Source of the DNA: Methanoregulaceae archaeon
GTDB taxonomy: Archaea > Halobacteriota > Methanomicrobia > Methanomicrobiales > Methanospirillaceae
Length of the DNA stretch: 64,000 nt
Reading direction: 5' to 3'
Assembly (NCBI GenBank): GCA_021371995.1
Contig: JAJFVA010000011.1
Location: 1-64,000 of the forward strand
In this document: piece by piece, positions 1 to 64,000 of the stretch
Layout: each line of letters opens with the position of its first letter
Position numbering within the stretch: position 1 is the first letter of the stretch
Program-made: the position numbers and the translations under genes
The notes under the pieces: generated by a model
Database searches by the model: none
Told to the model about the DNA's origin: nothing
What the model saw: only the letters and a program-made list of their open reading frames with translations

Positions 1-404
<404 letters not shown>

Positions 405-1040
405 TAAAGATAAAGCACACTATACTGAAATTTCGAGGAATTAGCGGTTATCAAACAAATTTCCGCATTGCCAGTACCAACGTCAGAACCAAGGCCGGCG
501 GCGCCGGCGTATTTGGCTCTCCATCACAGAGGGTATTATCATACGCATTTTCGGTATATAACCATTGCGACTTTGCACATGCAAAGCGTTCTGGTCATGG
601 GGATTCCATTCATGAGAATCCGATCGCTCTGGGGCAGTCACAAGGCCACTGTGAGCCGGCCTTCATAGACCCTTCCAGCGTATCAGAACCGGATATTATC
701 TCGCAGCAGGATCCGGTTCATCATCGTAATTTGAGGATATACATGTTGTTGTTGATGCTATATGAACCTTGTTCCCCCCATCCTCACGAAGGGTCAAAGT
801 TCGCGTCATGCAACCCGGAATGCCGGCAGGATTGCCGTAATTCCAGTGCATTGGAACCATATCATGTAATCATGGCTGATATAAAAACAGTTCGGACCAT
901 TCGGGCAGATTGCACACAAATCCCGTCCGTCCGGGCAGGATCTCTTTTGGAATTCCCCTCCGGGACTATGGATCCGCGCATGGATTCTCGCACAGAAGAA
1001 CGCCATTTACGTCGAAGAGCTGCCCGTTCAGGGCACCACG
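405..1040. other. Gene-free rRNA upstream region with stacked inverted repeats
   Basis: No convincing protein gene lies between the 16S 5' end and the end of scpA; ORFs crossing this stretch have no recognisable motif and run into the rRNA or scpA. It holds the presumed rRNA leader and promoter, plus several perfect inverted repeats: GCCGGC/GCCGGC at 494-508, CTTTGCA/TGCAAAG at 571-586, GGATTC/GAATCC at 601-621, AAGGCC/GGCCTT at 642-663 and GAACCGGAT/ATCCGGTTC at 686-719. Extra TATA-like elements on the minus strand occur near 733-745 and 880-892 (TTTTTATATCAG), so there may be more than one rRNA promoter or a small RNA. Confidence 0.6.
554..562 (-). promoter_or_regulatory. Putative rRNA operon TATA box
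   Basis: TTATATACC on the minus strand lies about 150 nt upstream of the mature 16S 5' end, giving a predicted transcription start near 531 and a leader of about 125 nt. A perfect 7+7 palindrome (CTTTGCA, 2-nt spacer, TGCAAAG, 571-586) sits 8 bp upstream of the box, where an activator or repressor would contact TBP/TFB. Inference from archaeal promoter geometry only. Confidence 0.55.
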
Positions 1041-1739
1041 TCACTCTGCGCGGCATGCACTGACCATGATCTCGCCGAAGAACTCTTCCTGCCACAATGT
1101 GAGCTTTCCCTCCGACATCAGGAACAGCAGGGGGATGTACACTTCATAGATTCTTTTACCGAGGAGCGCGGCCAGTTCGTGCAGGGTCACCACCCCTTCA
1201 GCGGTGATCGTCTCCTCGCACTGGCAGAGCACCGCCATCGCTGCCTCCTGGTATCCCTCCTCATGCGCGATCCCGACCACCTCCTCGACGTCGATCATGT
1301 CCATCGAAAACGGGGAGTGGAACCGCTGTCGCCGCCGCTGCTCCTTCTCCGCGTTCTTCAGCTCAAGGATCAGCTCAAACAGGGTGACCGGCCGTTTCCG
1401 GAGGTTTTTGCGGTCCAGTCTCCGTCGGATCTCCCTCTCGAGCTGCTCGATCGGCCCGCCCCCTCCCTCCGGAAAGCCATCCTCAGTAGCAAAACCTTCA
1501 TCCTCCTCAGGGAGCTCCTCATCCTCCTCATCCTCCGACAGGTCAAGATACTCGGATTTCATACGGAGGAGAAGGGCGGCATAAAAGAGGGTACGGCCCG
1601 AGATGCGGAGATCGAGCTCCTTTCTCCGTTCAAGTTCCGAGAGGAACCGGTCGGTCACCTCGACGATATCGATATTCCAGGGATCGATCTCGCCTCTCTC
1701 GGCCATCTGGACCAGGATCTCGACCGGCTCTTCAGACAT
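1041..1739 (-). CDS. scpA: Segregation and condensation protein A (ScpA)
   Basis: Kleisin partner of SMC: it bridges the SMC heads in the chromosome-condensation complex. The protein has the typical opening EPVEILVQMAERGEIDPWNI found at ScpA N termini, a very acidic central linker (about residues 70-95, rich in E and D) and a winged-helix C terminus (VTLHELAALLGKR near 190). I chose the ATG at 1739, which overlaps the smc stop by 8 nt and has a purine-rich site upstream; a TTG at 1760 would add seven residues. It is the last gene of the minus-strand run coiled-coil gene, smc, scpA. No ScpB gene is adjacent. Confidence 0.93.
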   Translation of the reverse strand: MSEEPVEILVQMAERGEIDPWNIDIVEVTDRFLSELERRKELDLRISGRTLFYAALLLRMKSEYLDLSEDEEDEELPEEDEGFATEDGFPEGGGGPIEQLEREIRRRLDRKNLRKRPVTLFELILELKNAEKEQRRRQRFHSPFSMDMIDVEEVVGIAHEEGYQEAAMAVLCQCEETITAEGVVTLHELAALLGKRIYEVYIPLLFLMSEGKLTLWQEEFFGEIMVSACRAE

Positions 1740-4700
1740 CTGCCCTGACCCCGGTGACAAACGAGCTCTTGTCAGGGAGAAGCGTCACCCCGAGGATCCG
1801 GTCAGCTCCCTCGATCATGGGTTTCCTGAGCGAGACCGTGATGAACTGCGACGTTGCCGAGAGTTCCCGGATCATCGCGCTGATCCGCTCAACGTTGGCA
1901 CCGTCAAGCGACATGTCAACTTCGTCAAACGCATAGAACGGTGCCGGGATATACTGCTGAATCGAGAAGATGAAGGCAAGGGTCGTAAGCGACTTTTCAC
2001 CACCGGAAAGGGCCGAGAGGAGATGGACCGGCTTGTCCCGTGGCTGAACGGCAAACGAGAGACCCCCTGAAAACGGATCCTCCTCGTTTTCAAGGATAAG
2101 GTGGCCGCTCCCGCTCGTGAGCCGGGCAAAGATATCGCGGAAATTGGCATCAATAGCCTTGAATGCATCCATGAACGCCTCGTACTTCATCGTCTCGAAC
2201 CGCTCGATCCGTTCGAGCAGCGTGGTTCTCTCGCGGGAGAGGATCTCCTTCTTCTCTTTCCGCTCCGATGCTCTCTGCTCAACCCGATCGTACTCCTCAA
2301 TCGCAAGCATGTTCACGGCGCCGATCTTCCTCATGGCGGCGGATGCCTCGGCGATCCCGTCCTCGATCTCCTTCAGGCTGAGATCAGTGGTGGTATCCCC
2401 TACCTCCGAACGAAGCTGATCGATCTCCCCGGACAGAACGTCCTTGCGCGAGACGAGTGCCTCCAGCTGGACGCGGATCCGTTCCCTGGCGAGATCAAAC
2501 TCGAGGATCTTCTTCTCCGACTCCCGGATGGCATCCGACACCTGGCTGTGGCGGGCACGGAGCGTCTCGAGTTCTCCCGAGAACTCTTTCTGCCGCTCCT
2601 CGATCCCCCGGATCACTTCCTTCCCGGACTCGATCTGTTCCTTTGCTGCCGCGGTATCCGCATCGATCTGCTGGTTTGCCCGGGTAATCCGATCGGCCTC
2701 GGCCTTCAGCTCCTCGACCCGGGCAGAGAAATGCTGCCGTTCCCGGGAGAGATCGTTGATGTCCGCCTCCTTGTTCCGGAGCCGCCGCTCGATATCCTCG
2801 AACTCACGTTTCTTCTTCTCGAACTGGTCGGTGAGTGCCGGAATGTCCGTATCATCCAGCCGTTTCTTGAGCTGCTCCATCCTCTTTGAGAGCTGGGCAA
2901 TCTCCCCGGTTGTCGTGTCAAGCGATGCCTCAAGTGCAGCAAGGTCCGCGGTCCCCCCCTTCACCTCGTCGGCAATCTCCTGCAGGGCTGCGGCAATCCG
3001 TTCCCTCTCCTGGAAATATGCATCGGAGTGCCGGCCCATCTCCTCACACGTGATAGTGAGCCGCTGCAACTGCTGCTCGATCTCCGACCTCTTCCCCCGG
3101 AGTGACTCGATCTCTCCGGTACCCCGCGAAATGGCACTCTCGAGCTCCCCCATCTCTGCCTTCAGACCCTCGGCATGCTGGCGGAGGCGGCCTATCTCGT
3201 CCTCCACCGCCGCACCAAATCCCCGGATCGCCTTTTTGAACGACCCCCCTGTCATGGCACCGCTCTTTTCAAGGAGTTCCCCTTCAGGGGTGACCATCCG
3301 GTACTTCCCGAGCATCTTTCTCCCCACCTCAAGAGACTCCACCACTACCGTCCCTCCAAACACCACCCGGAACGCGGGTTCAAACTGCGGCTTATACTCA
3401 AGCATTTTCACCGCAGACCCGATGATACCCTTCCCGCCGGCTTCCGGGAGGGGGGCTGGCTTCAGCTTCGACAGGGGAAGGAACGTGAGCCTGCCGAGTT
3501 TCTGGTCCTTCAGGTACCGGATCGCTGATGATGCCACCTCATCGTCCTCCACCACTACATAATGGAGCTTTGCACCGGCAGCCACATTCAGGGCCGTGGT
3601 ATACTCAGGAGGCGCCCGGGCAAGCTGGGCGATCGTCCCGTACACCCCGTCCATGGCGAGCACCGCATCAAGGACACGGCTCCCGGGCTCTCCCCGTGCC
3701 TGCTGCTGTGCTTCGAGACGCACCGCCTCCTGCTCGATGCCTCGTAACTCATCCCTTGTCCGTTCGAGCGCTGACCGCTTGGCAAACACCGATGCCTCGG
3801 TTGAAGAGATCAACCGCTCGACATCGCTCTTTTCTGATGTCAGCGTGATGATTTGTTCTTTATCCCGCAGGTTCTGCTCCGTGCGTGATCCGGTCTCCGC
3901 ATCGATGGCACGGATCCTCTCGTCAAGCCTTTCCCGCTCCGAAGTCCGCATCCGGCTCTTTTCAAGAAGGAGATCCTTCTGGTGAAGGATGGCTGAACGA
4001 TCCGCCTTCTTCTCCTCAATGGACTGCATCAGGGCAAAGAGTTCGTCCTTTGCCCCTTCGACATCCCTGCTCTGGTTCTGTATCTCGGCTTCGAATTTCG
4101 CGATCTGCCCCTTTGCCGAGTCCGCCCCCATGGCAAGGTTGGTCCGGTCGATGGTCATCTCGCGGATCGACTGGCTGCACTCCGCAATCCTCCCCTCGGC
4201 CCGTTTTATGTCCAAAAAGACCCGGTTCATCCCCTCCAGGTTTCCTTCCTTCTCTTTTTTCAGTCGGGAAATAGTCTGTTCGGCAAGCCGTATCGAACCC
4301 TTCGCCTCTTCGAGATCGGCTAACAGCTTCATGTATTCCGAGCCGCTCTTCTGGTTGATCTGACGGGAGAGATCTTCAAGGTCGGCCTGCAGGTATGATT
4401 TCTCGTTCTCCTCAAGGCTCCGGTCGGAACCTGTCCGTTCCAGCAGGATCTCCTGGTCGCCTGCTGCCTGGAGCAGCGTGGAAAGTTCCTTCTCTTTCGT
4501 ATGGAGGAATGCAGCAGCCCTGCAGTTCTCAAAAGTCCGGAGCTGACCCTCCCATTTCTGGTAAAGCAGGGCCTGCTCTCTTTCCTTAAAAAGCTCTGAG
4601 AGCCGTTCCGAGAGTTCGGCAAGGAGGAGTTCTTCCCGTTCGATCCGTTCCCGGACCACCTCGAGCTCACGGATTGCCTGGTCCTTCTTTGTATCAAACT

Positions 4701-5172
4701 CCGAGACCCCTGCAATCTCATCGATGATCTTCCGGCGCTCGAAATCACTCATCTCGATAATCCGGGTGATATCCCCCTGCATCACCACGTTGTACCCGTG
4801 CGGCTTGATCCCGAACTTCGAGAGGAAATCAGTGACTTCGGACTGCTTGCAGAGCTTCTCATTCAGGTAATTGTAGCTGTAATAGCCGCTCCCTGTCTTT
4901 TTTATCCTCCTGCGGATTTTCGTTCCGTCCGAAAACGAGAGGGAGACTTCGGCAGTTGGTTTCGCGGAGTTGAGGTTGATCAGGTCGGTCAGCTTCTCGG
5001 CACGCAGGGTACGCGAAGACGAAAGGGCAAGGACAAAGAGGATGCTGTCGATGATATTGCTCTTCCCCGATCCGTTGGGACCGGAAATGACCGTACAACC
5101 CTCAAAAAAGGGAATTTTGGTCTTTTTCACAAAAGATTTGAAATTATCGATCTCGAGCTCGGTGATGTGCAA
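1732..5172 (-). CDS. smc: Chromosome segregation protein SMC
   Basis: 1146-residue structural maintenance of chromosomes ATPase, full length for the family. Walker A GPNGSGKSN is at about 31-39, followed by a long coiled coil, a globular hinge around residues 490-640 (start GSRVLDAVLAMDGVYGTIAQ), the returning coiled coil and the C-terminal head with signature LSGGEKS and Walker B FYAFDEVD near 1055-1090. It compacts and helps segregate the chromosome with ScpA, whose gene overlaps the 3' end. The upstream neighbour (5188-5715) is another coiled-coil protein 15 nt away, suggesting a three-gene operon. A 372-codon ORF on the opposite strand is a shadow caused by codon composition. Confidence 0.97.
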   Translation of the reverse strand: MHITELEIDNFKSFVKKTKIPFFEGCTVISGPNGSGKSNIIDSILFVLALSSSRTLRAEKLTDLINLNSAKPTAEVSLSFSDGTKIRRRIKKTGSGYYSYNYLNEKLCKQSEVTDFLSKFGIKPHGYNVVMQGDITRIIEMSDFERRKIIDEIAGVSEFDTKKDQAIRELEVVRERIEREELLLAELSERLSELFKEREQALLYQKWEGQLRTFENCRAAAFLHTKEKELSTLLQAAGDQEILLERTGSDRSLEENEKSYLQADLEDLSRQINQKSGSEYMKLLADLEEAKGSIRLAEQTISRLKKEKEGNLEGMNRVFLDIKRAEGRIAECSQSIREMTIDRTNLAMGADSAKGQIAKFEAEIQNQSRDVEGAKDELFALMQSIEEKKADRSAILHQKDLLLEKSRMRTSERERLDERIRAIDAETGSRTEQNLRDKEQIITLTSEKSDVERLISSTEASVFAKRSALERTRDELRGIEQEAVRLEAQQQARGEPGSRVLDAVLAMDGVYGTIAQLARAPPEYTTALNVAAGAKLHYVVVEDDEVASSAIRYLKDQKLGRLTFLPLSKLKPAPLPEAGGKGIIGSAVKMLEYKPQFEPAFRVVFGGTVVVESLEVGRKMLGKYRMVTPEGELLEKSGAMTGGSFKKAIRGFGAAVEDEIGRLRQHAEGLKAEMGELESAISRGTGEIESLRGKRSEIEQQLQRLTITCEEMGRHSDAYFQERERIAAALQEIADEVKGGTADLAALEASLDTTTGEIAQLSKRMEQLKKRLDDTDIPALTDQFEKKKREFEDIERRLRNKEADINDLSRERQHFSARVEELKAEADRITRANQQIDADTAAAKEQIESGKEVIRGIEERQKEFSGELETLRARHSQVSDAIRESEKKILEFDLARERIRVQLEALVSRKDVLSGEIDQLRSEVGDTTTDLSLKEIEDGIAEASAAMRKIGAVNMLAIEEYDRVEQRASERKEKKEILSRERTTLLERIERFETMKYEAFMDAFKAIDANFRDIFARLTSGSGHLILENEEDPFSGGLSFAVQPRDKPVHLLSALSGGEKSLTTLAFIFSIQQYIPAPFYAFDEVDMSLDGANVERISAMIRELSATSQFITVSLRKPMIEGADRILGVTLLPDKSSFVTGVRADV

Positions 5173-5187
5173 ATATTTTTTCTCCCA

Positions 5188-5715
5188 TCACTTTTTCTGT
5201 GCGTCTTTTTCCTCGTCTTCGGCAACGATAAGATCGTTCTTCTTTCCCGAACTCTCTGACTGCTGCTTTGCCTTTTTTGAATATGATGCCGACGCCACGA
5301 TATAGTCGCTCGATTGCCGGCGCTCAGGCTTCAGCGTGCCATCCGGCTGCATGATCATCTCCATCTTTTCAGGTTCAGGGGCTGCAGCCTGGGGGATAAC
5401 AGACCGTTTCGGGACAACGACAGTACTCGGTGCGCCCGGCCCTGCAGGCCGCGTCATCTTGAGTTCCGCACGGCGTTCCTCGTTCACCTTGTTCAGCCGC
5501 ATGGCAATCGACTTGAGGTCGAGGAGTTCATCAGTCAGCCCCTTGACCATGGCTTCCATCTCCCGGACCTTCTTTTCCAGGGAGGATATTCTCTCTTCTG
5601 GGGTGGCGGCAGAAAGGTTCTCCTTCTTTGGTATCTCCATATCCTTCTCCTTCTGATCAGGGATGGTCTTCAGCAGGGATTTACGGACATCCTCTGGCAT
5701 CATCAGAACCCTCAT
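5188..5715 (-). CDS. Conserved hypothetical coiled-coil protein, smc-linked
   Basis: I do not recognise a catalytic domain. The 175-residue product has a central coiled coil (EERISSLEKKVREMEAMVKG, about residues 43-90), then a Pro/Ala-rich linker and a charged Lys/Glu tail. Similar small coiled-coil genes (some labelled DUF7518) occur beside smc in other euryarchaea, from memory, so a role as SMC accessory factor is an inference. The ATG at 5715 was preferred because a TATA-like element (TTATTATAGGGG, 5734-5745) places the transcription start right at it, implying a leaderless mRNA; ATGs at 5724, 5703 and 5700 are alternatives. It is first in the operon with smc and scpA. Confidence 0.75.
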   Translation of the reverse strand: MRVLMMPEDVRKSLLKTIPDQKEKDMEIPKKENLSAATPEERISSLEKKVREMEAMVKGLTDELLDLKSIAMRLNKVNEERRAELKMTRPAGPGAPSTVVVPKRSVIPQAAAPEPEKMEMIMQPDGTLKPERRQSSDYIVASASYSKKAKQQSESSGKKNDLIVAEDEEKDAQKK

Positions 5716-5951
5716 TGATAACATTGATTGATCCCCTATAATAATTATGCTCCATGCAATGGAGTTTTTCGGCCTGTACTACAGAGAATCCCTCATTTTT
5801 CTGAACCGGGGACGGATCCGGCAGGATCGGTTTTCCGGCTACCGGCACACTGCGATTCCATCCGGGTATGTTCCAATCCCTGTCCTTTACAGGCCGTTTT
5901 TTCACCGGGAAAGAAAAATGTATTACCTGATCAACACCGACCAATTTAACC

Positions 5952-7190
5952 ATGTCATATCTGGCCACTACCGATTACGAAATTGCCTCAATTATAGAAA
6001 AAGAACGGCTTCGTCAGCAGAACGGGCTTGAGCTGATAGCCTCTGAAAATCTCGTCAGTAAAGCAGTCCTTGAGGCCATGGGCTCGGTCATGACCAACAA
6101 GTACGCTGAAGGATATCCCGGGAAACGGTACTATGGCGGCTGTGAATTCCACGACATGGCCGAGAACCTTGCCCGGGACCGCCTGAAAGAGCTTTTCGGC
6201 GCAGAGCATGCCAACGTCCAGCCCCACTCCGGGACCCAGGCCAACATGGCCATATATTTCTCGGCCATGGAATGCGGCGATCCCCTGATGAGCATGAGCC
6301 TCTCGCAGGGCGGACATCTCTCTCACGGGTCACCGGTCAGCTTCAGTGGCCGGCTGTACAAGGTGACCCAGTACGGAGTGGACCTTAAAACCGAGACCAT
6401 CGATTACGGTGTGGTCGATGAGATTGCCCGCAGGGTCAGGCCGAAAGTAATCGTCTGCGGGGCGAGCGCCTACCCGAGGATCATTGATTTTTCCGCCTTC
6501 CAGGAGATTGCCGAACAGGTGGATGCAGTCTGCATGGCAGATATTGCCCACATCGCGGGTCTCTGTGCAACCGGGATGCACGAGTCCCCGGTCGGGGTCG
6601 TGGACTACACCACGACGACCACCCACAAGACCCTGCGGGGACCCCGGGGCGGGGCGATCATGTGCGACGCTGAGAATGCTCCAAAGGTCGACAAGGCCGT
6701 CTTCCCCGGCATGCAGGGAGGCCCGCTCATGAACACCATAGCGGCAAAAGCCGTCTGCTTCAGAGAGGCTCTCAGGCCCTCCTTCCGTGAATACAACCGT
6801 CAGATCGTGAAGAACTCCCAGGCCATGGCGAACGTGCTTGATGATGAAGGCCTCCGCCTTGTCTCCGGTGGCACTGACAATCACCTGATCCTCCTCGACC
6901 TCACGAACCTCGGCCTCACGGGTCTCGAAGCGGAAGTGGCACTCGGAAAAGCCCACATCACCGTGAATAAAAACACCATACCAAACGAGAGCAGGAGCCC
7001 GTTTGTCACAAGCGGCCTCCGGGTCGGGACTCCGGCGGTCACCACACGCGGCATGAAAGAGGAAGAGATGCGGCGGATCGGGCACTTTATTGCCACCGTG
7101 CTCAAAGACATCCATAACGAGGCGACGATAAAGAAAGTGGGGGCCGAAGTGCACGAGATGGCAAAAGGATTCCCCCTTTATCCCGAGTGA
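5952..7190 (+). CDS. glyA: Serine hydroxymethyltransferase
   Basis: PLP enzyme that moves the serine hydroxymethyl group to a tetrahydropterin, giving glycine and a methylene-C1 unit. The 412 residues match the usual length. Visible signatures are LIASEN (28-33), GGCEFHD (62-68, the family YGGCEYVD-like site), [10 protein letters not shown] (91-100), DIAHIAGL (197-204) and the PLP lysine in [15 protein letters not shown]226. folD follows after one nucleotide, so SHMT and FolD are coupled. A TATA-like ATGTATTACC about 27 nt upstream of the ATG suggests a leaderless transcript. Whether the pterin is H4folate or H4methanopterin cannot be read from sequence, but the folD and folP-like neighbours favour folate. 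Confidence 0.97.
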
Positions 7191-7191
7191 T

Positions 7192-8034
7192 ATGATCCTT
7201 GACGGAAAAAAGATACAGGAAAAACGGCTCGAGATCCTGAAAGAGGAGATCGATGAGTCCGGGTTCACCCCCCGGCTTGCTACGGTCATTGTCGGGTCCG
7301 ACCCCGCATCCGAACTCTATGTCCGGATGAAGCACCGGGCCTGCGAACAGGTGCATATCGGGTCGGTCGGCATCACCCTTCCGGAGAGTTCTCCTACAAA
7401 AGAGGTTGTCCGCGAGATCCAGTTCCTCAACAGGGACCCGGAAATATCCGGGATCCTTGTCCAGCTCCCCCTCCCCCCCCATATCAATACGATGCAGGTA
7501 ATCGAATCTGTCCTTCCGGAGAAGGATGTTGACGGGTTCCACCCGGCAAACCTCGGGCGGCTCTTTGCTGGAAACCCGGCATTCTCCCCCTGCACCCCTC
7601 AGGGCATCATGACGCTTCTCAATGAATACCGGATCGACCCTGAAGGAATGCATGCGGTTGTCATGGGCAGGTCCATCGAGGTGGGCCGGCCGATGGCTGC
7701 GCTGCTCCTCTCTGCCGATGCCACCGTGACCATCACCCATTCAAAAACCCGGAACCTGCCCTCCATCACCGGGCAGGCAGACCTGCTGGTGGTCGCGATC
7801 GGAAAGCCCCGGTATGTCGGCCCTTCCATGGTGAAGGAGGGGGCCGTGGTCATCGATGTCGGTACCAACAGGGTTGACGGGGTCCTCTGCGGGGATGTGG
7901 ACTTTGACCGGGTGAAGGACCACGCTTCCGCCATTACTCCGGTTCCCGGGGGGGTAGGCCCGATGACCATCGCAACCCTCATGGAGAACACGTTTCTTGC
8001 GGCAAAGCGGTCCTTATGCACCGGTGTGTGGTAA
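7192..8034 (+). CDS. folD: Methylene-tetrahydrofolate dehydrogenase/cyclohydrolase
   Basis: Bifunctional FolD oxidises methylene-H4folate and hydrolyses methenyl-H4folate to formyl-H4folate, supplying purine and other C1 reactions. The 280-residue protein has the family hallmarks: [14 protein letters not shown] (the catalytic lysine region, about 43-56), [10 protein letters not shown] (86-95), KDVDGFHP (about 107-114), the Rossmann motif [14 protein letters not shown] (about 156-169) and the C-terminal [18 protein letters not shown]. It starts 1 nt after glyA and overlaps the folP-like gene by 19 nt. Methanogens use H4MPT for methanogenesis, so this gene marks a separate folate C1 pool. Confidence 0.96.
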
Positions 8035-8828
8035 AAGATATCACGATCGGTCCGGGATTCCCGGTCCGGCTGATGGGGGTGATCAACTGCAGCCCCGAAT
8101 CATTTTTCCAGGGCTCCTATGTCAGGCCGGGATCCATCCTCGCGAGGGCAGAAGAGATGGTCCGCCAGGGCGCGGAGATTATTGACATCGGGGCCCGGAG
8201 CACGGCGCCGTTGTCTCCCCCAATAAGCGAAGCAACTGAGGCTGACCGGCTTTCGGCCGCCCTCCGGGAGATGGACGGTTCCGGCATCCCTGTCTCTGTC
8301 GACACGATGTATCCCTCCGTTCTTGAACGGTCCCTCTCCCATGACATCCATGCCGCCAATGACATCTCGGGATTTTCAAACCCTTCCTATGCCCGTTTCG
8401 TTGCCGATGCAGGCCTGCCTTCATTCCTGATGGCATCACAAAGAACGCAGGGGGATGCAACCAGCTTTTTCGAGACCCTCTCCCACCTCGCCCTTGTCGT
8501 CGCCCGCTGCGAAGAGGCAGGGGTATCTTCCTATGTCCTTGATCCCGGAATCGGGCTCTGGAACCCTGCCCGGAGCACGGTACTGGACTGGGAGATCTGC
8601 CGCAATTTTGAGCAATGCACCCGGTTCGGCCGGCCGCTCCTTGCAGCAGTCTCCCGGAAGACCTTCCTTGGAGAGCCGGAAGGCCGCCCCCCTGAGGCAC
8701 GCCTGGCTGCATCCCTTGGAATCACGGCACTCCTGATAGCGAAAGGAGCAGACATCGTCAGGACCCATGATGTCAGGGAAACAGCGGACGTGATCCGCAT
8801 GGCAGCACGGATGGTGGACCGGATATGA
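8016..8828 (+). CDS. folP: Dihydropteroate synthase-like protein
   Basis: TIM-barrel pterin-binding enzyme of the DHPS family, which joins a pterin pyrophosphate to p-aminobenzoate. Matching motifs are [12 protein letters not shown] (family: MGIxNxTPDSF), [32 protein letters not shown] and SRKTFLG. It is 270 residues, the normal length. Several consensus positions differ (C-S-P-E-S rather than V-T-P-D-S; no RPG after GARST), so it may use a modified pterin. It overlaps folD by 19 nt and cofE by 4 nt, a tight operon; that context supports de novo folate synthesis. Function as a true DHPS is likely but not proven by sequence. Confidence 0.85.
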
Positions 8829-9598
8829 CCAGCTTTCTCACGGTCGGGATCCGGACGCGTATCATCCATGCGGGTGACGATCTCGTGGAAGCACTCCTTG
8901 GGGGCATCCTGCAGACCGATGCAGGATGCTTTGCAGAGGGAGATATCGTCGTTCTTGCCGAAAGTGCCGTGGCGACCAGCGAGGGTCGGATTGTCTGCCT
9001 GGATACCGTCAGACCGGGTCAGGAATCGGTCAGGCTGGGAGAGCGGCATGGCATCGACCCCCGCCTGGTTGAAGTGGTGAAGAGAGAGAGTGACGAGATT
9101 GTCGGAGGAATTCCGGGCCACCTGCTCTGCATGAAGGGCGGGACCCTCCTCCCCAATGCCGGGGTCGACGCATCCAACGCACCTCCCGGTTGCGTTGTGC
9201 TGCTCCCAAAAGACCCGGACCGGAGTGCCCGTACCATCCGGGAAGAGATAGGGTCACGGACAGGGACCCGGGTCGGTGTGATTATAGCAGATTCACGGAC
9301 CCATGCCATGCGTTCAGGCTGCAGCGGGGTCGCGATCGGGTGCTCAGGCCTCCCCTCGGTTATCGATGTCCGGGGACGCTCCGATCTCTTCGGCCGGCCC
9401 CTGGAAGTCACCAGGCAGGCACTTGCCGACAATATCGCATCGGCTGCTGAGATTGTGAGGGGCGAAGCCGATGAATCCACCCCTGCCGCGCTCATCCGGG
9501 GACTCGGGATTCCTATCGGTGATTATGAAGGGGTTGAATCGATCGCTGCAGAGGACTGCCTCTTCATGGGCCTTCTGGCACGAAGGGAGAAGGGGTAA
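8825..9598 (+). CDS. cofE: Coenzyme F420-0:L-glutamate ligase
   Basis: CofE adds glutamates to the phospholactate side chain of F420-0 using GTP. The 257-residue protein carries the family pattern: EGDIVVLAESAVATSEGRIV near the N terminus, the RESDEIVG segment (about 80), CMKGGTLLPNAGVDASNAP, LLPKDPDRSA, VGVIIADSRTH and AIGCSGLP. ATGA overlap with the folP-like gene puts it in the C1/folate operon, an unusual partner for an F420 gene. It converges on cofC after 62 nt without features, so two F420 genes sit back to back here. Confidence 0.95.
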   Translation: MTSFLTVGIRTRIIHAGDDLVEALLGGILQTDAGCFAEGDIVVLAESAVATSEGRIVCLDTVRPGQESVRLGERHGIDPRLVEVVKRESDEIVGGIPGHLLCMKGGTLLPNAGVDASNAPPGCVVLLPKDPDRSARTIREEIGSRTGTRVGVIIADSRTHAMRSGCSGVAIGCSGLPSVIDVRGRSDLFGRPLEVTRQALADNIASAAEIVRGEADESTPAALIRGLGIPIGDYEGVESIAAEDCLFMGLLARREKG

Positions 9599-9660
9599 GA
9601 TAGGTTCCACAGTCAGAATTGAAACCGTTCCCAATCCCGGAGCGGGTGAGAAAGACCCCC

Positions 9661-10299
9661 TCACTCCTGACCGGCCTTCTCCCTCACTACCCCGACCCTT
9701 CCTTTTTCGACAGAGAGGGCAAACCCGAGGTCCCGTAAGTATTGACTGCTCATCCCCCTGCCATGGATGAGCAGCTCGACCAGGTCCTCCTTCTCATCGA
9801 CATCGGTATGGATGAGGAACGAGTCGATGACCTCGCAGGAGAGCCCGCATTCCTCGGCAATCCGAAGGTGTTTTTCAAAGCTCATCCCGTAATAGTTCAC
9901 GCGGAACCGATTGGCCCGGGAGAGAAATATGGCATTGGTGCCCCCCCCTCTCCCCGGCACGATGGCCATATCAGCAGAGGTCGTGATCATCCTCCTGATT
10001 GCAGATGCCGATGCAAGCGGAACATCCGCCATGATGATCAGAAGGGGTCCTGGGGTCACTTCCAGGAGTGCATTGATAGAATCGTTCAACCCCCGCGGGT
10101 CATCGAGAACCCTGAGTCCGTTAAAAGAGAACGGTTCTGTCCCGAGGATGAACGGCTCGCACCCCGCCTCCCCTGCAGCCACCACCACGTCGCAGAGCAT
10201 CATATGGGCAAATTTCTCCCTCTCGGGAAGTTCAAGGATACATGAGAGCCGGGTCTTTGGGTTCCTTGGTTTGAACGGGATGAGGGCAGGGACAGGCAT
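9661..10299 (-). CDS. cofC: 2-phospho-L-lactate guanylyltransferase
   Basis: Nucleotidyltransferase that activates 2-phospholactate (or phosphoenolpyruvate in some lineages) for F420 side-chain synthesis. The N terminus PVPALIPFKPRNPKTRLS corresponds to the nucleotide-binding loop with the conserved K-T-R-L, followed by ADVPLAS (LMADLP-like metal site) and GTNAIF. The open frame extends 40 codons upstream, but ATG 10299 begins exactly at the domain and has a TATA-like GATTTATTTATCC at 10325-10337 about 30 nt upstream, so the longer form is rejected. 212 residues, normal for CofC. Divergent from cofG. Confidence 0.93.
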   Translation of the reverse strand: MPVPALIPFKPRNPKTRLSCILELPEREKFAHMMLCDVVVAAGEAGCEPFILGTEPFSFNGLRVLDDPRGLNDSINALLEVTPGPLLIIMADVPLASASAIRRMITTSADMAIVPGRGGGTNAIFLSRANRFRVNYYGMSFEKHLRIAEECGLSCEVIDSFLIHTDVDEKEDLVELLIHGRGMSSQYLRDLGFALSVEKGRVGVVREKAGQE

Positions 10300-10324
10300 T
10301 CCAGTACAGCGGTTGGAGCGGGCC

Positions 10325-10337
10325 GGATAAATAAATC
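10325..10337 (-). promoter_or_regulatory. Putative cofC TATA box
   Basis: GATTTATTTATCC on the minus strand is centred about 32 bp from the chosen cofC ATG and predicts a start site near 10305, which agrees with the shorter CofC reading. Inference from spacing. Confidence 0.5.
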
Positions 10338-10440
10338 TCTCATGGAAGAAGGGATGAAATATCATCAGGCCTGCATGAAGTAACTGAAAACGAATCTGTC
10401 CCGACGACGCATCGTTCATTTCCGGGAAACCGGCAGGAAC

Positions 10441-11472
10441 ATGCCGGAGGAATTTTTATCTCTGAAACGCCCACATCCACTACAACATCACATGGGTCCC
10501 CATACTCTTACCTATACTCGAAACGTCTTTCTTCCGCTGACGACAGTCTGCCATAACCGGTGCGGGTACTGCATCTTCCGGACCCCGGTCCGTGAAGGCT
10601 GCATAATGAGCCCGCACGAGGCAGAATCAATCCTTGCAGCAGGGGCAGCAGCCGGGTGCACCGAGGCACTCTTCACGTTCGGGGAGCGCCCGGGTCTGGA
10701 ACCGGGATTCCCGGAGATGATCGCCCGTTACGGGTATACGGATATCCTTGATTACTGCTATGACCTGTGCGTCCGGAGCATCGAATGCGGACTCCTCCCC
10801 CATACCAACGCAGGCATCCTGACCCTTGAAGAGATGGAGCGGCTCCGGGGGGTGAACGCAAGCATGGGTCTCATGCTCGAGACCACGGCAGAACTGCCAG
10901 CCCATGCCAAATCTCCGGGAAAGGACCCTGCTGTCCGGATCCAGATGATTGAAGAGGCCGGCAGCCTGAAGATCCCCTTCACGACCGGCCTCCTGCTTGG
11001 TATCGGGGAGACGATGGAGGACCGGGAGGACTCGCTGATCGTGATCAGGGACCTTCACCGGAAGTACGGGCATATCCAGGAAGTGATACTCCAGAATTTC
11101 TGTGCAAAGGAAGGGACCCCGATGGAACAATCAGAAAGCATCGATCCTGAAGAGATGTGCCTCATCATCAGGATGGCAAAAGATATCCTCCCTGCCGATA
11201 TCGCAGTCCAGATCCCGCCCAATCTCGCCGATGCACAGAACCTTATCCCATGCGGTGTGGACGATTTCGGGGGCATATCACCGATCACCATCGACTACGT
11301 CAACCCTGAACACCCGTGGCCGGAACTTGACCGTCTTTGGGTGGTTGCCGGGAATTCGGTCCTGAAGGAACGTCTCTGCATCTATCCGCAGTATATCAAA
11401 AAGGGATGGTACCATCCCCGGTTGGAACCCCTTATTAGGATACTGGAACAACATATAGAATGCGAGCGTTGA
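10441..11472 (+). CDS. cofG: 7,8-didemethyl-8-hydroxy-5-deazariboflavin (FO) synthase subunit 1
   Basis: Radical SAM enzyme that, with CofH, builds the deazaflavin chromophore of F420. The iron-sulfur triad is CHNRCGYC (C-x3-C-x2-C, about residues 37-44) followed by IFRTP; further family motifs are TFGERPG and the HTNAGIL segment. Length 343 residues. The start is uncertain: ATG 10441 is the longest, but a TATA-like TTTTTATCT at 10454-10462 would give a leaderless message starting at ATG 10492 (protein beginning GPHTLTYTRNVF), which matches the family N terminus better. cofH is not in the window. purC follows after 4 nt. Confidence 0.95.
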   Translation: MPEEFLSLKRPHPLQHHMGPHTLTYTRNVFLPLTTVCHNRCGYCIFRTPVREGCIMSPHEAESILAAGAAAGCTEALFTFGERPGLEPGFPEMIARYGYTDILDYCYDLCVRSIECGLLPHTNAGILTLEEMERLRGVNASMGLMLETTAELPAHAKSPGKDPAVRIQMIEEAGSLKIPFTTGLLLGIGETMEDREDSLIVIRDLHRKYGHIQEVILQNFCAKEGTPMEQSESIDPEEMCLIIRMAKDILPADIAVQIPPNLADAQNLIPCGVDDFGGISPITIDYVNPEHPWPELDRLWVVAGNSVLKERLCIYPQYIKKGWYHPRLEPLIRILEQHIECER

Positions 11473-11476
11473 GAAC

Positions 11477-12190
11477 GTGAAACAGGGTGACCTGGTCTAC
11501 TCCGGAAAGGCAAAGTCCTTATACCGCACCGATACAAAGGGCGAGCTTCTTGTAACGTTCAGGGACGATATCACCGCATTTGACGGTGGAAAGAAAGATG
11601 TGCTCACCAGTAAGGGGAGTCTGAACGCACAGGTATCAGCACGGCTTTTCTCGCTCCTTGAAGAACATCGTATCAGGACCCATTTTATCAGGTCCCTTGA
11701 CGATTCGAGCATGCTTGTCCGGGAACTGGAGATGATACCTCTCGAGGTTATCGTCCGGAATATTGCGGCAGGATCAATGGTCCGGAACTACCCTGTCAGG
11801 GAAGGGACCCCGCTCGATCCCCCGGTGATCGTGATCGATTACAAGGACGATGCCCGGCATGATCCGATGCTCAACGATGATCTCATCCTTGCCATGAAGA
11901 TCCTCTCAAAAGACGAGCTTCTCCGGATGAAAGAGCTGGCCCTCAAAGTCAACATCGTCCTCTCACGGTTTTTTGAGGCCCGGGGAATCATTCTTGTCGA
12001 CTTCAAGCTCGAATTCGGAAGATACGAGGGCGATATCCTTGTCGGAGACGAGATCAGCATGGACTCGATGCGTCTCTGGGATGCGAAAACAAAAGGATCG
12101 CTTGACAAGGACGTATACCGGTTTGAAAAAGGGGATGTGCTTGCCGTCTACCGGCAGGTGACCGAAAAAGTCCTCAAGAGGGGAGATTAA
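11477..12190 (+). CDS. purC: Phosphoribosylaminoimidazole-succinocarboxamide synthase
   Basis: SAICAR synthase, joining aspartate to CAIR with ATP in purine synthesis. The 237-residue protein shows GKAKSLYRTD, FRDDITAFDG (ATP and metal site), LEMIPLEVIVRNIAAGS, ILVDFKLEFGR and GDEISMDSMRLWD, all diagnostic. It starts with GTG at 11477, 4 nt after cofG, and is followed 3 nt later by purS, so cofG-purC-purS-purQ-FTR looks like one transcript. Confidence 0.97.
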   Translation: MKQGDLVYSGKAKSLYRTDTKGELLVTFRDDITAFDGGKKDVLTSKGSLNAQVSARLFSLLEEHRIRTHFIRSLDDSSMLVRELEMIPLEVIVRNIAAGSMVRNYPVREGTPLDPPVIVIDYKDDARHDPMLNDDLILAMKILSKDELLRMKELALKVNIVLSRFFEARGIILVDFKLEFGRYEGDILVGDEISMDSMRLWDAKTKGSLDKDVYRFEKGDVLAVYRQVTEKVLKRGD

Positions 12191-12193
12191 TCC

Positions 12194-12439
12194 ATGATAT
12201 TTCTTGCAACGATCACGATCGGCTTAAAAGAAGGGATGCTCGACCCCGAGGCCATGGCCATCAGGCATGCCCTCGGAAACCTCGGGTTTGCAACCGACGA
12301 ACTCCGGACAAAAAAACTCTTCATGGTCCGGTTCGATGCGGCCGATGCCCGGGAAGCGGAAGAGAAGGCGAGAGGTATGTGCGAGCGGCTGCTTGCAAAC
12401 CCTGTCATCCATCACTATGAGATAGAGGTTCACCGATGA
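12194..12439 (+). CDS. purS: Phosphoribosylformylglycinamidine synthase subunit PurS
   Basis: Small 81-residue subunit that bridges PurL and the glutaminase PurQ in the FGAM synthase complex. The sequence has the family pattern of an N-terminal beta strand, GMLDPEAMAIRHALGNLGF, and the C-terminal LLANPVIHHYEIEV. It overlaps purQ by 4 nt (ATGA). PurL is not encoded in the window. Confidence 0.95.
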   Translation: MIFLATITIGLKEGMLDPEAMAIRHALGNLGFATDELRTKKLFMVRFDAADAREAEEKARGMCERLLANPVIHHYEIEVHR

Positions 12440-13146
12440 GGTTTGCCGTCATCCAGTTTGGAGGGAGCAACTGTGACCGTGACGCCTGGTATGTCCTCTC
12501 CGAGATCTGCGGTGTGGATTGCGATCTCGTCTGGTACAAAGACGGCCTCTCCCGCCCATACGATGCAGTGATCCTGCCAGGTGGATTTTCTTACGGCGAT
12601 TATCTCAGGGCTGGGGCGATCGCCGCCCGGACCCCGGTCATGAAGGATATCATCGCCCATGCACAGAAAGGACGCCTGGTGCTCGGTATCTGCAACGGCG
12701 CCCAGATCCTTGCCGAAAGCGGCCTTGTGCCGGGAGTATTTACTATCAATGCGTATCCGAAGTTCATCTGCAGGAGTGTCCACCTGCGGGTGGAGACCAC
12801 AGATTCCCCGTTCACTTCCCTGTACCGGAAAGGAGACGTGATCCGGATCCCCATCGCCCACAAGGAGGGGAGGTACGTGGCTTCAGAAGACCTGCTGTGC
12901 GAACTCAACGACCGGGGACGGATCGCATTCCGCTTCTGCGATTCTTCCGGGAATCTCACGCCGGAGAGTAACCCTAATGGCGCCATGGAACACATCACCG
13001 GTGTCCTCAATGCAACCGGTAATGTCCTTGCCATGATGCCTCACCCGGAGCGGGCATCCGAAGAGATCCTCTCCTCCGAGGATGGAAAGAAGGTCTTTTT
13101 ATCCATGATCACCCATATCGAGCATGCGAAAGGAGTGACCGGCTGA
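12436..13146 (+). CDS. purQ: Phosphoribosylformylglycinamidine synthase subunit PurQ (glutaminase)
   Basis: Class I glutamine amidotransferase that supplies ammonia to FGAM synthase. Visible are FGGSNCDRD at the N terminus, LPGGFSYGDYLRAGAIA, the nucleophile elbow GICNGAQIL (catalytic Cys near 92) and the His-Glu of the triad in MMPHPERA near the C terminus. 236 residues. Overlaps purS by 4 nt and abuts the next gene through TGATGA. Confidence 0.97.
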   Translation: MRFAVIQFGGSNCDRDAWYVLSEICGVDCDLVWYKDGLSRPYDAVILPGGFSYGDYLRAGAIAARTPVMKDIIAHAQKGRLVLGICNGAQILAESGLVPGVFTINAYPKFICRSVHLRVETTDSPFTSLYRKGDVIRIPIAHKEGRYVASEDLLCELNDRGRIAFRFCDSSGNLTPESNPNGAMEHITGVLNATGNVLAMMPHPERASEEILSSEDGKKVFLSMITHIEHAKGVTG

Positions 13147-13442
13147 TGACAGGGGACGAGAAGGAAGAGGAGCAGGAGATCCTCACATGGGCCCGGAATT
13201 ATGCAAAGAAGCATCACTGGGTCCTGAACCCTGACGAGAAAAAACTGGAAGTGGTGATCCGGGGACTTGCCCGGAACAAAAGGAAATTTGGGGAGCAGTA
13301 CTGCCCATGCAGGCTCCGTTCCGGTGATAAAGAGAAGGATGCCGCGATCATCTGTCCCTGCATCTATCATAAGGACGAAGTGGAACAAGACGGGAGTTGC
13401 CACTGCCGGCTGTACTTCCGGGAAGATGCACCCCCGGAATGA
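13146..13442 (+). CDS. Ferredoxin-thioredoxin reductase catalytic subunit-like protein
   Basis: 98-residue FTR beta-type protein that would use a [4Fe-4S] cluster next to a disulfide to reduce thioredoxin-like partners. The cysteine pattern is that of the family: YCPCRL (about 52), ICPCIYH (about 70) and CHCRLYF (about 85), with the preceding helix EILTWARNYAKKHHW. It overlaps purQ by 1 nt, so it is co-transcribed with purine genes. Methanogens lack the plant-type variable subunit; no partner gene is visible. A redox role for purine or pterin enzymes is only a guess from context. Confidence 0.9.
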   Translation: MTGDEKEEEQEILTWARNYAKKHHWVLNPDEKKLEVVIRGLARNKRKFGEQYCPCRLRSGDKEKDAAIICPCIYHKDEVEQDGSCHCRLYFREDAPPE

Positions 13443-13636
13443 TTTTCTTTTCCCAAAAAAAGTCTGATACCAGACAGTGCCATCCCTGCTCTCTCATCTC
13501 CTCACCTTGTCACAGCGGAATTTCGAGGGGGAGAAAATCGCCCGTTTTTTGCCCGCCGGTGATACATTCGCCAGCGCTGATTCTATCCCGGGCGAAGGCA
13601 GCGACAAGGACGATTCAGATAAAAAGTGGTGCCGGC

Positions 13637-15295
13637 CTAAAATTCCTCTTTCTTCTTCTTTAAACCAAACATCACGTGGTATACCGTATAAAGGCCGATA
13701 ACAATCGCAACGACGTACGCAAGGGCGGCAAGATAAAAGACGAAATCAGGTATCCTGACATCGGCCACCGTGATGACCAGAGAGGAGCCGACCACCACTC
13801 CTGCAACGATCAGGCCAATCAGGATCTTGTCGCTCGTCCGGTCAAGGGACTGCTGGAGCCGGAGGATATCGGAGTCAACGATATCGATCTTGATGGTCCC
13901 GGTGGAGAGCTGCCGGAGGGTCTTATTGACCATCCGTGGTGTGTCAAGAACAGCATCGACAGTTTCAAGGAATGAGTGGCTTGCCCGGTACAGGTACTGG
14001 TCGATGAAGTTCTCCCTCCTTGCCAGTTTCCGGACATAGGGCTCGGCCTTCTCCCCGAAGTTGAACTTCGGGTCGAGCGTGACACCAACGTCGAGCACCA
14101 TGATGATGACCTTGAGCATCAGCATCAGGTTCTGCGGCATCTGGATGTGGTATTTCCGGAGGGTATCCGTAAGTCCGTGGCTCATTTCCTCGAAGCTGTA
14201 CTGCCCGATCGACCCCCCCTCGGAATCCAGCATAGCACGGTAGAGATCGTCGCGGAGCAATTCCCTCCGGTTCTCATCGATGGAAATCCCGAGGTGCTCG
14301 AGTGCTTTGATCATCAGCTCGGGGTCTCGCTGCATCATCGCAACGAGGAGATGGGTGAAATAGAACCGCCGTTCAGGGTAGATAATCCCTACAATCCCGA
14401 AGTCCAGGAAATTAATCGTCCCGTCCTTCGAGACAAGAAGGTTACCCGGATGAGGATCACCGTGAAAGAACCCGTCCTCGAAGATCTGTTGCAGGTACGC
14501 ATAGAATCCCCGGTCAGCAACCTCCTTTGGATCGATTCCCAATGCCCGGATCTCATTCACATGGTCGATTCGCACTCCCTCGATATACTCCATGACAAGC
14601 AGATACCTCGTGCTCTGCTCCCAGAAGATCTTCGGCACCCGGATCTTTTTAAGATCCTGCATGTTGACACGGAGACGGTCAGCGTTCTTTCCGTCATGAA
14701 TGAAATCAAGTTCCTGGCGGATTTGTGCGGCAAAATCCCTGACAATCCCCTTTGGATTATAGACCGCGTATTGCGGGTAGTAATACTCGACCCGGGCAGC
14801 AAAGGACTCGAGGATCAGGATGTCAGTCTCGATGACATCTTTTATCCCGGGACGCTGCACTTTCAGGACGACCTGCGTCCCGTCCTGGAGCTTCGCCCGG
14901 TGCACCTGTGCAATGGATGCAGATGCCAGGGGAGTCTCTTCAATCTCAATAAAACACTTCTCATGGTCCGGACATTCCCGTTCGATAACTGCCTTGATCT
15001 CGCTGAACGGCAGGGGCGCATTATGGTCCTGCAGGATCTTCAGTTCCTCGATCAGCTCGGGGGGGAGCAGATCTCCTCTCGTGGAGAGGATCTGGCCGAA
15101 TTTCACAAAAGTAGGCCCGAGCTCCTCGATAGCCATCCGCATCCGCTGGTAGACCGAAGTGACCGATTCGATATCGCATTCCTTGCACCTCCGGAACCGG
15201 TAGGTCCCGGGGAAGAGTTTCTGGACGATCGATCCGAACTGGTACTTGATCAGGATATCCGCAATCTGCCAGTATCGCCTGAATTTTGTCACCAT
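13637..15295 (-). CDS. UbiB/ABC1/AarF-family atypical kinase
   Basis: Protein-kinase-like ATPase of the ABC1/UbiB family, 552 residues. Motifs in order: the KxGQ-type FVKFGQILSTRGDLLP (about 60), ASIAQVHRA (P-loop-like A-rich segment with following catalytic lysine VVLKVQRPG), GFFHGDPHPGNL (catalytic loop, about 275) and NFLDFGIVG (metal-binding DFG). Two hydrophobic helices end the protein (about 490-545), so it is probably membrane bound. Bacterial and mitochondrial members aid isoprenoid quinone synthesis; here it lies downstream of mevalonate and prenyl-diphosphate genes, suggesting a link to isoprenoid lipids. The 448-codon frame on the opposite strand is a shadow. Confidence 0.93.
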   Translation of the reverse strand: MVTKFRRYWQIADILIKYQFGSIVQKLFPGTYRFRRCKECDIESVTSVYQRMRMAIEELGPTFVKFGQILSTRGDLLPPELIEELKILQDHNAPLPFSEIKAVIERECPDHEKCFIEIEETPLASASIAQVHRAKLQDGTQVVLKVQRPGIKDVIETDILILESFAARVEYYYPQYAVYNPKGIVRDFAAQIRQELDFIHDGKNADRLRVNMQDLKKIRVPKIFWEQSTRYLLVMEYIEGVRIDHVNEIRALGIDPKEVADRGFYAYLQQIFEDGFFHGDPHPGNLLVSKDGTINFLDFGIVGIIYPERRFYFTHLLVAMMQRDPELMIKALEHLGISIDENRRELLRDDLYRAMLDSEGGSIGQYSFEEMSHGLTDTLRKYHIQMPQNLMLMLKVIIMVLDVGVTLDPKFNFGEKAEPYVRKLARRENFIDQYLYRASHSFLETVDAVLDTPRMVNKTLRQLSTGTIKIDIVDSDILRLQQSLDRTSDKILIGLIVAGVVVGSSLVITVADVRIPDFVFYLAALAYVVAIVIGLYTVYHVMFGLKKKKEEF

Positions 15296-15343
15296 GCGGT
15301 CATCTTCACCCGTACTGAATAGTTAAACGAAAAGATATTAGTC

Positions 15344-15358
15344 CCTTTCTCTCAAAGG
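15344..15358 (-). other. Small hairpin between gltX and the UbiB-family gene
   Basis: CCTTT, CTCTC loop, AAAGG forms a 5-bp stem in the 132-nt gap. It could end or attenuate transcription coming from gltX, but it has no T-run directly after it, so the call is weak. Confidence 0.3.
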
Positions 15359-15427
15359 AAAGGAGTTCACTAATGTTTGCGATAACAACAAGCCCGGATC
15401 AGCACCTGCCTGACCAGGATACCTCTC

Positions 15428-17116
15428 TTACCGGTGAGTGAAATACGCGATAACCCGGTCACCCGCTGTATCATCGATACGGGCAAATCCCACCCGCTCA
15501 AACTGGACAACCGCTCCCGCCTCTCTCACCACGCCCGGCTCGCAGACACCCTCAACGTCTCCTTCCTGTTTCCGGAGCATGCAGGGCAATGCACAATCCG
15601 CCGGCAGCCACTGGATGATAGGGGCTTTTGCATCCCGTGCATCGGAGAGCTGATCACCTGCGTAGGTGAGCACATACTCTTCCTCCTCCCGGGACACCCT
15701 GACATTGAAGAGGTCTTTTAACCGGATCATCGGCGGATCTTTTTCGAGTTCCCCCCGGGGAAGCAGGACCGTTCCGGTAAACGGAAGGACCCGGGTTCCC
15801 CGTGCCGGCTCATTCGGGTGGAGGAGTGCATGCGCGACATGGTGAGGCGCCTGCCTGATCGGCACACCTACCGGGTGGGGGACAAAAAAATACCGGTTTG
15901 CAACAGGATCGACAATCATACGATTCTGGGCATAGAGGTTGTCCCATGAAAAGGAGATATCGGTCTCCCCGATACCAATCTCGACGACTGCCTGCCGGAC
16001 CGCCTCAGGGGCAATACCCCGCCGGGCAAGAGCCCTGAGCGTGCCGAGACGGATATCATCCCAGCCCTCGTACTCCCCTGACACAATTCCCTGTCTCATC
16101 TGGGAGGTGGAGAGGACGACCCCCTCGATACCCATTCTCCCGTAATGCCGGTACACAGGGACACTCCAGCCGAAATAATCAAAAATATACCGCTGCCTCC
16201 GGGTGTTTGCGATATGATCTTTTCCGCGGATCACGTGCGTCACCCCGAGCAGATGATCATCCACCGCCACCGAGAAGTTCATCAGCGGGTAGACAATGGC
16301 ATCAATTCTCGGGTGAAGGGGCTGGCGCAGGATACGAAACGCGGGAAAATCCCGCATTGCCGGATCAGGGTGGTCAAGCTCGGTCCTGACCCGGACCGAC
16401 GCCTCGCCCTCGTAGAACTCCCCGGCAAGCATCTTTTCCCAGAGTTCAAGGTTCTCCTCGACAGAAAGGGGTCGGCAGGGGCAGGCGGTCTTCTGCTGCT
16501 TCAACTCCCTGAACTGCTCATTTTCGCAGGTACAGACATAGGCACCCCCGCGCTCTATCAGTTCCTTTCCATAGCGGTAATAGAGATCAAACCGGTCGCT
16601 CTGATACACCACTTCATGGATCGAAAGCCCGAGCCACTCGATATCCTCGACCACCATCCGGTACGCTTCCCGGTCGACCCTCTTTGGGTCGGTATCTTCG
16701 ATCCGGAGGATATATTTCCCGCCGTAGCGTTTGACATATGCGTCGTTCAGCACAGCCGCCCGTGCATGCCCCAGGTGCAGCGGCCCGCTGGGATTCGGGG
16801 CAAAGCGCATCACCACACCAGAGTCCGATCGTTCGAGATGCGGGAGCTCTTTTACATGCACCCGTGGCCGGGACATGTCATCGGCAACCTCCGGGGCCAG
16901 GGCACAAAGCCGCTCCTCCCGCTCCTTTGGGGAGAGGGTGGCAACCTCGGCGAGCACTTCCTCAATGAGAGCGGACGCTTCCTTTGCCCGGGGCCGGAAT
17001 TCCGGATACTTCCCCATGACCATCCCGATCACGGTCCCTGCCTTTGGAAGACCCGAATGTTTCACCGAGTTCTGGAGGGCAAAAATAAAAAGGGCTTCCC
17101 GGAGGCCTTCTTCCAT
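15428..17116 (-). CDS. gltX: Glutamate--tRNA ligase (archaeal type)
   Basis: Class I aminoacyl-tRNA synthetase charging tRNA-Glu (and tRNA-Gln for later amidation in archaea). The 562-residue protein has an archaeal N-terminal extension, then RFAPNPSGPLHLGHAR (HIGH motif, about 105-120), RIEDTDPKR, and the KMSKS-equivalent VLSTSQMR (about 335), and a beta-barrel anticodon domain at the C terminus. Two nucleotides separate its stop-side neighbour idsA start region, keeping it in the superoperon. The CTCENEQF and ACPCRP cysteines (about 200-220) suggest a zinc site. Confidence 0.97.
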   Translation of the reverse strand: MEEGLREALFIFALQNSVKHSGLPKAGTVIGMVMGKYPEFRPRAKEASALIEEVLAEVATLSPKEREERLCALAPEVADDMSRPRVHVKELPHLERSDSGVVMRFAPNPSGPLHLGHARAAVLNDAYVKRYGGKYILRIEDTDPKRVDREAYRMVVEDIEWLGLSIHEVVYQSDRFDLYYRYGKELIERGGAYVCTCENEQFRELKQQKTACPCRPLSVEENLELWEKMLAGEFYEGEASVRVRTELDHPDPAMRDFPAFRILRQPLHPRIDAIVYPLMNFSVAVDDHLLGVTHVIRGKDHIANTRRQRYIFDYFGWSVPVYRHYGRMGIEGVVLSTSQMRQGIVSGEYEGWDDIRLGTLRALARRGIAPEAVRQAVVEIGIGETDISFSWDNLYAQNRMIVDPVANRYFFVPHPVGVPIRQAPHHVAHALLHPNEPARGTRVLPFTGTVLLPRGELEKDPPMIRLKDLFNVRVSREEEEYVLTYAGDQLSDARDAKAPIIQWLPADCALPCMLRKQEGDVEGVCEPGVVREAGAVVQFERVGFARIDDTAGDRVIAYFTHR

Positions 17117-17118
17117 GT

Positions 17119-18081
17119 TCAGTAGCTCCGGGCAAGGAAATAATCGGCAAGGTCTGAAAGAAGCCGTTTCTCTTCGGTATCAGGGAGGATGCTGATACGC
17201 TTCTTCCCGTTCTTGATAAGGTCACGGGCCGTCACCCTGACCTCCTCAAGTACGCCCAGCGACTCGAGTTTCCGTATGACGGCATCGATCTCGGCAGGAG
17301 AGAGGTCACGGCGGTATTCTGACAGGTCAAGACCCTTTTCAAATGCCTTCATGGCGATCAGGGTCTTTTTCCCTTCCCGCAGGTCGGATGCCCGGTCCTT
17401 TCCGCTCACTTCAGGGGAAGCTACAAGATCGATGATATCATCCTGGATCTGGAATGCCATCCCGATCCCGAGCCCGAAATGGTACAGTGCATCGACATAG
17501 GAGGGATTCCCTCCGGCAAGGATCCCGCCAATTCCCGCCGATGCTGCATAGAGGACCCCGGTCTTCTTCTCCACCATCTTCATATACTCCCCCTCCAGCA
17601 CGTCATCCCTTGACTCAAACGACATATCCATGTGCTGCCCCTCGCAGATCTGGACACATGTCCGGCCAAGCATCGAGATTGCCCGCACCTTGGCATTATC
17701 AGGGGCATCGCTCATGGCAATAAATTCAAAGGCGCTTGCAAAAAGTACATCGCCTGCAAGGATTGCCGTTGGCATATCCCATTTTGTATGGACCGTGGGA
17801 ACTCCTCTCCGCACCACGTCTCCATCCATGATGTCGTCATGGATGAGGGTGAAACTGTGGGTGAGCTCAAGTGCGAGTGCCGCAGGCATCACATCAATTG
17901 AACTCCCTTTCCGGATCGCATCGGCCGAGAGGATAAGCATGACCGGCCGCAGCCTTTTTCCTCCCGCAAGGAGCAGGTGGGAGCTTGCTGACCCGAGTTC
18001 TCCGCAGGTCTCCCCGAAATAGCGGTAGATGAGTTTATCCACCTGTTCCGCAGTGTTCTCCAGATATTCCTTGAGATCCAT
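17119..18081 (-). CDS. Geranylgeranyl/farnesyl diphosphate synthase (polyprenyl synthetase)
   Basis: Trans-prenyltransferase that elongates allylic diphosphates with IPP to make the C20 (and C15) chains of archaeal lipids. Family motifs are GGKRLRP, the first aspartate-rich LIHDDIMDG and the second FQIQDDIIDL, with KKTGVLYAASA and GKKTLIAMKA. The frame is open 35 codons further, but ATG 18081 begins a normal N terminus (DLKEYLENTAEQ) and avoids running into the RNase J gene. 320 residues. Chain length cannot be assigned from sequence alone. Confidence 0.94.
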   Translation of the reverse strand: MDLKEYLENTAEQVDKLIYRYFGETCGELGSASSHLLLAGGKRLRPVMLILSADAIRKGSSIDVMPAALALELTHSFTLIHDDIMDGDVVRRGVPTVHTKWDMPTAILAGDVLFASAFEFIAMSDAPDNAKVRAISMLGRTCVQICEGQHMDMSFESRDDVLEGEYMKMVEKKTGVLYAASAGIGGILAGGNPSYVDALYHFGLGIGMAFQIQDDIIDLVASPEVSGKDRASDLREGKKTLIAMKAFEKGLDLSEYRRDLSPAEIDAVIRKLESLGVLEEVRVTARDLIKNGKKRISILPDTEEKRLLSDLADYFLARSY

Positions 18082-18100
18082 GTGACTACCCTTCCTTTGT

Positions 18101-19438
18101 TCAGACCAGTTTGACCCGCATACCGTTCGACATGATATGCACATCGTTATGGAGCGTATACCCCAGTTCCTCCGAGAATTCGGCATAGCCGGATGTCATC
18201 CTGATATGGCCGTGCGCAGGGATGATGTGCTGGGGGTTCAACATATGAACAAACTCATAGTGGTCTTCCCGGTAGGCATGACCGCTCACGTGCAGATCCG
18301 GGAAGATCCGTGCCCCTGCCATGTTCAGGTGAGCCTCCACCATGTAGCGCTGGCCAATATTCATCGGGTTCGGGATTACCTTGGCAGAGAAGATCACCTT
18401 GTCCCCCTTCTCAACCTTGTAGGGGGTGTCCCCGAGCGCAATCCGTGTAAGGATCGATCCCGGTTCACCCTGGTGACCGGTGATGATGGGGAGGAATTTC
18501 TCCTTGCCCATCTTGATCATCCGCCGGAGCGTCCGGTCAACGGTTCGCCGGTTCCCAAACATGCTCATCGTCTCAGGGAACGCAACCAGCTTCATCTGCT
18601 CGGCAGTGGAGCTGTACCGTTCCATCGAACGGCCGAGCAGTACCGGTTTTCGGCCTATCTCGTGAGCACATTCGGCAATTGTCTTTACCCTGGCGATATG
18701 TGAGGAGAAGGTGCTGACGAGAATCGCATTCTTGTCATCCTCGTAACTCGTGATCGTATCCCGGACGACATCGCGGGCGATCCGTTCACTTGGTGCACGT
18801 CCCCGGTTATCAATATACGTGCTCTCCGTTATCAGGGCAATTACCCCTTCCTTTCCGATCTGTCGCAGACGGGCAAAATCAGGGGCATCCCCGATGACCG
18901 GAGTCCGGTCGAGTTTGTAATCGCAGGCGTAGACGACTGCTCCTCTCGGAGTGTGGAGTACGACGGTTGCGGTATCAATGATACTGTGCTGCATCCTGAC
19001 AAATTCGAGGGTGAGGTGCTGCGACAGCGTATACTTCTGCCCGTGCTTCAGGGCGAAGAGCTTGTTGTTCACCCCGAACTTCTGCTCACCCGCGATCTGC
19101 TGCCTGATCAGCTCGATGGTGTAGGGGGTCCCTATGATCGGGGCATTGTACCGGTGGGCGAGTTTCGGGACTGCCCCGATATGGTCAAGGTGCCCGTGGG
19201 AGCAGACGATAGCTTTTACGCTGCCTTCCACGGTATTCATCATCGTGTCATCAGGGATTGCCTTCATCTGTATGAGATCCAGCGAATGCAGGTTCTCTAC
19301 CTCGGCTTCCTCGTGGATCATTACCTGATCCAGTCGAAGACCCATATCCAAAATAACAATCTCTTTTCCGCAGCGGACGGCGGTCATATTTCTCCCGACC
19401 TCGTCATACCCGCCAACGGCAATTATCTCAATATCCAT
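18101..19438 (-). CDS. rnj: Ribonuclease J (archaeal aRNase J)
   Basis: Metallo-beta-lactamase/beta-CASP ribonuclease with 5'-3' exonuclease activity in the family. The metal motif SHGHLDHIG is at about 81-89, with later ligands in ACDYKLD and the beta-CASP segments STFSSHIARV and the final SGHAYREDHYEF and IPAHGH. 445 residues, the compact archaeal form without a long C-terminal domain. It lies between the IPP isomerase (13 nt) and prenyl synthase (19 nt) genes, the conserved archaeal order. Confidence 0.95.
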   Translation of the reverse strand: MDIEIIAVGGYDEVGRNMTAVRCGKEIVILDMGLRLDQVMIHEEAEVENLHSLDLIQMKAIPDDTMMNTVEGSVKAIVCSHGHLDHIGAVPKLAHRYNAPIIGTPYTIELIRQQIAGEQKFGVNNKLFALKHGQKYTLSQHLTLEFVRMQHSIIDTATVVLHTPRGAVVYACDYKLDRTPVIGDAPDFARLRQIGKEGVIALITESTYIDNRGRAPSERIARDVVRDTITSYEDDKNAILVSTFSSHIARVKTIAECAHEIGRKPVLLGRSMERYSSTAEQMKLVAFPETMSMFGNRRTVDRTLRRMIKMGKEKFLPIITGHQGEPGSILTRIALGDTPYKVEKGDKVIFSAKVIPNPMNIGQRYMVEAHLNMAGARIFPDLHVSGHAYREDHYEFVHMLNPQHIIPAHGHIRMTSGYAEFSEELGYTLHNDVHIMSNGMRVKLV

Positions 19439-19451
19439 TATTCTCCTCCAT

Positions 19452-20519
19452 CTATTTCTTCATCATCTGTCGTGTCCTGCCGGTTATGTAAGGCCGCTTC
19501 TCCCGAAGCGCTCCCGGGTTTTTTGCACCGGAGAGGAACATGGCCACCCGCAGTTCATCACAGAATGCTTTTACTGTTTTTTCCAATTCTTTTTCTCCCT
19601 GCATTGCAGGGCTCAGGAGCGGCAGGGCGACGCCACACAGGTCGGCGCCAAGTGCGATCGCCTTGGCCATATCCATGCCATTCCTGATGCCTCCTGTGGC
19701 GATCACGGGCCCTCCGGTGCCGGCAACCTCCATGAGGCTGACCACGGTGGGGATCCCCCAGTCTTCAAAAACTGTTGTGAGAGGGGGATGCCTTGTCTCC
19801 CCGCTTTCAGGGTCACGCACCATGCGGAACCCTTCCACCGCAGCCCAGGACGTGCCACCCCAGCCGCCGACATCGATAGCTTTTGCACCCGCATCCCAGC
19901 AGAGCCGGGCGGTCTCAGCTGATATCCCGCTCCCGGTCTCCTTCACGATGACCGGGAGCCGGAACTCCGTACAGAGCCCGGCGATTGCCTGAAGGCAGCC
20001 CCTCGCATCATGGTCGCCCTCCGGCTGGACTGCTTCCTGCAGGAAGTTGAGGTGCACTGCTATCGCATCGGCATCGATCATCGCTGCTGCCCGCTCGGCC
20101 CACTCAATACCATGGTCCCTGAGCTGGACCGCACCAATATTAGCGGCAAGGAACGCTCTCGGAGCTTCCTCCCGCACAACCGAGAAGGTGTCTTCAAGGG
20201 CGGAGTTCTCAAGGGCTGCCCGCTGGGAACCAACCCCCATGCCAATACCGTGCTCTGCGGCAGCCCTGGCAAGAAGGCGGTTCACTTCCTTTGTCCGGGG
20301 ATGCCCCCCGGTCATCCCTGCAATAAACAGGGGTGATTCGAAGGTATTCCCGAAAAACTCGGTCCTGGTGTCGATAAAATCAAGGTCACATTCGGGGAGA
20401 GCGTTGTGTACGAGCCGGATATCTGAAAAACCCGGGTCACCACGCTCGATGTTCCGTTCAAGGCAGATACGGAGATGGTCAAGTTTCCTTCCTGAAGTAG
20501 TTCTCTGTTGTTCCACCAT
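19452..20519 (-). CDS. fni: Isopentenyl-diphosphate delta-isomerase, type 2
   Basis: FMN-dependent enzyme interconverting IPP and DMAPP. The 355-residue TIM barrel begins RKLDHLRICLERNIE, and shows PLFIAGMTGGHP (FMN/substrate loop), GVGSQRAALEN, NIGAVQL, HLNFLQEAVQPEGD (catalytic Q and metal Glu), VKETGSGIS, GWGGTSWAA and the phosphate-binding ATGGIRNG. Position between IPK and RNase J matches the archaeal isoprenoid cluster. Confidence 0.97.
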   Translation of the reverse strand: MVEQQRTTSGRKLDHLRICLERNIERGDPGFSDIRLVHNALPECDLDFIDTRTEFFGNTFESPLFIAGMTGGHPRTKEVNRLLARAAAEHGIGMGVGSQRAALENSALEDTFSVVREEAPRAFLAANIGAVQLRDHGIEWAERAAAMIDADAIAVHLNFLQEAVQPEGDHDARGCLQAIAGLCTEFRLPVIVKETGSGISAETARLCWDAGAKAIDVGGWGGTSWAAVEGFRMVRDPESGETRHPPLTTVFEDWGIPTVVSLMEVAGTGGPVIATGGIRNGMDMAKAIALGADLCGVALPLLSPAMQGEKELEKTVKAFCDELRVAMFLSGAKNPGALREKRPYITGRTRQMMKK

Positions 20520-20521
20520 TG

Positions 20522-21280
20522 TTACGATCCGCCTCTCACCACGGTTCCCCCGTGAGGCCTTCCGTCAAGAAAAGCCCCCGTCTGTTCAACATGGAAGATC
20601 TCTGAACAGGTCCCCTCGCGGGCCAGCTCAAGCAACTCCCGAATCTTTCCCTCCATCCCGCCAGTAACATCGGTATGGCGGGAAGATCCGATTCGTACCT
20701 GACCGATCGTCTGAGGGGTCAGCACAGGGATCACGGCATCACCGGAAAGGACTCCCGGCACATCGGTGGCAAGCCCAATCCGTCCGAATCGGAGCGCACG
20801 GCCAAGATATGATACCAGCTGGTCCCCGGAAATGATGGTCGCTCCTTTTATCCCGTCCATCACGACATCCCCGTGCAGGACCGGGATGATTCCCCGTAAA
20901 AGCATCTCCATGATATGCCGGCATTCCATCGCGACAATCCGGCCGTTCTCTGCATAGCAGGAGTCCAGCGGGTGTATCCCGATTGCTTCGATTCCTTTCT
21001 CCCGAAGGGCGGTAACCACACTGCTGTTCAACTTCGATACTGCCCGGTGGGTGAAAAACACCCCCTCACGATTATGACCGGTCAGGCCGTCCATCAGCTG
21101 GAAACGGTGTGCTTCAGGGTGCCCGCAGGAACCGGCCCCGTGCACGATAAGGAGCGGGACACTTTGATGACCGGCAATCTCACTGCTGATCATTGCAAGG
21201 TTTTCCCATCGTATCGTGCCAGGACTCCCTTTTTCGGTCAGCACGCTCCCCCCTAGTTTCAGCAGAACCGGTTCAGGCAT
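20522..21280 (-). CDS. Isopentenyl phosphate kinase
   Basis: Amino-acid-kinase-fold enzyme phosphorylating isopentenyl phosphate to IPP, the last step of the archaeal mevalonate route. LLKLGGSVLTEK opens the protein (about 5-16), IVHGAGSCGHPEAH contains the catalytic histidine position, and VLSGDAVIPVLTP/TDVTGGMEGKI form the nucleotide site. ATG 21280 is chosen: it overlaps the mevalonate kinase stop by 8 nt and starts directly at the domain, whereas the longer frame adds 27 unlikely residues. 252 residues. Confidence 0.94.
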   Translation of the reverse strand: MPEPVLLKLGGSVLTEKGSPGTIRWENLAMISSEIAGHQSVPLLIVHGAGSCGHPEAHRFQLMDGLTGHNREGVFFTHRAVSKLNSSVVTALREKGIEAIGIHPLDSCYAENGRIVAMECRHIMEMLLRGIIPVLHGDVVMDGIKGATIISGDQLVSYLGRALRFGRIGLATDVPGVLSGDAVIPVLTPQTIGQVRIGSSRHTDVTGGMEGKIRELLELAREGTCSEIFHVEQTGAFLDGRPHGGTVVRGGS

Positions 21281-22148
21281 CCTTCTCCTTCCGGACTCCC
21301 TCGGTATCGATGCTCGTAACAAACGCCCGTGCTTCACACGATTCGATAGCACCTGCCACACGGCTCTTCAGGTGCTTTGGGCAGATCGCAATCATACATC
21401 CCCCGCCACCAGCCCCGGTCAGCTTTGCACCGTAAGCCCCTGCAGTACGGGATGCAAGCACCAGACGGGAGAGTTGCGGGTGTCCCACTCCGAGAACCTC
21501 AAGGAGTGCGTGGTTCATGTTCATCAGATCACCGAGTTTCTGCGCATCGGTCATATGGTGCATGGCAGAGAGGGATACCGCTCCGATCGCATCGAGAACC
21601 GGGTTACAGACCTCCGGGTTTGTCTTTTTCAGCTCTGCAACAAGTTCCACCATCCTGGCCGTGTTATGCTGGACCATGGAATTTCCAACGACAAGGTGGA
21701 AATGCTGGGGCGCAAGCCTTCTCCGTGAAGTCCCGGTGATGAATACAAGGCCACCAAAGGTCGAGACCGTGGTATCGGTCGGGCTCGCCCGCCCTTTCTG
21801 CACCTTTTTCTCGATGGCAAATGCCATATCCGCGATCTCCTCAGGCTTGTACTTTTTCCCGAACTCGTCGTTGATTGCCGAGAGGGTGGCAACCGTTACC
21901 GCTGCCGATGATCCGAGGCCGGATGAACTCGGGAGCTGGGAGTTGACATAGACACTCCCCCTGACCCCCATCTCATCAAAGCAGTTATCAATGTACGGGG
22001 ACTTGGCATGGTGCGCCATCCTGCTCTTTCTTACCGTTACAAAGACCCTGGGCTTGATTGCCATCGCAATCCCGGGCTTCCCGTATACGACAGCATGCTC
22101 GCCGAACAGGAAGACCTTGCCCGGTGCACTCCACGTGGCCACCCTCAC
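21273..22148 (-). CDS. mvk: Mevalonate kinase
   Basis: GHMP kinase that phosphorylates mevalonate. Visible motifs are APGKVFLFGEHAVVYGKPG at the N terminus, the GHMP ATP loop LPSSSGLGSSAAVTVA (about 73-88), and the C-terminal KLTGAGGGGCMIA. 291 residues. ATGA overlap with the MEMO gene upstream and 8-nt overlap with isopentenyl phosphate kinase downstream show tight coupling. Other mevalonate-pathway genes (HMG-CoA synthase and reductase, decarboxylation step) are not in the window. Confidence 0.96.
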   Translation of the reverse strand: MRVATWSAPGKVFLFGEHAVVYGKPGIAMAIKPRVFVTVRKSRMAHHAKSPYIDNCFDEMGVRGSVYVNSQLPSSSGLGSSAAVTVATLSAINDEFGKKYKPEEIADMAFAIEKKVQKGRASPTDTTVSTFGGLVFITGTSRRRLAPQHFHLVVGNSMVQHNTARMVELVAELKKTNPEVCNPVLDAIGAVSLSAMHHMTDAQKLGDLMNMNHALLEVLGVGHPQLSRLVLASRTAGAYGAKLTGAGGGGCMIAICPKHLKSRVAGAIESCEARAFVTSIDTEGVRKEKDA

Positions 22149-22933
22149 ATCACCGCGATGGCTGCATATCCCACGACATCAGGATCACCCGTGATATCCC
22201 CGCTCGTTGCATACCGGATCAGCCTGCCTGTGCGGGCTCCCTGCTCCTGGCAGAGACGACAGACCGCGGCGATCGGCCCGTATCCGCATGCACTGACTCT
22301 TCGCCTTGCAATCCTCCGGTAGAATTCAGGGACATCGAGAGAGGTAAGGGCTTCAATTGCATAGCCATCGTTTTCCCTGGCAGCGGCTATCGGGACGTAA
22401 TGGGAGAAATCACTTGATGCAACAAACCTGATGTCATCCCGCTTTGTCTGCCTGACTGCATCCAGCACTTTTACGGCAAGCACCTCTGCCGCCACCAGTT
22501 CCTGGTCCCCCATCAGGACAGGCAGGATCCTTGCCCGCGGGAACCGGTATTTTATGAAGGGCATCTGCACCTCAAGCGAATGCTCATCCCTGTGGGAGAT
22601 CTCATCCGTCTCAAGGTCGATTGCTGACCCGAGTTCCGGGTCGACGTCAATGATCCCGAGGGGGGTTTCCCACGCAACCTGTGAGATACAGGTCTGGTAC
22701 CCCCTGTGGCTGGGCCCGATTACGATGAATGTCCCCGAAAATGTCGCGGGGATTGCACTGTATGCGCTGGCAGCAACCTCTCCGGAATACGGATACCCGG
22801 CATGGGGGGAGACAATTCCCTTTGCATCAAGGCCGGTCTCCCTGCCATGGAATAACTTCTCCAGCAACTGCTCGAGATGATGGGGATCCCTCGGATAGAA
22901 CATTCCTGCAACTGCGCAGGTGCGAATCTTCAT
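22145..22933 (-). CDS. MEMO1-family protein
   Basis: 262-residue member of the MEMO/extradiol-dioxygenase-like family, conserved in this archaeal cluster but of unsettled function. Signatures include AGMFYPRDP at the N terminus, SPHAGYPYSGEVAA, IGPSHRGY, the DEHSLEVQMPF block, SSDFSHYVP and CGYGPIAA. Metal-like ligands His (in PHAGY), His (in SHRGY) and Cys/His near the end are retained. It overlaps mevalonate kinase by 4 nt; a link to isoprenoid metabolism is an inference from this persistent neighbourhood. Confidence 0.93.
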   Translation of the reverse strand: MKIRTCAVAGMFYPRDPHHLEQLLEKLFHGRETGLDAKGIVSPHAGYPYSGEVAASAYSAIPATFSGTFIVIGPSHRGYQTCISQVAWETPLGIIDVDPELGSAIDLETDEISHRDEHSLEVQMPFIKYRFPRARILPVLMGDQELVAAEVLAVKVLDAVRQTKRDDIRFVASSDFSHYVPIAAARENDGYAIEALTSLDVPEFYRRIARRRVSACGYGPIAAVCRLCQEQGARTGRLIRYATSGDITGDPDVVGYAAIAVM

Positions 22934-22960
22934 CGGATATCCCTCTCTTGCTACTGATAT

Positions 22961-23569
22961 TTAAAGTTCAGTCTCGAAGTCCTCTATGGTAAGGGAAGTG
23001 GTAATACCCCGGATCCGGAGAATCTCCCGGGTAAGGAGGTAATATACCATGGAGAGCGCTTTTCTTCCCTTGTTGTTGGTGGGAATGACCAGGTCGACAT
23101 AACTCGTCATGTTGTTGGTGTCACAGAGTGCCACGATAGGGATGCCGCACTGGACAGCTTCTTTAATTGCCTGCGAATCGCCGATAGGGTCGGTTACAAC
23201 GACAACCTCCGGTTCCATGTAACCGTTCAGGTTCTGGTTGGTGAGCATCCCGGGAATAAACCGTCCGGTCGCTGCAGTTCCTCCTATTGTCTCTGCGAAC
23301 TTCCTGGCAGGGTACTGACCGTACTGGCGGGAGGTAACCACCAGGATCTTCGGGGCTTCATACTGGCTCAGGTAACGTGCCGCAGTCTTGATCCGATCAT
23401 CGGTCTCCCTGATATCAAGAATGTAGAGCCCGTCGCCACGGACACGGTAAATAAACCGTTTCATGTCCTTGCTTTTCTGCTGGGTACCGATATGAATACC
23501 TGCCGCAAGATATTCCTCTACCGGGACAAGCGGCTCATTCAGTTCAATTTCCATCTCGTTTTCCGTCAT
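22961..23569 (-). CDS. rps2: 30S ribosomal protein S2 (uS2)
   Basis: 202-residue archaeal uS2. Diagnostic parts are the N-terminal [18 protein letters not shown], the [12 protein letters not shown] segment, [22 protein letters not shown] and [12 protein letters not shown] followed by [14 protein letters not shown] overlaps the enolase stop by 4 nt. Binds the head-platform junction of the 30S subunit. Confidence 0.98.
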
Positions 23570-24762
23570 GCTATCTGTTCCTCGATTCGTATGAGTTCAT
23601 TCAGTTTTGCAGTCCTCTCCCCGCCAACAACACCAGTCTTTAAGAAAATACACTGGAAGGCGGCTGCCAGGTGGGCGATTGTCGCGTCAGTCGTCTCACC
23701 TGAACGGTGGCTCATGACGGTATCCATCCCGTTGCTGTGGGCAAGGTGGACAGCCTCAAAGGTGTCGGTAAGCGTCCCTACCTGATTTGGTTTGATCAGA
23801 ACACAGTTTGCTGATCCCTGTTCTATCCCTTCAATGATGCGGGATACACTGGTGACAAAAATATCATCACCGCAGATGAGGCACCTGTCCCCGACCTGGG
23901 CCGTCAGATCGGAAAATCCCGAAAAGTCCTCCTCGTGAAGGGGGTCTTCGACATAGATCAAATCATAGCGATCCACGAGCTCGCTGATATACGAGACCTG
24001 CTCCTCGGTTGTGCGGTTCTTTTCCCGGTAATGGTAGAAAGCCCCGTCCTCATGCCAGAGCTGGCTGGCAGCAACATCAAGGCCAATCCGGATGCTTACA
24101 TCAAGTTCATCAGATACGGTGCCTGCTGCTTCGCTGACAATCTCGAACGCTTCGGCATCGGATATAGCCGGGGCCCATGCTCCCTCATCCCCTTTCCCGC
24201 AGGATTTCCCGCGGCCTTTCAGGATATTTTTAATCGCCTTATGCACCGCTGCATTGGCAAACACCGCTTCTTTTGGCCCTGATGCACCGGTAGGTACAAT
24301 CAGGAACTCCTGGATTTCGGTTGCATTCTCAGCATGCACACCTCCCCCGATCACATTGCCGAGTGGCAGGGGGAGGGAGGGGACAAATACACCTCCCAGA
24401 TACTCGTACAGCTCAAGGCCGAGCGATGAGGCTGCTGCCTTCGCATTTGCCAGTGAGACCGCAACGGCGATGTTTGCGCCAAGGGTTGAAAAATCCCCGG
24501 TCCCGTCAACTTCACGGAGAATACCGTCAAATGCAACCTGGTCCCGTGAATCCTGCCCGATGAGAGAGGGGATAAGGTTCTTCTCAGCAAACTCGATTGC
24601 CGGTCCCGGCTCCTTCACCTTTGCCTCGTAAAGCCCGGTACTGGCACCACTTGGGGCTGCAGCCCTGCCAAACCCGGTCTCGGCATACACATCAGCCTCG
24701 ACAGTTGGATTGCCCCTGCTGTCCAGTATCGTCCTTAAGTGGATCTCGCAGATGATGGTCAT
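23566..24762 (-). CDS. eno: Enolase
   Basis: Converts 2-phosphoglycerate to phosphoenolpyruvate. [14 protein letters not shown], the catalytic-loop [11 protein letters not shown], the [10 protein letters not shown] metal strand, [11 protein letters not shown], the GDDIFVTS strand, the catalytic lysine in [11 protein letters not shown] and [17 protein letters not shown] are all present. 398 residues, slightly shorter than bacterial enolase. Its position between rpoK (7 nt) and rps2 is the conserved archaeal arrangement. Confidence 0.98.
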
Positions 24763-24769
24763 TTAATTC

Positions 24770-24940
24770 CTACTTCCTCTTTACCGTGATGGGAATAACG
24801 TTCTGTGTAAATTCCTCGAGCGCGATCTCCAGCGGATCGATCTTCGTGGTCCTGATAAGCAATGGAGCACCCATCGATATTTGCAGAGCACGGGCTCCGA
24901 TGATCCGGGCTCTCTCATACCGGGTGTACGACTCTGTCAT
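24770..24940 (-). CDS. rpoK: DNA-directed RNA polymerase subunit K (Rpo6)
   Basis: Short 56-residue gene read directly from the sequence: it starts ATG ACA GAG TCG (24940) and ends AAG AGG AAG TAG (24770-24772). The product begins [20 protein letters not shown], the RpoK/omega signature ([19 protein letters not shown]), with [10 protein letters not shown] after it. RpoK is the archaeal homologue of Rpb6 and bacterial omega. It sits 30 nt after tRNA-Pro and 7 nt before eno. Confidence 0.95.
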
Positions 24941-24970
24941 ATAACCTCAAAATTTTCCATGGATAATGAA

Positions 24971-25045
24971 TGGGGTCGCTGAGATTCGAACTCAGGTCAC
25001 AGCGTCCCGAACGCCATAGGATAGGCCAGGCTACCCCACGACCCC
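24971..25045 (-). tRNA. tRNA-Pro (CGG)
   Basis: 75-nt cloverleaf. Acceptor GGGGTCG pairs with CGACCCC, discriminator A, U8 in place; T arm CTGAG-TTCGAAT-CTCAG; anticodon loop TTCGGGA with anticodon CGG at 25007-25009 (stem includes G-U pairs). No encoded CCA. The 5' base directly follows the rpoN stop codon (25046-25048), so RNase P must cut the mRNA exactly at the end of the rpoN frame. Confidence 0.95.
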
Positions 25046-25234
25046 TCACTGATACGGATTGAGATCATCAATAATCTCCTTATGGGTCAGTAACATACGC
25101 CGGCAGCAGTATCGCTCCATATGGAGGTCATCGAGGATCCGTTTTGGATCCTCGCCTGCATCCCGGCGCCGCTTGAACTCCTCATATGCCGTGGATATTA
25201 CTTTCCCACAGGTGAAACACCGCACTGGTATCAT
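25046..25234 (-). CDS. rpoN: DNA-directed RNA polymerase subunit N (Rpo10)
   Basis: 62-residue zinc-binding subunit, homologue of eukaryotic Rpb10. The metal motif PVRCFTCGK (C-x2-C, residues 6-9) and the paired [12 protein letters not shown] near 42 are exact family features. It ends immediately before tRNA-Pro with zero spacing and is preceded by rps9 by 32 nt. Confidence 0.98.
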
Positions 25235-25266
25235 AACGGTCCGATCTCCTACTTTGTTTTTACAGA

Positions 25267-25668
25267 TTAACGATAAGACTTTTGGAATTTCTTCCTTGCA
25301 CCCCGTCCGTGGGGTTTCTTCGATTCTTTCTGCCGTGAATCATTCACGAGCAGTGTACGGTCATACGAGATATAGACATCCTTGATCTGGGGATCATTGT
25401 GCCATTTAAGGATACCCCGTGCAAGCGCTGTCCGGACTGCCTCAGCCTGCCCCATGATCCCTCCGCCATGAACATCGATGGCTACATCGACTCCTTCAAT
25501 GGCATTCGGGATCAGGAGAAGAGGTTCGGATATCTTCAGCCGCACCATCTCGTTTGGATAGATGTCGAGCGGAACAGAGTTGATCCGGACGATGCCGTTA
25601 CCTGGCCTGAGCGTTGCCCGGGCGATAGCGGTCTTCCTCTTTCCACTCGTGTTAACAATCTTTGCCAT
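25267..25668 (-). CDS. rps9: 30S ribosomal protein S9 (uS9)
   Basis: 133-residue uS9. It begins [20 protein letters not shown] and ends with the basic tail [17 protein letters not shown] whose last residues reach the P-site t[23 protein letters not shown] is the central signature. ATG 25668 is chosen over a start 10 codons upstream because [10 protein letters not shown] starts at the usual distance and the upstream purine tract serves as its ribosome-binding site. Confidence 0.97.
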
Positions 25669-25681
25669 GCTCTCACCCTCC

Positions 25682-26104
25682 TTAATACTTCGCTCCAAGG
25701 AACGTGCTCACTGCACCCACGGTCACAAATTTTGGTGTGTTCAGCCTGTTCATGTGCGCTTCTTCAAGGACTTCCCGCTCACTGCCGACATACTCAACCG
25801 GGACACCCACATATACCCTGACACGCCGGAAAGCATCGCTGCCAACGGTCCTCTTATACGGGAGCATCCCCCTGATTGTCCGCTTCACGATATGGTCCGG
25901 CCTCCGTGGGAAGAACGGGCCTCCCTCTCGGGAACCCCGGCTCCTTTTCTGGCCATAGTTGGCAAGTACCCGGGCCCTGCTGCCGGAGATGATTGCCTTC
26001 TCGGCATTGACAATGGCGATCTCCTCACCACTCATCGCCCTCCGGGCAACCATGCTGGCCATCCGGCCGAGAAGCAATCCGTCACCATCGATAACTGTCA
26101 CCAT
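25682..26104 (-). CDS. rpl13: 50S ribosomal protein L13 (uL13)
   Basis: 140-residue uL13 with [20 protein letters not shown] at the N terminus, [11 protein letters not shown], and [17 protein letters not shown]. Gap of 4 nt to rpl18e upstream and 13 nt to rps9 downstream. Binds 23S rRNA early in large-subunit assembly. Confidence 0.98.
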
Positions 26105-26108
26105 CTCC

Positions 26109-26477
26109 TCACCTCAGTATCCGTACTTTGCTTCCCTTGGGATTGGCTGAAATCAGCTGCTCAATACTCATGCATTCACCCTGAGCCTCCCTGATCTTTT
26201 CTGATGCTGATTCAGAGAAGTTAAGGGCTGCAACCTTCACCGACAAATCAAGCATACCGGTCCCGAGAACCTTACCGGGGACGATGATCGTCTCACCGTC
26301 TGCTGCATACCTGTTGATCTTGCTCAGGTTAACCTCGGCATAATTTTTGCTTGGGGCTTCGAGCCGGTCGGCAATATCCCTCCAGATGTTCACCTCGTTC
26401 TCCCTCGACGTGGTCTTCAGGAGGGAGATCAGGCTGGTGAGGCGGGGGTTTGTCTTCCTGCAATTCATCTTATTCAT
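26109..26477 (-). CDS. rpl18e: 50S ribosomal protein L18e (eL18)
   Basis: 122-residue archaeal eL18. Segments matching the family are [39 protein letters not shown] and the [20 protein letters not shown] core. ATG 26477 overlaps the rpoD stop (ATGAATAA) and has GGAG 9 nt upstream; the second ATG three codons on is too far from that site. Confidence 0.97.
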
Positions 26478-27303
26478 CCCGGGTCTCTCCTGTTATCTCT
26501 TCAATCTGCGCTGAAAGTTCAGAGGACTGTGTCCTGATATATTCCAGTGCCTGGCCGATAATCTCCCGGACCGGGAGAGAGCCGTCACCCTCAACCACAA
26601 AGATGAAACGCGACTCATCGGCTGTCACCATTATCCCGGGCTCTTCACCGATCCCGGTGTTCATGCATGCCCGCACACAGAGCAGGCAGAGTGAACATTC
26701 CTCAAGCTGCCCTTCAACTACGGCAACCCGCCCATTCCTTATCTCAAGGATTCCACGCGGGCATTCATCGACACACTGCCCGCAGGCGTCGCACTGCTCA
26801 CTGACCTCAATGACGGGGTGGAGCTTGTATCCGCAGGCTGTTGTGGGCTGCCATTTTGCATGCTCCCTGCCAACCGACATCACCGCACGTGCTTCGAGGA
26901 CGACCTTCTGGTCCTTGATAAGTTTCACGATGGGGATATCCGGCTCGGCAGGGCCGATCCTCGGGTCCTGCGAGATGAGGTCCCTGGAATAGACCATGGC
27001 CGGTCCCTCAACGCTCATGGTGAGGACAACACTGCAGGAAGGGCATCCTTCCCCTCCGCAGGCACACCTGGACTGCGGCACCAGACATCCCTCATCGCTC
27101 TGGATCGGGATCAGACCAAGCCGGTGAGTGAGCATCTCATCAAAGAGCGCGCTCGTGTTGTCATAAATTTTAACGGTCTCGATTGCAAGCGTCGGCACCT
27201 CTCCTATCATTGCTCTCCTGACGGAGTTGGCGAAGGGAGTGGAGCAGCCTGCAAGCTGGAAGCGGGCGTTGTTCTCATCGAGCCTGGAAAATATGATCTC
27301 CAT
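26470..27303 (-). CDS. rpoD: DNA-directed RNA polymerase subunit D (Rpo3) with ferredoxin-like domain
   Basis: Assembly subunit of archaeal RNA polymerase, homologue of Rpb3 and bacterial alpha. The dimerisation core has FANSVRRAMIGEVPTLAIE near the N terminus. The inserted domain holds two iron-sulfur motifs, CDACGQCVDECP and CSLCLLCVRAC, enough for two [4Fe-4S] clusters as in methanogen enzymes. An extra Cys knot CACGGEGCPSC lies near 82. ATG 27303 overlaps the rps11 stop (TGATG) and has AGGAG 7 nt upstream, so the GTG one codon earlier is not used. 277 residues. Confidence 0.97.
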   Translation of the reverse strand: MEIIFSRLDENNARFQLAGCSTPFANSVRRAMIGEVPTLAIETVKIYDNTSALFDEMLTHRLGLIPIQSDEGCLVPQSRCACGGEGCPSCSVVLTMSVEGPAMVYSRDLISQDPRIGPAEPDIPIVKLIKDQKVVLEARAVMSVGREHAKWQPTTACGYKLHPVIEVSEQCDACGQCVDECPRGILEIRNGRVAVVEGQLEECSLCLLCVRACMNTGIGEEPGIMVTADESRFIFVVEGDGSLPVREIIGQALEYIRTQSSELSAQIEEITGETRDE

Positions 27304-27698
27304 CACACTCTCCTTCCCCGTCTGCCGCCCTTGCCCCGGATCGAATCGTGGGGAACCGGGGTGACATCCTCGATCCGCCCGATTCTCATTCCGGCACGTG
27401 CCAGGGCACGGATAGCAGCCTGAGCTCCTGGCCCGGGGCTCCGCTGTTTTCCGCGACCCGGGGCACGTACCTTGACATGCACACCGATAATCCCCTTTTC
27501 CATTGCAGTCTGGGCGACATTGGTCGCCATCTGCATTGCGGCGTAAGGGGAACTCTCATTCCTGTCCTGTTTCACCACCATGCCGCCACTGCTCTTCGTG
27601 ACCGTTTCGGCCCCGGAGAGATCGGTTACGGTGATGATGGTGTTATTGAATGAAGCAAAAATATGGGCGATTCCCCACTTTTCCTTTTCGCCTGCCAT
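27303..27698 (-). CDS. rps11: 30S ribosomal protein S11 (uS11)
   Basis: 131-residue uS11. [20 protein letters not shown] at the N terminus, [17 protein letters not shown] in the centre and the C-terminal [19 protein letters not shown] are diagnostic. It forms the platform near the mRNA exit channel. Overlaps rpoD by 1 nt and follows rps4 by 3 nt. Confidence 0.98.
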
Positions 27699-27701
27699 CG
27701 T

Positions 27702-28247
27702 CTATCTCCCCTGTTTTGTGATCCGTGCCTTTTCGGCATGTTCAGAGGCAGCGAGCGGAGACTTCCCATAATACGAGATCTGGCTCTCCTCTGCCCTTGT
27801 CACGCGGTAGCCCGGGATGCTGCAGCGTTTCCCGTTGATCGCGACGTGTCCGTGGGTGATGAGCTGGCGTGCCTGCTTTGGTGAACGGGCAAGCCCCTGG
27901 CGGTAGACCAGCGTCTGGAGCCTTCTTTCAAGGCCCTGCTGGACCTTGAGAGAGAGCACGTTATCGATATCGGCATCCGGCCCGAGCAGCCCCGCCCGCT
28001 GCATGTGCCCGATCAGCTCGTCCTTCTTTGACTCGAAGACAACCCGGTCCGTGCCGGTTGACATGAGGGCAAGGAGTTCCCGCGCCGCCTTCCGGTAGCG
28101 CCTGAGGTAACTCTGGGCTTTCCAGACCTCCCGCTTGTTCCGGAGCCCGTACTCGATAGCCAGCTTTGTCTCCTCTTCGATTCTGGATTTCTCGAAGGGG
28201 CGTTTCGGTGTCTGGTACTGTTTATGGTTCTTTCCCGGATATCCCAT
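27702..28247 (-). CDS. rps4: 30S ribosomal protein S4 (uS4)
   Basis: 181-residue archaeal uS4. It starts [20 protein letters not shown], has the helical ALMS region, and an S4 RNA-binding domain [23 protein letters not shown] at about 118-140. Primary binder of 16S rRNA 5' domain. Located 9 nt after rps13. Confidence 0.98.
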
Positions 28248-28256
28248 CCTCTCACC

Positions 28257-28709
28257 TTACTCCTTCTTCTTTTTCACGCCGACAGTCAGCCCGGTTCTGC
28301 CCGTGGACTTCGTCCTCTGACCGCGGACCTTCTGGCCGGTCTCATGCCTGATGCCCCGGTAGCACCGGATCTTCCGGAGGAGATTTATATCCTCTTCCCT
28401 TGCAGTGCTGACATCGGTTCCGAGAAGATGTTTTGCCTCTCCGGTGTAGACATCTTTTGGCCTGTTCATCATCCAGGATGGGACTCTCTGGGAATACGTA
28501 TCCGCGACTTCACGGATGCGGTCGACCTCTTCGTCCTTGAGGCGGCCCATGGTCTCCTTCTCATCCACCTTCGCCAGTGTGGCGATGATCTGGGCGGTAT
28601 GCATACCGACGCCCCTGATCCCGGTCAGCGCGATATGAACGGGCTTTGTCCCGTCCAGGTCAGTGTTGCTGACCCTTACGAAATACTTGATATCTTCTTC
28701 CTGAGCCAT
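28257..28709 (-). CDS. rps13: 30S ribosomal protein S13 (uS13)
   Basis: 150-residue uS13, first protein gene of the superoperon. [36 protein letters not shown] (helix-hairpin-helix) and the C-terminal [22 protein letters not shown] are family-specific. tRNA-Ser lies 32 nt upstream in the same direction and is probably in the same primary transcript. Confidence 0.98.
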
Positions 28710-28741
28710 CCAATCCCTCGTTGACTGAGCATTCTTCTGAG

Positions 28742-28826
28742 CGCTGAGGGAGGGATTTGAACCCTCGAGTCCCAGGGGGACACAGGTTTAGCAAACCTGC
28801 GCCATACCAGGCTTGGCTACCTCAAC
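28742..28826 (-). tRNA. tRNA-Ser (GCT)
   Basis: 85-nt class II tRNA with a long variable arm. Acceptor GTTGAGG pairs with CCTCAGC (one T-G pair), discriminator G; anticodon stem CAGGT/ACCTG with loop TTGCTAA, anticodon GCT at 28790-28792, reading AGC/AGT; T arm GAGGG-TTCAAAT-CCCTC; variable arm GTCCCCCTGGGACT. No encoded CCA. It heads the ribosomal superoperon. Confidence 0.96.
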
Positions 28827-28888
28827 AGGCGAATCTCGCGTCTTTGTGACACTCGCAGCACCAGATTGTGCCGCTCCATGAATGGTGC

Positions 28889-28900
28889 GTTATTATTTGG
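28889..28900 (-). promoter_or_regulatory. Putative promoter of the tRNA-Ser/ribosomal superoperon
   Basis: CCAAATAATAAC on the minus strand would place a start site near 28868, about 42 nt ahead of tRNA-Ser. A second TATA-like GGGTTATTATCC lies at 28909-28920. Both are inferred only from A/T content and spacing. Confidence 0.4.
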
Positions 28901-28955
28901 AACGATCGGATAATAACCCTTTGGGTCTCTGCGGTTTCCCCAGAAGAAGGGGACT

Positions 28956-29930
28956 TCACAGGGGTGCTTTTCCTGCCCTCCTGACCTTCCGCCCTATCAG
29001 GCCGGAAGTGATAAACGGCAGCGCGATGGTTGCATCACAAAAACACTGTACCCGGGGAGCATGAGGAGCCTCCTTCCCCCATGAGATGGCCTCCTCAAAC
29101 GTGCACCCGGAGAGCCCGCCCCAGTGAGGAGCATCAGTGGTATACTGGATCGCATAGGCATGACCTTCCTGGCCGGCATCATACATGTCGGCAATGACCT
29201 GGGTCTGCTGAATGAAGTTTTTGGGGACGCCTCCCCCGATATACACTACACCGGTCTTCTTAGATCCTTCGACGATGCGGGCAATCTCATCGACATCAGC
29301 AATCTGGTCGATGTGTGCCTGGATACCATTCCGGCGTGCAACCATGAGCCCTATCCCGATGGAAGAATCGCACAGTGCAGGGATGAAAACCGGGATCTTC
29401 TTTTTTACACATACTGAGAGGAGCGATTTCCTTTCGGGATACTGGCTGATCATCCATTCACCGAACCGGTGGATGAACTCTGAAGAAGAGCAGGAGAATG
29501 GCGCAATCGTGCCTGCAAAATCGGCGAATTTGAGATCTATGCTCCGGAACTGCTCTTCGAATGCAAATATATCATATATCCTGTCGATTCCCTTTGAAAA
29601 AAGGTGGCAGTCATCAGCCTGGTGATGGCCCAGGTAGTGGCTGATGCCGAAGTGTTCACATACGTCATGGAAGATATTTGCTCCTGTTGAAACGATAACG
29701 TCTACATACCGGTGTTCAACAAGCTCGATAAGGCATTGCTGCATCCCCGCCGGGATCATCGCACCGGAGAGTCCGAGGAGGATGGTACAGTCCGGATCTC
29801 CGCACATCTGCGCCCAGACATCAAGCGATTCACCGAGTTTCCTCCCCTGAAACCCGGTAGCGCTCATCCCTTCAAGGAGACGGGAGACGTCGTTTGTGGG
29901 TGAAACTGGCGTCCTGGGTTTCATATCCAT
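28956..29930 (-). CDS. dys: Deoxyhypusine synthase family protein
   Basis: Transfers the aminobutyl group of spermidine to a lysine of aIF5A in an NAD-dependent reaction. The 324-residue protein has the NAD-binding VSTGANIFHD, the spermidine-site region HYLGHHQADD, IPVFIPALCDSSIG, GGGVPKNFIQQTQVIADM and the C-terminal GCTFEEAISWGKEA, where the lysine corresponds to the catalytic lysine of the family (SWGK). Paralogues in some organisms make homospermidine or act on agmatine, so exact substrate is not certain. A/T-rich TATA-like sequence lies about 40 nt upstream. Monocistronic by spacing. Confidence 0.92.
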   Translation of the reverse strand: MDMKPRTPVSPTNDVSRLLEGMSATGFQGRKLGESLDVWAQMCGDPDCTILLGLSGAMIPAGMQQCLIELVEHRYVDVIVSTGANIFHDVCEHFGISHYLGHHQADDCHLFSKGIDRIYDIFAFEEQFRSIDLKFADFAGTIAPFSCSSSEFIHRFGEWMISQYPERKSLLSVCVKKKIPVFIPALCDSSIGIGLMVARRNGIQAHIDQIADVDEIARIVEGSKKTGVVYIGGGVPKNFIQQTQVIADMYDAGQEGHAYAIQYTTDAPHWGGLSGCTFEEAISWGKEAPHAPRVQCFCDATIALPFITSGLIGRKVRRAGKAPL

Positions 29931-30000
29931 AGCTGATACATTCGTTTCTGCCGGAATATGATAATGATTATTAAAAAATCGCGATCCCGGTTAATTGCCG

Positions 30001-30009
30001 GTAAAAAAA
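30001..30009 (-). terminator. T-rich terminator of the CBS gene cluster
   Basis: Directly after the stop codon of the last CBS gene the transcript reads a run of seven T residues (30003-30009), the usual archaeal intrinsic stop signal, followed by the near-palindrome CCGGCAATTAACCGG. Confidence 0.5.
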
Positions 30010-30786
30010 TTAAAGGGCCCTGATCAGGGAGTCTCTGGTAACCAGGCCCGCAAGACTTTCTCCCTGCACAACCGGAACTGAACTGATTTTCTTTGCAGTC
30101 ATAAGGTTAATCACCTCATCAACGGTCGAACCGGCACGTACCGAGAGTACCGGTTTGCTCATGATATCCTTGACAAGGAGGTTCCTGATCCGGTGGTCCT
30201 GATGCTTGTCATCGACGACCTCGCGGAAGTTCCGCATGGCAACCGCCACATCAGTCTCGGTGACTATTCCGACGACCCTGTCCTGGTCAGTGACGATGAA
30301 CCTGAGGATATTGTCATCTATCATCCTCCTTCGTAAATGGACCACCCTCTCTTCGGTGTCAATGGTGCATGCCTCTTCCATTACCTCCTCGAGGGCGGCA
30401 TTCGGCCGGTATACTTTGAGCAGATCCTCTGCAGTTACCTTCCCGATAAGCCGGTGGTCCTCGTCATACACAACAACAAGCTTGTATGCCTGGAGGAGCG
30501 GGATCAGGATCTCGACGTCCTGATCAGGGTAGACCGTGGTAAAATCCTCCTCGACCGTGTTTGCCACATGGATTGAGTTCGGCGAGATGGATGAATTCCG
30601 CTTGGTCCCCAGTTTCTCAGCGACACTCTTCCGTGATACGGTCCCGACAACAGAATTGTTATTCATCACTATAAGCGGGTCAATGCCCTCATTCAGCATT
30701 TTATCGAGCGCCTCGGTAATCACCGCAGATTTTGCGATGATAACCGGACGTGACATGATATCCTTGACAAAGAGTTCTTCGGTCAT
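30010..30786 (-). CDS. Four-CBS-domain protein (cluster member 5)
   Basis: 258-residue protein made almost only of two Bateman pairs (four CBS modules), beginning FVKDIMSRPVIIAKSAVITE; later repeats start with the DFTTVYPDQDVEILIPLL, CTIDTEERVVHLRRRM and VKDIMSKPVLSVRAGSTV blocks. CBS pairs bind adenine nucleotides, S-adenosylmethionine or similar ligands and act as energy or metabolite sensors. No effector domain, membrane segment or enzyme is attached. Overlaps cluster member 4 by 4 nt and ends at a T-rich run. The partner it regulates is unknown. Confidence 0.88.
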   Translation of the reverse strand: MTEELFVKDIMSRPVIIAKSAVITEALDKMLNEGIDPLIVMNNNSVVGTVSRKSVAEKLGTKRNSSISPNSIHVANTVEEDFTTVYPDQDVEILIPLLQAYKLVVVYDEDHRLIGKVTAEDLLKVYRPNAALEEVMEEACTIDTEERVVHLRRRMIDDNILRFIVTDQDRVVGIVTETDVAVAMRNFREVVDDKHQDHRIRNLLVKDIMSKPVLSVRAGSTVDEVINLMTAKKISSVPVVQGESLAGLVTRDSLIRAL

Positions 30787-31622
30787 TGTGCAACTTCCCT
30801 GATAATATCGTCTCTCTTGATAATTCCCCTTATTACCTGATCTTCAACAACAATAAGGCTGTTTATGCCCTGCTCCCGCATGACTGCGACCGCCTCCCGG
30901 ACAGATGCACCGGGAGCTACCGTCACCACAGGCCGTGACATCAGATCTTCTGCAACAACCGCCGTCTCATAGACATACCGCAGCACCTTTTTCCCTCCCG
31001 GCTGCTCCTTCCGGAGCCTGGTGATATCTTTTACCGGGAGTTCCGCCTTTTCATTGGAATAAAGGAAAAATGCCAGGTTGCTTTCGGTGACGACTCCGGC
31101 GAGAGTGCCGTCGTTATTCACCACCACCACTTTGTCGTTTCTCTCCCTCATGAGGTTGATCACATGATCAAGAGAATGGTAACGGCTCACGGTGATGACA
31201 TCTTCCATAACATCCTCCACCCGTATCGATAAAGATCCGATACGTTCGGACTTCATCAGGTCGGATTTTGTAACAATCCCCGCCATCTCGCAGGAATCCA
31301 CGACCGGGACCCCTGAAATATCGCATTCAATCATAAGTGAGGCGACCTGGCCAATGCTGGTATCACTGGTCACTGTCACCGGATCCGGTGTCATGAGGAC
31401 TGACACAGGGATACTGTCGATAGGCCTCCTGCGCCAGAGGGGTTCGCTCTGGCGGAGACGATAACCGATATCTTTCTTGGTGATGATACCGGAAAGAACG
31501 GACTTTTCCATGACAGGGAGACGGGATATCTTGTGCTTCAGCATAAGGTTGCGGGCCCGTGCAACATTTTCCCCTGTATCAACGATATAGACAGGGGAGC
31601 TCATCACATCACGTGCTTTCAT
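30783..31622 (-). CDS. Four-CBS-domain protein (cluster member 4)
   Basis: 279 residues, four CBS modules in two pairs. The first opens ARDVMSSPVYIVDTGENVAR; others open SVLMTPDPVTVTSDTSIGQV, VEDVMEDVITVSRYHSLDHV and AEDLMSRPVVTVAPGASV. Between the second and third pairs is a short linker with IRVEDVM; a basic KEQPGGKKV segment precedes the last module. Typical CBS GIVTKxD turns (GIITKKDIG, GIVTKSDLM, GVVTESNLA) are intact, so all sites could bind ligand. Overlaps member 5 by 4 nt and follows member 3 by 7 nt. Confidence 0.88.
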   Translation of the reverse strand: MKARDVMSSPVYIVDTGENVARARNLMLKHKISRLPVMEKSVLSGIITKKDIGYRLRQSEPLWRRRPIDSIPVSVLMTPDPVTVTSDTSIGQVASLMIECDISGVPVVDSCEMAGIVTKSDLMKSERIGSLSIRVEDVMEDVITVSRYHSLDHVINLMRERNDKVVVVNNDGTLAGVVTESNLAFFLYSNEKAELPVKDITRLRKEQPGGKKVLRYVYETAVVAEDLMSRPVVTVAPGASVREAVAVMREQGINSLIVVEDQVIRGIIKRDDIIREVAQ

Positions 31623-31629
31623 TTCAGGC

Positions 31630-32571
31630 TCACTTCCTTGAGAGTGCTTTTACCATGTCAAACTCGGTCACAAGGCCGACAAGCCGGGCATTCTCGATTA
31701 CCGGGAGGGCCCCGACATTCCGGTCGAGCATCTCCCTGGCAGCATCATTGATGCTCCTTTCGGGCGAAGTCGTAAAGAGTTTTCCCGATACGAGGTTTCG
31801 CACGGCAAGCCCCATAACTTCGGCAACGTCCCCTGTTTCCAGTTGCGAAAAGACCTTTTTTGTCCCGAGGTATTTCATGATGTCTGTTGTCGTAATAATC
31901 CCATACAGGACCTCGTTACTCACGACCGGGAGTCTCCGGAACCGGTGAGTCGTCATGTCCCGGGTGACCGTCCGGATAGGGCAGTCAGGATCGGTAACCC
32001 TGAGCGCAGTGCTCATGATGTCATTGACACAAAGGTCGGATCTCTCGGTTGCGAGCACCCTCATCACGTCCCGCTCTGTCACAATACCTCCCAGAACACC
32101 ATCGTTATCTACGATCGGCATCCCCCCGACTTTCCTTTTGACGATGATATCAATCGCATCATTGATGGTCGCGGAATCAGGGAGCGTGGTCATCTGCTGA
32201 GTCATGATACTGCGAACCCCCTCATTAATCGCTGAAAGGAGATTCCCGCCGTGCTTTACCTGGACAAGATTAAACTTATCGCCGCCCCCCATGAAATTGA
32301 TAATATCTCCCGACGTTATAATTCCCCGGAGCTTCCTGCTCCCCGCATCTACGATGGGAAGTCTCCGGAACCCGCAATCGGTCATAGTCTTCACAGCAGC
32401 GATGATCGGCATTGTCGGGGGAACTGCTACAACGTCCCGCGTCGCAATGGCCATGATCTCTCCTTCCCGGGTTACGATGTGTGACTTGAATTCGACCGGA
32501 CCCCGGTCGAGTTTTCCCGGCATTTTCAGGAGTTTGTCGCCCTGTTTGAAATTACGGTCATTTGTATGCAT
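31630..32571 (-). CDS. Four-CBS-domain protein (cluster member 3)
   Basis: 313 residues: a basic, unstructured N-terminal region of about 35 residues (NDRNFKQGDKLLKMPGKLDR) followed by four CBS modules, with turns GIITSGDII, GIVTERDVM, GIITTTDIM and GLVTEFDMV. ATG 32571 is preferred over the ATG 15 codons upstream because a GAGGGATGAT ribosome-binding site lies just before it. The 88-nt gap to member 2 is the largest in the cluster and could hold a second promoter. Confidence 0.87.
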   Translation of the reverse strand: MHTNDRNFKQGDKLLKMPGKLDRGPVEFKSHIVTREGEIMAIATRDVVAVPPTMPIIAAVKTMTDCGFRRLPIVDAGSRKLRGIITSGDIINFMGGGDKFNLVQVKHGGNLLSAINEGVRSIMTQQMTTLPDSATINDAIDIIVKRKVGGMPIVDNDGVLGGIVTERDVMRVLATERSDLCVNDIMSTALRVTDPDCPIRTVTRDMTTHRFRRLPVVSNEVLYGIITTTDIMKYLGTKKVFSQLETGDVAEVMGLAVRNLVSGKLFTTSPERSINDAAREMLDRNVGALPVIENARLVGLVTEFDMVKALSRK

Positions 32572-32659
32572 ATCATCCCTCTTTTCATGGTTGGTATTTT
32601 GAAAGAAGCGATTCATTCACCACATTGCGCAGGTATCAACCCTTTCTGGCGCTCCATTC

Positions 32660-33403
32660 TCATACAAGGCATTTCAGGATATCGTGCCGGTCGATGATCC
32701 CGATGATCTGATCATTCTCCATGACCGGGAGCCGGCTTATGTCATGCTTTACCATAATATCAGCAGCGGTCCGGACGTCATCACCCGGTCCGGTGGTTAC
32801 AACCGGGGTCGTCATGAGAGTATCAACGGTTGTAGAGGTTTCGGATGAGGCGCGCCACCGCCCGTCTTTCAGGAGATCGCGGCGGGAGATCATTCCCACG
32901 ACTTTCTTTTTCTTTGTTACCGGAAATGCAGAGTACCCGCTGTCAATGATGAGCGTATGGATCCGCTGGATGGTGTCTTCTGCTGCACAGGTGACCACAT
33001 CGCTGGTCATGGAATCGCACACAGAACCGTGGAGCCGCTGCATTGTGATAACAACAGGGAAGAGTTCCGATAAGAGTACCCCCCCCAGCAGGACTCCCTG
33101 ATCATCCACCACAGGTACACTGTCAGTCTTGTTCTTTCGGATGGTTGCGAGTACTTGCCCGATAAAATCGCCAGGCAAAACCGGGGTTATATCCTTCAGG
33201 AATCCATCAATGGTGACGTCAGATTTCGTGGCTGTTATGCGGAGGACATCGGTGATATCGATATACCCGAGAAGCTTTCGCTTCCCGTCATGCACATAGA
33301 CCTCACGGTAGACGTTTTCCCGAAGAATCTGGCGCGCCTTTGTTATCCGATCATCTGACCTGAGTGCCGGAAATTCGACCAGAAAATCTGCCGCTGTTTT
33401 CAT
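32660..33403 (-). CDS. Four-CBS-domain protein (cluster member 2)
   Basis: 247 residues with four CBS-like modules. The first two are more divergent (starting FLVEFPALRSDDRITKARQI with turn GYIDITDVL, then LKDITPVLPGDFIGQVLATI), while the last two keep classical turns GMISRRDLL and GIIDRHDIL. It overlaps member 1 by 4 nt (ATGA), so the two are translated together. No other domain is visible. Confidence 0.85.
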   Translation of the reverse strand: MKTAADFLVEFPALRSDDRITKARQILRENVYREVYVHDGKRKLLGYIDITDVLRITATKSDVTIDGFLKDITPVLPGDFIGQVLATIRKNKTDSVPVVDDQGVLLGGVLLSELFPVVITMQRLHGSVCDSMTSDVVTCAAEDTIQRIHTLIIDSGYSAFPVTKKKKVVGMISRRDLLKDGRWRASSETSTTVDTLMTTPVVTTGPGDDVRTAADIMVKHDISRLPVMENDQIIGIIDRHDILKCLV

Positions 33404-33966
33404 TGAAGGAGTTCCTCTTCACGGCATGACGTGCAGAGCATCACATTATCAGTACGGCGGAGATCGTCAGACATCTGTCCGCACCGGCTGCAGACTCCGA
33501 CTTCAACTTCTTCGAGCCGGTTGATCTCGATCAGATCATTCATGAGCTCGTTGATCTCGGTTGAGACCGTCAGGATATCCCGGACGGTTACGATCCCGAT
33601 AACCCTGTTCTCGTTATCGACTACAGGCAGTCTGCGAACACGGTTCCTGATCATCATGTGGGCAGCATCGCGCACGGTCTTGTCAGAATGGACCGTAATC
33701 AGGGGAGTGCTCATCACTTCGTTTACCAGTACTGCGCCCGGCTTTTTATCCTTGGCAACCACCTTGCAGTTGATATCTTCTTCGGTCACTATACCGATAG
33801 GGAGGTTGTTGCGGATCACAATGCAGCTCCCCACCTCATCACGGCACATTGCCATGGCTGCCCGTGCTACCGACGCGTCGGACTGAATAGTGGTAGGGTT
33901 TCCCTTCATCACCTCTTTCAGCTGCACCCGCGTTTCAAACCGGATCGAGTCTGAGGATTTTTTCAA
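33400..33966 (-). CDS. Two-CBS-domain protein with C-terminal zinc ribbon (cluster member 1)
   Basis: 188-residue first gene of the cluster. Two CBS modules (LKEVMKGNPTTIQSDASV..., turn GIVTEEDIN; VNEVMSTPLITVHSDKTV..., turn GIVTVRDIL) are followed by a zinc ribbon, CSRCGQMSD ... MLCTSCREE (two C-x2-C pairs about 20 residues apart). The ribbon could bind nucleic acid or a protein, so this may be the output member for ligand sensing. The start must be TTG 33966: the ATG nearby is in a frame that stops after 11 codons, and an upstream stop closes this frame; GGGGGTGA precedes it. Confidence 0.87.
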   Translation of the reverse strand: MKKSSDSIRFETRVQLKEVMKGNPTTIQSDASVARAAMAMCRDEVGSCIVIRNNLPIGIVTEEDINCKVVAKDKKPGAVLVNEVMSTPLITVHSDKTVRDAAHMMIRNRVRRLPVVDNENRVIGIVTVRDILTVSTEINELMNDLIEINRLEEVEVGVCSRCGQMSDDLRRTDNVMLCTSCREEELLQ

Positions 33967-34002
33967 TCATTCACCCCCAATTAGGCGTCCCTTACAGAAC
34001 TG

Positions 34003-34025
34003 GGATACGCAGTATCCATTACTGC
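34003..34025 (-). promoter_or_regulatory. Overlapping alternative hairpins in the CBS-cluster leader
   Basis: In the predicted 5' leader, GCAGTA-ATGGA-TACTGC (34025-34009) and GGATAC-TGC-GTATCC (34017-34003) are both perfect 6-bp stems that share TAC (34012-34014), so only one can form at a time. This may be an attenuator-like switch or overlapping operator half sites. Confidence 0.45.
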
Positions 34026-34050
34026 GAGCCATCAATATTAACTAATCGAT

Positions 34051-34063
34051 GGGTATAAAATTT
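34051..34063 (-). promoter_or_regulatory. TATA box of the CBS gene cluster
   Basis: AAATTTTATACCC on the minus strand, preceded by a purine-rich GGTGAAGG BRE-like stretch, is one of the strongest promoter matches in the window. It predicts a start near 34030 and a 64-nt leader before the TTG of member 1. Confidence 0.6.
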
Positions 34064-34150
34064 CCTTCACCAGAGTGTCCGGAAACCAGTACAAAAACCA
34101 TAATAATGACTTTATTCCATAAGGTACATGATAAGGACCTGGCCATCAGG

Positions 34151-34158
34151 ATATAAAT
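34151..34158 (+). promoter_or_regulatory. TATA box of the GTPase operon
   Basis: ATATAAAT is centred 33 bp before the GTPase ATG and predicts a start near 34181. A GAGGTGAT ribosome-binding site lies at 34179-34186. Confidence 0.55.
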
Positions 34159-34187
34159 CCGGATCAATTGCCGCTTTGAGGTGATGT

Positions 34188-34829
34188 ATGAGTATTTTTG
34201 TACAGGCCAAAAACCGTGTCTCGAAATTTCTTATGGCTTTTTTCAAAAAAAGGCGTTCCCGTATCGGAATTTACGGTCCCCCGAATGCTGGCAAGACAAC
34301 ACTCGCAAATCGAATTGCCCGCGACTGGACGGGTGAACTGGTAGGTCCGGTAAGTGAGATTCCGCACGAAACCCGCAGGGCGACACGCAAGCAGGACATC
34401 ACCATTACCGGCAACAACGGGAGCACCATCACTATCGATATTGTTGACACCCCCGGGGTGACCACCAAGATCGATTATAAGGAGTTTCTCGAGTATGGCG
34501 TGGGAAAGGACGAGGCAATCACGAGGGCACGCGAAGCGACCGAGGGAGTTGCCGAAGCGATGCACTGGCTCCGCGAAGACATTGACGGGGTTATCTACAT
34601 GCTCGACAGTACGGAGGATCCTTTCATGCAGGTGAATATCATGATGGTTGGGATTATCGAGAGCAGAAAACTCCCTGTGATTATCGCGGCAAATAAAATT
34701 GATCTCCCTGATGCAAGCCCGCAGAGGATTAAAAGCGCCTTTCCCCAGCACCCGGTAATCTCGATCTCCTGCACGGAAGGGAGCAATATCGAGGAGCTGT
34801 ATGAACAGATGGTATTACATTTCGGGTGA
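34188..34829 (+). CDS. Era-like small GTPase, ArvA/OapA-type
   Basis: 213-residue small GTPase with an N-terminal amphipathic basic stretch (VSKFLMAFFKKRRSR) likely to touch the membrane. G motifs: G1 YGPPNAGKTTLA (about 29-40), G3 DIVDTPGVT, G4 AANKIDLP, G5-like SISCTEGSN; G2 lies in the ETRRATR segment. In other euryarchaea this gene family, next to DUF2073 and a zinc ribbon gene, is the vesicle-forming GTPase set (ArvA with ArvB, ArvC), a recent assignment from Haloferax. Here the three genes are in the same order with 6- and 4-nt gaps. Role in vesicles of this methanogen is inference. Confidence 0.88.
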   Translation: MSIFVQAKNRVSKFLMAFFKKRRSRIGIYGPPNAGKTTLANRIARDWTGELVGPVSEIPHETRRATRKQDITITGNNGSTITIDIVDTPGVTTKIDYKEFLEYGVGKDEAITRAREATEGVAEAMHWLREDIDGVIYMLDSTEDPFMQVNIMMVGIIESRKLPVIIAANKIDLPDASPQRIKSAFPQHPVISISCTEGSNIEELYEQMVLHFG

Positions 34830-34835
34830 GGGATC

Positions 34836-35201
34836 ATGACGCAGGGTGTCCAGATAGATCTTATCTCCGAAGAACGGCTTGCTAAGCTGACGTCAATGGA
34901 GAAGATACACATGATTCTCGATGATGTCAGGCAGGGAACGATCGTAATCCTCGAAAAAGGGCTCGACCCTGAGGAGCAGGGAAAACTGATCGAGATGACT
35001 ATGCACGAGATCCTTCCTGACGGGTTTAACGGAATCGAGATCGAGACATACCCCTCTCATGAAGAAGCCCCGGGATTCTTACAAAGGCTCCTTGGAAAAA
35101 CCAGGCCTGAATCACGCCTTACAGTTATCGGCCCGGCAAACCAGTTGCGGATGATCAGGAAAGACAAGGACATGATCAGTGCCTGGGTCTCCTCCCGGTG
35201 A
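34836..35201 (+). CDS. DUF2073 protein, ArvB/OapB-type
   Basis: 121-residue conserved archaeal protein, DUF2073. It has no known catalytic motif; the recognisable core is KIHMILDDVRQGTIVILEKG, LTPEEQGKLI-like DPEEQGKLIEMTMHEI and a C-terminal RLTVIGPANQLRMIRKDKDM. It lies between the GTPase and zinc-ribbon genes in a tight operon and is the probable GTPase partner in the Arv set. Confidence 0.85.
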   Translation: MTQGVQIDLISEERLAKLTSMEKIHMILDDVRQGTIVILEKGLDPEEQGKLIEMTMHEILPDGFNGIEIETYPSHEEAPGFLQRLLGKTRPESRLTVIGPANQLRMIRKDKDMISAWVSSR

Positions 35202-35205
35202 AGGT

Positions 35206-35583
35206 ATGGTGCATACCTGCGCAAAATGCGGGAAAGTATACCCGGATTCCTCTGCCGAGATTCTGAACGGCTGTTCGCAATGTGGAGGAAAAAAATTTTA
35301 CTTTGAGCGACCGGGCGCCCGGAAAAAAAAGTCCCCTGATGCAGAGCAACGCCCGGCGGCACCTGCACCTCCACCTGCTCCTGAAAAAGAAGAAGCGGCG
35401 GAAGAGGACCGGGGCTCGAGGGTTGAGAGTATCCGGATTGTCGCTCCCGGGACATACGAACTCAATATCGAGAAGATGGCCAGGTCCGATGACCGGGTTG
35501 TCGGCCTCGGAGGGGAGGGCAGCTATGCTGTTGATCTTCTCTCCATGGCTGGAGCAAAAAAGAAGAAAAAGTCCGAGCGGTAG
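35206..35583 (+). CDS. Zinc-ribbon protein, ArvC/OapC-type (DUF2072)
   Basis: 125 residues. N-terminal zinc ribbon VHTCAKCGKVY ... GCSQCGGKKFYF (two C-x2-C pairs), a Pro/Ala/Glu-rich flexible linker (about 40-75), then a conserved C-terminal piece beginning ESIRIVAPGTYELNIEKMA and ending in a lysine run. ATG 35206 is preferred because it begins right at the ribbon; a start nine codons upstream overlaps DUF2073. Third gene of the GTPase operon. Confidence 0.85.
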   Translation: MVHTCAKCGKVYPDSSAEILNGCSQCGGKKFYFERPGARKKKSPDAEQRPAAPAPPPAPEKEEAAEEDRGSRVESIRIVAPGTYELNIEKMARSDDRVVGLGGEGSYAVDLLSMAGAKKKKKSER

Positions 35584-35929
35584 GAGGAAGAAGAGCGGCC
35601 AACCTCCCCTTGTCCATTTTCAGGCTTTTAGAATTCCCTGCTTTTGACCATCTTTTCCTGACTGTTGCACTGATTATTCCCTGACTCCGGAAGTTCCAAT
35701 GAAGGTCCATATGAGAGACGGCTTATGTCACCGCCTCCTGTCCTGTCCGGGAAAGACGTTACATGCATGCCTGAATATCATCAGACAGGCTCTGTGCAGG
35801 TTACCTGTGAAAAGAAGGACCGTATGGCTTTACCGGCCTCTGAGAATCGTTCATTTCCCATCCTCTTTTAAGCAAAACCAGGGAAGAGGTATGGGTGCTT
35901 CATCAGAAAGTCACCGAAAAAAGGTTAGT
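35584..35929. other. Intergenic region after the GTPase operon
   Basis: 346 nt without a supportable gene. T-rich stretches near 35615-35670 probably end the GTPase operon. A 121-codon frame from 35699 runs into the aIF1 gene on the other strand and has no motif, so it was not called. Confidence 0.5.
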
Positions 35930-36235
35930 TCAGGAGATATTTTCCACGCTGTACCCTTTCTTTGCCAGGAGATCCTTGACACGGTCCTTGTGATTCCCCT
36001 GCAGCTCAATGGAACTCTCCTTCACGGTTCCACCGCAGGCAAGTCTGCCTTTAAGATATTTTGAAAGGTCTTCAAGGTCGATATCAGTCGGATCAAGTCC
36101 CTCGATTACCGTGACTTCTTTTCCGTATCTCCGCTTGCTGACCTTCACATTGATCCGTTGTTGTTCTTTTGCTACTTCCTCACAGATACAAAGTTCCTTA
36201 GGTAGTCCACACGTCGGACAAATCCCACCGTTCAT
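35930..36235 (-). CDS. Translation initiation factor aIF1 (SUI1 family)
   Basis: 101-residue SUI1 factor that checks start-codon pairing on the small ribosomal subunit. An N-terminal zinc knuckle [15 protein letters not shown] precedes the core: [14 protein letters not shown] and [14 protein letters not shown] are diagnostic (the GGTVK loop). ATG 36235 fits a TATA box TATATAAA at 36258-36265 (start near 36237), implying a leaderless mRNA; the ATG five codons upstream would lie too close to the box. Confidence 0.95.
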
Positions 36236-36257
36236 TACAAGTACGTTCAAGTTCTCT

Positions 36258-36265
36258 TTATATAT
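36258..36265 (-). promoter_or_regulatory. aIF1 TATA box
   Basis: TATATAAA on the minus strand, centred about 27 bp from ATG 36235. Confidence 0.6.
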
Positions 36266-36368
36266 TTGTTGGCATTACCGCTCCCTTCCCCGGCCATATC
36301 CGCTCATAGAAGAGATTGACAGCGCCTCCCGGGGACCCTGATTTTCCCAAAAGATCATCGCCAGCCAT

Positions 36369-38021
36369 TCAGCTTGCGAGACTATCGACCCTGCAGGTGT
36401 CGCATCCCCTTGATAATACCTGGTCTTCCCTGCTGTTGTAACGGTATATCGTGATGCCCTTGCACCCAAGGTCCCGTGCAAGGAGGAATATCCGGCATAT
36501 GTCATCAGGAGTGGCATGTTCAGGGAGATTGACCGTTTTTGATACCGCATTATCCACGTGCCTCTGCACAGCGGCCTGCATCCGGACATGGAATTCCGGG
36601 TCAATTTCGGGCGCGGTACGGAACAGCTCTTTTTCATGGTCTCCGATTGGAAGATCCTGGACGCTTCCGCTCTTTTGTATCTGCTCCATCAGGGCATGAC
36701 CCCGGGGCATCGATTCGACGGCGTCCCGGACAGAAGGGTGAACAAACCTGATCACTTTTCCATTGATGGTGCGGGAAAAGGCGAGCGAGAAGAGCGGTTC
36801 GATCCCGCTGCTTATGCCAGCAATGAGATGGAGAGAGCCGGTCGGTGCAACTGTCGTCACCGTCGCGTTCCGCATCGCACAGGTGTAGCAGCTCTGCCCG
36901 ATTGCGGGAAATGACCCGGCTGTCCGTCCTATCTCTTCAGACGTTGCATGTGCCTCTTCCTGGATGATGCGCATGATCGATTCGGTACAGGCAAGTCCTT
37001 CTGCTGACTCATATGCAATATCCATGGAGATGAGAGCATCCGCCAGCCCCATCACCCCGAGACCGGTTTTCCGTGTGGACAGTGTCTGCTCCCGTATCTC
37101 GGGCACGGGGTAAGTATTGATATCAATCACCCCATCCAGGAACTCCACGCCAAGCCTCACGACAGATAGGAGCATCTCTTCATCCAGATCCCCTTTCCGG
37201 ACACATCCGGCAAGGTTGATGCTCCCGAGGTTGCAGCTTTCATAGGGCAGGAGGGGCTGTTCCCCGCAGGGATTGGTCGCCTCGATGGGACCCAGTCCCG
37301 GAACAGTGTTCTTTTCATTGATCCGGTCAAGAAAAAGGATGCCGGGGTCTCCGCACTGCCAGGCAGCAGCGCAGAGCTCGTCCCAGAGCAGGACTGCATC
37401 AAGGGTATCCCATACTTCCCCATTCCTCGGATTTATGAGATTATAGGTCCCGTTCCGGGTGAGGGCATCGAAAAAAGTATGATCAAAGCCCACCGAGAGG
37501 TTAAAATTTTTCAGGTCGCCATTTCTCTTTGCCCGGATAAATGGCAGGATATCAGGATGTGAAGACACAAGGACACCCATATTCGCTCCCCGCCGTTTTC
37601 CTCCCTGTTTCAGCGCGGCGGTAGCTTCATCAAAGACTTGAATGAAGGGGAGGGGGCCGCTGGCAACCCCTGCTGTTGAGCCAACTACATCCCCTGCAGG
37701 CCTTATCCGGGAAAATGAAAAACCGGTCCCGCCTCCGCTTTTATGAATAAGTGCCATCTGTTGGAGGGCGACAAAGATACCGGGAATCGAATCCTCAACA
37801 GGGAGAACAAAACATGCCGATAACTGCCCCGGGGGGGTCCCGGCATTCATCAGGGTGGGGGAATTCGGGAGAAAAAGAAGATCTTCCATGATACGGAAGA
37901 ACTGGCCCTCCTTTCCTGTGTTCACCGCCCCGGCAACGCGGCGGAACATACCGGATGCACTCTCTCCGGGGAGAAGATACCGGCTTTCAAGAAGTACCCT
38001 TCCCGCCTCGGACAGAGCCAT
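36369..38021 (-). CDS. nrdJ: Adenosylcobalamin-dependent ribonucleotide reductase (class II)
   Basis: Makes deoxyribonucleotides using a B12-derived thiyl radical. Key parts: FLPNSPTLMNAG near the N terminus, LSACFVLPV (first redox Cys), the HKSGGGTGFSFS loop, ATNPCGEQPLLPYESCNLGSIN (radical Cys in NPCGE, second redox Cys in SCNLG) and ATVTTVAPTGSLHLIAG. The C-terminal CDTC can serve as shuttle thiols. 550 residues, the compact archaeal form. Divergent from cobyric acid synthase over a shared TATA palindrome, with the ATG 30 bp from its centre, so probably leaderless. Confidence 0.96.
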   Translation of the reverse strand: MALSEAGRVLLESRYLLPGESASGMFRRVAGAVNTGKEGQFFRIMEDLLFLPNSPTLMNAGTPPGQLSACFVLPVEDSIPGIFVALQQMALIHKSGGGTGFSFSRIRPAGDVVGSTAGVASGPLPFIQVFDEATAALKQGGKRRGANMGVLVSSHPDILPFIRAKRNGDLKNFNLSVGFDHTFFDALTRNGTYNLINPRNGEVWDTLDAVLLWDELCAAAWQCGDPGILFLDRINEKNTVPGLGPIEATNPCGEQPLLPYESCNLGSINLAGCVRKGDLDEEMLLSVVRLGVEFLDGVIDINTYPVPEIREQTLSTRKTGLGVMGLADALISMDIAYESAEGLACTESIMRIIQEEAHATSEEIGRTAGSFPAIGQSCYTCAMRNATVTTVAPTGSLHLIAGISSGIEPLFSLAFSRTINGKVIRFVHPSVRDAVESMPRGHALMEQIQKSGSVQDLPIGDHEKELFRTAPEIDPEFHVRMQAAVQRHVDNAVSKTVNLPEHATPDDICRIFLLARDLGCKGITIYRYNSREDQVLSRGCDTCRVDSLAS

Positions 38022-38042
38022 ATGAAGACTACAAGGAATGCC

Positions 38043-38056
38043 TTTTATTTAAATTC
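38043..38056. promoter_or_regulatory. Palindromic TATA element shared by nrdJ and cbiP
   Basis: TTTTATTTAAATTC contains the perfect palindrome ATTTAAAT (38047-38054). Its centre is 27-28 bp from the cbiP ATG (38078) and about 30 bp from the nrdJ ATG (38021), so it fits as TATA box for both strands. There is no other A/T-rich element in the 56-bp gap. Confidence 0.65.
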
Positions 38057-38077
38057 CATGCACACCCTACCTACAGA

Positions 38078-39523
38078 ATGTCGCTCCTTGTGCTTGGCAC
38101 TGCATCGCATGTCGGGAAGAGCACCGTCGTTGCTGCCCTGTGCCGGGTCCTCTCGAACCGTGGAATCCGGGTCGCACCCTTCAAATCACAGAATATGAGC
38201 CTGAACTCTTACGTTACACGGGAAGGAGCGGAAATAGGGATTGCCCAGGCGATGCAGGCTTTTGCCGCAAGACTGGAGCCTGACGCCGATATGAACCCGA
38301 TCCTGCTGAAACCCAAAGGAGAGATGGTCTCCCAGGTGGTAGTGCGGGGACGGCCATGGAAAGACCTTTCTATTTCTGAGTATTACCGCGAGACAGACGA
38401 GCTTCTCTCTGTCGCTGTCGCTTCTGCCCGCCGCCTTATCAAGGAATACGGCCATATTGTCGCTGAAGGGGCCGGGGGGGCTGCCGAATTGAACCTCTAT
38501 TCCAGGGATATCGCAAATATCCGGATAGAAAGGGAGCTCTGTCTCCCTGTTCTTCTCGTTGCCGATATTGAACGGGGCGGGGTATTTGCGCAGGTCTATG
38601 GGACCCTCACGCTCCTTCCGGAGGATATCAGATCCCGGATAATGGGAATTATCATCAATAAGTTCAGGGGTGACCCCGCACTCTTTTCTGATGGGGTGAA
38701 GATGATCGAAAATCTCTGCGGAGTCCCGGTTCTCGGGGTTCTCCCGGTATTCTCAATTCCCCTGCCAAGCGAGGACTCGCTTTCACTGGGAGACAAACAG
38801 TCCGGCAGTCTGCCGGTTAAGATAGCCGTCATCAGGCTGCCCCGTATCTCAAATTTCACCGATTTCGAGCGGCTCGAACGGCATGCTGCCGTGCATTATG
38901 TGAACCCGGGTGCACCTCTTGACGGGTATGACTGTATCATCATTCCCGGCACAAAGAATACGGTCGAAGACCTCCTTATGCTGCAGTCAAGCGGTACAGC
39001 TGCCGGGATAATTCTCGCTCGGGAACAGGGCATCCCTGTTATCGGGATTTGCGGGGGGTACCAGATGCTTGGGAAAGAGATCATCGATGAGGGGATTGAA
39101 TCCTGCCGCGGAAGATATGCCGGGCTTGGTCTGCTCCGGGTCACGACAAGGTTCTCACGATATGAAAAGGTCACCGAGCAGGTACAACGGACTGCCCGAT
39201 CTGCCGGTCCGATACTCTCGCATATGGGTTTGGTGAAGGGCTATGAGATTCACATGGGTGAGACCGAACGTGCCGGGGATGATGAGGCATTCTCAGGTGA
39301 AGGGGCAGTCTCCCCTGATGGCATGGTGATAGGAACGTATCTTCACGGCCTCTTCGAGAACCCGCCTGCCGTTCACGCTCTCCTCTCGTATCTTTATTCC
39401 AGAAAAGGCCTTGTGTTCCAGCCTGATTCTCCGGACGATGACAGGGATGCATATGAGGATCTGGCTGCCGAGTTCGAGCGGCATATCCGGCTGGATCCCA
39501 TTATCGCCCTTTTTTGCGATTGA
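38078..39523 (+). CDS. cbiP: Cobyric acid synthase
   Basis: Glutamine-dependent amidase of cobalamin synthesis (adds four amides to the corrin). N-terminal P-loop-like GTASHVGKSTVVAALCR and PFKSQNMSLNSYV are typical, as is EGAGGAAELNL; the C-terminal class I amidotransferase domain has CGGYQMLG (nucleophile Cys near 325) and YLHGLFE with His/Glu of the triad. ATG 38078 is used: a 41-codon extension would overlap nrdJ and the TATA element. 481 residues. Divergent partner of the B12-dependent nrdJ. Confidence 0.96.
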   Translation: MSLLVLGTASHVGKSTVVAALCRVLSNRGIRVAPFKSQNMSLNSYVTREGAEIGIAQAMQAFAARLEPDADMNPILLKPKGEMVSQVVVRGRPWKDLSISEYYRETDELLSVAVASARRLIKEYGHIVAEGAGGAAELNLYSRDIANIRIERELCLPVLLVADIERGGVFAQVYGTLTLLPEDIRSRIMGIIINKFRGDPALFSDGVKMIENLCGVPVLGVLPVFSIPLPSEDSLSLGDKQSGSLPVKIAVIRLPRISNFTDFERLERHAAVHYVNPGAPLDGYDCIIIPGTKNTVEDLLMLQSSGTAAGIILAREQGIPVIGICGGYQMLGKEIIDEGIESCRGRYAGLGLLRVTTRFSRYEKVTEQVQRTARSAGPILSHMGLVKGYEIHMGETERAGDDEAFSGEGAVSPDGMVIGTYLHGLFENPPAVHALLSYLYSRKGLVFQPDSPDDDRDAYEDLAAEFERHIRLDPIIALFCD

Positions 39524-39589
39524 GTCACAGGCGCGGGTTTTTTACCCTTACGGTGACACTATGAGATAACGAAAAGGGGAGAGGGGATA

Positions 39590-39931
39590 ATGGCCATCAG
39601 GATATCGATTACCACCGATACGGAGATGATGGAGCTCGTCGACAGGTATGCAAAGGAGCACGGGATTGACCGGAACCGCGCCATCCTCGAGTTGATTGAG
39701 AGCGGGTTTACCAAGGAAACCGGGACAACCCCGGTGAACCTGAATCAGAAGCGGGCTTTTGAAGAATACAACGATCTCAAACTTGCCCTTGATATGATGA
39801 AACAGTCACTCGTAGAACTGACCGAAGAGGTAAAACTGATTCACCATATCGTTGATATCGAATGGGGACGGGAGATGAGGCCTGTACCGTTCCAGAGCAG
39901 GAAATGGTGGGAGTTCTGGAAGACCCCGTGA
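39590..39931 (+). CDS. Ribbon-helix-helix domain protein
   Basis: 113 residues. The N terminus AIRISITTDTEMMELVDRYAKEHGIDRNRAILELIESG has the RHH pattern (beta strand, two helices) of small DNA-binding proteins; the rest is a coiled helix ending in a Trp-rich RKWWEFWKTP tail. It could be a local transcription factor, but no target is clear. GGGGAGAGGGG lies just upstream of the ATG as ribosome-binding site. Converges with the Cys-rich gene after 3 nt. Confidence 0.75.
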   Translation: MAIRISITTDTEMMELVDRYAKEHGIDRNRAILELIESGFTKETGTTPVNLNQKRAFEEYNDLKLALDMMKQSLVELTEEVKLIHHIVDIEWGREMRPVPFQSRKWWEFWKTP

Positions 39932-39934
39932 TTA

Positions 39935-40201
39935 TCACCCGATGATATTCATCATGCTCCGGTAACCTTCTCCCCTGCGGTCAGCACATTTTACTGCCTC
40001 GACAATCTTCAGATTTACTTCTTCTGTTGCGCGATGGCGGAGGCAATACGCAAGCGCAGGGGATTTGACATACTCCCCTCTGACCCGGAAATACCGTGAG
40101 TAGACACAGAACCTGCAGTGTTCAATGGTCTCCTCCTTTCCCGGCAGGCAGGGGACTTTTCCTCTCGTTACCTCGAGAACCCGGTATTCGTCATCTGTCA
40201 T
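39935..40201 (-). CDS. Small cysteine-rich hypothetical protein
   Basis: 88-residue protein of unknown function. Five cysteines (about 18, 29, 32, 53, 71) with HCRFCVYSRYF and LAYCLRHR suggest a zinc or iron-sulfur site. Not recognised as a named family. It ends 3 nt from the RHH gene on the other strand and may be the last gene of the larB operon (63-nt gap). Confidence 0.65.
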   Translation of the reverse strand: MTDDEYRVLEVTRGKVPCLPGKEETIEHCRFCVYSRYFRVRGEYVKSPALAYCLRHRATEEVNLKIVEAVKCADRRGEGYRSMMNIIG

Positions 40202-40264
40202 GATACTCCTCCGGCATTATTTTCCATCCTTTCCTGTGAAACATCCATATCAACGAATGGAATC

Positions 40265-41551
40265 TCATGAAACCTCAGGCCGGGTAATTAATACACCATG
40301 TCCGAGGAGAGCCTCAACACCACTACGAACTTTCCCGATAAGCTCTGGGATCTCATCCTCCAGTGCTGCATTCTTTTCAGTGAGTCCTGATAGCCGGGAC
40401 TTCATCACTTCAACATGGCCGGCTTTCCTCTCTTCCTCTTTCAGGGCAGACGATAAATCGGCCAGGAGCGGAGTTTCCAGGTAGGCACGTTCTTTTGCAC
40501 GAAACCGGTGGTATGCGGCCTCTCTTCCTGCATACCCTTCCCTCACACGGGCAACAATATCAGTCTCTTTTGAAAATAATTCCTTCTCTTCCTTATTTTT
40601 CAGAGTGATATCACCGGACTCTATCATGCTTTCAATGAGCGGCAGCGAACGGATGAGTCCGGGCATGAACTGGTCCTCTGCCGGAATGCCGCTGCCTGAA
40701 AGCGTGTCAACAAGATCCTCGAGATCCTTTGCCGAAGCGGTGCCCCTGGTCCTTCCAAGAACCTTTTCTCCCTTCCTGAAAACGTGCGAAATAACGGCAA
40801 AATCAGCATGCAGGGCCCTCTCTTCGCCAAGAAAATCCTTGTTCAGCACCGCAACCTCTTCCCGCATACCCCGAAGGCTCCCGGTATCCACCATATCCTT
40901 CATGGATGTAATACTCTCACGGATCTGGTCACGCTCCCGTTCCTCCCGGTCAATCTCTCCCTTTATCTGGGAGATCTCCTCACTTCCACGTTTCTTTTCC
41001 GTTTCCGCTGAATTAAGACGGGAAAGATCGGCACGGACTCCAGAGATAATGGTCCTTTTATTCCTGGCCTCGGCTATGAAGGGAGTCATGGCATTCATCT
41101 CCCTGCCCATCTGGTCCACCATCTCCCGGATCTCTTTCATCTCCTCGGGAAAAACACCCCGGAGATACCGGCCCTGGCCGGAGAGCCCTTTCACGCACCC
41201 CTTGAGGCTCTCTGTTGCAGCATGGTAGAACTCTTCGGGATCTTCGGGCAGGTCTTTTGTGAGAGAGGAGAGCATCGCCCGTTCAAAGAGGGGTAGCGTA
41301 TTTTTTGCGATCGTTTCAAGTTTCGGGTGGTATGCTTCCTCCCTCTCTTTCGAGGCCAGGTCCAGCACCAGATCCTTCAGAGCGCCACGAAGGTCCCTGA
41401 TTGTATTTCTCTGTTTTTGGGTTTTTTCCAGGAGGATATGGGTGACCTCTTGTTCCCTGGACTCAAGAATTGCAGGGATCTCATTAGTACCGTATGTTGC
41501 TGGCTCCTGTGCTTTTCCCTGCCCGAAAATGTCTTTGATGCGCCTGAACAT
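40265..41551 (-). CDS. Large coiled-coil protein of unknown function
   Basis: 428 residues, strongly charged. It begins FRRIKDIFGQGKAQE, then long helices with heptad-like spacing (for example SEEISQIKGEIDREERERDQ at about 200-225 and EEERKAGHVEVMKSRLSGLT near 380). No Walker, transmembrane or signal sequence is visible. It follows nadM after 12 nt, third in the operon larB, nadM, this gene. I do not recognise the family; a scaffold role is a guess. Confidence 0.7.
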   Translation of the reverse strand: MFRRIKDIFGQGKAQEPATYGTNEIPAILESREQEVTHILLEKTQKQRNTIRDLRGALKDLVLDLASKEREEAYHPKLETIAKNTLPLFERAMLSSLTKDLPEDPEEFYHAATESLKGCVKGLSGQGRYLRGVFPEEMKEIREMVDQMGREMNAMTPFIAEARNKRTIISGVRADLSRLNSAETEKKRGSEEISQIKGEIDREERERDQIRESITSMKDMVDTGSLRGMREEVAVLNKDFLGEERALHADFAVISHVFRKGEKVLGRTRGTASAKDLEDLVDTLSGSGIPAEDQFMPGLIRSLPLIESMIESGDITLKNKEEKELFSKETDIVARVREGYAGREAAYHRFRAKERAYLETPLLADLSSALKEEERKAGHVEVMKSRLSGLTEKNAALEDEIPELIGKVRSGVEALLGHGVLITRPEVS

Positions 41552-41563
41552 TTCACTTCCTCC

Positions 41564-42879
<1,316 letters not shown>

Positions 42880-42928
42880 ACCTCAATAATAAAGATATGG
42901 GTCCGCGTATAATAATACGTTCATAATC

Positions 42929-43252
42929 ATGAGTTATCTCGTGTATATTGCCCTCTTTGGGGCAGCAGTTGTTTTTTTCCTGTGGCTGCGTGATGCCCGG
43001 ATTTTTTACCGGACCGGTCTTTCAGGATACCGCAAAGCCGCATACAAGGGGGTTCTGTTCGGTGCCCTTGCCATTCTAGGCGTGGCAGTGGCCATCTATT
43101 CGCTCGAACTCCTCGGGCTTGGCCTGATCCTGGCGGCCCTCTACCTGCAGGGGAAAGAAGAGCGGGAGAAGATCTGGAGTTCTGAGGGGACTCTCGACCG
43201 GTTCCTCGGGAAAGCTCCGTTTTATAAAGGAACCCGCAAGAGGGAGGATTGA
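42929..43252 (+). CDS. Small two-helix membrane protein
   Basis: 107 residues, unknown function. Two or three hydrophobic segments (about 3-21, 43-58 and 60-73) enclose a short charged loop RDARIFYRTGLSGYRKAAYKG; the C terminus is a charged cytosolic tail. It lies 6 nt before hisS, so it may be co-transcribed, but no functional link is evident. Confidence 0.7.
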   Translation: MSYLVYIALFGAAVVFFLWLRDARIFYRTGLSGYRKAAYKGVLFGALAILGVAVAIYSLELLGLGLILAALYLQGKEEREKIWSSEGTLDRFLGKAPFYKGTRKRED

Positions 43253-43258
43253 AACGAT

Positions 43259-44491
43259 ATGCTCCAGAAACCACGAGGCACCAGGGATTTTCTCCCTGAC
43301 GAGATGGAACAGAGGCGGGACATCGAAGGCAGGATGCGCGAGATAGGACGGCGGTGGGGATACCGCGAGATCTGCACTCCTGAATTTGAGGAACTCGAAC
43401 TCTTCACGGTCCGGTCGGGCGAAGGGATCATCCAGGAAATGTATGTCTTTGAGGACAAGGGCGGCAGGATGATGGCGCTACGCCCTGAACTCACCGCGCC
43501 GGTACTGAGAATGTACGTCAACGAAGGGAGAACCCTGCCAAAACCGCTCCGATGGTATTATTTTGCCGATTGTTTCCGGTATGAGCGGCCGCAGAAAGGC
43601 AGGTACCGGCAGTTCTGGCAGTTTGGGGTGGAACTGATCGGGGTGGATTCCGCCCTTGCGGAAGCTGAGGTTATTCTGCTTGCTGAAGAGATCCTTTCTG
43701 CAACCGGCATCTCATTCTCGATCCATATCGGTCACCTGGCATTGATGCGAAGCATTCTTTCAGGGATGCCCGAGCAGGAACAGAAAAAAATTCGCATGTT
43801 CCTCGACAAAAAAGATTTTGCGGGCCTTCGCGATTACCTCTCCCCGAAAGGGATGGACGACCTCTGCACCTCACTGACCCGCCTTGCCTCATGCAGGGAC
43901 CTGCAGGAAGTGTTTGAGATCACCGGAGACCTTCCGGAGAGAGAACGGATTGAGGAACTGTTCTCGATCCTTGATCATTCCGGTATCCCGTATACTCTCG
44001 ATCCAGGGATAGCACGGGGACTTGATTACTATACCGGGATGGTCTTTGAGATTTTTGCAGAAAACCTTGGTACCGAGAACCAGGTGCTCGGAGGGGGGAC
44101 CTACCGGCTCGCCCATCTCTTCGGAGGCGAGGACACGCCTTCCTGCGGGTTTGCAATCGGATTTGACAGGGTGATGGTCTCGAGAGGGGAGCAGGCACCT
44201 CCTCGACGGCTTGTTGCCGGAATCGCCCATACTCCTGAAGGCAGGGAATGGGCACTCGCTGTCTCCCGGGAATTCCGGTCTGCCGGGATAAGGACCGAAC
44301 TTGACCTGTCAGGGCGATCCCTCGGCCAGCAGCTCTCCCATATTGCAAAATCTGCTGATTACGCCCTGATTCTCGGGCAGCGTGAAAGCACAAGCCGGGT
44401 GGTGACCATAAAGGATCTCAGGTCCGGTGTGCAGAAAGAGCTCGCCCTCCCCGATGCAGTCCGCGAGGTGATCAGGAGTGAGCCTCGCTGA
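43259..44491 (+). CDS. hisS: Histidine--tRNA ligase
   Basis: Class II synthetase. [13 protein letters not shown] opens the protein; motif 2 [20 protein letters not shown], the histidine-specific [13 protein letters not shown] and the YRLAHLFGG region with motif 3 [10 protein letters not shown] are present. C-terminal anticodon domain is complete. 410 residues. RBS AGGGAGGA lies upstream of ATG 43259. Confidence 0.97.
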
Positions 44492-46280
44492 GGACCTTGC
44501 AAAGCAGCAGCGGAGCATCAGCGTCGCAGAATTCTTTGAGAGAAACAAGCACCTCCTTGGCTTTGATTCCCCGACGAGGGGGATCATCACCACGATCAAG
44601 GAAGCGGTGGACAATGCCCTTGATGCCTGCGAGGAGGCCATGGTGCTTCCTGATATCTTTTTATCGATAAAAAAGCAGGACAGGGACATTTATCGGATCA
44701 TTGTCGAGGACAACGGCCCCGGGATTGTCCCCGGGCAGATACCGTTCGTCTTTGGAAAACTCCTGTATGGATCACGGTTTCACCAGATAAAACAGAGCAG
44801 GGGTCAGCAGGGGATCGGGATAAGCGCTGCGGTACTCTATGCGCAGCTCACCTCAGGACTCCCCACCATCATCATCTCCCGGACCGGGCTGGAACATCCG
44901 GCACACCAGTTCGAAATACAGATCAATATCGAGACAAATGAACCGGATGTTGTCACTGAGCGTGAAGTGGAATGGGACCGCACCCATGGCACACGGGTCC
45001 AGATCGAGTTCAAGAGCACTCTTGCCGCAAAGAAACGATTGATCGAGTATCTCAGGTACACCTCTATCGTCAATCCGCATGCCCGGATAAGGCTCGAGAT
45101 GGATGACGAAACCTTTGTATTTGACAGGGTTAGTGACGAGGTGCCCCCCTGCCCAAGGGCGATAAAACCGCACCCTCATGGAATAGAGGTAGGCCAGATA
45201 CGAAGGATGCTCCCGGCAGGTCCGGGGACGCTGGAATCGTTCCTTACCGGGAGTTTCTCGAAAGTAGGGGAAAAAACAGCCGGCGAGATATGCCGGAATG
45301 CAAAACTTTCCTGTGCTGCTGACGCCCAGTCACTCTCCCCTGATGAGCAGAAACGGCTGGTTGAAGCAATGCAGGCGGTGAAAGTCCCACCGCCGCCCGT
45401 CTCGCAATGCCTCTCCCCGATCGGGGAGGACCTGATCACAAGGGGGCTTGAAAAAGAGCTCCAGATGGACTTTGTAAAAGCCCGGACACGGCCGGGCTCG
45501 GTCTTTTCCGGACATCCGTTTATCGTGGAAGCGGCGATAGGATATGGCGGTAAGCTCCCTGCGGAAGGGAATGCACAGATACTCCGGTTTGCAAACCGCG
45601 TACCTCTGATGTACCAGCAGGGGGCATGTGCAATCACCGCGGCTATTTCCGGCATAAACTGGAAGAACTATTCTGTCGCACAGGCAGGACTTCCCACCGG
45701 ACCCCTTATTATTCTTGTGCATGTGGCATCGACCAGTGTTCCCTTCACAAGCGAGAGCAAGGACGCCATCGCCTCCATACCGGAAATCGAGAAAGAGATT
45801 GTTTTAGGCCTGCAGGATCTTGCCAGAGACCTGAAGATGTTCTTGTCCAGGCGGGACAGAAACCGGTTGCAGGAGGATCGTGCCCGTGCTGTCTGTGCGA
45901 TCCTGCCCGAACTGGCTGAAAAAGTCTCAGAGATTGTGGAACTTCCACCACCTGACATCTCTGCAATCGAGGGAAAGATCCTGCATAAGCTTGTTGTCAG
46001 ACAGACGGCAGGGGATGGTCTTGTGACTGTTGAGATTAAAAACTACACCGGCAGCCAGGCTACCCTTTCCCTCTATACCATCTCCACGGACCCGGGGGAG
46101 GACGCACAGCCTCCTCCGGATTTCGTGACCCGGATGGATGAGGAATACACCAGGGTCTGGCAGGTTCAGGTTGGCCCCGGCGAAGTATGGACAACAAAAT
46201 ATTCAGGATCTGCACGAGGGATCGTTGAGATCCGGGGAGTTGATACCCGGAGCATTGTCATGGTGGATCGGGATGAATAA
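44478..46280 (+). CDS. top6B: DNA topoisomerase VI subunit B
   Basis: ATPase subunit of the archaeal type IIB topoisomerase. GHKL motifs are [13 protein letters not shown] (N box, about 36-48), VEDNGPGI, and the [16 protein letters not shown] lid; the H2TH domain lies about 230-290 and the transducer domain after it. 600 residues, normal. Start GTG 44478 overlaps hisS by 14 nt. Top6A overlaps its 3' end by 8 nt. Confidence 0.97.
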
Positions 46281-47361
46281 ACAAGAACTTGATAGACAGG
46301 CGACAGGGCGGCTTGTCGGAATCGCACGGAAGTGGTATGACCAGATGCTTGATGGCCTCATCCCCTCCATCTCGCTGCCGACAAGGACAAAAAAGAATAT
46401 CGAGTACGATGATACATCCGAGGTCTGGAAATACGGAGACAGGGAGAGTGTCCGTTCAGCAGGGACGGCAAAAAGTGCCCTGCACCTCCTGAAGATGGCC
46501 TATGTCATCTGGTTTCTAAGAAAACAGATCGGTGAGAACCGGTCATCGACTCTGAGAGAGCTCTATTATATTTCAGAAGGATGGAAGAAGGCAAAGTTCC
46601 AGGCTCAGGATGAGAGCAATTTCCTGATTGAGGACCTCGAGATTCTCACCGACATGCAACGCGAGGCGTTCCATCTTCGCCCTGAAGAGGATGGTGCGAC
46701 TGTATTTGGGCCCCTGAAACTACGTGAAATGACCCGGCGCGGAGAGCGTGATATTCACTGCCAGGATGACGTTGGAGAGGCAGGGTACCAGATCCCCACG
46801 AACGTGGAGACCGTTGAGCTGCTCGAACACGATGCCAGGTTTGTGATCGCGATTGAAACCGGGGGTATGTACGCACGCCTTATCGAGAATGGGTTTGATG
46901 GCGACCACCAGGCGATCCTTGTCCACCTGAAAGGCCAGCCGGCACGATCCACCAGGAGGCTCCTTAACCGGATCAACACCCAGTTCAATCTTCCTGTCGT
47001 CGTGTTCACTGATGGGGACCCCTGGTCCTATCGTATCTATGCAAGTGTTGCATATGGCGCTATCAAGAGTGCCCATATCTCTGAACTCCTTGCAACCCCG
47101 AAAGCACAATTCATCGGGGTCCAGCCAAGCGATATCCGGGATTACAACCTGCCCTCTGATCATCTGAATGAAAAGGATGTGGCCGCTCTCATGAGTGAGC
47201 TTTCCGACCCCCGGTTTGCAACCAAGTACTGGAAGGAACAGATCGAACTTCAGCTGAAACTCAATCTCAAATCAGAACAGCAGGCATTTGCTGCAAAGGG
47301 TCTTGACTTCGTAACGAAGGAATATCTGCCCGCACGCCTCTCGGACATGGGAATTATCTGA
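46273..47361 (+). CDS. top6A: DNA topoisomerase VI subunit A
   Basis: DNA-cleaving subunit homologous to Spo11. The catalytic tyrosine is in the [13 protein letters not shown] segment (about 95-107), and the Toprim acidic residues appear in [13 protein letters not shown] and [13 protein letters not shown]. 362 residues. ATG 46273 overlaps top6B (ATGAATAA); the longer frame reaches into top6B and is rejected. A 9-T run lies at 47410-47418 downstream. Confidence 0.97.
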
Positions 47362-47409
47362 ACCGGGCATCTAGGGGAATAAGAAAGTTCGGGAAACTGG
47401 CTCTACCCA

Positions 47410-47418
47410 TTTTTTTTT
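47410..47418 (+). terminator. T-run terminator after top6A
   Basis: Nine consecutive T residues about 50 nt after the top6A stop, in the 136-nt gap between convergent genes; typical archaeal intrinsic terminator. Confidence 0.55.
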
Positions 47419-47497
47419 CCTTACATGAGGAAAAGAACCAGTTTTCGGGTATAAGAATACCCGCTTTATTTCCCAGAAAAAATTGAGTGTTCGTCCC

Positions 47498-48622
47498 CTA
47501 CACAAAGAACCGGAACATTATCCAGGCGATCAGCAGCATAACAATCGAATATTTCAGGCCGGCAACCACTCTCCCTTCACCCATCTGGCCGGCAACAAGC
47601 CCTGAAAAGAAACCCTGAATAAGAGCAGCGTGGGTAAAAATTCTTGTGTAGAGGGAGAGATTGATACTCCCGCCGAACTGAGCTCCCGCCGATGTTCCGC
47701 TGGCAGCGCTCCCGGCAGTTGCCATGACGCTCAAAAATGTTGTGACAAGGATATAGATGACAAAGACAAAGACGAGGAAGGAAATAAAGACAATCACAAC
47801 ATAAATCAGCATATTATTCCGTCGTTCCGTCTGCAGGCTGATGAACTCGTAGCTGTCTTTTGCCGCAGCACGGAGCACCTCGCTCACGTCTCCGCCGGCT
47901 TTGCTTGCTTTTGCGATCAGGTCAATACTCCGATCGGTAAGCGGAGTTGACAGTCGTGCCCTGAACCGTTGGATGGCGTCGATGAATGTCGTATTCCATG
48001 ACATCTCGTTGTCAAGCCTTCTCACATAGGGTGTGAGCGTACTATAATCGCTCTGTGCAACAAGATGCACGGCGTTTGGTAACGTCATCCCTGAATCGTT
48101 CATACCGGCGAGATCCCGGTAAAAGTTCGGGAGTGCTTCCTCAATATGCCGTGTCCGCCACGATTCCCTGAAATCCAGGATTGCGAGTGGTATCGAAACA
48201 ATGAGTATAGCGAACACCGCGATGTCGTCTACCGCTGATGATATAAAAAGTGCACTCAGTCCGTAATCACGGATGATGTATGTGATTCCGAGGATAAAGA
48301 AAGCCAGGGCAACGGGGACTGTTACGTAAAGACTCTTGAGAGGCTTTTCTGTGATCACACGGACCGGGTGCCTGAAAAGCCTTCCAATCCCGTGTTCGGT
48401 TGCCCGGTGTTTCTCTATCCGGGAAACGATTATATCGCTCTCCTGTTCGAACTCTGCCTTCTCACGCTCGCCAAGATCTACCCGTGCAGGTTTCTCCTTC
48501 GAGAGGAGCCGTGAGAGCCCACCTGCCCTGCCCTGCTGCGTTCCGGGAGCGGGGATGGGCATATCATGATCTCCTGAACCCTTTGAACTGTTCTTCCCTG
48601 AGAAAAGGTCTTTTAATGCCAT
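47498..48622 (-). CDS. FlaJ/TadC-like membrane protein (second T2SS-F protein)
   Basis: 374-residue type II secretion F-domain membrane protein. A charged cytosolic N terminus (about 1-100, with FRHPVRVITEKPLKS) leads to two helices (about 100-150), a cytosolic F domain (RESWRTRHIEEALPNFYRDLAGMNDSG, ending KASKAGGDVSEVLRAAA) and three C-terminal helices. It is separated by 2 nt from another F-domain protein, so the platform consists of two proteins, as in TadB/TadC systems, rather than the usual single FlaJ. Confidence 0.88.
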   Translation of the reverse strand: MALKDLFSGKNSSKGSGDHDMPIPAPGTQQGRAGGLSRLLSKEKPARVDLGEREKAEFEQESDIIVSRIEKHRATEHGIGRLFRHPVRVITEKPLKSLYVTVPVALAFFILGITYIIRDYGLSALFISSAVDDIAVFAILIVSIPLAILDFRESWRTRHIEEALPNFYRDLAGMNDSGMTLPNAVHLVAQSDYSTLTPYVRRLDNEMSWNTTFIDAIQRFRARLSTPLTDRSIDLIAKASKAGGDVSEVLRAAAKDSYEFISLQTERRNNMLIYVVIVFISFLVFVFVIYILVTTFLSVMATAGSAASGTSAGAQFGGSINLSLYTRIFTHAALIQGFFSGLVAGQMGEGRVVAGLKYSIVMLLIAWIMFRFFV

Positions 48623-48624
48623 AA

Positions 48625-49548
48625 TCAGGACTCCGGTGTCATTGCACTGATGAGGATCACAAATCCGATGCTCCCAAACGGGATGATGAGATAGATGATG
48701 ATATACAGGAAGATGGGCTGCGACTGGCGGGAAAGGATCGACATGATTGACTGGAGGATGATCAAAAAGAGCGGTCCTGCCACCATGGCAGTAACGTATG
48801 ATTCAGCAATCAGCCCGAGGGTATCGAGAAACAGTTTCTGAGTCTGACGGTTTTCCAGAGAGTATTGTTCTGCCTTGTTCCGGAAATACTCTGTCAGGTT
48901 GCTCCCGCTCGAGATACAACCCATTGCCCCCTGTAAAAATTCCTTCATCCGAAAACTTGGGGTGGTTGAAGAGATGACGCGAAGGGCCTCGATAAGGTCC
49001 TTTCCGAAGAGATCGATCTCGAGTGCGACAAACCGGGCCTCAGCAGCACTCTCCCCGTACATCGTGCTGCTTCCAAGCTGCCGGAAGATTTCTGCCGGAG
49101 GAATTCCCGCCGTTGACATAGCTGTCACATAATTGATAGCATAAGGGAGGGTGGCATCGATATTCCGTTTCCGGTTCCCTGCAATATATCCGGGATAGAG
49201 CAGAAACACCACGAACGTGATTCCCGCAATCACGGTAAACGAGATAATAGTGGCAAGGATAGTCCCGATGATGAGGGAATACTGGTTGATCGCAAGCATG
49301 AAATCAGGGACTGTTCCCTGATATGTGATCATTCCGGGAATATTCAATATCCAGGTAAACGCTCCCAGAAGAATAGCACTGGCAATACCTATAATTGCTG
49401 AACCGAGGTATGCCGTTGAGAGGTATACCTCGAAGGGGACTTTCATCCGTGCAGTCAGGAGGGAATTCCGGAGTTCCGCGTACTTGTCCCGCTTTTTTCC
49501 CGCATATGTTCCGAGCAGCCTGAAGGCGAGACGCTCAAAACTATTCAT
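48625..49548 (-). CDS. FlaJ/TadB-like membrane protein (first T2SS-F protein)
   Basis: 307-residue T2SS-F platform protein. Hydrophobic helices at about 45-70, 100-135 and two at the C terminus surround the cytosolic F domain RKRNIDATLPYAINYVTAMSTAGIPP ... LEIDLFGKDLIEALR. The start overlaps the ATPase gene by 8 nt, so translation is coupled. Expected to anchor the FlaI-like motor in the membrane. Confidence 0.9.
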   Translation of the reverse strand: MNSFERLAFRLLGTYAGKKRDKYAELRNSLLTARMKVPFEVYLSTAYLGSAIIGIASAILLGAFTWILNIPGMITYQGTVPDFMLAINQYSLIIGTILATIISFTVIAGITFVVFLLYPGYIAGNRKRNIDATLPYAINYVTAMSTAGIPPAEIFRQLGSSTMYGESAAEARFVALEIDLFGKDLIEALRVISSTTPSFRMKEFLQGAMGCISSGSNLTEYFRNKAEQYSLENRQTQKLFLDTLGLIAESYVTAMVAGPLFLIILQSIMSILSRQSQPIFLYIIIYLIIPFGSIGFVILISAMTPES

Positions 49549-51727
49549 ACAGGTCAGCTCGCACTATTTCCATGATTTTTGTGGGATCCCTGTAATACTG
49601 GATCAGGATATTGGCCACATCATGGTACTCACGGATCTTTTTAACCCGCATCCATTCGAGTACTTCCTGCCGCATCTTGAGTTCTTCCCTCATCCTGCTC
49701 TCGGTCCAGCCACGGGATTCCATGATCTCTTCGAGAACGAATGACTTCCCTGAATAGGTGATCTCATCCGTGACCGGGTGCCACCGGAACACTTCATTCG
49801 TGATGAGCTCGTTTGTCCTTGGATCGATATCGAGGATCTCTACCAGCTGCTTGTTTCTTCTGATGCGCTGGCCACCGATTCGGGCCTGTACCTGCACGGA
49901 TACCAGATCGAGTGCGGAAAGCATGTTCCGGGGTACGTCGAGGGGCGGATTTTCAAGACGGTGAACAATACTCGCCACTGAATCTGCGTGGATAGTGGAA
50001 TAGGTCACGTGTCCAGTGCTCATTGCCTGGAAAAGGGTCAGGGCTTCCTTGCCTCTCACCTCCCCCACAAGGAGATACTCAGGCCTTTGACGGAGTGCAG
50101 CCCTGAGCAGCTCATACATGTCGATCTCTCCCTTGCCTTCAGTGTCAAAGGAGGTCCGTGTCACACTCGGGATCCAGTTCGGATGGGGCAGTTTCAGCTC
50201 CCTTGTATCCTCAAGTGTCACTATCTTTGCGAGCGGGGGGATAAAGAGCGAGATAGCGTTCAGTGAGGTTGTCTTTCCGGATGCGGTCCCTCCGGCAAAA
50301 ATACATGATTTTCCGCTTTCGACCGCAAGCCAGAGGAATGCAATTGAGAGAGGGGAGAAGGTTGACCACTCGATAAGGTCGGTGGGAGTGATTGGCTCGG
50401 ACTTGAATTTACGGATGGTGTAGGTTGAACCGTGTGCCGTCACTTCCGTTCCAAGAGTCATCTGGATACGGGAACCGTCATGCATCGTGGAATCGAGCAT
50501 GGGCTCAGCAATAGAGATATATTTTCCTGAACGCTGGGCAAGTTTTGTTACAAAGGAATCCAGTTCATTAGCAGTTGTGTAACGAAGATTCGTCCGCATA
50601 GATTCGTACCGGGTATGATACACAAACAGGTATACATTCACCCCGTCGCACGAGATATCCTCGATATACCTGTCATGCATAATCGGATCGATCATTCCGT
50701 TTCCAAGGAACTCCTTGTACATGGAGTAGAGAATCTTCTCCCTCTGGACAGGAGTGAGATGAATGCCAAAATCCGCGATCACTTCATCCGACACATTGCG
50801 AAGGGTTGTCCTTGCCTGCTCGTCCGGCATATTCTGGGTATTGACGTCGAGCCGTTCAAAGATACGTTCTTTTATTTCTCCGAACAGTTCCGCTTCGGCC
50901 TTTGTGAGAATCGGTTCCAGAATTTCGTAGGTATTTTCATGGGTGGCATGGTCATACGTGATCCTGATATACCCGTACGGTTCATTTACCGGATAGAGCT
51001 CGATCTCTTCAACTCCTGGCCGTGGACGGAACGTCAGGTCCACAAGCGGTCCATGGATCTTCCGGTCGTACTGATCGACTTCGTGGTGGATAACACTCAG
51101 CGGATTCAGTTTCGCCAATACGCTCTTTTTTGGAGTTTCAGCCTCGATTTCCGTAGCCGCCTCCGAGATTGTCCGGAATCCCTCTCCGCGGAGAGCATTA
51201 TCCTTGTATGTGGGAATTCCACCGGAACTCTTCAGGTCAAATACTTTGGTCCGGGCCTGGATCTTCAGCTCGTCCACTTCAAAGGTGGCACTCTTCGGGA
51301 TAATCAGACCTGAAAGGTCGTTGATCTCATCGATAGTAACTACTGCATCATCCCGGACCGGCTGCTCATCTGACCAGAGACTTTTCTTGACCGGCTCAAA
51401 CCTGGGGGCTGCATGCACATGGCTTACCACCTCCCCCTCATCATTTACGAAATCTGCCTGATTGTACCGCAGCGCCTGCGATGAGTCCCTGATATCAGAT
51501 GGCTTTCTTTCAACAGCCTCTTCCTTTTTCGGAGCCTGTTGGTCTTTTATGGAGGAGAGCGACCCAACAGCCTTTTTCATGGTTTCGGAATATCCGAAAT
51601 CGAGGTCCATTTCTCCTAAACCTCCATGGTCACCCGGATGCATCTCATCACCAGGTTTTTCCTCCTTCTTTCCCCTCGTAAAAAAATTTTTGAATGATGA
51701 TGTTTTTCTCTTTTCCTTATCTGCCAT
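49541..51727 (-). CDS. FlaI/TadA-like secretion ATPase with N-terminal extension
   Basis: 728-residue type II/IV secretion ATPase powering pilus assembly or secretion. The N-terminal region (about 1-240) is charged and low in complexity, longer than in archaellum FlaI. Then come the FHA-like/N2 domain, Walker A FAGGTASGKTTSLNA (about 478-492), the DTREL Asp box and the Walker B-like LLVGEVRGKEALTLFQAMSTGH, followed by RIGGQRIRRNKQ. First gene of the FlaI-FlaJ-FlaJ operon. No pilin-like gene is beside it, so the substrate is unknown. Confidence 0.93.
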   Translation of the reverse strand: MADKEKRKTSSFKNFFTRGKKEEKPGDEMHPGDHGGLGEMDLDFGYSETMKKAVGSLSSIKDQQAPKKEEAVERKPSDIRDSSQALRYNQADFVNDEGEVVSHVHAAPRFEPVKKSLWSDEQPVRDDAVVTIDEINDLSGLIIPKSATFEVDELKIQARTKVFDLKSSGGIPTYKDNALRGEGFRTISEAATEIEAETPKKSVLAKLNPLSVIHHEVDQYDRKIHGPLVDLTFRPRPGVEEIELYPVNEPYGYIRITYDHATHENTYEILEPILTKAEAELFGEIKERIFERLDVNTQNMPDEQARTTLRNVSDEVIADFGIHLTPVQREKILYSMYKEFLGNGMIDPIMHDRYIEDISCDGVNVYLFVYHTRYESMRTNLRYTTANELDSFVTKLAQRSGKYISIAEPMLDSTMHDGSRIQMTLGTEVTAHGSTYTIRKFKSEPITPTDLIEWSTFSPLSIAFLWLAVESGKSCIFAGGTASGKTTSLNAISLFIPPLAKIVTLEDTRELKLPHPNWIPSVTRTSFDTEGKGEIDMYELLRAALRQRPEYLLVGEVRGKEALTLFQAMSTGHVTYSTIHADSVASIVHRLENPPLDVPRNMLSALDLVSVQVQARIGGQRIRRNKQLVEILDIDPRTNELITNEVFRWHPVTDEITYSGKSFVLEEIMESRGWTESRMREELKMRQEVLEWMRVKKIREYHDVANILIQYYRDPTKIMEIVRADLYE

Positions 51728-51770
51728 ACTACCACCTTGATTTTTTTAAATGTTCACCAAAACATTTCTC

Positions 51771-52208
51771 TTATCGTTGCTCCATCGCCTGCAGGTTTCT
51801 GATCGCGAGCCGGATCAGCCCGAGGTTCATATCAGCTTTTGTAATCAGGCAGAGGAAAAGATCCCCGTAAGGCACGATGATACATTTCTTTTCACCGCCC
51901 TCAAGAGTTACCTGGCCAAGTCCTCCCATCTTCAAATCACCGGCCATCTTCTCTCCTGCCCTTAAAAAATCCTCCGCTACCGCTGCGACCTGCTCAAAAT
52001 CACCGATTCCTGTAGATTTAACAGGGAACCCTTCATAGAAAGCAAGGACTGCAAGCACACCAGGCTGCTTCTGAATACCCAGAAGCCTTTTGTCGTCAAG
52101 AAGGTGCGAGACCTTTGCGACCCGGGCATCTCTCGTATCAGCCGGCATCAGCGACTCTTCCACCAGGACTTGGCTGCTCCCTGTACGATGCGTCGATCCG
52201 ATGCTCAC
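51771..52208 (-). CDS. Roadblock/LC7-domain protein (second)
   Basis: 145 residues. The C-terminal part (about 25-145) has the Roadblock/LC7 pattern: GIQKQPGVLAVLAFYEGFPVKS, an AVAEDFLRAGEKMAGDL helix and TLEGGEKKCIIVPYGDLFLCLI. Such proteins usually bind or regulate small GTPases or NTPases. Start GTG 52208 overlaps the other roadblock gene (GTGA), so the two are co-translated and may form a heterodimer. Located just upstream of the pilus motor genes in the same direction. Confidence 0.82.
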   Translation of the reverse strand: MSIGSTHRTGSSQVLVEESLMPADTRDARVAKVSHLLDDKRLLGIQKQPGVLAVLAFYEGFPVKSTGIGDFEQVAAVAEDFLRAGEKMAGDLKMGGLGQVTLEGGEKKCIIVPYGDLFLCLITKADMNLGLIRLAIRNLQAMEQR

Positions 52209-52552
52209 AGCGCTGCAACAAGGCGTTCCTTGTTCTTCTTGAGTTCGTACCGGATACGCCCCAGGTTGGATGCGTTCTCAGCTACGATAGCGATAAGCTC
52301 GTCTTTTGATAAAGGGGAAACAATGATCGGCCCCTTGTCAAGCTCCACAAGCATCTGGGTGAGCTGCCCCTTTCCCAGTTCCCTCCCCATCGCTTCTGAA
52401 GTACCAATGCCAGTCGATGCCATTGCACCAAGCGCATCGATGTCCATTTTGCCGGACACTGCACTCTCTATCACAAACCCGTCACGTCCTATCACCACAG
52501 CGGCGGAGACGCCTTCGAGGTTTAAAAATTCTCCCAAAATTTGTTTTAACAT
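52205..52552 (-). CDS. Roadblock/LC7-domain protein (first)
   Basis: 115 residues, almost a bare Roadblock domain: LNLEGVSAAVVIGRDGFVIESAVS, then DIDALGAMASTGIGTSEAMG and QMLVELDKGPIIVSPLSKDELI, a classic MglB-like layout. It is first in the run roadblock, roadblock, FlaI, FlaJ, FlaJ. No MglA-type GTPase is nearby, but a MinD-like ATPase lies 1.5 kb away on the other strand. Confidence 0.87.
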   Translation of the reverse strand: MLKQILGEFLNLEGVSAAVVIGRDGFVIESAVSGKMDIDALGAMASTGIGTSEAMGRELGKGQLTQMLVELDKGPIIVSPLSKDELIAIVAENASNLGRIRYELKKNKERLVAAL

Positions 52553-52724
52553 TCCATGCCACCTTACTTATAAAACATCCTCTTGATATATGGAAATAAA
52601 AAGGTTTGCTCACGCTTCTTTTTCACTTTGAGCCCGGACAGGGAAACACGCACAGGAATTTCCTGTTCCGGGCACCCTCGTCTACCATTAGTATTATGTG
52701 CGTAGGATGGAGTATTGACTACTG

Positions 52725-53390
52725 ATGCAGATTCCCAGGGGCACGTTCCGGGCTTTAAAGCGAAGATGCGACCTGCATACTCTGATTCAGGAACTGAAGG
52801 ACACTGGCTTCAGCGGGTACTGCAGGATTTCCCCTGGTTCAGGTTCGATCACGATAGTTTTCGAAAAAGGGAATATCCGGCTTGCCGAATATGATAGTCT
52901 GGAGGGTGACGCGGCACTGGAAAGAATATTCCAATCCGGGCCTGTTACTGTTGATGCCGTACTCCATGATCTCAGCGATGCCCAGCTCGGTCTGGCAGTG
53001 GAATTCAGCCCCTTATCGGTAGTGAAATCTGGAAGGAAGAGGATATTAAATGACCAGCAGGGCAGTCCCGGGGTTGGCAGGAGTTATCACGGGACTCCCC
53101 TGGATTTCCGGAATACCGGTCTGAAAAAGGAAATAAATGATCCTGGAAGCCAGCAGGTCCATGCAGATCCTCATAAGACACAGGCAGAAAAACCCGGAGT
53201 TAAAAGCGAAATTTCCCGTATCCAGGACCATGACGATGATGCATCCCTCCTCTCCCGGGAGCTTGAGGCCCTTGATGCGATGGATATCGAAAACATGGCT
53301 GCAAAGTTCCGTGCCAACTGCCGTCTCATGATGGAACGGCTTGAACTGGAGCACCTCATTGACCAGAACACCGGGAAGGATGCACCATGA
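52725..53390 (+). CDS. PATAN/DUF4388-like protein
   Basis: 221 residues. The N-terminal half (GTFRALKRRCDLHTLIQELK ... ITIVFEKGNIRLAEYDSL, about 5-90) resembles DUF4388/PATAN modules found in gliding and signalling proteins: a short alpha/beta domain with a dominant F-x-x-G-x-I strand. The C-terminal half is charged and partly helical (SLLSRELEALDAMDIENMAA), perhaps a coiled coil. It overlaps the membrane roadblock-like gene by 4 nt. Family match is by eye and needs a profile search. Confidence 0.65.
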   Translation: MQIPRGTFRALKRRCDLHTLIQELKDTGFSGYCRISPGSGSITIVFEKGNIRLAEYDSLEGDAALERIFQSGPVTVDAVLHDLSDAQLGLAVEFSPLSVVKSGRKRILNDQQGSPGVGRSYHGTPLDFRNTGLKKEINDPGSQQVHADPHKTQAEKPGVKSEISRIQDHDDDASLLSRELEALDAMDIENMAAKFRANCRLMMERLELEHLIDQNTGKDAP

Positions 53391-53938
53391 ATGGTATCCT
53401 CATGGAATCTTACCTTCTGCTGATCGCGCTGATCATTACGGCAGTCAGCCTGTTCCTCTGTCTTTTTAACACACTACTTCTTTTTGATATATCAAAGCGG
53501 ATTACCCGGCTCATGAGCAGGTCCAGGGCCACTCACAAGGCGGGCTCACCTGGAGCAACCGGCAAGGGGCAGATACCTGTTACTGAAACATCCGGAAATG
53601 GGATCAGAATACAAACTCCCTTGCAGGAAACCGGGAATATCGTCACAGGGATACATACAATTGCCGGAAAATATCATATTGATTCACTTGTCGTTGCAAT
53701 GCCTGACGGCCTTGTTGTTGCATCTGCCGGCAGCAACGACCCTGAATACGATGCTGCCCGCTACAGCAGCCTGTTTTCAGGAGCCTACACAATGCCCGAT
53801 CCGGGGGTCTGGCTTATTCCGCTTGATCACCGGGGCGTTCCCCTGATTGGTATTGCCCGGGGCCGGGAGACCCTGCCCGATGAAACGGCGTCCCGGATGG
53901 CCAAAGAGATAATATTGCTTTTAGAACGTGGATTATGA
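53387..53938 (+). CDS. Membrane-anchored Roadblock-like protein
   Basis: 183 residues. One N-terminal membrane helix (YLLLIALIITAVSLFLCLFN, about 9-28) leads to a basic linker and a C-terminal domain (IAGKYHIDSLVVAMPDGLVVAS ... GVWLIPLDHRGVPLIGIARG) that has the strand-helix order of Roadblock folds. It could recruit the soluble roadblock proteins or MinD to the membrane. Overlaps the DUF4388-like gene by 4 nt. Confidence 0.7.
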   Translation: MNGILMESYLLLIALIITAVSLFLCLFNTLLLFDISKRITRLMSRSRATHKAGSPGATGKGQIPVTETSGNGIRIQTPLQETGNIVTGIHTIAGKYHIDSLVVAMPDGLVVASAGSNDPEYDAARYSSLFSGAYTMPDPGVWLIPLDHRGVPLIGIARGRETLPDETASRMAKEIILLLERGL

Positions 53939-53965
53939 CAGATATCTGCCATTCCTTCACTATCC

Positions 53966-53975
53966 TTTTATAATT
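53966..53975 (+). promoter_or_regulatory. TATA box of the MinD-like gene
   Basis: TTTTATAATT predicts a start near 53997, 10 nt before the ATG. It gives the MinD gene its own promoter inside the cluster. Confidence 0.5.
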
Positions 53976-54006
53976 ATGTAGGCAATGAATTGATAGAGAG
54001 GGTTGA

Positions 54007-54792
54007 ATGGTCAGGGTTTTTACCTTTGCATCCGGGAAAGGGGGGACCGGAAAGACAACCGTAACTATAAACCTCGGGACAAGTCTTGCACAATTCGGGA
54101 AGCGGACCTGCATCATGGATGCCGATATCGGAATGGCGAACTTGGGTCTCTCGTTGGGGCTTGAAGACGTGCCGGTTACCCTGCACGAAGTACTTTCCGG
54201 AAAGGCATCGATAAAAGAGGCAATTTACGAAGGCCCGGGGGGTGTCCTTGTCGTACCAAGCGGGATATCATTGCAGGGTTTCCAGCAGTCAGACCCCGAA
54301 CTGCTCCGTGATGTCCTGAAAGATCTTACCGATACCCTGGACTACCTTCTTATTGACGCGCCTGCAGGGATCAGCAGGGACGGGGTCGTCCCTCTCGCGG
54401 TTGCAGATGAAGTAATCCTTGTGGTGAACCCTGAACTCTCGGCTATCGTCGATGCCATGAAAACCAAGATCCTTGCAGAAGTGGTCGGCGGACATATTCT
54501 TGGAGCTATTGTGAACCGTGCGACTCCGGAAAGTATTGGCACGATCAGCCAGAAGATGGAGAAAGTTCTTGGAACGCGTGTCATTGGAATGGTCCCCGAA
54601 GATCAGAACGTCAGGAAAGCCGCATCTGCAAAAACCCCGGTTGTAATTCGATATCCTGCATCGGGCTCCTCCATTGCATTAAAAAGGATTGCTGCAGGAC
54701 TCGCCGGCATTTCGTATGACCAGAAAACGATGCAGCCAAAAGACTCCTTTGTTGACAGATTCACCAGGGTTCTTTTCAGAGGGCGGAAATGA
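54007..54792 (+). CDS. MinD/ParA-like ATPase
   Basis: 261-residue deviant-Walker ATPase. GKGGTGKTTVTINLGTSLA holds the signature lysine (about 10-28), then DADIGMANLGLSLGLED and LLIDAPAGISRDG (Walker B). The C terminus FVDRFTRVLFRGRK is an amphipathic basic helix like the membrane-targeting tail of MinD, so it may sit on the membrane and pattern the apparatus. Overlaps a small membrane protein gene (ATGA). Confidence 0.92.
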   Translation: MVRVFTFASGKGGTGKTTVTINLGTSLAQFGKRTCIMDADIGMANLGLSLGLEDVPVTLHEVLSGKASIKEAIYEGPGGVLVVPSGISLQGFQQSDPELLRDVLKDLTDTLDYLLIDAPAGISRDGVVPLAVADEVILVVNPELSAIVDAMKTKILAEVVGGHILGAIVNRATPESIGTISQKMEKVLGTRVIGMVPEDQNVRKAASAKTPVVIRYPASGSSIALKRIAAGLAGISYDQKTMQPKDSFVDRFTRVLFRGRK

Positions 54793-54926
54793 CACCGGGT
54801 TCCTTCACAATTATCCTCCTATGTATTGCAAATATCGGCATCCTTCTTCTGGCAATAGGTATATACCGGAAAACAAAGGTTCTCCAGGTTGAAATGGAGA
54901 GACTCTCGTTAAATCTCAGGCTATAA
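54789..54926 (+). CDS. 45-residue single-span membrane protein
   Basis: Very short gene that overlaps the MinD-like stop (ATGA) and ends at TAA 54924-54926. The product is one hydrophobic helix (FTIILLCIANIGILLLAIGI, about 6-25) plus a basic then amphipathic tail (YRKTKVLQVEMERLSLNLRL). The translational overlap and membrane nature make a real MinD partner likely. No family recognised. Confidence 0.65.
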   Translation: MTPGSFTIILLCIANIGILLLAIGIYRKTKVLQVEMERLSLNLRL

Positions 54927-55010
54927 TAGAATTACGCGATAAATACAATCTCATTATAAATTTCATTGTGGACGATTGCAGATATCCCGGCAAAATCCGT
55001 GTTGGTAATT

Positions 55011-56135
55011 TCAGGTATCACCCACCCTGTTTTTTATCTCAAATACACAGTGCTCGTCTCCCTTCGATCGGCATTTGATCTCCCGTCCCCGCACTTTGAT
55101 CCCAAATGCTCCCTCAACAATACCTGCAAGGAGCCCTGCTGTGCAGAAACAAACATTTTTCCCGGAATTGGCCATCGACTCTGATTCTACGGTGTGTTCG
55201 AGCGTGATTGTCTTGGTTTTTTCCGCTTCATTCCATTCCATTTTAATGATCCGGAACCAGCCCATCTGGGAATAGAACGTAAAAGCCATATCCGCAAGGG
55301 TGTTCGGGTTAGTGATCCCCATTTTCTTGTAATGTTCCACATTTTCCTTGCCCATATCCATATACGCCCTGTAATTCACACCCCCTGCCGGGACTTCTCC
55401 CATAGTCTTTGCCAGTGAATTCATCATCGAAGAAAAGATGAACCGGGGCATCATCACAACAGGATCGTCGATCAACTTGATCTTGCCTTCCAGAGGTTTA
55501 TGCTCGATATATTCAGTGATGGCCGAGTCCCCCCTGACGATTGCCTGTGCCTTCCATTTCCAGCTGGATTCTGTCTGATCGGCGACAAACTCGCAGCAGT
55601 CGTCACCCTGTGCATAGCATTTGGTTTCAAGGCAGAACCAGTTCCTGCCGGTCACTGCTGTCATGACCCCCTCGATCCACCCCCTGTGGATACCACAGAC
55701 CGGTATCTTCCATTCTTTCATGACCTGGGATTCAAAGGTTTTCGAGGTACGGAGAATGATCTTCTTCTCAGTCTGCGAAACCAGCTCAAACGGCGCTCCC
55801 CAGCCCTGCTGGTGCTGGAGTTTAAAGACGAGAAGCAGGAATTCGGCAGGAGTTAGATTGATTCCGAGTTTTTTTATGTAATTATTAAGACCGCCAGAAC
55901 CAAGCCCGACCGAACGGTAGAGATTGCGGACTGCCTGAACCGCGAGTTTCCTTGAGAGACTGGTCTCGTACATCTCATACAAAGCCTTTGTCAGGTAATC
56001 AGGGTTACTCGCCGTACGGACCCCGAAACAAAACGTTTCACCCATGACAGTATCTGCCTCCATATACTCCCTGACATCCTTTTTTCCTGTAATTATTGCC
56101 TCGAAATCTTCTTTTCCGATCTTTTTCCGGTCCAT
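55011..56135 (-). CDS. Double V4R (4-vinyl reductase) domain protein
   Basis: 374 residues with two V4R-type modules, each ending in the C-x-G/x-C core: FCLETKCYAQGDDCCEFVAD (about 170-190) and GREIKCRSKGDEHCVFEI (C terminus), with YRSVGLGSGGLNNYIKK and TAGLLAGIVEGAFGIKV before them. V4R domains bind small hydrophobic molecules and often regulate signalling. ATG 56135 is chosen because the perfect palindrome TATTTAAATA (56159-56168) fits as TATA box with a leaderless start; the longer frame runs across it. Monocistronic. Confidence 0.82.
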   Translation of the reverse strand: MDRKKIGKEDFEAIITGKKDVREYMEADTVMGETFCFGVRTASNPDYLTKALYEMYETSLSRKLAVQAVRNLYRSVGLGSGGLNNYIKKLGINLTPAEFLLLVFKLQHQQGWGAPFELVSQTEKKIILRTSKTFESQVMKEWKIPVCGIHRGWIEGVMTAVTGRNWFCLETKCYAQGDDCCEFVADQTESSWKWKAQAIVRGDSAITEYIEHKPLEGKIKLIDDPVVMMPRFIFSSMMNSLAKTMGEVPAGGVNYRAYMDMGKENVEHYKKMGITNPNTLADMAFTFYSQMGWFRIIKMEWNEAEKTKTITLEHTVESESMANSGKNVCFCTAGLLAGIVEGAFGIKVRGREIKCRSKGDEHCVFEIKNRVGDT

Positions 56136-56158
56136 AGAATGTAATCTCGGGTTGAACC

Positions 56159-56168
56159 TATTTAAATA
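56159..56168 (-). promoter_or_regulatory. TATA box of the double V4R gene
   Basis: TATTTAAATA is centred about 28 bp from ATG 56135, giving a leaderless transcript. Confidence 0.6.
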
Positions 56169-56341
56169 ATACAGGTCAGGATCCACGATCCGGGCTCCTT
56201 GCTTTGGCTAAAATAAAGGAGAAGGAAGAATTGTAACGAAATGATTCACTGTGAATGACCAGTACGAATGTTCAGGATCCCGATAAATGCACAGATGGTG
56301 TGATTACGGGACTAAACCCCACGATGACCCTTCAACCCGAA

Positions 56342-56375
56342 GAACCGGCCGTTTTAAAACCGGGCCTTTAGGTTC
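56342..56375. repeat. Long interrupted palindrome
   Basis: GAACC (56342-56346) and GGTTC (56371-56375) flank GGCC/GGCC and the perfect palindrome GTTTTAAAAC (56351-56360). It lies in the 328-nt gene-poor gap between the V4R gene and the next gene (same strand) and could be an operator or an RNA hairpin. The rest of that gap holds nothing I can name. Confidence 0.45.
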
Positions 56376-56463
56376 AGGAAAGGATAATTATCCATTTTCT
56401 GGTGGAGATCAAATCGAGGATAGAAAACAGGGGGAGCACTGACGGTTTCCATGCAGGAATCTC

Positions 56464-57156
56464 TCATGATAGTTCGAGATCTAACTGTTGGCCCTGCAGT
56501 TCAGGGACGAAAGAGAATTCAAATACATCGATGTTATTCTCCTGCCTTACGATGATCACTTCGTAGGTTCCATACAGGAGACGAAACGAGGCAAGCCCCT
56601 TGTTATCGGTGATATCGTTCGCAACGATCTGGCCGTCCTTCCGGATCCTTATGGGGACGCCTGGTAGGGTAAATCCGTCTTTTTTCAGAGCAATAACCGC
56701 CCTTCCAACCCCCTCCGCCTTTTTACCGAGCTCAGGGATGCCAAGCGTGTAATGCGTAGTGAAATGGCTTTTATCATAAATCCTACAGGAGAACACAATA
56801 CGTTCGATAACCTCAGGATTTACCGGATAGAGGGTAAACCGGTCATCGCCCCGGGTAAGGTAGACCGCCTTATTGCCGTACAGCTCTCCCTTGCTGTCTG
56901 CAAGCACGGCACCTTCCGGCTCACCGTTGATAAAGAGCAGGTAAATTTTTTTATGTTGAACCCCGCTCACTGCTACACCATGGAACTTTTTATCACGTGC
57001 AGCATTGAGTAGACCTGAATACGGATAAACCCCCTCGGGAGGGATTTCCCGGATCAGGATATCAATATTCTCGGCAGTACCTGCCACTACCATTCCTCCT
57101 TGATGTATAGATGCCCCATCAGGGTATCCTCGTACCTTGATAGATGCAGATACCAC
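56464..57156 (-). CDS. Hypothetical protein with C-terminal beta-sandwich-like domain
   Basis: 230 residues, unknown function. The N-terminal half has the sequence KFHGVAVSGVQHKKIYLLFI near 57-76 and resembles the small PATAN-like modules; the C-terminal part (IALKKDGFTLPGVPIRIRKD ... DNKGLASFRLLYGTYEVIIV) looks like a carboxypeptidase-regulatory/Ig-like fold. GTG 57156 is used because GGAGAGGAG lies 9 nt before it; an internal ATG 57093 with AAGGAGGA is an alternative. Divergent from the prepilin peptidase across an AAATATTAA element. Confidence 0.65.
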   Translation of the reverse strand: MVSASIKVRGYPDGASIHQGGMVVAGTAENIDILIREIPPEGVYPYSGLLNAARDKKFHGVAVSGVQHKKIYLLFINGEPEGAVLADSKGELYGNKAVYLTRGDDRFTLYPVNPEVIERIVFSCRIYDKSHFTTHYTLGIPELGKKAEGVGRAVIALKKDGFTLPGVPIRIRKDGQIVANDITDNKGLASFRLLYGTYEVIIVRQENNIDVFEFSFVPELQGQQLDLELS

Positions 57157-57189
57157 TTATTTCTTCTCCTCTCCGCCTTTCAGATGGCG

Positions 57190-57200
57190 AGAAATATTAA
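57190..57200. promoter_or_regulatory. Possible bidirectional TATA element
   Basis: GAAATATTAA is centred 39 bp from GTG 57156 (minus) and about 35 bp from TTG 57230 (plus), so one element could serve both genes. Weaker than the nrdJ/cbiP case. Confidence 0.35.
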
Positions 57201-57229
57201 CGAGAAAGGAGAACGTTAATAAGAGATTC

Positions 57230-58198
57230 TTGATATCCCTGCTGATAATCCCTGCCCTTGCAATCACCATCACCCTCTGTTATGCCTCGTTGCTTGATAT
57301 CCGGGAACGCCGGGTCCCGTTCCGGACCTGGTATCCGATGCTTGCATTTATCATTCCAGTATCCACCATTGTTTTTGGATTATATCTTTTAAATCTCGAT
57401 AATTTTCAATTTGTTACATTCATATTGCTTATTCTCGCAATAGCATCAGGTCTCCTCGGATTTGACTATTACTATACAAAATACAGGTACGAGGTAAAAC
57501 CAACCAGAAAAGATGTTTTCACCCAGGGGATCTACTGGCTGTTATTTTCAATTCCTGTTTCATCTCTCCTTTACGGTTTCCTTACTGGTACGATTTTAGT
57601 AATCAGCATTGTCGCAGTTATTTTCTGTGCCCTTGTTTATATTTTCGGGATATATCTCTATGGCGGGGCAGATTCTTTCGCATTGCTGGCAATAGGTGTT
57701 GGGATACCCCTATTTCCTGTTGAACCGCTGTGCGGATATCCCCTGACTAATTATTTCCCCTGGTCAGCATTCCTCAACGCTCTTGTTTTGAATATCATAG
57801 CCCCGGTTGGTATTTTCCTGTTCAATAGATACCGCTCCAATAACGCACCACTCCGCTATCAGTTTCTCGGATTCCCGGTAAAGGGTGATGAAATTCAGAA
57901 TACATACGGTTTCGTCATGGAGGTAATAGAGGAAAAGGAGGGAGTAATGCAACGGAGATTCCTCACATTCAGAGAAATAATGGGCAGTATTTTTTCCAGG
58001 AGCAATCGGATTTATACAAAGGATCTTAAGACAGCCCCTGATAAATACCATGAAGAACTTAAAATTTTTAAAAAAGCGGGAACAGTCTGGATATCATACG
58101 GAGTTCCTTTCATAGTGCCTATCACGGCAGGCCTGATAAGTGCCATATTTATTGGTGACATTATCTTCATAATAATGAAATTTGTGGCAGGATTCTAA
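57230..58198 (+). CDS. Archaeal prepilin/preflagellin peptidase (A24 family)
   Basis: 322-residue membrane aspartyl protease that trims class III signal peptides of pilins. The two catalytic aspartates are in [12 protein letters not shown] (about 20-31) and [16 protein letters not shown] (about 142-157, GGxD). At least six hydrophobic helices are visible, with a soluble C-terminal portion. No ATG precedes helix 1; TTG 57230 places the start directly before it, while TTG 57137 would add 31 hydrophilic residues. The stop overlaps hisI. Likely processes pilins of the nearby FlaI/FlaJ system. Confidence 0.85.
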
Positions 58199-58566
58199 TG
58201 ATCAATCTAAAATACGAGAAAGGTCTGATCCCGGTCGTGGTTCAGGATATCATGACCCTTGAAGTACTGATGGTGGCCTATGCAAATGAAGAGGCTGTCC
58301 GGCTTACCCGGGATACCGGGTTTGCTCATTATTTCAGCCGGAGCAGGAAGAAGATCTGGAAGAAAGGGGAGGAGAGCGGTCATGTCCAGAAAGTCAGGCA
58401 GGTCCTGGTCGACTGTGATGAGGACTGCCTCCTCTACCTTGTTGAACAGACAGGTGCTGCATGTCATACCGGGTACCAGACCTGTTTTTACAGGACCCTT
58501 GATGGTGAGATCATCTCTGAACTGGTGTTTGATCCTTCTATGGTATACGTGAATAAAGGTCAATGA
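58198..58566 (+). CDS. hisI: Phosphoribosyl-AMP cyclohydrolase
   Basis: Third step of histidine synthesis. 122-residue archaeal HisI with [61 protein letters not shown] and CFYRTLD, including the zinc-ligand Cys and the D-x-D-x-D-like metal site. The ATG overlaps the peptidase stop by 1 nt (TAATG), an unexpected pairing. Confidence 0.96.
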
Positions 58567-58842
58567 ACAATAAATTGGTAAATTTATGGAATTATTGTGT
58601 ATTGTGGAATGAGCATGATATGAACTGGCTTATTCCTTGGAGAATTGCATTTCCATTATTTTGTTGTATTCAGGTTCGGTCTGTTTTAACCCCTTATTAT
58701 CGGGTATTTTTATCAAAAAAATGAACCGACAGGTAAAAAATAATAACTTCAGAATGATAAACTGTAACCGCTGGACTATATCCAGATCATAGTGTATAGC
58801 AAATCCGAATACCATAATTGAATTGAAAATAGGTGAGAGCTT
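58567..58842. other. A/T-rich intergenic region
   Basis: 276 nt, markedly A/T rich compared with neighbours. It probably holds the hisI terminator (T-rich runs at 58705-58715) and the promoter of the PIN-ATPase gene. A 61-codon frame on the minus strand is A/T driven and was not called. Confidence 0.4.
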
Positions 58843-60726
58843 TTGAAATTAGTACCTGATACCAGCGTCGTTATCGATGGCCGTATCACCTCAATGATAA
58901 AAACTGGTGAATATAAAGGTGCATCCATAATCATACCCGAAGCGGTTGTGGCCGAACTCGAGGCACAGGCCAACCAGGGGCGGGAGATCGGCTTTTCCGG
59001 TCTTACCGAACTCCAGGCCCTCTGCAGAATGGCAGAAGAGGGCATAATCCAGATCACATTTACCGGAGTGAGGCCGACACTCGAGCAGGTCAAGCTTGCC
59101 AGCGGAGGGGAGATTGACGCCCTGATACGGAATGCCGCAATAGAGCACGATGCCAAATTCATCACAAGTGATATTGTGCAGGCAGAGGTGGCAAAGGCCA
59201 AGGGGCTTGATGTTCTGTACCTGCGGCCCCAGATAGAGGGATTCACACCTCTTGCGATTGATCAGTTCTTTGATGAGCATACCATGGCTGTCTATCTCAA
59301 GGAAAGGGTCCCGCCCATGGCACGCAAGGGATCGGTAAAAGAGATGCGGCTGGTAAAGATCCGTGATCAGCCACTTACCGATTATGAATTGAGGAACATA
59401 GCACAGGAGATCCTCGAACGTGCAAAGCGCCACCCGGATGGATTCATCGAGATCGAGAAGAGGGGTGTTACGGTGGTGCAGATCGGATCGATGCGGATAG
59501 CGATTGCCCGCCGGCCGTTTTCTGACGGTATGGAGATCACCGCCGTCCGGCCGATTGCCGATGTGCATCTTGAGAGTTTCAACAAGGCAACCGTAATCAA
59601 GAACAGGATCATGGGAGACAAGCGGGGACTGCTGATTGCAGGACCTCCTGGAGCCGGGAAGACCACCCTTGCGCAGAGTATCGCCACCTACCTGGCAGAA
59701 CATGGTTTTATCGTAAAAACCATGGAAGCACCCCGTGAACTCCAGGTTCCCGACCATATCACTCAGTATACGAGCCTTGAAGGCAGCATGGAAAATACTG
59801 CTGATGTCCTGCTCCTGGTGCGACCTGATTTTGTTATCTTCGACGAGCTGCGGAAAAATGAGGACTTCAGGGTGTTTGCCGACATGAGGCTTGCCGGGAT
59901 CGGTATGATCGGTGTCGTACACGCTATTGGCACTCATGATGCCCTCCAGCGTTTCTCAGACAGGGTCGACTTTGGCGTACTCCCCCAGATAATCAACACA
60001 ATTATCTTTGTTGACAAAGGCGAGATAACAAATGTTTACGATGTGGGGTTCACCATCAAGGTGCCTGAGGGGATGTCAAGCGAGATCAACCTGCGACCGG
60101 TGACAATGGTCTCTGATTATGAGACAGGAGAACTGTTGTTTGAGATCTTCAAGTATGATTCTGAAACGATCGTAATGCCGGTCATGCGGCCTGTTACAGC
60201 AGTAGCTCCCTTGAAACCGCCTGTTATCCAGAAGGAGATAGTGGAAACCTCTGCCTGGAAGATCAGCGAACGGGATATCCAGAGAGAGATCGGGCGATAT
60301 ACAGAGGGGTTTGTGGATGTTCACATGCTTTCTGATACCAAAGCGGTCGTTTATATTGATGATAAGGATGTCCCGGCGGCAATCGGCAAAGGCGGAAAGA
60401 ACATTGCCGGTATTGTGAACAAGGTCGGCATCGGCATCGATATCCGTCCGCGAAGCGAACTTGAAAAGCAGCCTGCACCGCCACAGCCCGAAGAGGAATT
60501 CCAGCTGGGAGGCGGGGTGAAGATCCGGATGGACAAGAAGCAGCTTGCCATTATCTGCCCTGAGCAGGCAGGCAAGATTGTCGATGTTTTTGCCGGGAAG
60601 GAATATCTCTTCACCGCCACAGTGAACGACACCGGGGAGATACACCTTGCGAAGAATTCGAGCATAGCACAGGAAATGATCAAGCGGTATAATGAAGGAG
60701 ATTCTATCCGGTTACGACCGGTATAA
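58843..60726 (+). CDS. PIN-domain, RecA-like ATPase and KH protein
   Basis: 627 residues with three parts: an N-terminal PIN domain (LVPDTSVVIDG, with acidic residues near 7, 91 in EIDALI and 109 in TSDIV), a T4P/VirB11-like ATPase with Walker A LIAGPPGAGKTTLAQ (about 263-277) and DFVIFDELR, and a C-terminal KH domain with IGKGGKNIAGI (about 511-521) plus an extra small domain. The archaeal family (sometimes called PINc/VapC ATPase) is thought to act on RNA but is not well characterised. Start TTG 58843 is preceded by a GGTGAG ribosome-binding site. Confidence 0.93.
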   Translation: MKLVPDTSVVIDGRITSMIKTGEYKGASIIIPEAVVAELEAQANQGREIGFSGLTELQALCRMAEEGIIQITFTGVRPTLEQVKLASGGEIDALIRNAAIEHDAKFITSDIVQAEVAKAKGLDVLYLRPQIEGFTPLAIDQFFDEHTMAVYLKERVPPMARKGSVKEMRLVKIRDQPLTDYELRNIAQEILERAKRHPDGFIEIEKRGVTVVQIGSMRIAIARRPFSDGMEITAVRPIADVHLESFNKATVIKNRIMGDKRGLLIAGPPGAGKTTLAQSIATYLAEHGFIVKTMEAPRELQVPDHITQYTSLEGSMENTADVLLLVRPDFVIFDELRKNEDFRVFADMRLAGIGMIGVVHAIGTHDALQRFSDRVDFGVLPQIINTIIFVDKGEITNVYDVGFTIKVPEGMSSEINLRPVTMVSDYETGELLFEIFKYDSETIVMPVMRPVTAVAPLKPPVIQKEIVETSAWKISERDIQREIGRYTEGFVDVHMLSDTKAVVYIDDKDVPAAIGKGGKNIAGIVNKVGIGIDIRPRSELEKQPAPPQPEEEFQLGGGVKIRMDKKQLAIICPEQAGKIVDVFAGKEYLFTATVNDTGEIHLAKNSSIAQEMIKRYNEGDSIRLRPV

Positions 60727-60778
60727 CTGACTTTTTGATATTTTTGGGTTTTAATGATATTTCAAAAGGTGAATATGC

Positions 60779-63559
60779 GTGAGCGGACCTGATATGCGGC
60801 AGATTGAGCGTGAGACCCTCCTCTTATGGGAGCACGCTTTTGAGCCCGATCCCACATTGGGAGAGAAGTTTTACCTGAACGTGGCATATCCCTATCCCAG
60901 CGGGGCGATGCATGTGGGACATGGCAGGACCTATATTGCCCCCGATGTCATCGCCCGTTTCTGGCGTATGAGGGGAAGAACTGTCCTTTACCCGATGGCA
61001 TTCCATGTGACCGGTGCCCCGGTGATAGGAATATCCAAGCGCATCTCGAGGGGGGATCAGAAAGCGGTATCCCTTTACCGGGATCTCTACAAGGTTCCCC
61101 CTGATGTACTGGCTGCATTTACCGACCCTCTGGCTATTGTCAGGCATTTTTCTGATGAATACCAGCGTGTGATGAGTGAATGCGGCATCTCAATCGATTG
61201 GCGGCGGCGCTTCACCACTGTAGATCCCCAGTACAGCAGATTCATCGAATGGCAGTGGAAACACCTCAGAGAGGAGGGTCATGTCGTTAAGGGAGCCCAT
61301 CCGGTGAGGTACTGCACCCAGTGTGACAACCCGGTGGGAGATCATGATCTCCTTGAAGGGGAAAAAGCAGAGATCCTTAAATTTACCCTTGTCATGTTCC
61401 GGTGGAATGATGCCCTGATTCCCACCGCCACCCTGCGGCCGGAGACAATCTACGGGGTTACCAATCTCTGGGTTAACCCGGACGTGACGTACGTGAGAGT
61501 AAAAGTTGACGGGGTGATATGGATTGTCAGCAGGCAGGCTGCGCAGAAGTTCACGCTCCAGGACCATTCTGTCGAAATACTTGGCGAGCTAGCGGGTTCT
61601 TCCCTTATCGACCAGGTCGTGTCACACCCACTCTGCGGTGAAATCCCGATCCTGCCTGCCCGGTTTGTAGACCCGGACATGGCAAGCGGTATAGTAATGA
61701 GTGTTCCCGCTCATGCCCCATTTGATTATATCGCCCTCCGTGACCTCCAGTCTCTGGGAGAATACACCGGAATCACTCCAGTGCCGCTTATCACGGTTCC
61801 AGGCTACGGTACACTTCCTGCCAGAGATGCGGTCGAAAGGGCAGGGATCAAAAACCAGGATGATCCCCGGATGGAAACGCTCACGCAGGAGGTATACAGT
61901 GCTGAGTTTGGTTCCGGCCGGTTATATGAGAAGTACGGTGGAGCCCCGGTAAAGGTGGCAAGGGATGCAGTTGCTGCCCTGATGATCAGACAGTATGGAT
62001 CCGTTCCTATGTATGAGTTTGATACCCGATCCGTGATCTGCAGATGTGGCGGGCAGGTATTTGTCAAAATTCTTCACGATCAGTGGTTCCTCCAGTACAG
62101 TGACCCTGCATGGAAAGCACAGGTATCATCCCTCCTGGAACAGATGTGTCTTGTACCTCCTGAAGTGAGGGCCGAGTTCGAGAGGACTGTGGACTGGCTT
62201 AAGGATTGGGCCTGCACCCGTAAGGTGGGACTCGGGACGCGCCTTCCCTGGGACCCGGCATGGCTGATCGAGCCGCTGTCTGACTCCACGGTCTACATGG
62301 CATATTATACCATTGCCCATCACCTGAAGTCGATATCCCCTGACCTCCTCACTCCGGAGGTCTTTGATTATATCTTCCTTGGAAAGGAGACATCCTCACT
62401 CCCGGAGCGCGAAAAACTGGATGCAATGCGGAAGGAATTTTTATTCTGGTATCCTTATGACTTCAGGTTCTCTGCCAAGGATCTTATCTCAAACCACCTG
62501 ACCTTCCAGCTGTTCCACCATGTCGCCATCTTCCCTGGGGCCCTTCTCCCGCGGGGGATGGTGGTCTTTGGCATGGGGCTCCTGAACGGGGCAAAGATGT
62601 CCTCGTCCAAAGGTAATGTCTTCCTCCTTGAAGATGCCCTTCATGAATTTGGCGCTGATACCGTCCGGATGTTCCTTGTCGGGAGTGCAGAGCCCTGGCA
62701 GGATTTTGACTGGAGAAATGAGCTCGTTGCATCCACACGGCGCCAGATTGAACGGTTCATAAGCACGGTGGAAGAATCACATAATGCAACCGGTATACCT
62801 GATGATCTTGACGGATGGCTTGCAAGCAGACTCCAGGGACACATTGCCCGCATGACTGAAGCACTGGAACACTTTCAGACCCGGCAGGCTCTCCAGGAGG
62901 CATTCTTCGGGATAGAGTCCGACCTTAAATGGTACCGGAAGAGACTCCCTGCAGGGTCTGATGGAAGCAGGTATCTCTGGGAACTCTGCTCGGTCTGGGT
63001 CAGGCTGCTCGCACCGGTCATCCCCTTTACCTGCGAGTACCTGTGGAAGAAGTTAGGCAATACCGATCTTGTCTCTTTTGCCCCCTGGCCTGTACCAGAC
63101 CCGGCGGCAGTTGACAGGAAACTCGAACTTGCAGAAGATCTCCTCTCGCGGACTGTTGAGGACATCGAGTCAATTGTGAAGATCATCCAGATGGCCCCTT
63201 CTGCAATCACCATCTATACTGCACCGGAATGGAAACGCAGGGTGTTTGTGGCTGTCGCTGCGGCAGAGAACAAGGGCACCGTGATTAAGGAGATTATGAA
63301 AGAGGAGGAGATGAGAAAGAGGGGCAGGGAAGTGACCGATACCGTGCGGCAGTGCACCATGCTCATACACCGGCTGCCACCCCAGATTATCTCCCAGCTT
63401 ATTGAGGAGATTCCGGATGAGCAGGCGATCTTCCGGAAGGCATCAGGTTTCCTCGAAAAGGAATTTGGGGTCACCGTAACTGTGCGTGATACCGGAGAGA
63501 GCATGCATGCGAAGGCAGCCCTGGCCCTCCCCTTTAAGCCGGCGCTTGTTATCGAATAG
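60779..63559 (+). CDS. leuS: Leucine--tRNA ligase (archaeal type)
   Basis: 926-residue class I synthetase. HIGH-type [19 protein letters not shown] (about 33-51), the KMSKS-type [13 protein letters not shown] near 607, the editing domain (residues about 180-450, [14 protein letters not shown]), and the zinc/Cys motif [11 protein letters not shown] are present. Start GTG 60779 follows AAAGGTGA; the ATG three bases earlier stops after five codons. Monocistronic by spacing. Confidence 0.97.
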
Positions 63560-63568
63560 AAGAGCAGA

Positions 63569-63886
63569 TCAGGCTTCCTCTATACTTTTTGACTTTTTCA
63601 CCCGTTCCTTTGTAGAAAAACCCGTCACCATGTCGAGATATTTCCGGAAGCGCCTGTTGGTGTCAAGGATCATCTCATCCGATGCCTCCTTATCTGACTC
63701 GGTGCGTACGATCAGGGTTTTCCCACCGCTTCCCGTTGTCACTTCGAGAAGTCGAAGTGCACCATAGCTAATCTGATAGCGATCTCCCTGTTTTTTTACA
63801 TCAGTGCCGAAGCACTCTTTTAAACCTTCGACCATTGTGGTGTTCAGATCTTTTGTAAACCCGCGTTTTACCGGATACTCTTGCAT
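63569..63886 (-). CDS. DUF5611-like conserved archaeal protein
   Basis: 105 residues, unknown function, matching (from memory) the archaeal DUF5611/COG4004 group. It starts QEYPVKRGFTKDLNTTMVEG and ends with a basic KERVKKSKSIEEA tail; a middle strand GALRLLEVTTGSGGKTLIV is conserved. Note that the frame stays open upstream of the ATG to the window edge (about 38 codons), so the true start could lie further right or the 5' part of another gene could be fused. Converges with leuS after 9 nt. Confidence 0.72.
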   Translation of the reverse strand: MQEYPVKRGFTKDLNTTMVEGLKECFGTDVKKQGDRYQISYGALRLLEVTTGSGGKTLIVRTESDKEASDEMILDTNRRFRKYLDMVTGFSTKERVKKSKSIEEA

Positions 63887-64000
63887 AATACTTTTTACAT
63901 TGGAAAGATATGTTAAGCTAATGTCACCGGATTCCAGTAACGATATCAGGATATTTTCAAAACCATTGAGCCAGGAAGGTTCTTCTGTCCTTATGGGCTT

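Follow-up and report, generated by a model that had tools for sequence, protein, structure and literature searches.

The window analyzed here, a 64,000-nt stretch of DNA from a Methanoregulaceae archaeon (contig JAJFVA010000011.1), carries on its + strand three genes in fixed order: arvA (34188-34829), encoding a small single-domain GTPase of 213 aa; arvB (34836-35201), encoding an OapB/DUF2073 protein of 121 aa; and arvC (35206-35583), whose start we read as the ATG at 35206 and which encodes a 125-aa zinc-ribbon OapC/DUF2072 protein with the pattern CxxC-x(n)-CxxC and a conserved C-terminal motif. An earlier note on this DNA had described the arrangement and its gaps of 6 nt between arvA and arvB and 4 nt between arvB and arvC, which we confirm; gaps of 3-10 nt occur in nearly all loci of family f1. 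Membership in the Arv families, also proposed there, was borne out by profile searches: ArvB matches PF09846 (OapB; 153 bits, E 2e-45) and ArvC matches PF09845 (OapC; 107 bits, E 8e-31), both well over the Pfam cut-offs of 27 and 23 bits, respectively, and both profiles also exceed their cut-offs in the control genome, that of Haloferax volcanii. The window belongs to a 1.85-Mb genome with an assembly completeness of 98.6%, whose closest named relatives are uncultured Methanoregulaceae and Methanolinea-labeled MAGs of the order Methanomicrobiales.

ArvA has a complete set of G motifs (G1 GPPNAGKT, G3 DTPG, G4 NKID), matches general GTPase models and, in a genome-wide search, is the sole such GTPase in its own genome at E <= 1e-5. 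It shares 60-62% identity with the OapB-linked GTPase found in a Haloferax-like genus, a comparison protein that is not HVO_3014 itself. The earlier description of ArvA as Era-like holds for its fold, since Era is among the matches of its AlphaFold2 model, but Arl3, Arl1, EngB and MnmE match equally well, and the description fails for family membership. The NCBIfam equivalog models for Era and Der give only 40-46 bits against cut-offs of 116-307 (in the Era test, 46 bits vs 237 and 40.5 vs 116), and the protein stops at the end of the G domain, with no KH domain. A test for the Arf/Arl family failed as well: residue 2 is a serine, so that the myristoylation glycine is missing, and PF00025 covers residues 130-180 only. 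The N-terminal stretch had been called basic and amphipathic; basic it is (net charge +8), yet 59% of same-residue shuffles do at least as well as its maximal hydrophobic moment of 0.50. A helix spanning residues 3-19 is predicted with low confidence (pLDDT ~53); membrane association of ArvA is plausible.

In the ArvB model (pLDDT 78) strands alternate with helices, and a fold search against the PDB gave no significant match (best E 0.04), with weak matches that include Alba, IF3-C and SepF (6sat; probability 0.75, E 0.14). The SepF likeness reported for ArvB by Mills et al. (PMC10927574) is compatible with the model but not significant here. A direct test of ArvB for SepF failed, the profile search giving PF09846 only, and every genome checked has a separate single SepF gene, with or without ArvB.

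By sequence, the window genes are methanogen orthologs of the haloarchaeal arvABC (oapABC) operon, and the operon itself is ordinary. As the family was already described across archaea (Mills et al. 2024; PMC10927574), the window adds a further member to it. That survey listed 1,666 ArvA homologs over 14 archaeal phyla, with ArvB present in 95% of ArvA-bearing genomes (directly downstream in 93%) and ArvC in 91% (PMC10927574). In our own phylum sample ArvB occurs in 364 of 393 genomes, and the absences listed are mostly from genera g5 and g12 and from family f7; the truncated ArvB of one genome, G027, stops at a contig edge. The order of the genes is far from chance, since arvB lies directly 3' of arvA in 54 of the 55 ArvA-bearing genomes of the window's family outside Methanoregula. 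ArvA and ArvC co-occur perfectly in the 46 genomes tested (both present in 39, both absent in 7), and ArvA is under strong purifying selection (dN/dS 0.03-0.05). Seven genomes lack A, B and C together, six of them from f7 and one from f10. Two individual cases deserve mention: in G062 (family f8; loci L031 and L057) ArvC lies ~1.7 Mb away from arvAB, and the MAG of locus L208 (JAKLGZ010000037), labeled Methanoregula sp. RA.bin51 at NCBI, groups not with Methanoregula but with the genus of the window (97% ArvA identity).

Immediately upstream of arvA, in the opposite orientation, is a five-gene array encoding CBS-domain proteins (30010-33966, - strand). Its first gene, CBS5 (33400-33966), encodes two CBS domains and a C-terminal zinc ribbon. 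Next come CBS4 (32660-33403), a CBS-module protein whose nearest solved chain is 9znf_4 (109 bits), from an archaeal ribosome entry, and three proteins with four CBS domains each: CBS3 (31630-32616; nearest solved chain 9znf_5, 231 bits), CBS2 (30783-31622; 9zni_6, 204 bits) and CBS1 (30010-30786; 9zni_7 and 9zng_7, 157 bits). Entries 9znf, 9zng and 9zni also hold ribosomal protein uS11 and are therefore ribosome structures. Standalone CBS-module proteins were described in 2026 as probable hibernation factors of archaea; they are present in dormant ribosomes of M. acetivorans, and their genes are often clustered (PMC13324472); a text search of that paper found no mention of the arvABC GTPase. 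With CBS1-CBS4 nearest to the CBS chains of archaeal ribosome structures, we assign the array as a ribosome-hibernation cluster whose products would bind dormant ribosomes. CBS5, which adjoins arvA, starts at a TTG behind a GGGGTGA ribosome-binding site and ends in a CxxC...CxxC zinc ribbon; it is a candidate regulator of the divergent unit.

The pairing of the two gene sets is widespread. A divergent CBS gene is found upstream in 116/116 Methanomicrobiales loci. Of the 81 loci flanked on each side by 3.5 kb or more, 80 retain this gene but only 28 retain any of the three genes neighboring the operon downstream in the window. Divergent arrays in the order CBS5-4-3-2-1 stand beside arvABC in families f11, f14, f15, f19 and f31, and partial arrays in f7, f16 and f20. 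The link is nonetheless not obligatory. Five f7 genomes have CBS3 without arvABC, the array is unlinked to arvABC in f8 and f22 (in f9 an incomplete array is unlinked), and searches for CBS3 in two arvABC-bearing haloarchaeal genomes gave no match; we thus reject strict co-inheritance of arvABC and the CBS array. In two of the seven genomes that lack A, B and C, G061 and G070, the contig continues beyond the CBS array without arvABC, so an assembly gap is not the cause. At one f7 locus devoid of arvABC (L315:6180-6878), a gene with HEAT/PBS-like repeats lies beside the CBS array at the point where arvA would start, possibly by coincidence, and L319 contains ORFs of similar length; a HEAT-PBS protein was listed in haloarchaeal vesicles by Mills et al. 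(PMC10927574). In the literature searched, we found no earlier report of arvABC lying back to back with hibernation genes.

The two units share an intergenic region (33967-34187), to which the earlier note had assigned one TATA box. When compared over eight genomes of the window's genus, the nearest such motif, TATAAAT at 34152-34158, is not conserved, and the genus-conserved TATA-box candidate for arvABC is instead TATAAAAT (34054-34061, + strand). The region also contains a 17-bp inverted repeat, GCAGTATCCATTACTGC (34009-34025), which is the sole perfect copy in the genome and is conserved in four or five related genera: it is kept at -157 to -184 in g1, g8, g9 (most members) and g11, and partly in g16. 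It was not found in Methanoregula or outside Methanolinea-like genera. GCAGTATCCATTACTGC is probably an operator for one or both directions. We also considered a wider regulon defined by this operator and rejected it, with a single perfect site in the genome and 7 one-mismatch sites vs 5 for a reversed-pattern control.

One genus departs from the canonical operon. Methanoregula, here GTDB genera g5 and g12, belongs to the window's own family, in which ArvA is found in 98 of 108 genomes and ArvB scores over cut-off in 54. None of the 43 ArvA-bearing g5/g12 genomes has ArvB, vs 54/55 in the other genera, and in g5/g12 arvC directly follows arvA at a distance of 4-28 nt. Loci that have deleted arvB while keeping ArvA and ArvC include L060, L061, L070, L157-L162, L212, L229, L244 and L251, the last four labeled "Methanoregula sp." at NCBI, titles from which g5 and g12 take the name used here. 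Two of the genomes concerned, G015 and G036, we take to be M. boonei 6A8 and M. formicica SMSP. In a tree of ArvA and ArvC from which the N-terminus was left out, the 30 ArvB-less rows form one clade (SH-aLRT 99) with one state change, and we conclude from these sequences that arvB was precisely deleted in Methanoregula by a single loss.

Other accounts of the missing gene were tried and rejected. Several of the genomes are complete single contigs, which together with the 4-28 nt A-C junction excludes an assembly gap. A moved or diverged ArvB is also excluded: profile searches to E = 1 give chance-level matches of 11-16 bits, which are seen in ArvB-bearing genomes too. An extra SepF has not taken its place, SepF being single-copy everywhere checked, and several independent losses are discarded because the tree requires one change. 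One Methanoregula MAG (G451, contigs C40 and C52; loci L223 and L247) apparently has two ArvA copies and may be a strain mixture.

The remaining pair is well preserved. Median dN/dS in the ArvB-less clade is 0.048 for ArvA and 0.095 for ArvC, indicating strong purifying selection; DTPG and NK[IVT]D are intact in 29/29 proteins and the G1 pattern in 28/29. Methanoregula thus keeps ArvA without ArvB, which argues that the conserved function of ArvA does not require ArvB; we read ArvA and ArvC as a core pair from which ArvB is separable. The N-terminal stretch of ArvA is altered in this clade: four residues are added in all 29 proteins whose start is clear (the sole exception to the insertion, L064, has a start shifted in the gene call), giving 30 residues before GIYGP vs at most 26 elsewhere, and the mean net charge rises to +10.1 vs +8.3. 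As the longer helix and the loss of ArvB trace to one evolutionary event, their co-occurrence is only suggestive. An earlier report of this loss was not found in the literature searched. A naturally arvB-less genus with cultured species offers a direct test of ArvB as an activating exchange factor of ArvA.

In H. volcanii, deleting arvA or arvB lowers vesicle numbers about 3-fold, whereas arvA overexpression raises them 3.5-fold and arvC deletion 1.65-fold; ArvA is enriched in the vesicles, and the arvA mutant grows a little faster, with fewer rod-shaped cells (PMC10927574). Mills et al. proposed that ArvB is a possible exchange factor and ArvC a possible GTPase-activating protein (PMC10927574). 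By extrapolation from these genetics, the window operon would be vesicle-forming, as the earlier note had suggested, with ArvB activating and ArvC inhibiting; searches of the literature found no vesicle data for any Methanomicrobiales. We consider it fairly probable that the orthologous arvABC operon encodes a membrane-budding GTPase, ArvA, together with an obligate partner and probable negative regulator, ArvC, and an accessory protein, ArvB. ArvA, as a small GTPase of the Ras/Era/Arf type, would bind the cytoplasmic membrane in its GTP state through the basic N-terminal helix, and insertion of this helix into the inner membrane face may then induce membrane curvature and budding. The zinc-ribbon protein ArvC would limit budding, and ArvB would probably recruit or activate ArvA while being dispensable, perhaps where ArvA has a longer helix. 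Expression of arvABC in methanogenic Halobacteriota would probably be co-regulated with the divergent CBS hibernation genes in stress or stationary phase.

Several observations speak against a role in vesicle formation. The family is near-universal in the phylum and is selected very strongly, beyond what would be expected of a dispensable vesicle function; Methanoregula retains ArvA without ArvB; the H. volcanii arvA mutant shows the changes in growth and rod number given above; and the amphipathicity of the ArvA N-terminus does not rise above shuffles, its helix being modeled with low confidence. The first two of these, along with the reduced number of rods in the H. volcanii mutant, would fit a system serving mainly the envelope, cell shape or surface, for instance by delivering or removing lipids or S-layer components, with vesicles as a by-product and not the main output in methanogens. 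Thermococcus and Sulfolobus, moreover, produce vesicles without ArvA (PMC10927574), and M. smithii, which lacks the GTPase, produces vesicles thought to arise through blebbing (PMC12134362), so that a vesicle role of ArvA is not to be assumed for methanogens in general. We nevertheless judge an envelope function rather unlikely, since in H. volcanii overexpression alone lifts the number of vesicles and ArvA is enriched in them (PMC10927574). A role in ribosome biogenesis, with ArvA as an Era-type GTPase and ArvB and ArvC as two RNA-related helpers, could draw on the fold matches of ArvA to Era and of ArvB to Alba and IF3-C as well as SepF, on the ArvC zinc ribbon and on the adjoining hibernation genes. 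The Era and Der scores far under cut-off, the missing KH domain, the non-significant ArvB matches and the H. volcanii genetics, which indicate vesicles, make it quite improbable. Lower still do we rate a function associated with the replication origin, after the Pfam names of proteins that were called origin-associated because their genes lie close to an origin in H. volcanii: the two Orc1/Cdc6 genes lie on contigs C32 and C37 and the operon on the 95-kb contig C31, and Mills et al. point out that no role in replication has emerged for OapA (PMC10927574), leaving this explanation highly improbable.

A stronger competitor, which we regard as possible but doubtful, is that the GTPase works with the divergent CBS proteins, for instance in disposing of rRNA or membrane at dormancy entry, so that vesiculation and ribosome inactivation form one program. 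The constancy of the CBS gene beside Methanomicrobiales loci whose downstream neighbors are far less often kept, the same orientation and order in five families, the likeness of CBS1-CBS4 to ribosome-bound chains and the clustered proteins of dormant M. acetivorans ribosomes all favor it, as do the rRNA and tRNA that Mills et al. report in H. volcanii vesicles (PMC10927574). The arrays without arvABC, the unlinked arrays and the two haloarchaeal genomes with arvABC and no CBS3 match weigh on the other side. Returning to ArvA as a membrane-budding GTPase, the conserved back-to-back layout suggests a tie between vesicle release and dormancy entry in methanogens. We tentatively extend this to a composite and speculative proposal: that arvABC and the CBS cluster may form a single divergent unit of ancient origin, under joint regulation in methanogenic Halobacteriota, with vesiculation and ribosome dormancy as arms of one stress program, and that ArvB may be a removable adaptor, lost in Methanoregula as the ArvA membrane helix grew by one turn, which left ArvA-ArvC as the core machine.

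Among known systems, bacterial Era and Der and eukaryotic Arf and Arl have the G-domain fold in common with ArvA, the best structural matches being Era, Arl3 and Arl1; ArvA differs from them in having neither a KH domain nor Gly2 and in scoring far under the Era and Der cut-offs. SepF resembles ArvB as a weak fold match, as do the Alba and IF3-C folds. The CBS-module (CM-1/2/4/5) hibernation cluster (PMC13324472) is close to CBS1-CBS4 of the window, which are nearest to chains of 9znf, 9zng and 9zni and are clustered likewise, but its description does not mention the GTPase operon alongside, and CBS5 of the window combines two CBS domains with a zinc ribbon. Haloarchaeal ArvABC/OapABC (HVO_3014, HVO_3013 and HVO_3012; PMC10927574) consists of the same three families in the same order with short gaps and shares with the window operon all GTPase motifs, the Pfam families OapB and OapC and a basic or predicted helical ArvA N-terminus. 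The two differ in ArvC, which has 125 aa and a brief linker in the window, whereas haloarchaeal frames run to ~220-390 residues with a long insert between the zinc ribbon and the C-terminal motif, and in the ArvA N-terminus, strongly basic in the window (+8) and neutral in the Haloferax-like genus. The divergent CBS array upstream of arvABC likewise sets the window apart from haloarchaeal ArvABC.
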